Shown here: positions 1 through 64,000 of the stretch, one piece after another
Numbering within the stretch: the first letter of the stretch is position 1
Layout of the letters: every line of letters begins with the position of its first letter
Origin: Prostheceraeus crozeri
Taxonomy: Eukaryota; Platyhelminthes; Polycladida; Euryleptidae
DNA: 64,000 nt
NCBI GenBank assembly: GCA_907163375.1
Contig: CAJQUW010000459.1
Location: 1-64,000 of the forward strand
Direction of reading: 5' to 3'
The notes under the pieces: model-generated
The model's input: only the letters and a program-made list of their open reading frames with translations
Told to the model about the DNA's origin: nothing
Databases searched by the model: none
Translations under genes and position numbers: made by a program

Positions 1-590
1 TTTTTTTCGTTTTCTTCTTTTTTTTGCTTTCTTTTCGTTTCTTCGTTTTTTCGTTTTTCGTATTTTCTCGTTTTCTTTCTTTTTCTTCGCTTCGTTGTCG
101 TCCGTGTTTTTCTGTCTCCGCTTGTCGTTTTTTCGTAGCGACGTTCGTCCCGTCGTTTTTTTTGTCTTTTTGTTTTTCGATTTGTCTCTTCGTTTATTTC
201 GTTTTTTTTTTTATCTTCGTGTTTTTTTAGTGTCCTTCGTCGTGTCTTCGTTCTTCTATTCTCTGTTCGTTTCGTTAGTTTCTCGTATCTTTCCTTTTCG
301 ATTTTTTTTCTTTCGTTCTCTCTTTTCGTTAGTTCGTTTCCGGTCGTAGTCCTCGTTTTCTTCGTTCTCGTTCTTCTTGAATTTCTCTTTGTTCGTTTTT
401 GTTTCTTTCTTCTCGCGTTTCGTTTCGCTTCTCTCTTTCGTTCGTTTGTCGTTTTATGTTCGTATATTTTTTTCGTTTTTTTTTACGTTTTCATCTCCCG
501 TTTTCCTCTTTTCTATTCGTTTCGTTCTTCCTCGTATCGCATTGCTTCGGTCCGTTTTTTTCGTGCTCGTGTAGCGAACCTTTGTGTAAC
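1..590. repeat. pyrimidine/CpG simple-sequence tract (TTTCG-like)
   Basis: The + strand is almost only T, C and G, in overlapping TTTCG, TTCGTTTT and TTTTCT units, with very few A residues. The open frames seen here in several phases (for example 24-230 and 95-349) are consequences of the missing A, which makes stop codons rare, and should not be read as genes. The composition returns abruptly to normal near 590. The tract begins at the window edge, so its true length is unknown. Confidence 0.85.
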
Positions 591-1117
591 GTTTGACCAC
601 CATTTTGTTCCTACTAGTGCAGCAGATGGAGTAGATGCCTGAAAATGGAAAAGATTGTATTAAGTTTACGTTCAAGGGAGGAGAGGGAGGAAAGTAGCGA
701 CTTACCATTTTAGTTGGATAATAGAATAGGGAACTAGAGAGAGGAAATGTGCGTCCGTCACTCGTGTGATTCAACGATGGAATGATTCTCACTGTGGAAG
801 GCTCGCTATTCATATAGAAATGCTTGATTCTCATTGGATGATGATCCTCATTGGACAATAACATCAAGCTGATTCCAAATCTGGCCTCCGTTTACCAATC
901 CGAGCCTTCATTCGCCCGCTGGAGCTGTTTCTTGGGAATTCTAACTCTGTCGTTTTTCGTCAATCTCCCAAAATCTTAAATGGCGTCTCACATCTAAACG
1001 AAGACAGATATGAACAAGCCGTTTCTTTCACTGAATTTGTCTCACTCTTAGCTTTCAAACGAGCTATTGCACGACAAAATCCGTCCACTAGAAGCCAAGA
1101 TCTAAGCGAGCTGTCCA
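591..1117. other. non-coding stretch, nothing recognised
   Basis: This stretch is normal AT-rich sequence between the pyrimidine tract and the GC-rich repeat. The longest frame (454-867, minus) runs into the simple-sequence tract and resembles no family I know. No RNA gene or repeat end is visible. Confidence 0.5.
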
Positions 1118-1480
1118 GAGGGGGGGGAGGTCAGTGAAATTTGATGAAAAATGTTTTGGTGAAGGTCCCAGGTCGAAATTCCACACTTTGGAAAATTTTC
1201 AAAATTTTACCCATACAAAGCCACTCTGACACTTAGGATTTTTTCAGGTGAGCTACGACAGACCACCCTCCCAACCTGGCCGGCACACCACGCCAACCTA
1301 GACACCACATCACCGCGCGCTATACGACGGTCGGCCAGAGGGGGGGACGTCAGCGAACCTGACGGACGCACGTGGCCGGCACACCACGACACTCTGCCGT
1401 TCCAGAGGGGGGGACGTCAGACCCGAAGCACCACGGCGGCCGACCACGACACTCTGCCGTTCCAGAGGGGGGGACGTCAG
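1118..1480. repeat. GC-rich tandem repeat with CCAGAGGGGGGGACGTCAG core
   Basis: The core CCAGAGGGGGGGACGTCAG occurs at about 1335, 1402 and 1462, with a diverged copy (GGAGGTCAG ending) near 1116. The copies at 1402 and 1462 lie exactly 60 bp apart and share the preceding block GACACTCTGCCGTTCCAGAG. The spacing to the copy at 1335 is about 66 bp. Each unit holds a GACGTCA half-palindrome of the CREB/ATF type. Function is unknown. It lies just upstream of the ORF at 1574 and could be the promoter or terminal region of the same element. Confidence 0.8.
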
Positions 1481-1573
1481 CGACGGCGGCCATCTTGCGC
1501 TATCCAGAAGTGGAGTTTTACTTACTACTGTAGCAGGGTTTGAAAAAACTGGTGTCCTCTGAATCGAGAGAAA

Positions 1574-2215
1574 GTGACATGCCAAATTCCCGAATCTACT
1601 CATGATGAGAACAGTGAAGAAAATAACCTCTCAGATGAAATTCTCTCCGATAGTTTAGTTTCCTTTTTGAGAGAAATGAGATATCGTCCGGATAAACGAA
1701 TTGTTACTACTCGTCGTAAGGTCAACATCGCAGCTGGAAGAAGTGTATCATTGATGGATATAAGTAATCCCACACAAGATTCGAATGAGGATACCAATAC
1801 AGGTTCTGCTACTGATACTGAATCAGAGATGTCTCTCTCAGAGACAATACATCAGCCGAATGATTTTGACAATGACATCGAAATGTCTGGAGATCGTAAC
1901 GCATCTTTATCAGACCACGAAGAAGAAAACTCCAGCTTGGTCCCGAAACTAGGATCCATAAGCGAAGGTGCTTGGATCGTCGTCAGCCTTTCAACAACAC
2001 TGAATGCTCAGAATACTTATATCGGTCAAGTTCAAAAGGTATACGGAAATTATGAATTTGAAGTGAAATTTGTCGTACAGTATCGTAATGAGCCGCAACA
2101 GTTTGTTTGGCCTTCTATAGACGATGTCAGCGATATTGAATTCCCGGAAATAAAACTTGTTTTGAATGAACCTACGCTACTCCGACGAGGTGTGATGCTC
2201 TTCACCGAGGTGTGA
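1574..2215 (+). CDS. ORF with transposase-type C-terminal module (YIGQV...FVWP)
   Basis: This is an open frame of 213 codons ending in a TGA at 2213-2215. The upstream limit is uncertain: position 1574 is a GTG, and the first in-frame ATG is at 1676, so the piece may be a 3' exon. The middle is acidic and Ser/Thr-rich. The last 75 residues carry a YIGQV motif, a VKF strand, a FVWP motif, an IDDVSDI segment and an LNEPTLLRRG tail. This pattern is common at the C-termini of invertebrate jerky/pogo-like transposases and similar transposon proteins. No DDE catalytic block precedes it here, so it looks like a remnant. The family assignment is inference from motif memory and rests on the tail only. 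Confidence 0.45.
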   Translation: MTCQIPESTHDENSEENNLSDEILSDSLVSFLREMRYRPDKRIVTTRRKVNIAAGRSVSLMDISNPTQDSNEDTNTGSATDTESEMSLSETIHQPNDFDNDIEMSGDRNASLSDHEEENSSLVPKLGSISEGAWIVVSLSTTLNAQNTYIGQVQKVYGNYEFEVKFVVQYRNEPQQFVWPSIDDVSDIEFPEIKLVLNEPTLLRRGVMLFTEV

Positions 2216-2461
2216 GTTTAACATACATGTATTTACATGCGCACGATTCTATAGATTTTTTAGAAAAACATTTGTGGTAACTGTTTATAGATAATAGAAT
2301 AAAGAATTTAGATAAAATTACTTTTGTTTTGGTTTTTGTAATAGAAAAGAACAAAATATGAAAACGATTTGTAATTAAAGAAAACATTGCTTGGGTTACT
2401 TTTACTTATAAGCTTAGTTTTTATGTGGCATGTCCCAATTCACCCTCAAGAGGGGTGAGTC
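2216..2461. other. non-coding spacer up to the CACTA element
   Basis: This is AT-rich sequence with no gene. The string GTCCCAATTCACCC at about 2432 recurs at about 12585 on the other side of the CACTA element, so both flanks may derive from an older repeat into which the CACTA element inserted. Confidence 0.4.
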
Positions 2462-2474
2462 CACTATGCGTCAA
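2462..2474. repeat. left terminal inverted repeat of CACTA element
   Basis: The end reads CACTATGCGTCAA and pairs with the right end with a single mismatch. CACTA is the defining terminus of EnSpm elements. Confidence 0.93.
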
Positions 2475-2489
2475 TTCTTACTTAATCTT

Positions 2490-2645
2490 TGAATATCTTT
2501 GAAAGATTCTGTCAGAATCTTTGTAAGATCGTGGAAGATACAGCAAGATCTGATCAGAATCTGACAGAAAATGTAGGATCTTTGTAAGATTCTGTCAGAT
2601 TCTTATGCTTAAATGGGATTCTGACAGAATCTTAGAATCTTTAGA
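2490..2645. repeat. left subterminal repeats of CACTA element
   Basis: About six overlapping copies of GATTCTGTCAGAATCTT, TGTAAGATC and CAGAAAATGTAGGATC occur in both orientations, many as short palindromes around TGTCAGA / TCTGACA. Plant CACTA elements carry comparable subterminal clusters bound by the element's second protein. The same words recur at the right end (12265-12400). Confidence 0.88.
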
Positions 2646-2879
2646 TTTTTCGCTCTCAATTGATTATCGCTCATCCTTGAGCATTTTAATGTTGGCCTAA
2701 TTAAGCTACATGTCCCGTAATATGAGATAACCAGTATATCCGTTGAACAACCGAGACAATTACTCCATAACGACTGATTCGAAGAAAAAATGGACAAACT
2801 TTTTTGAAGTGCTTGTTTTATTCCAGTTTAAAAAGAAGGCAAAAGAGTGTAAAGTTAAAAAGTTCAAAAACACTATCAG

Positions 2880-3097
2880 TTAGCAAAACTTTCCAATCTT
2901 CCAAGACCATTTCTCCAAATCACGAATTCTTTGGTTTATGGAACGTCTGATAACGTCCCAATCATATTCTCCGAACATGTTGTCCACTTGATCTGAAATT
3001 AAAAAGAATATTCTTTTGAGCCGCTGATCTGCAATCATTTCATGTTTTCTTAGTGCATCTTCAATGATAATGACGGCCTGCGAATTCCCTTTCAATG
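2880..3097 (-). CDS. BEN-like gene exon 6, terminal
   Basis: Acceptor AAATTTAG|CA, 72 codons after the shared codon including the TAA stop at 2880-2882. It encodes the helical C-terminus ending ...IRDLEKWSWKIGKFC. The downstream acceptor at GGGAATTCGCAG would give the wrong phase and was not used. Confidence 0.72.
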
Positions 3098-6037
3098 CTA
3101 AATTTGTTCAATCATTGAATAACGAAGTTTTTATCAGTCAGAATAATAATCAAAATCTTGAATAAATCTCAGTCATATCCAGCTTTAATGCGAGTCGGTT
3201 AATAATTAAATAGATCATTGAATACTAAGAAGACTACCAAACATTTAAAGAAAATCTGCATTTCACTGTGACTTAGCTTTTTCTGCTGCGCAACATGCAA
3301 GTGACATAAAGGGAGGGTGGGGCAAATTGAGCATGTTTTTGAACTTTTCTCAAACGGTTTTAATATTCTAAATCAAATGGGCCACAATAAAACTCGGATG
3401 AGAAGTTTAGAGCATGCTAAGTTATAATCTGAGCTGTTTCTCTGATATTTCATCTCCTCACAATTTTAATTTTAAAATGTTTACCAAGTGGCTCAATGTG
3501 CACCATTTGTGGGGCACATTGAATTACCTTTATTCATTACTCTACTGTTCAACTTTACTAGATTTTATGTGTCAGATCTATAGCTTCAGTTCATGAATAA
3601 TCGAAATCAAATAACAAATTCACAGCTTGAGATTTTTATTGGCAAAAATGATAGCATATGTTTGATATGAAAAATACATGTTAGTTTCTGACAGTAAAAT
3701 GTTCATGGACTTTCAGAATTCTAAGATTAGTAACATTATTTATGATAGAAGAGCATTCGTAAGAGCATTAATGCTATGACTCACAAAATTATATTCATCA
3801 TTGTAATCAATAAGAGCATGATTGTGGATTTTGCGCATTATATGTAGACATGACACGCGTAGGCCTAAGAAAAAAAGCTGAGAAATCACCAAACACCAAA
3901 ACTAGAAGCATTAACAATTCAATTTTTTGACCAGCAAATGAGGCTCTAATGTTCAAAGCCGAATCATTTTGATTGAGATCAATGTGCAATATTGAGATAT
4001 ACGCCGGCTATTCGCAATGGTTATGAATTGCCTACGCTTTATTTTGACGATTAGTAACATTCAGATTTAATATATTTTACAACTGTACTTACGTTTTAGC
4101 TGACTGACGATCTCTGATGGAATCAATCGAGACTCATCAGTTTTTTTCTGCGGCTCCATAATTTTCCCGCGCACGTCCTTCATCAACATATTCAAAATTA
4201 TCCAGGCCATCTGCCGTTCATCTGCAGCATACAGCTTCGCAATATCCACATCCTCATTATTATAGTTTTTGATGATCTGAAATTCAGTTATTTTGTCAAA
4301 ATACTTGTACAGTAGCATATTTTCACAAATTGATGAAAATCTAAGCACAGTGTCATGCATGCTCTAATTCATCAGAAAAAATATGCTTCCCTGTTTGATC
4401 CTCTATTTTTCTCTCCTTCGAAATCATAGAATAATGACAATGGAATATCATCAATTTAACAAACAGATATCGTTTCGACCAGTGCTGATGGGAAGTCATG
4501 ATCTATAGACGACCAGACGAGAGGACTCCCTTTTGATTAAGGTCCGATACAAATTATCCGGCGCCAAAATTCAGAAAAATTCAAAGATGAACACACCCAC
4601 GCAATTGCAGAAAAACAGCAAGAAACATAATGATGGCGATCAAAAGTATAGTCATGCTCATGCAGGGCGAAAATTGAACTTACGTATGACTTGTGCTTAA
4701 CCTTGGTCGGTTTGTTTTTTTCCTCCATCAAAGTTAGCATTTTCACTGCAATCAATGTACACATGCGTGCAAGTAACTTTTCAAAATACAAAGAACTTAG
4801 TTATTTTGGAAGTTTCCCTGTCGGTCTTAATAAGTAAGGTAGGTTTACAGTAATGCTACCATACTTTTCCGGAAGATAGCAGTAGCTAGTAAGCTTTTGG
4901 CTCTCAATGTTAGTTAATAATATCTATCATGCAATGAAAATGTCGGCTGCATAAGTTGTTCATCAAGCTGAGCGTTTCAAATATACGTTTGACAACAATT
5001 ATACCACTGTTTTGATTTTTTTGTGATTCCATCGACATTGAAGAAATAAAACCAGCATTAAAACCAAGCATTTGAGAATGGCAGAACTTACGATTCGTTT
5101 CCTTGATAATCCTCAGTTCTGATAAGATAGATTTATTGATCTCGACCAATTGCATCAATAAAGGAGATCTTTTAATTTTCGTCGCATTGGTTGTGGGTTG
5201 GGAAGGCAAAGATGCTGTGTCGCAGCAGACTTCCTGCAGCGGTGATCTTGCACAAGTCGTAGCACCGTCTGTCTCATCTGGCCATCTCAAAGAGGGAGAT
5301 ACGGGCGTCTGACGTGGTGTCCTTAGTAGAGAAGACGTGCGGACAACCTCTATGTTCCGAATCTGTTCTTGTTTCTTTGACTGCAAAATAGTTTTAATGA
5401 ATTTTACGTTTGAGAAATGCTTCTGATATAACAAAGCAAAATTGATGATGTATGAAAAAAAGTGCTGACGTTGATAAATAAGTAAACAATCACAACTAAG
5501 ACCTTGCGGTTATGCGGCTTAAAATACCATTGAGTTCTTAATAAACTATGAATGGACGCGGTTTGGTGAATGATCTTACTTACTTTACCAATAGGTGCAT
5601 TTTCCGGCTCTTTCAGCGCGTCCACCAGGCTGTCTGTCGACACTCCTTCATCTATCACGTCTTCGAGCCTATTGGAAAGTTCGACCATCTCATCTATGTG
5701 CCCTCGACCGATAACCATGGCAGATCATTTTTCTCCACCACTCTTTAGTGTGACACAATCCCTCTGAAAGCAGAAAATAGCGAAAGAATGAATTACCGGA
5801 ATCGCTCTCTCTCTCTCTCTTTCACACACACACATATGCTCACAGCCTCACACTCACCTCATTCAATGCGAGTCTGTCTTCCATTGGCATGTCAATGAAG
5901 CTACTGCCAATATAAATTGGCTCACTGTAAGTCTTTGTTTTCAAATAGTAAAAAAGGAAATAGTCTGCTTGACCAGGAAGACCAGGGAATGATTGGGGCT
6001 TTTGCTTCCTCGGACGTTTTGCTGGGGGCGTCGACAT
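2880..6037 (-). CDS. probable BEN-like DNA-binding protein of the CACTA element
   Basis: Six exons, each with GT..AG boundaries and agreeing phases: 6037-5858, 5763-5584, 5380-5092, 4745-4684, 4276-4093 and 3097-2880, giving about 370 codons. The start is an ATG at 6037 followed by a basic PAKRPRKQK stretch (a likely nuclear signal). The first 110 residues form a compact module around YFLFYYLKTKTY and VIGRGHIDEM. The middle is Ser/Thr/Pro-rich. The C-terminal 130 residues are helical, with an alternating hydrophobic segment and WDVIRRSINQRIRDLEKW near the end. That ending resembles the last helix of BEN domains, hence the name, which is an inference. An in-frame TGA at 5725-5727 interrupts exon 2 between GGEK and SAMV, and Trp (TGG) would fit. 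Its position downstream of the transposase on the same strand, inside the same termini, suggests it is the element's second protein, perhaps binding the subterminal repeats. Confidence 0.72.
4093..4276 (-). CDS. BEN-like gene exon 5
   Basis: Acceptor AATTTCAG|ATC and donor AAAC|GTAAGT, phase 1 at the end. It encodes an amphipathic helical region with ERQMAWIILNMLMKDVRGKI, similar in layout to the central helices of BEN domains. Confidence 0.72.
4684..4745 (-). CDS. BEN-like gene exon 4
   Basis: A 62-nt exon: acceptor GATTGCAG|TG, donor TAC|GTAAGT. It completes the phase-1 codon of exon 3 and ends in phase 0. It encodes a Lys-rich segment, LKMLTLMEEKNKPTKVKHK. Confidence 0.72.
5092..5380 (-). 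CDS. BEN-like gene exon 3
   Basis: Acceptor ATTTTGCAG|TCA and donor AATC|GTAAGT (phase 1). It encodes a polar Ser/Thr/Pro-rich linker and then a helical segment with VEINKSILSELRIIKETNR. Confidence 0.75.
5584..5763 (-). CDS. BEN-like gene exon 2, with in-frame TGA
   Basis: Acceptor TGCTTTCAG|AGG and donor AAA|GTAAGT, phase 0 at both ends, 60 codons. A TGA at 5725-5727 breaks an otherwise continuous domain. No acceptor past the TGA keeps the domain intact. Confidence 0.7.
5810..5835. repeat. CT/CA microsatellite
   Basis: A (CT)n run followed by (CA)n, located in the first intron of the BEN-like gene. Confidence 0.9.
5858..6037 (-). CDS. BEN-like gene exon 1
   Basis: Exactly 60 codons from ATG (6037) to the donor GAG|GTGAGT. 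TTTTTCAG precedes the ATG, so a 5'UTR intron may end there. Confidence 0.75.
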
Positions 6038-6713
6038 TCTGAAAAATTCATTTGAATTAGATAATTTAAAAATGAACCTGACATAGGGACTAAGGCACAT
6101 TCCAACAGAAAGTTGGAAAGAGTAGTATAGGTCAGTATATAGCACAAAATACAAAGATGTGCGGTAATGCAGATAGCTTGTGGAAATTACAAAATCTATT
6201 CTACCATGAGATTCGTTTGTTAATACCAATGACAAACTTCCTTTAAGTTTCAAAATCGGAACTTGACCCTTTCCATAATCTCAGAGACTTGAGGATGTTC
6301 AGTGGATCAATTTTATGAATTCTCATTTTACTTGCACATATTGTTGTCAAAACATCAGGAAAGTCAAGCAAAATAATAGTATACACGTAGGTTAGAAAAA
6401 GCGATTTATGATGATGATTGCTAAAGTTGATCAATTGTGAATAACTGCGGATATATTGTCAAAAAACTAAAGTGAAAACTTGTCCAACTTCTGAGGCGTC
6501 GAATCATCAAAACAAGGATAACTTTCATCTTCAGAAATTAGATTGCAATTAATTAATTCAAGCGTCTTCTATTGAACAACGCTTTCTATGACTTAACAAT
6601 TACTTACAGATACCCTTTAGGACCTTTTCAAAATATAAGCAGTAAACCATGCCAATAAAACATACTGAAAAAAAACACTGCTTGTACAAATGGTGGTACC
6701 CACGTGACATTTA

Positions 6714-7868
6714 TTAGGCATAATCGCTGAAATGTATTACTGGAATCAAAACTTCAACATCAGCGCTGTCTAAGTTAACTGAAATTTGTATGCATAAACA
6801 TGATATGTTTAAAACATGAACGTGCCTGGACAACGATGTTTGTGAAGAAATTATTACAATGTCATCAAACAAATCAAATAACGAAATTATTGGACTATCA
6901 AAAGTCATTTCCTGATGAAATTGTTGAACAACTTCAAAAGTTTCAATGTCGGCCACAGTCTGACCTTCACTAGGATAAAATCTTTGAATGATCCCATATT
7001 TGACAGCTCTTTCTGATTCATGAAATTTACAAATGTAACTGCAAGAATCTTGTTTCCGAGGATAATGTATGCTGTGGTACACCAACCCACGAATTTTGCA
7101 TCGATCTTTATCTATTAACAGTGCTTCTACAGCACTGTGATCGTTGAAAAATGATGGAACACTGCTTTTGAAATTAGATTTGCTGACTATAGAGAGATTA
7201 GCCTTCCGCAAAAAGGACTTCTCGACTATCTGCTTTCCGTGATACTTACTTCCATGAAACAAAGACTTAAGAGACTTGATATTACGTTCAAAAGCAAACA
7301 TTGACGCAACATGCAATGGTCCAAAACGTGATGCGTCCTCAAGTATGTGATACAATAAATGAACGTTGAGAGTCATCAACTTAGGAGGAAAAACTTTTTT
7401 AAACAGAAAACTAAATCGATCTAAGAAGGTGCCAGCAGCGATCAGAATGTCAGCAGATAATGGAGATTTGTTAAGAACTTTAACAAATAATATCAAACAG
7501 AAAATACACTCCCTTATTTCTTCATTTCGCTGAAAACTGCAAATAATTGGGAAGCATATATATACAAAAAAATTACGGAATTCATGAGCTTTCCATACAC
7601 TCATATCACGTATCCTTCGGAAGCGAGAACACCAATGAGGAACTTTCACATTTTCAATGCACTTTTCTACGTAGCTTATAGTATGCCGTCTTCCAATGTA
7701 AAATCGTTCAGTGTGATACCTAGAATTAAAAAAAGCATTCAATATCATCTTAAAAATGCCTTCATAAATGCAGTGCATTGTATCTATAATGATATTTGAC
7801 GGCAGAGAAATTATGTCTGCTACAGGAGTACTGCCTTTTATGCCGAATATCGAGTTCCCGGAACTCCG
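6714..7868 (-). CDS. CACTA transposase segment 3 (second Asp, Glu, C-terminus)
   Basis: Continues as SIFGIKGSTPVADIISLPS then IIIDTMHCIYEG. The ATG at 7778 lies inside the catalytic motif, so it is not the true start. It ends HFSDYA with TAA at 6714-6716. Confidence 0.82.
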   Translation of the reverse strand, partial: RSSGNSIFGIKGSTPVADIISLPSNIIIDTMHCIYEGIFKMILNAFFNSRYHTERFYIGRRHTISYVEKCIENVKVPHWCSRFRRIRDMSVWKAHEFRNFFVYICFPIICSFQRNEEIRECIFCLILFVKVLNKSPLSADILIAAGTFLDRFSFLFKKVFPPKLMTLNVHLLYHILEDASRFGPLHVASMFAFERNIKSLKSLFHGSKYHGKQIVEKSFLRKANLSIVSKSNFKSSVPSFFNDHSAVEALLIDKDRCKIRGLVYHSIHYPRKQDSCSYICKFHESERAVKYGIIQRFYPSEGQTVADIETFEVVQQFHQEMTFDSPIISLFDLFDDIVIISSQTSLSRHVHVLNISCLCIQISVNLDSADVEVLIPVIHFSDYA

Positions 7869-8718
7869 CTAGTGACGAATAATAAGCATATTCGTTGTCT
7901 TCCATTCCATCTCCGATTTCAAGGGGATAAGTTCTCGCAAAGCCTCCATCAACACGAGTCACTTCACCCTTCACTTTGCATTTAGGACATCCATACGCTC
8001 CATTATACTGAACAATGTTCAAAAGCCCAGCTGTTGCTGGCAAATCTGAAATGGAAGCCAGTGTATGAACAATCACTCTTATGTCCTTGCAATTGTATCT
8101 AACTGTAAATGAGGATTCATATTTTAATTGCCGAACAGCTTGGCGCAAGAAAAAATCCCATTTTGGTTTGGTAGGTCCCTCCCATAGTGACAGAAGTATC
8201 ATATTATCCATCTTTTGTCGATTAAACGGAGAAAAATTCAAAATAATAGCATGCAACGGCCACAATGTATGTTTCGAAGTACGCAGCAACGATGCACCAT
8301 CCGTGGACAACATAATGTAGATGTTCAGGGTGTCACCGCTTAGTTGAGCGCGTCTTTCTTCATCTGTCAGCACTGATGAAAGAACGTCGGTGTTCCTCTT
8401 AGCCACTAGGATGTCATTATAGGCAATTATTTTCTCGAATGAATATTGGATGATGTATTCCATTTGCTTTCTCAAATCAATATGGAACAAAGATGAACAT
8501 TTCCCTCCACAGCTGCATTTTATGTCATCAGATAAACCACATGCCGAACATATAAATTCGGACGATATGTAATTTGAAGTGGAAATTGTTTGCATCATGC
8601 GACTGAATAAACTTCGTGAGGTAGGCAAGTCCACATTTTTGACAGCCTGAAAAGGAATGAGCTTCGTTACAGATGGTAGAGTAATATCAGCTGAATTTGA
8701 AAACTTGGGTCGCGCCAA
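7868..8718 (-). CDS. CACTA transposase segment 2 (zinc cluster and first catalytic Asp)
   Basis: Begins LARPKFSNSAD after the possible acceptor GGTGGCAG. It includes the CxxC/CxCxxxC cluster, STDGASL, VHTLASISDLPATAG and YGCPKCKVKG. The original frame continues to 7762 as an unrelated peptide after the frameshift. The upstream boundary is uncertain if the 84-bp intron is not real. Confidence 0.78.
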
Positions 8719-8802
8719 CTGCCACCAGTTACATCCAATCCATTCAACCGCTAAGCCAAACAAACAGTTCATGTCAAATGAGGATTAATAACTTATCCGT
8801 AC

Positions 8803-9240
8803 CTTCATAACAGCTGCCAGTTTATCATAACTTCTTTGTGAGATATCGTTGCTGGCTAGGTTGTAGTACAGAGCCGCTGTTTCCTCGACATCTCCATTAC
8901 CGACCAAGTTAGAACATTCTAAATATTCATTATCACAATTGTCATCATATAAGAAGCTTCTATCCGAATCATCGCTATCTGAATGATCAGAGCTGGAATT
9001 GGATGAAACACACTCATTTGCATCACTTGACATGGCATTGCTACCAACAGATGTAGGATCATTTTTGGCGATTGAAGATTTCTCTACTGTGATTTCTGAT
9101 TCGTCCATATTTGATGTGTCACAATTTTGATCACCCAAGTTATGCGTGCAATCAACCATTTCTGGGACATGTGACCAGACACGACGACTTTTGAAAAAGT
9201 TGTGTTTGGAAGAAACATATCTTCTTCGTTTGTAAGACAT
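8803..9240 (-). CDS. CACTA transposase segment 1 (N-terminal)
   Basis: Starts MSYKRRRYVSSK at 9240 and is acidic and Ser-rich. A donor-like AAG|GTACGG at 8802 would end the exon; otherwise the frame runs to TAA at 8785. Confidence 0.65.
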
Positions 9241-9944
9241 CTGTAAAACACATCAGCAAAAGTGAGCTTCAATGCCACTCTAATGAGTCTACAGCTTATA
9301 CTGACATCGTTCGAATGCCTAGTTATTACTCCAATGACACGTTGCATTGTCGAACATAGAGTTAATTAATGTCGATATTGATGTAGATTCCGAAATTTAA
9401 AGAATCGTGTGCAATATTCAATAAGTTACAGTAGTTTGGATTTCAGCTCATGCTAAAGGGTGATCCGAATTTTCATGAATCAATGTGTGGTATGAAGAGA
9501 TCACGGTAATTATTAAAGAAAAAGTAGGTCTCAAATAATGGCATTGGTCTTATATTTAACTTTAAATGATTAATCAATGATGGCTGACTGAGGCACTGTC
9601 ACTGCCGCAAAGACAGTGAAAACAAATGCGAATCAACACACCCTGCAATAAATATATCCGGCGCACCTGTTTCATGAAATCTTAAAAGAAACAAGACTCA
9701 GTGCGCGCCGAGCATCAAGGCAAGAAAATGAAAAAAATACAATTTAGCGGTGCGCAGCATACTGCTTTTAGGAAGGACAATTGGCGTGTCATGCTAGGTT
9801 TATTCCGACGCAAAAAGACGTGTAAGTGGCTATTTGCTAAATAATTCATAATGACATAGGGAGGTTTTCATTTTCATAAATCAAAAGCAAAATATTCGTT
9901 GTCTCCTAACTCTATTCGTCTATCAAAAAAATATAAAGGATTGT

Positions 9945-10235
9945 TTCAAAAATAATGCGTCGGGTGAATTGTAATTGTGACGTTTGTAAAATGGTTGATA
10001 TCAATAATTGTAGCACGACTTTGTCTGCAAGACATGCAAAATGAACTATATTGGTTCGACCAATCGTCCTTTTAAGATCCGATTCAAGGAATATCGAAAC
10101 TGCATTAAGAAAAACGACAGTTATAACACGCTTTCTGAACACATTCACAAGTTCCATGCCGATATCAATCAATCTGACATCTATCTTTTCGATGTCAACA
10201 TCATTGATATTCAACGTATATATTCCCTATTGTAA
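9945..10235 (+). pseudogene. Penelope-like element fragment, GIY-YIG endonuclease
   Basis: A Cys-rich CNCDVCK...DINNC stretch at about 9965-10035 in one frame is followed, one frame away, by VCKTCKMNYIGSTNRPFKIR and then FKEYRNCIKK...LSEHIHKFHAD. The CNC..C..C linker followed by (F/Y)YIG..R.FK.RF.EH is the C-terminal GIY-YIG endonuclease of Penelope-like retroelements. No reverse transcriptase is present, so this is a short 3' remnant. It is nested in the CACTA element in opposite orientation to its genes. Confidence 0.72.
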
Positions 10236-10239
10236 GATT

Positions 10240-12260
10240 GTTTTCACGCAAAGTTGCGTCGGAATAACAATTCTTTTGTTAGATAGTTTGCTAAGAATAA
10301 TACCTGGGTTCCGTTGAAGGTTTTCGCAATTTATAATTGCTGCTGCACTTGTTCGAAGACCAGTCGTCATATAATCCTGACACAAATATGTCGAATAGAA
10401 CAATAGGCCTAATCAACTCCCACACGCTTTTATTTGGCACGATCATTCTGTCAAAACAGTTGTGACACAACTATCAGTACAGTATTCAGAGGAGCTCAGA
10501 GGAGTTGCCAGGTCAGACTCCTCTAACAAAGTGTAGACCAACTATAGAAATAAAATTTGCCTTAGGCGACCGGCGATATTCGGGATTAAACAAATTGGAG
10601 ACAAATACGTTAGCCCTAGCTTGGTCGCTGAGATTGAGATCTTAATGTGCTCTATATGTCTACATTTCAATAAAGTAAAATGAACACAGGTCCAACTGCA
10701 GCTTAACTATTTGCAATTATTTTTCGGAGTTAAAATAGGCGAAACACTTTAGATATCATATCATCGAACCAATACCGATGCAATTAGATCAACTGCAGGA
10801 CACCTTCAGCTCAATTTTTTTGCTGTGTGAGAGTTGAGCAACTTCTTATTGTCGGTCTCACGCCAATTCAAACTTTACATCCTGACGGAGAAAACGGCGT
10901 GCTGTTCAAAACATGCTCAGCTTTTAGAAAACATTGGAAATTTATTTGGAAATGTCAGTAGCCACCATCCAGTCTTGTCAACAATGCTATCCAGACTATT
11001 GATATGGCTGATAATTGCATTAGTGCCCTATACTCGTCGACATGACCTACACATTACGATGTATCAATAGGAAGGATTTTCAAAGCACATCAAAATGAGA
11101 GACGACATGCTGACTGATCAAAACACAAGTCAAGCATCTATAAAAATATAAGATATTCCAGTTGTTTATATAACATCAGAAATTAGATCAATTCAGATGA
11201 CATTGCAGCACCCTGATTTTTTTCGTAACTTATACATCGATTCAACGATGAAGTTCATCGACCCTAGAATGCATAGGCTTGTTCTAAGATACTTTGAATA
11301 GCCAATATTTCTGCATTACCTAAGCTCAATAGATCAATCAGTGCTCGAATATTTCTTTACTAGTTTGTGTGTTACATCTGTAGTCTACATCATTCCACAC
11401 ACACTCTTTTGACTTCATGACATAAACAGATACTTCAGAGCTTCCCTTTCCAAATTTTTCACTATCAGCCGAAAAATTGCATCAAAATTGGTAAGACAAA
11501 CGTCATTCAACTGGGAATTTTCCAATGTTCTCCTGTTACCTCTTAACTTACACAATATTTCAAATCTTTTATTTATTTGTTGTCATGTATCATTTGATTA
11601 AAACCAAATCATTATTTTGGATGAAATGTTTCATTATTAAGTATTCTTCTCAATCTTTTTTACAAACATGTATGACCTATTGATACACACGCAAGATTCG
11701 CCTTTATGTTCAAGAAATGGATATTTTACTAGAAAATGCTCTGGATCTGCATGCATCCACAGATCTTCCTCAATCTACTTATTCTATGATTTCACATGAA
11801 TGAAATCCTCAAAGTGACAAAGTATTTCACTTAATCAAGATCATTGTGGTTCATTTGCAAGCGGCAATTCTACGTTAACAATAGATACAATTCCTGTCTT
11901 GTACTTACTCTCTTTAGGACGTTAGTTGAGTCAGCGAAGTTGAGAACCTTCTTAGTGGCGGAACGAGCTCAAAGAAGTAGACAACTCTCTTTCGATGTAC
12001 GCAAAGTCAAGAAGGAAACGGAGAACTTTCTTTATCACGAATGAAAAGCAATGAAACGGAGGAACTTCTTTATGAATGCAAAATCAACGAAACGGAAAGT
12101 GAATTGAGGGATAAACCCAGGTTAGAAAATTTTAAACAAGACTGCTATTTGTTGTATTTTTGTCACATTTTCGGCATGAAACCTCCACGAAGGCACAATG
12201 ATTTTTTAGCAAGTGTTAATCTTTATAATTAAAAAGGAAAACATGGAAAATTATTCCAAA
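10240..12260. other. CACTA element interior without recognised gene
   Basis: About 2 kb upstream of the transposase gene and past the Penelope fragment. The short frames (10834-11070, 11844-12044, 12041-12232) show no family features. With 9241-9944 it would contain the transposase promoter. Confidence 0.45.
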
Positions 12261-12264
12261 GATG

Positions 12265-12405
12265 ATGTCAGAATCTTAGGTTTCAGAAAGATGCTTCCAG
12301 AAAATGTAAGATCTTAGCAAGATCTTAGATTTTCTTGTCAAACAATGATCTTGCATTTTCTTGTCAGAAAATGTAAGATCTTCGCAGTCTTTGAAAGAAA
12401 ATGTT
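12265..12405. repeat. right subterminal repeats of CACTA element
   Basis: Repeated AGAAAATGTAAGATCTT, TTTCTTGTCA and GATCTTAG words, the same vocabulary as at the left end (2490-2645) and again in both orientations. Confidence 0.87.
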
Positions 12406-12409
12406 CGGC

Positions 12410-12422
12410 TTGTCGCATAGTG
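12410..12422. repeat. right terminal inverted repeat of CACTA element
   Basis: TTGTCGCATAGTG, the reverse complement of the left terminus with one mismatch. Confidence 0.92.
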
Positions 12423-14471
12423 TCGGGACAATTTTTGATGGTATATTTGAGATAGTTATCATGCATTAATTTATACAAATTGTGCGTCAATCCTTAGATG
12501 AAACTCTGAAATACCTATAAGTACTATAGAATGGACGAAATTAAATTGTTTAACATATGGAAAAGTGAAATAATTGAAAAATTCGTCCCAATTCACCCCA
12601 TTTTACGGTATGTGATGTGCCTGCTAGGCATATCGTGGTTTTGCGTGTTATTATATCGCCTACTAAGTTTAGCGCGCGTACCATGACGCTTAGCAAGCAA
12701 AACATAATTTTTTTACTCGGGTCCTTTAGCAAAAGGTTCCATTACTACAAGAACTGGTCTACAGTAATCCCGCCGAAAATAATCATTCGGGTATGTTAAC
12801 ATTTAGTGTAATTTGAGAGCATTTGATAAACACATAATTTGCATTAGAGTCATAGGAAAAAAATGTTCCACGTTGAACCTTTACGCTAAGTCCAATAGGG
12901 TCGTATTTTTAAAGTTTAGATCGACCTTCCGATGAACCGTGAACGGATGTTTGGGGTTATGTGTAATTAGGCGTGGTTCACGCGTGATTGAGCGTGGCAT
13001 ATGTCACCTAGTGAAATTTGAACAACAGTTGGTATTCATGCAATAGTACATGCTAGTGAATTCAATCTTGCCTCAATATTTTCCAAATACGTTCCAATTT
13101 TGACTACTGTACATGGTGATTGTCAGAAATTATATAACTTCTACCCTTTCTGAGCAATTGTCACAATCAGAAAGTTAACACATTGATCAGAAAGGGCAGA
13201 AGTTAATTTCTGACAATCACCATATGTACAGCAGTCAAAATTTGTAGGCCTCATTTATATTACCTAATTCTATTTGCAATTGAAATTAGAATAATGTTGT
13301 CGGCCTCACCAATTACAAAACGCGAAGAAGTATTCCAAGATACTTTATTTGTGCGTCATTATATTATATCATAGTTTATCGCAATTGGTTTGAATTTTGT
13401 ACTTGGCATTAATCTTAGTAATAAATACACGACACGCTGAACATGCGGCACAGCTTTATCTATGAAGCAGTGCAGTTGGATATCAGGGATTAGACCGTTA
13501 CAATATGAAAATACGGTTCACTTCTAGCTCTAACAGAAAATTCACTGTATATTTTTGGTCTATTTCGAAACAGTGCGTGTGCAGTTTTTTCTTCATAAAA
13601 ACCAAATGCTTTCAAGATCTCGCAAGTGGGCCTTATTCACCTTCAGTAGGCGCTCTCATTAGCTTTTGCATGCCATCTTTTAATTTTTGAGAGCATAGGA
13701 CAGCATCTAATAGTTTGGCCTGACTCTACAATGAATTTCATTTTCCAAACAAACCTCTAACAGTATGACGTCTTAGATGTTGCACTAAATAAGAATGCTC
13801 CAGCTATTTGAATTTTAGAGAAATGACAATAACCTCAATTCCTAAAATAGTTGAGATTTACGAAGTCACAAAAATCTGACAGTATTTAATCACTTCATCA
13901 GCATTCATCTGCTGCAGATCGGTATGAGAAAATTAGCTACAATTCAGAAGCTTCATGGTCGAAATATACCGAATGAGTATTGCTGCTGGCGCCAGCTTCC
14001 TGTACATGTACATAATCAATGCATCCGAATTGATAGAAAAACATCTAGGCATACTCATGCTAGTATATGTACAGCTAATGAACCTCCTAGAAGTAAGAAG
14101 CTTTCTTTGTAATCAATGTAAATTCTTTTTCGATATATCAAGTTCATTTCACATTCATTTACAAAATACACGTCCTCCTGCTACATTATTACCCTCAAAA
14201 AGGCCATGAAGCATTCACTCGTTCGAATATGTCTGTATTCTCGAATGTTCATTTACAAATTCAATAGCGACATCCAAAGGGCCATGACATCGTTGAGGCG
14301 CAAGCAAGTGCTCCGAGCTGCATTTGTGAGTGAGAATGGCTGAATAAGACGAACTGAAGATAGAAGAGAAAGATATGAACAATAAAGAATTCTCGAGCCG
14401 CCTCTTCAGTCAAACGTCACCATATCGCAGAGTTGCGAAGAAGACCATCACAATCCAAGTTTCGTCATCTC
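12423..14471. other. non-coding sequence, includes U2SURP 3' flank
   Basis: No gene is recognised except the hairpin at 13095-13244. The side next to 14471 must contain the U2SURP 3'UTR. I see no unambiguous minus-strand AATAAA close to the stop. Confidence 0.45.
13095..13244. repeat. short imperfect hairpin repeat
   Basis: Left arm about 13095-13155 (TTTTGACTACTGTACATGG, then GATTGTCAGAAATTA and CCCTTTCTGA) pairs with right arm about 13183-13244, with few mismatches and a loop of about 27 bases. It is consistent with a small foldback MITE. If transcribed it would form a long hairpin. Confidence 0.8.
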
Positions 14472-59865
<45,394 letters not shown>

Positions 59866-62800
59866 CTGTGGTGAACAATGATAGAAAACATGAGTGACAT
59901 TAGTAACTGGATACCAATAATCACATGACAAGGAATTACATTGACATTAACTATTTAATAGTGAAATTAAAAAATTCAAATAATGTATGAGTATTTTCAC
60001 ATCGGAAATGATCCATTGTTTTAACACAATATTTACTTTATATGGTTATTGAGATTGAACTGCTAAAAACAGGTACATTCTCTCTGCTTTCTGTATTAGG
60101 GAGATGTTCTGTCGGTTTTTTCAGAAGCTATCTCCGCATCCAATATGGACGAAGCATAAACCGGCAAGTGCAATCAAAAATCATTCAAATATTTGATCAA
60201 CCAAGTCGCTCTGACACGATGATATTCCTTGATGAAAGAATAATTACAGTTTCTTCTTCTTGCTGCTTTCGAGTGACACAGCGAACAGCTATTGGAATGC
60301 ATTACTTTCATCCTTTATGATGTATTTCATGTTGTACTTCAAGAATCCAGAATTCCTTCAGACATCTGTGTGCAGCTGTTACCAGACCGCGTATTGATCA
60401 AAAGAACCGTAAATATACATCATCTAAATCAAATGATAATCAGAAGAACTTCAAATATATTTGATGAGGGAAGTGCGCTTCGTATAGCAGAAGCGTGCTA
60501 GCTTTCCTTTCAAAACAAAATATATGACGAAGAAATCGAAGCAGCAACAAGCTTTGTTGTAATAGACTCTAGTTATTTCTATTGACATCAAATTTACATT
60601 TTCTAGTATCAGATGATCTTAAATTGTAAAATTTCACAATTTCGGCCAATATGATTGCAGGAATGAAAAGAACATGCTAATGTGCTAATAAGAAGAAGGA
60701 TGTCACTTGGCCATTTTGTAAATAAATTAGATTAAACTATGAAGTTGTCTTCCGAAGATGGCTTCCATCAAATATTATTGCAAATGATCCTTGACAATCA
60801 CTTTCATAAACATAAGTGGTCATAGATGCAAAAAACTAGATACCTTGCGGCTACATTCCTTATCAGACCACTGGCATTACGCCGAATTTAAGTATGGCAC
60901 TACAATATCATCCATAACCATAACTACAATATCATCCACTGACTCTTGCATCTGAATACCGGATATGTGAACTAGCCTTTATCACTGTACTCATGTTTTC
61001 CGATTCGAAAATGCAATGTGCAAGAGCGTGCTGCTTCAAAGTAGCACTGATTTATCAGGGCACCCTGTACTATTTTGAAAGAGTTCCTGTTGGCTGTTTA
61101 CGTCTACAATTAACAAGCACCCGTTGAAAATAGCTAATATTGCTGCATCATTTAATAGCCAGAAAATTGTGATGATACCGTAAGACATAATTTACATCCA
61201 CCTACTGCTGATTCGTGATGTGAAATGAAATGGTCATATAAAATCTGATTTCATTTTTCAAGATTTCATTCGATTGTCATTTAGTTCTGCGCGAGCACGA
61301 CACTGGCCTGACGTGGAAATGTGACAAATGTCGAAAACATCGTTCAATTATAGATCGAGAAAATTAGGCCGCACAGCTGGGCTAATTAACTACACCCTGT
61401 AATCTGATGGCTAACTTTTAGAGCTTCATCTGTTGTACATACACAGGGAGATTATCAACAGCTCTTGTGTACTCAGCGCAAATTGGTGGTTTATGGAGTG
61501 TGTATCTATACTGCAATGTAATTCCTCGTTCGGTCTGCCACTGAACGATGCATTCGACATTCGCCATGCGTAAGTCACAGCCCCGAGTTCAGTCAGTTCA
61601 GAGCTCAAAGGCAGATTTCAAAGCAATTATGTGCATGTATTTCTACGGTGAATATTTAACTCAGATTCTCCAATATTTGCTTCTTGAGAAATGACACCTA
61701 AAGTAGCACTTCTACATGCACCACTGATATACCTGTATAGGTTAAACAGTAAATTAACTGTGCTTCAGAAATTGAACACAGAAGAGTTTGAGCTGTGCTG
61801 CACAAATTGAACAGATGCTGTATACAATCGATAGGCTACTCATATGAAAAAGTTCAAAGTCAGACCTGCTTCAACATTATTATACGTTCTATGAACCGCA
61901 AGCTAAGTGCTTACACATTTTTTCACGATTTTCTCATCGAAGAGGCAGATTCTTAGATGACATAGGGATACGAAAGTCTACCTTGTGATCGCTGCTGGCA
62001 ACACACAGAAGTACATACTTATTTATAGTTACTAGTATCCAGGAAAATATATGAAAGCGTAATTTTACTAGCTAATGGTAATACTGGCAACATTATTTGT
62101 TTTTGCTTCTATCCCTTGTAGTCATGAGATTGTTTAGGAATTATCGATACGTAATAACAATAAGTTGTACAATAGACCTTGCACCATTTGATTATTGGAC
62201 ACTTGAAAAGAATAACACTGGCAGATACTATCATCAGTCCATTTAGTCAAAATTGTATTTAAGACTTCTTACACTTGGTGAATAATAATGCATGCAAATA
62301 GTTGATGATTTGTCGCACGGATAGATTAAATTATTTCATCATTTTCTTTTTAAGCATTATTGATTACACAGTTTTTTGAGTTTTGTTCCATGAAATATTA
62401 TCATCGTCGGACAATTATTTATAGATGTGGATAGATAGATGCTTATGTATAGTATGTTTATGCATATGTATTGCATGCTTATGCATAGTCACCGTCGTGA
62501 CTATGCACTGCAAAAATAATTGAGCTATTGATAAATAAAATACACCAGTATTGCGTAATGATAAATGCTGTCAATTATACTGAAATGCATCATGGAGAAC
62601 TTGCATCTCTCGCTCCGTCCTATGTTCCATCATCACCATGTGCTATCAACTCCTTAAACAATTTCAGTCACCTATATCCCAGCTATCATTAACTAAACTG
62701 GGCTGCATTTTAACTGTTAACTGATTACACTCGCTTCAGTCGCAAGTCGACAATAAAATATTTTGTCTTTCGATATTCATCTTATTTTGGAGCTCTATCA

Positions 62801-63779
62801 TTAGAAAACGTCTTATCAGCGAACGCGAAGACAATAACACCTATCTGCGTAACAGTCGCTGTTGTTGCATATCATATCATTGTCCCGGCCAGGGATTTTC
62901 ATCAAATGTGCGCCCCACTCAGAAATTTACTACCACTGTTGATAGTAGTAATTTGACCACTATATTAAATGTGGCTTTATGTGTGTGAAACATCATTAGA
63001 CACGATGTTTCACAGCTCATGCATGTCACTTGATGATAATAGAAACCTTCGTTGTAACATTTATAAATCGAATTCAAAAAACAAAATTGCAAAATTTAAT
63101 TACCACAAATTCCCTCATTATCATATACTTTTATCACTAATCACTATGCAGAATAGAGCACAGATGTATTAACCCTCTGAGTTTTGGTGAGGCTGAGTGG
63201 ACCCTAGAGCCATATTTCTTTATTTCGCATTTCTCATTGATGCTATATCAATGGTTGACACTATTGTAGGATAATCTTCTTGCAGCAATGGTTCTTCATG
63301 CAATATTTCATGTCAGTTGAATTACTAGAAGCATGATATTGATAGATAGCCAAATGGGTCAATGGAATTCCATTTTCATTTTCAAAAACATGTGGATAAA
63401 ACAATGAACTTTTCACTAAACTAGAATGACTCATTGTTTTCCAACGATTACGTAATCGCTGCCTCAAGCCCCCTCCCCTCGTAGTCATTTTGACAACCTC
63501 CCCCTCACCCTAGGCGATTACGTAATTCTTGAACAACCATTAGCAAGCAGCATCATCTCTCAATAGCCCCGTTTCTGTACCACCCCATTTCCCAGGACCA
63601 ATCAATCTTTGGATATTTCCATTATATAGCTAGCTTTTGAGGTTTATACTGCTTTTTATTGACTAGCTATGGCGTGATATAAAGAACAAGTAAAGGACAC
63701 TAAAAAAACAAGTACAAGACTATAATGTTCTCTTGCCAACTACAAAATAAAAAGCAAAAAACTATGCAACCGAAGAAAC
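59866..63779. other. upstream intron sequence of U2SURP, possible mariner debris
   Basis: The exon at 59865 starts after an acceptor, so this is intron. Near 60125-60195 the plus strand reads RIQYGRSINRQ, like the HTH of the mariner-type protein at 52150, and CACCCTGTA words occur near 61060 and 61393. I could not locate the U2SURP RRM exons here. Confidence 0.35.
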
Positions 63780-63990
63780 ATAATCTACAAAATCAACTGC
63801 AACAAGTGTGATGAATTTCATATTGGCAGTGCCATACGACGTCTTCACGTCCGCTTCAAAGAACATACCACAAATCCTTCATCTTTACGATCATGACAAT
63901 ACAAATTTAAGACTACGTGAAGCATTCATTATTAATAAAAATAAACCGAAAATAAATAGTAGAGCTGAACTTGACGGTTACCGTGATTTC
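63780..63990 (+). pseudogene. Penelope-like element remnant, GIY-YIG C-terminus
   Basis: IIYKINCNKCDEFHIGSAIR then RLHVRFKEHTTNPSSLRS ends at a TGA, and one frame away HDNTNLRLREAFIINKNKPK followed by INSRAELDG continues the domain. C..C..(F/Y)(Y/H)IG....R...RFKEH plus LR.REA..I...KP.(I/L)NS is the GIY-YIG endonuclease ending of Penelope-like elements. One frameshift lies near 63890, and the fragment may continue past the window end. Confidence 0.82.
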
Positions 63991-64000
63991 CTTTTTTTTA

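Follow-up and report, generated by a model that had tools for sequence, protein, structure and literature searches.

The window, which is the whole 64,000-nucleotide stretch of the Prostheceraeus crozeri genome analysed here (contig CAJQUW010000459.1), contains a transposon that spans positions 2462-12422 and has inverted 9-bp ends, CACTATGCG, at 2462-2470 and 12414-12422. Within it lie two genes on the reverse strand: a transposase gene with exons T1 and T2, and a second gene, here called gene 2, with exons E1 to E6. The features are given below in window coordinates; family B is a divergent element family of the same genome.

2460..2461, no strand: target-site duplication TC (left), from the flank read and the empty site
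2462..2470, + strand: left terminal inverted repeat CACTATGCG, 3' end relative to the genes
2495..2640, no strand: left subterminal repeats, several palindromic, of the AAGATTCTGTCAGAATCTT type
2817..2822, - strand: AATAAA after gene 2, candidate polyadenylation signal
2880, - strand: last base of the gene 2 stop codon
2881..2992, - strand: gene 2 exon E6, with the terminal YDW..RRS.NQRIRD block, conserved in family B
4093..4276, - strand: gene 2 exon E5
4684..4745, - strand: gene 2 exon E4, short and basic, placed by splice sites and phase only
5092..5380, - strand: gene 2 exon E3
5584..5763, - strand: gene 2 exon E2
5725..5727, - strand: in-frame TGA at codon 73 of gene 2, a lesion of the young subfamily
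5858..6037, - strand: gene 2 exon E1, with the start codon and a splice acceptor just upstream; 57% identity to family B
6715-6710, - strand: AATAAA, overlapped by the stop of T2
6716..8646, - strand: transposase exon T2 with the tnp2 core and a frame break at 7868/7867
7287..7289, - strand: third catalytic residue E (FERN), in a frame different from that of the two D residues
7867..7868, - strand: frameshift junction; older copies have 2 bp more here than the window copy
8044..8046, - strand: second catalytic residue D (SDLPA)
8299..8301, - strand: first catalytic residue D (STDGA)
8803..9240, - strand: transposase exon T1, with the start codon directly after a splice acceptor
12259..12400, no strand: right subterminal repeats
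12414..12422, - strand: right terminal inverted repeat, 5' end relative to the genes
12423..12424, no strand: target-site duplication TC (right), from the flank read and the empty site

The matching ends and TC flanks described in an earlier sequence-only reading are present at these positions. The ends are short, inverted and begin with CACTA (5'-CAC..GTG-3'), as in CACTA/EnSpm elements, and the target duplication, 2-3 bp in that superfamily, is 2 bp here, not 3. Searching the organism's own assembly with the two window flanks joined by a single TC gave 39 listed matches; 18 other loci are uninterrupted over all 240 bases with 98-100% identity, and four of them are exact. Because uninterrupted copies of the flanks exist elsewhere, the element was inserted into another repeat, with duplication of TC; the flanks at 2342-2461 and 12425-12544 of the window are sequence of this other repeat. 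Near the left flank there is a 223-codon open frame (1544-2212) in which Pfam finds nothing at E up to 0.01. The subterminal repeats that the sequence-only reading had seen at both ends are also there: the two 240-bp ends have 28 8-mers in common, against 3.5 on average and at most 14 for 1,884 pairs from the interior. In 2,000 draws, first-order Markov versions of the ends share 5.9 on average, with 28 attained at least once, and thus the enrichment is in part one of composition.

Exon T2 matches the Pfam models DUF1258 (7.4e-13), Transposase_21 (6.9e-10) and DUF4218 (6.3e-8) in two overlapping frames, and the Transposase_21 (tnp2) match, at 38.9 bits, exceeds the curated cut-off of 28.6. These matches bear out the identification of a tnp2-type transposase. 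The claim that one transposase retains all three catalytic acidic residues does not hold for the window copy. Upstream of the junction 7868/7867 lie the two D codons and a CPKC motif, and after it come HLLYH and the E codon in another frame; the 2 bp that the window copy lacks there put the E codon out of frame with the D codons. The junction could be read in 22 copies, 11 short and 11 long. Open transposase frames of 690 codons exist in the copies C11784, C6314 and C4856, and C4856 has a single frame of 790 codons over both exons. The hallmarks of a CACTA/EnSpm transposase are found together in C4856 and in family B, and are split over two frames in the window copy. The first splice acceptor tried for T2 yielded stops and was replaced by the one that gives 6716..8646.

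The proposed second gene is confirmed: it lies on the strand of the transposase and has six exons with GT-AG borders and consistent phase. It has 335 codons in the window family and ends at codon 329 in three older copies. An earlier last exon (2880-3107) was replaced by the shorter E6 when family B showed where the conserved part starts. Gene 2 has nothing above cut-off in Pfam; its best sub-threshold models, YebO (0.0026), Lgt1_N (0.0065) and PDDEXK_5 (0.04), are unrelated to one another. Its sequence matches in the PDB are weak, with designed filaments and DNA gyrase B in the lead (best 0.014, a designed filament). No TnpA or plant En/Spm model was listed for gene 2 at E up to 10, in a search in which the HMMER filters drop most matches above 0.1. 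The description of an apparently unrelated second protein thus holds only in the sense that Pfam shows no similarity to plant En/Spm models. No relatives of gene 2 were confirmed in viral contigs or in bacterial and archaeal genomes.

In the order of conserved residues in E5+E6, judged by eye only, the C-terminal part of gene 2 resembles a BEN domain, and it might be a diverged DNA-binding domain of that type. The spliced gene-2 proteins have no PF10523 match, however, none of the 60 PF10523 matches in the genome overlaps a listed gene-2 match, and there is no BEN structure among the PDB sequence matches; we consider a BEN origin quite improbable. The 60 BEN-domain matches in the genome, 43 of them over the Pfam cut-off, lie mostly in short open frames and perhaps represent a repeated or mobile BEN gene; on C3954 one of them is found about 14 kb downstream of a gene-2 locus. 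Inside the element, antisense to its genes, there is also a short open frame at 10014-10235 (+), CKMNYIGSTNRPFKIRFKEY, which we take to resemble a GIY-YIG segment; Pfam gave no match to such a domain.

The assembly searched for further copies contains 2.05 Gb in 14,165 contigs. Queries with the left end (239 bases) and the right end (223 bases) gave at least 42 and at least 43 matches, respectively, fragments and the window included (40 candidates scored for each). Twenty-five further copies were retrieved, some of them interrupted by contig ends or gaps. Both exact ends are present in 20 copies (window included); 19 of these are flanked by a 2-bp target duplication, C9760 being the sole exception, and none by a 3-bp one. 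Nine of the 25 retrieved copies align to the window copy at full length in one piece, with 98.75-99.55% identity. For C14002 the alignment falls into two pieces near 98%, and for C4856, C233, C8551 and C8944 into several pieces with about 95-97% identity; others are internally deleted. C7414 and C268 lack 6471-8753, the transposase core, and keep the gene-2 region, and four copies of about 6.25 kb have two identical deletions and different flanks, with matching duplications in three of the four. The copy check proposed with the sequence-only reading has a positive outcome: other copies carry the same ends, both genes and 2-bp duplications, and since window-family copies sit at different sites, gene 2 does not belong to a single locus of the host. 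A further tnp2 match (G000:C12872:476670-478349) lies about 110 bases past the right end of a window-family copy, and possibly reflects one CACTA element inserted in or beside another.

It turns out that the element cannot be called complete, as it had been, because its transposase is frameshifted before the third catalytic residue and its gene 2 is stopped by TGA at codon 73 (5727-5725), a sense codon in older copies, in the C4415 relative and in family B. Among 14 aligned full-length copies, the window included, both lesions occur in all nine young copies, which differ from each other by 0.31% on average (mean pairwise difference); one of these, C12216, has an extra, earlier frameshift in gene 2. 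The five older full-length copies lack both lesions and have other breaks. In C14002, C233 and C8551 gene 2 is open to codon 329 and the transposase is broken, in C4856 the transposase is open and gene 2 broken, and in C12103 neither gene is open. Both genes are intact in none of the 14.

Since the young copies share their lesions and have different target duplications, they probably moved after the lesions arose, which would imply proteins supplied in trans. Mobilization in trans is the most likely history of the young subfamily, judged from the shared lesions and the independent insertion sites, and the proteins that moved these doubly broken copies would have come from older-type copies. 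These near-identical copies, broken in both genes in all nine cases, would then be a natural example of full-length elements that spread with borrowed proteins. Alternatively, the young copies might be autonomous, with ribosomal frameshifting or splicing restoring the transposase and gene 2 starting downstream of its stop. They are the copies most alike and hence most recently spread, and gene 2 does have an ATG downstream of the TGA. Yet older copies read one continuous transposase frame (690 codons, or 790 in C4856), a downstream start would lose E1, the best conserved of the exons compared, and copies with large internal deletions are also found at new sites with their own duplications, so that autonomy appears highly improbable. 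The window element is probably a young, full-length, non-autonomous copy, moved in trans, of an animal CACTA (EnSpm) family of cut-and-paste DNA transposons that encodes a tnp2-type DDE transposase and a conserved partner of about 330 residues.

The two genes also occur together outside the window family. In family B (C482, C6823) both genes share a strand and gene 2 lies downstream of tnp2, as in the window family; over 616 aligned residues the T2 sequences of the two families show 34% identity. Between the two families, gene 2 has 57% identity in E1, 38% in E2 and 43% in E5+E6, where E6 of family B was read in C482 only; the whole-gene alignment, for which the end of E3 in family B was guessed, gives 38%. 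The pN of 0.36 against a pS of 0.72 between the families indicates that the gene-2 protein was under purifying selection. The recent polymorphism of gene 2 has eight nonsynonymous changes, one synonymous change and one stop at shared biallelic sites, and in these sparse sites no depletion of amino-acid changes is seen. Shared variants are fewer in gene-2 exons than in non-coding sequence (10.9 vs 20.5 per kb, P 0.036), and taken together the recent variants show no clear mark of selection on gene 2.

With the family B gene-2 protein as query, at least 156 matches were found in the organism's own genome (150 of 297 candidates scored). Among the matches listed, and with the window family left out, we compared the positions of 55 gene-2 loci with those of 106 tnp2 loci. 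A listed tnp2 match is found within 15 kb of 24 of the 55, on the same strand in every case and never on the opposite one; by chance about 0.085 of the 55 would be expected to have one on either strand. The 24 are not independent, and represent roughly six or seven families in our grouping by spacing and identity. Gene 2 is downstream of tnp2 in seven of these loci and upstream in 17, and the upstream homologues are 24-30% identical over the matched stretch, with open frames of 182-390 codons according to the match listing. Homologues in a single open frame adjoin tnp2 on C5204 and C3125, for example, and a longer homologue is on C6212. The other 31 loci have no tnp2 within 15 kb among the matches listed. 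These comparisons make gene 2 an old and conserved companion of the tnp2 transposases in the P. crozeri genome, and the view of the element as a two-gene unit is strengthened, since a family as divergent as B carries both genes too.

Gene 2 might instead be a passenger, a host or other mobile gene that was captured once and has no role in movement. In favor of this, gene 2 has no domain match above cut-off, its recent polymorphism looks nearly neutral, and the young subfamily amplified with its own gene 2 broken. But in several divergent families the homologues adjoin tnp2 and share its strand, purifying selection has acted on gene 2 between families, and since neither gene is intact in the young copies, their expansion does not count against a gene 2 that acts in trans. 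We regard capture as a passenger as unlikely, and a conserved partner of the transposase remains the preferred reading.

In maize En/Spm, which encodes TnpD and TnpA, subterminal repeats are also present, and the target duplication of plant CACTA elements is 3 bp. The P. crozeri element resembles En/Spm in its CACTA ends, its subterminal repeats and its combination of a tnp2 transposase with a second protein, and differs in its 2-bp duplication, in a gene 2 that matches no plant En/Spm Pfam model, and in the reversed gene order of some gene-2 relatives. By analogy, the transposase would cut and join, and the gene-2 protein would bind the subterminal repeats and help to assemble or regulate the transposition complex. 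The palindromic form of the repeats suggests a dimeric binding protein, for which gene 2 is the natural candidate; as no gene-2 domain exceeds the Pfam cut-off, homology lends no support to DNA binding. We put such a TnpA-like role forward tentatively, at slightly under an even chance. The division of labor between TnpA and TnpD that the sequence-only reading transferred to this animal element is likewise inferred by analogy; in maize both proteins are essential for transposition, according to the accessible text of PMC1636069.

Gene 2 might also counter silencing or regulate transcription of the element, with no part in cutting or joining. The ends are repeat-rich, and plant TNPA also reactivates a methylated promoter, as stated in the accessible text of the same paper (PMC1636069), whereas gene 2 has no enzymatic or chromatin domain above cut-off; this role seems to us somewhat unlikely. 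The TnpA-like role remains our preferred proposal. Both start codons lie directly behind splice acceptors, so that the two genes may share one spliced transcription unit, and these start positions, together with the transposase stop that overlaps AATAAA, would fit one unit spliced in two ways. Spm and SmTRC1 each have one transcription unit that is spliced alternatively, as the accessible text of PMC1636069 describes them, and the P. crozeri element may follow the same scheme.

SmTRC1 of Schistosoma, one of the animal TRC elements (DeMarco 2006, PMC1636069), is, in the accessible text of that report, an animal CACTA-type element with a Transposase_21 domain, a 2-bp target duplication in seven of 14 copies, and spliced second proteins, PrA and PrB, that have no detectable similarity to plant TNPA. 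The P. crozeri element is like it in type, in the Transposase_21 domain, in the 2-bp duplication and in having a spliced second protein of this kind. Its ends begin with CACTA, whereas those of SmTRC1 begin with CCC in the same text; and the SmTRC1 authors detected no similarity of PrA/PrB to other animal or fungal elements, whereas gene 2 recurs across several families of one genome. Another paper, PMC13155389, merely cites SmTRC1 in its accessible part. Fungal EnSpm elements that carry TET/JBP genes are similar in having an extra gene and the hallmark C(2)C and H(3-4)H motifs, but they have 3-bp duplications, and their extra gene encodes a recognisable enzyme (PMC12730594, accessible text). 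In the accessible text of the literature searched, which leaves most subscription journals and Repbase outside, no conserved second protein of animal CACTA elements is described. An animal element with unrelated second proteins has thus been known since 2006 (SmTRC1). It is conceivable, if not quite an even bet, that animal CACTA elements carry an ancient second transposition protein of an origin unrelated to TnpA, kept on the same strand while the gene order flipped, as a convergent two-protein system. A second protein conserved across several animal families is a defined candidate to test.

Elsewhere in the window, exons of a U2SURP-like host gene lie at 16868-26170 (-). For two of them the PDB has a matching U2SURP chain (1.7e-9 and 2e-22); one of these has the Pfam model cwf21 just above cut-off, and the other the SURP model below it. 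The open frame 15368-15847, which has no Pfam match, resembles the RS-rich end of this gene. In a stretch of 13 residues another open frame, 52613-53086 (+), resembles the end of a mariner-type transposase, although Pfam lists nothing for it at E up to 0.01. A perfect tandem array at 55541-55980 consists of 2.8 copies of a 159-bp unit with a 100% match.
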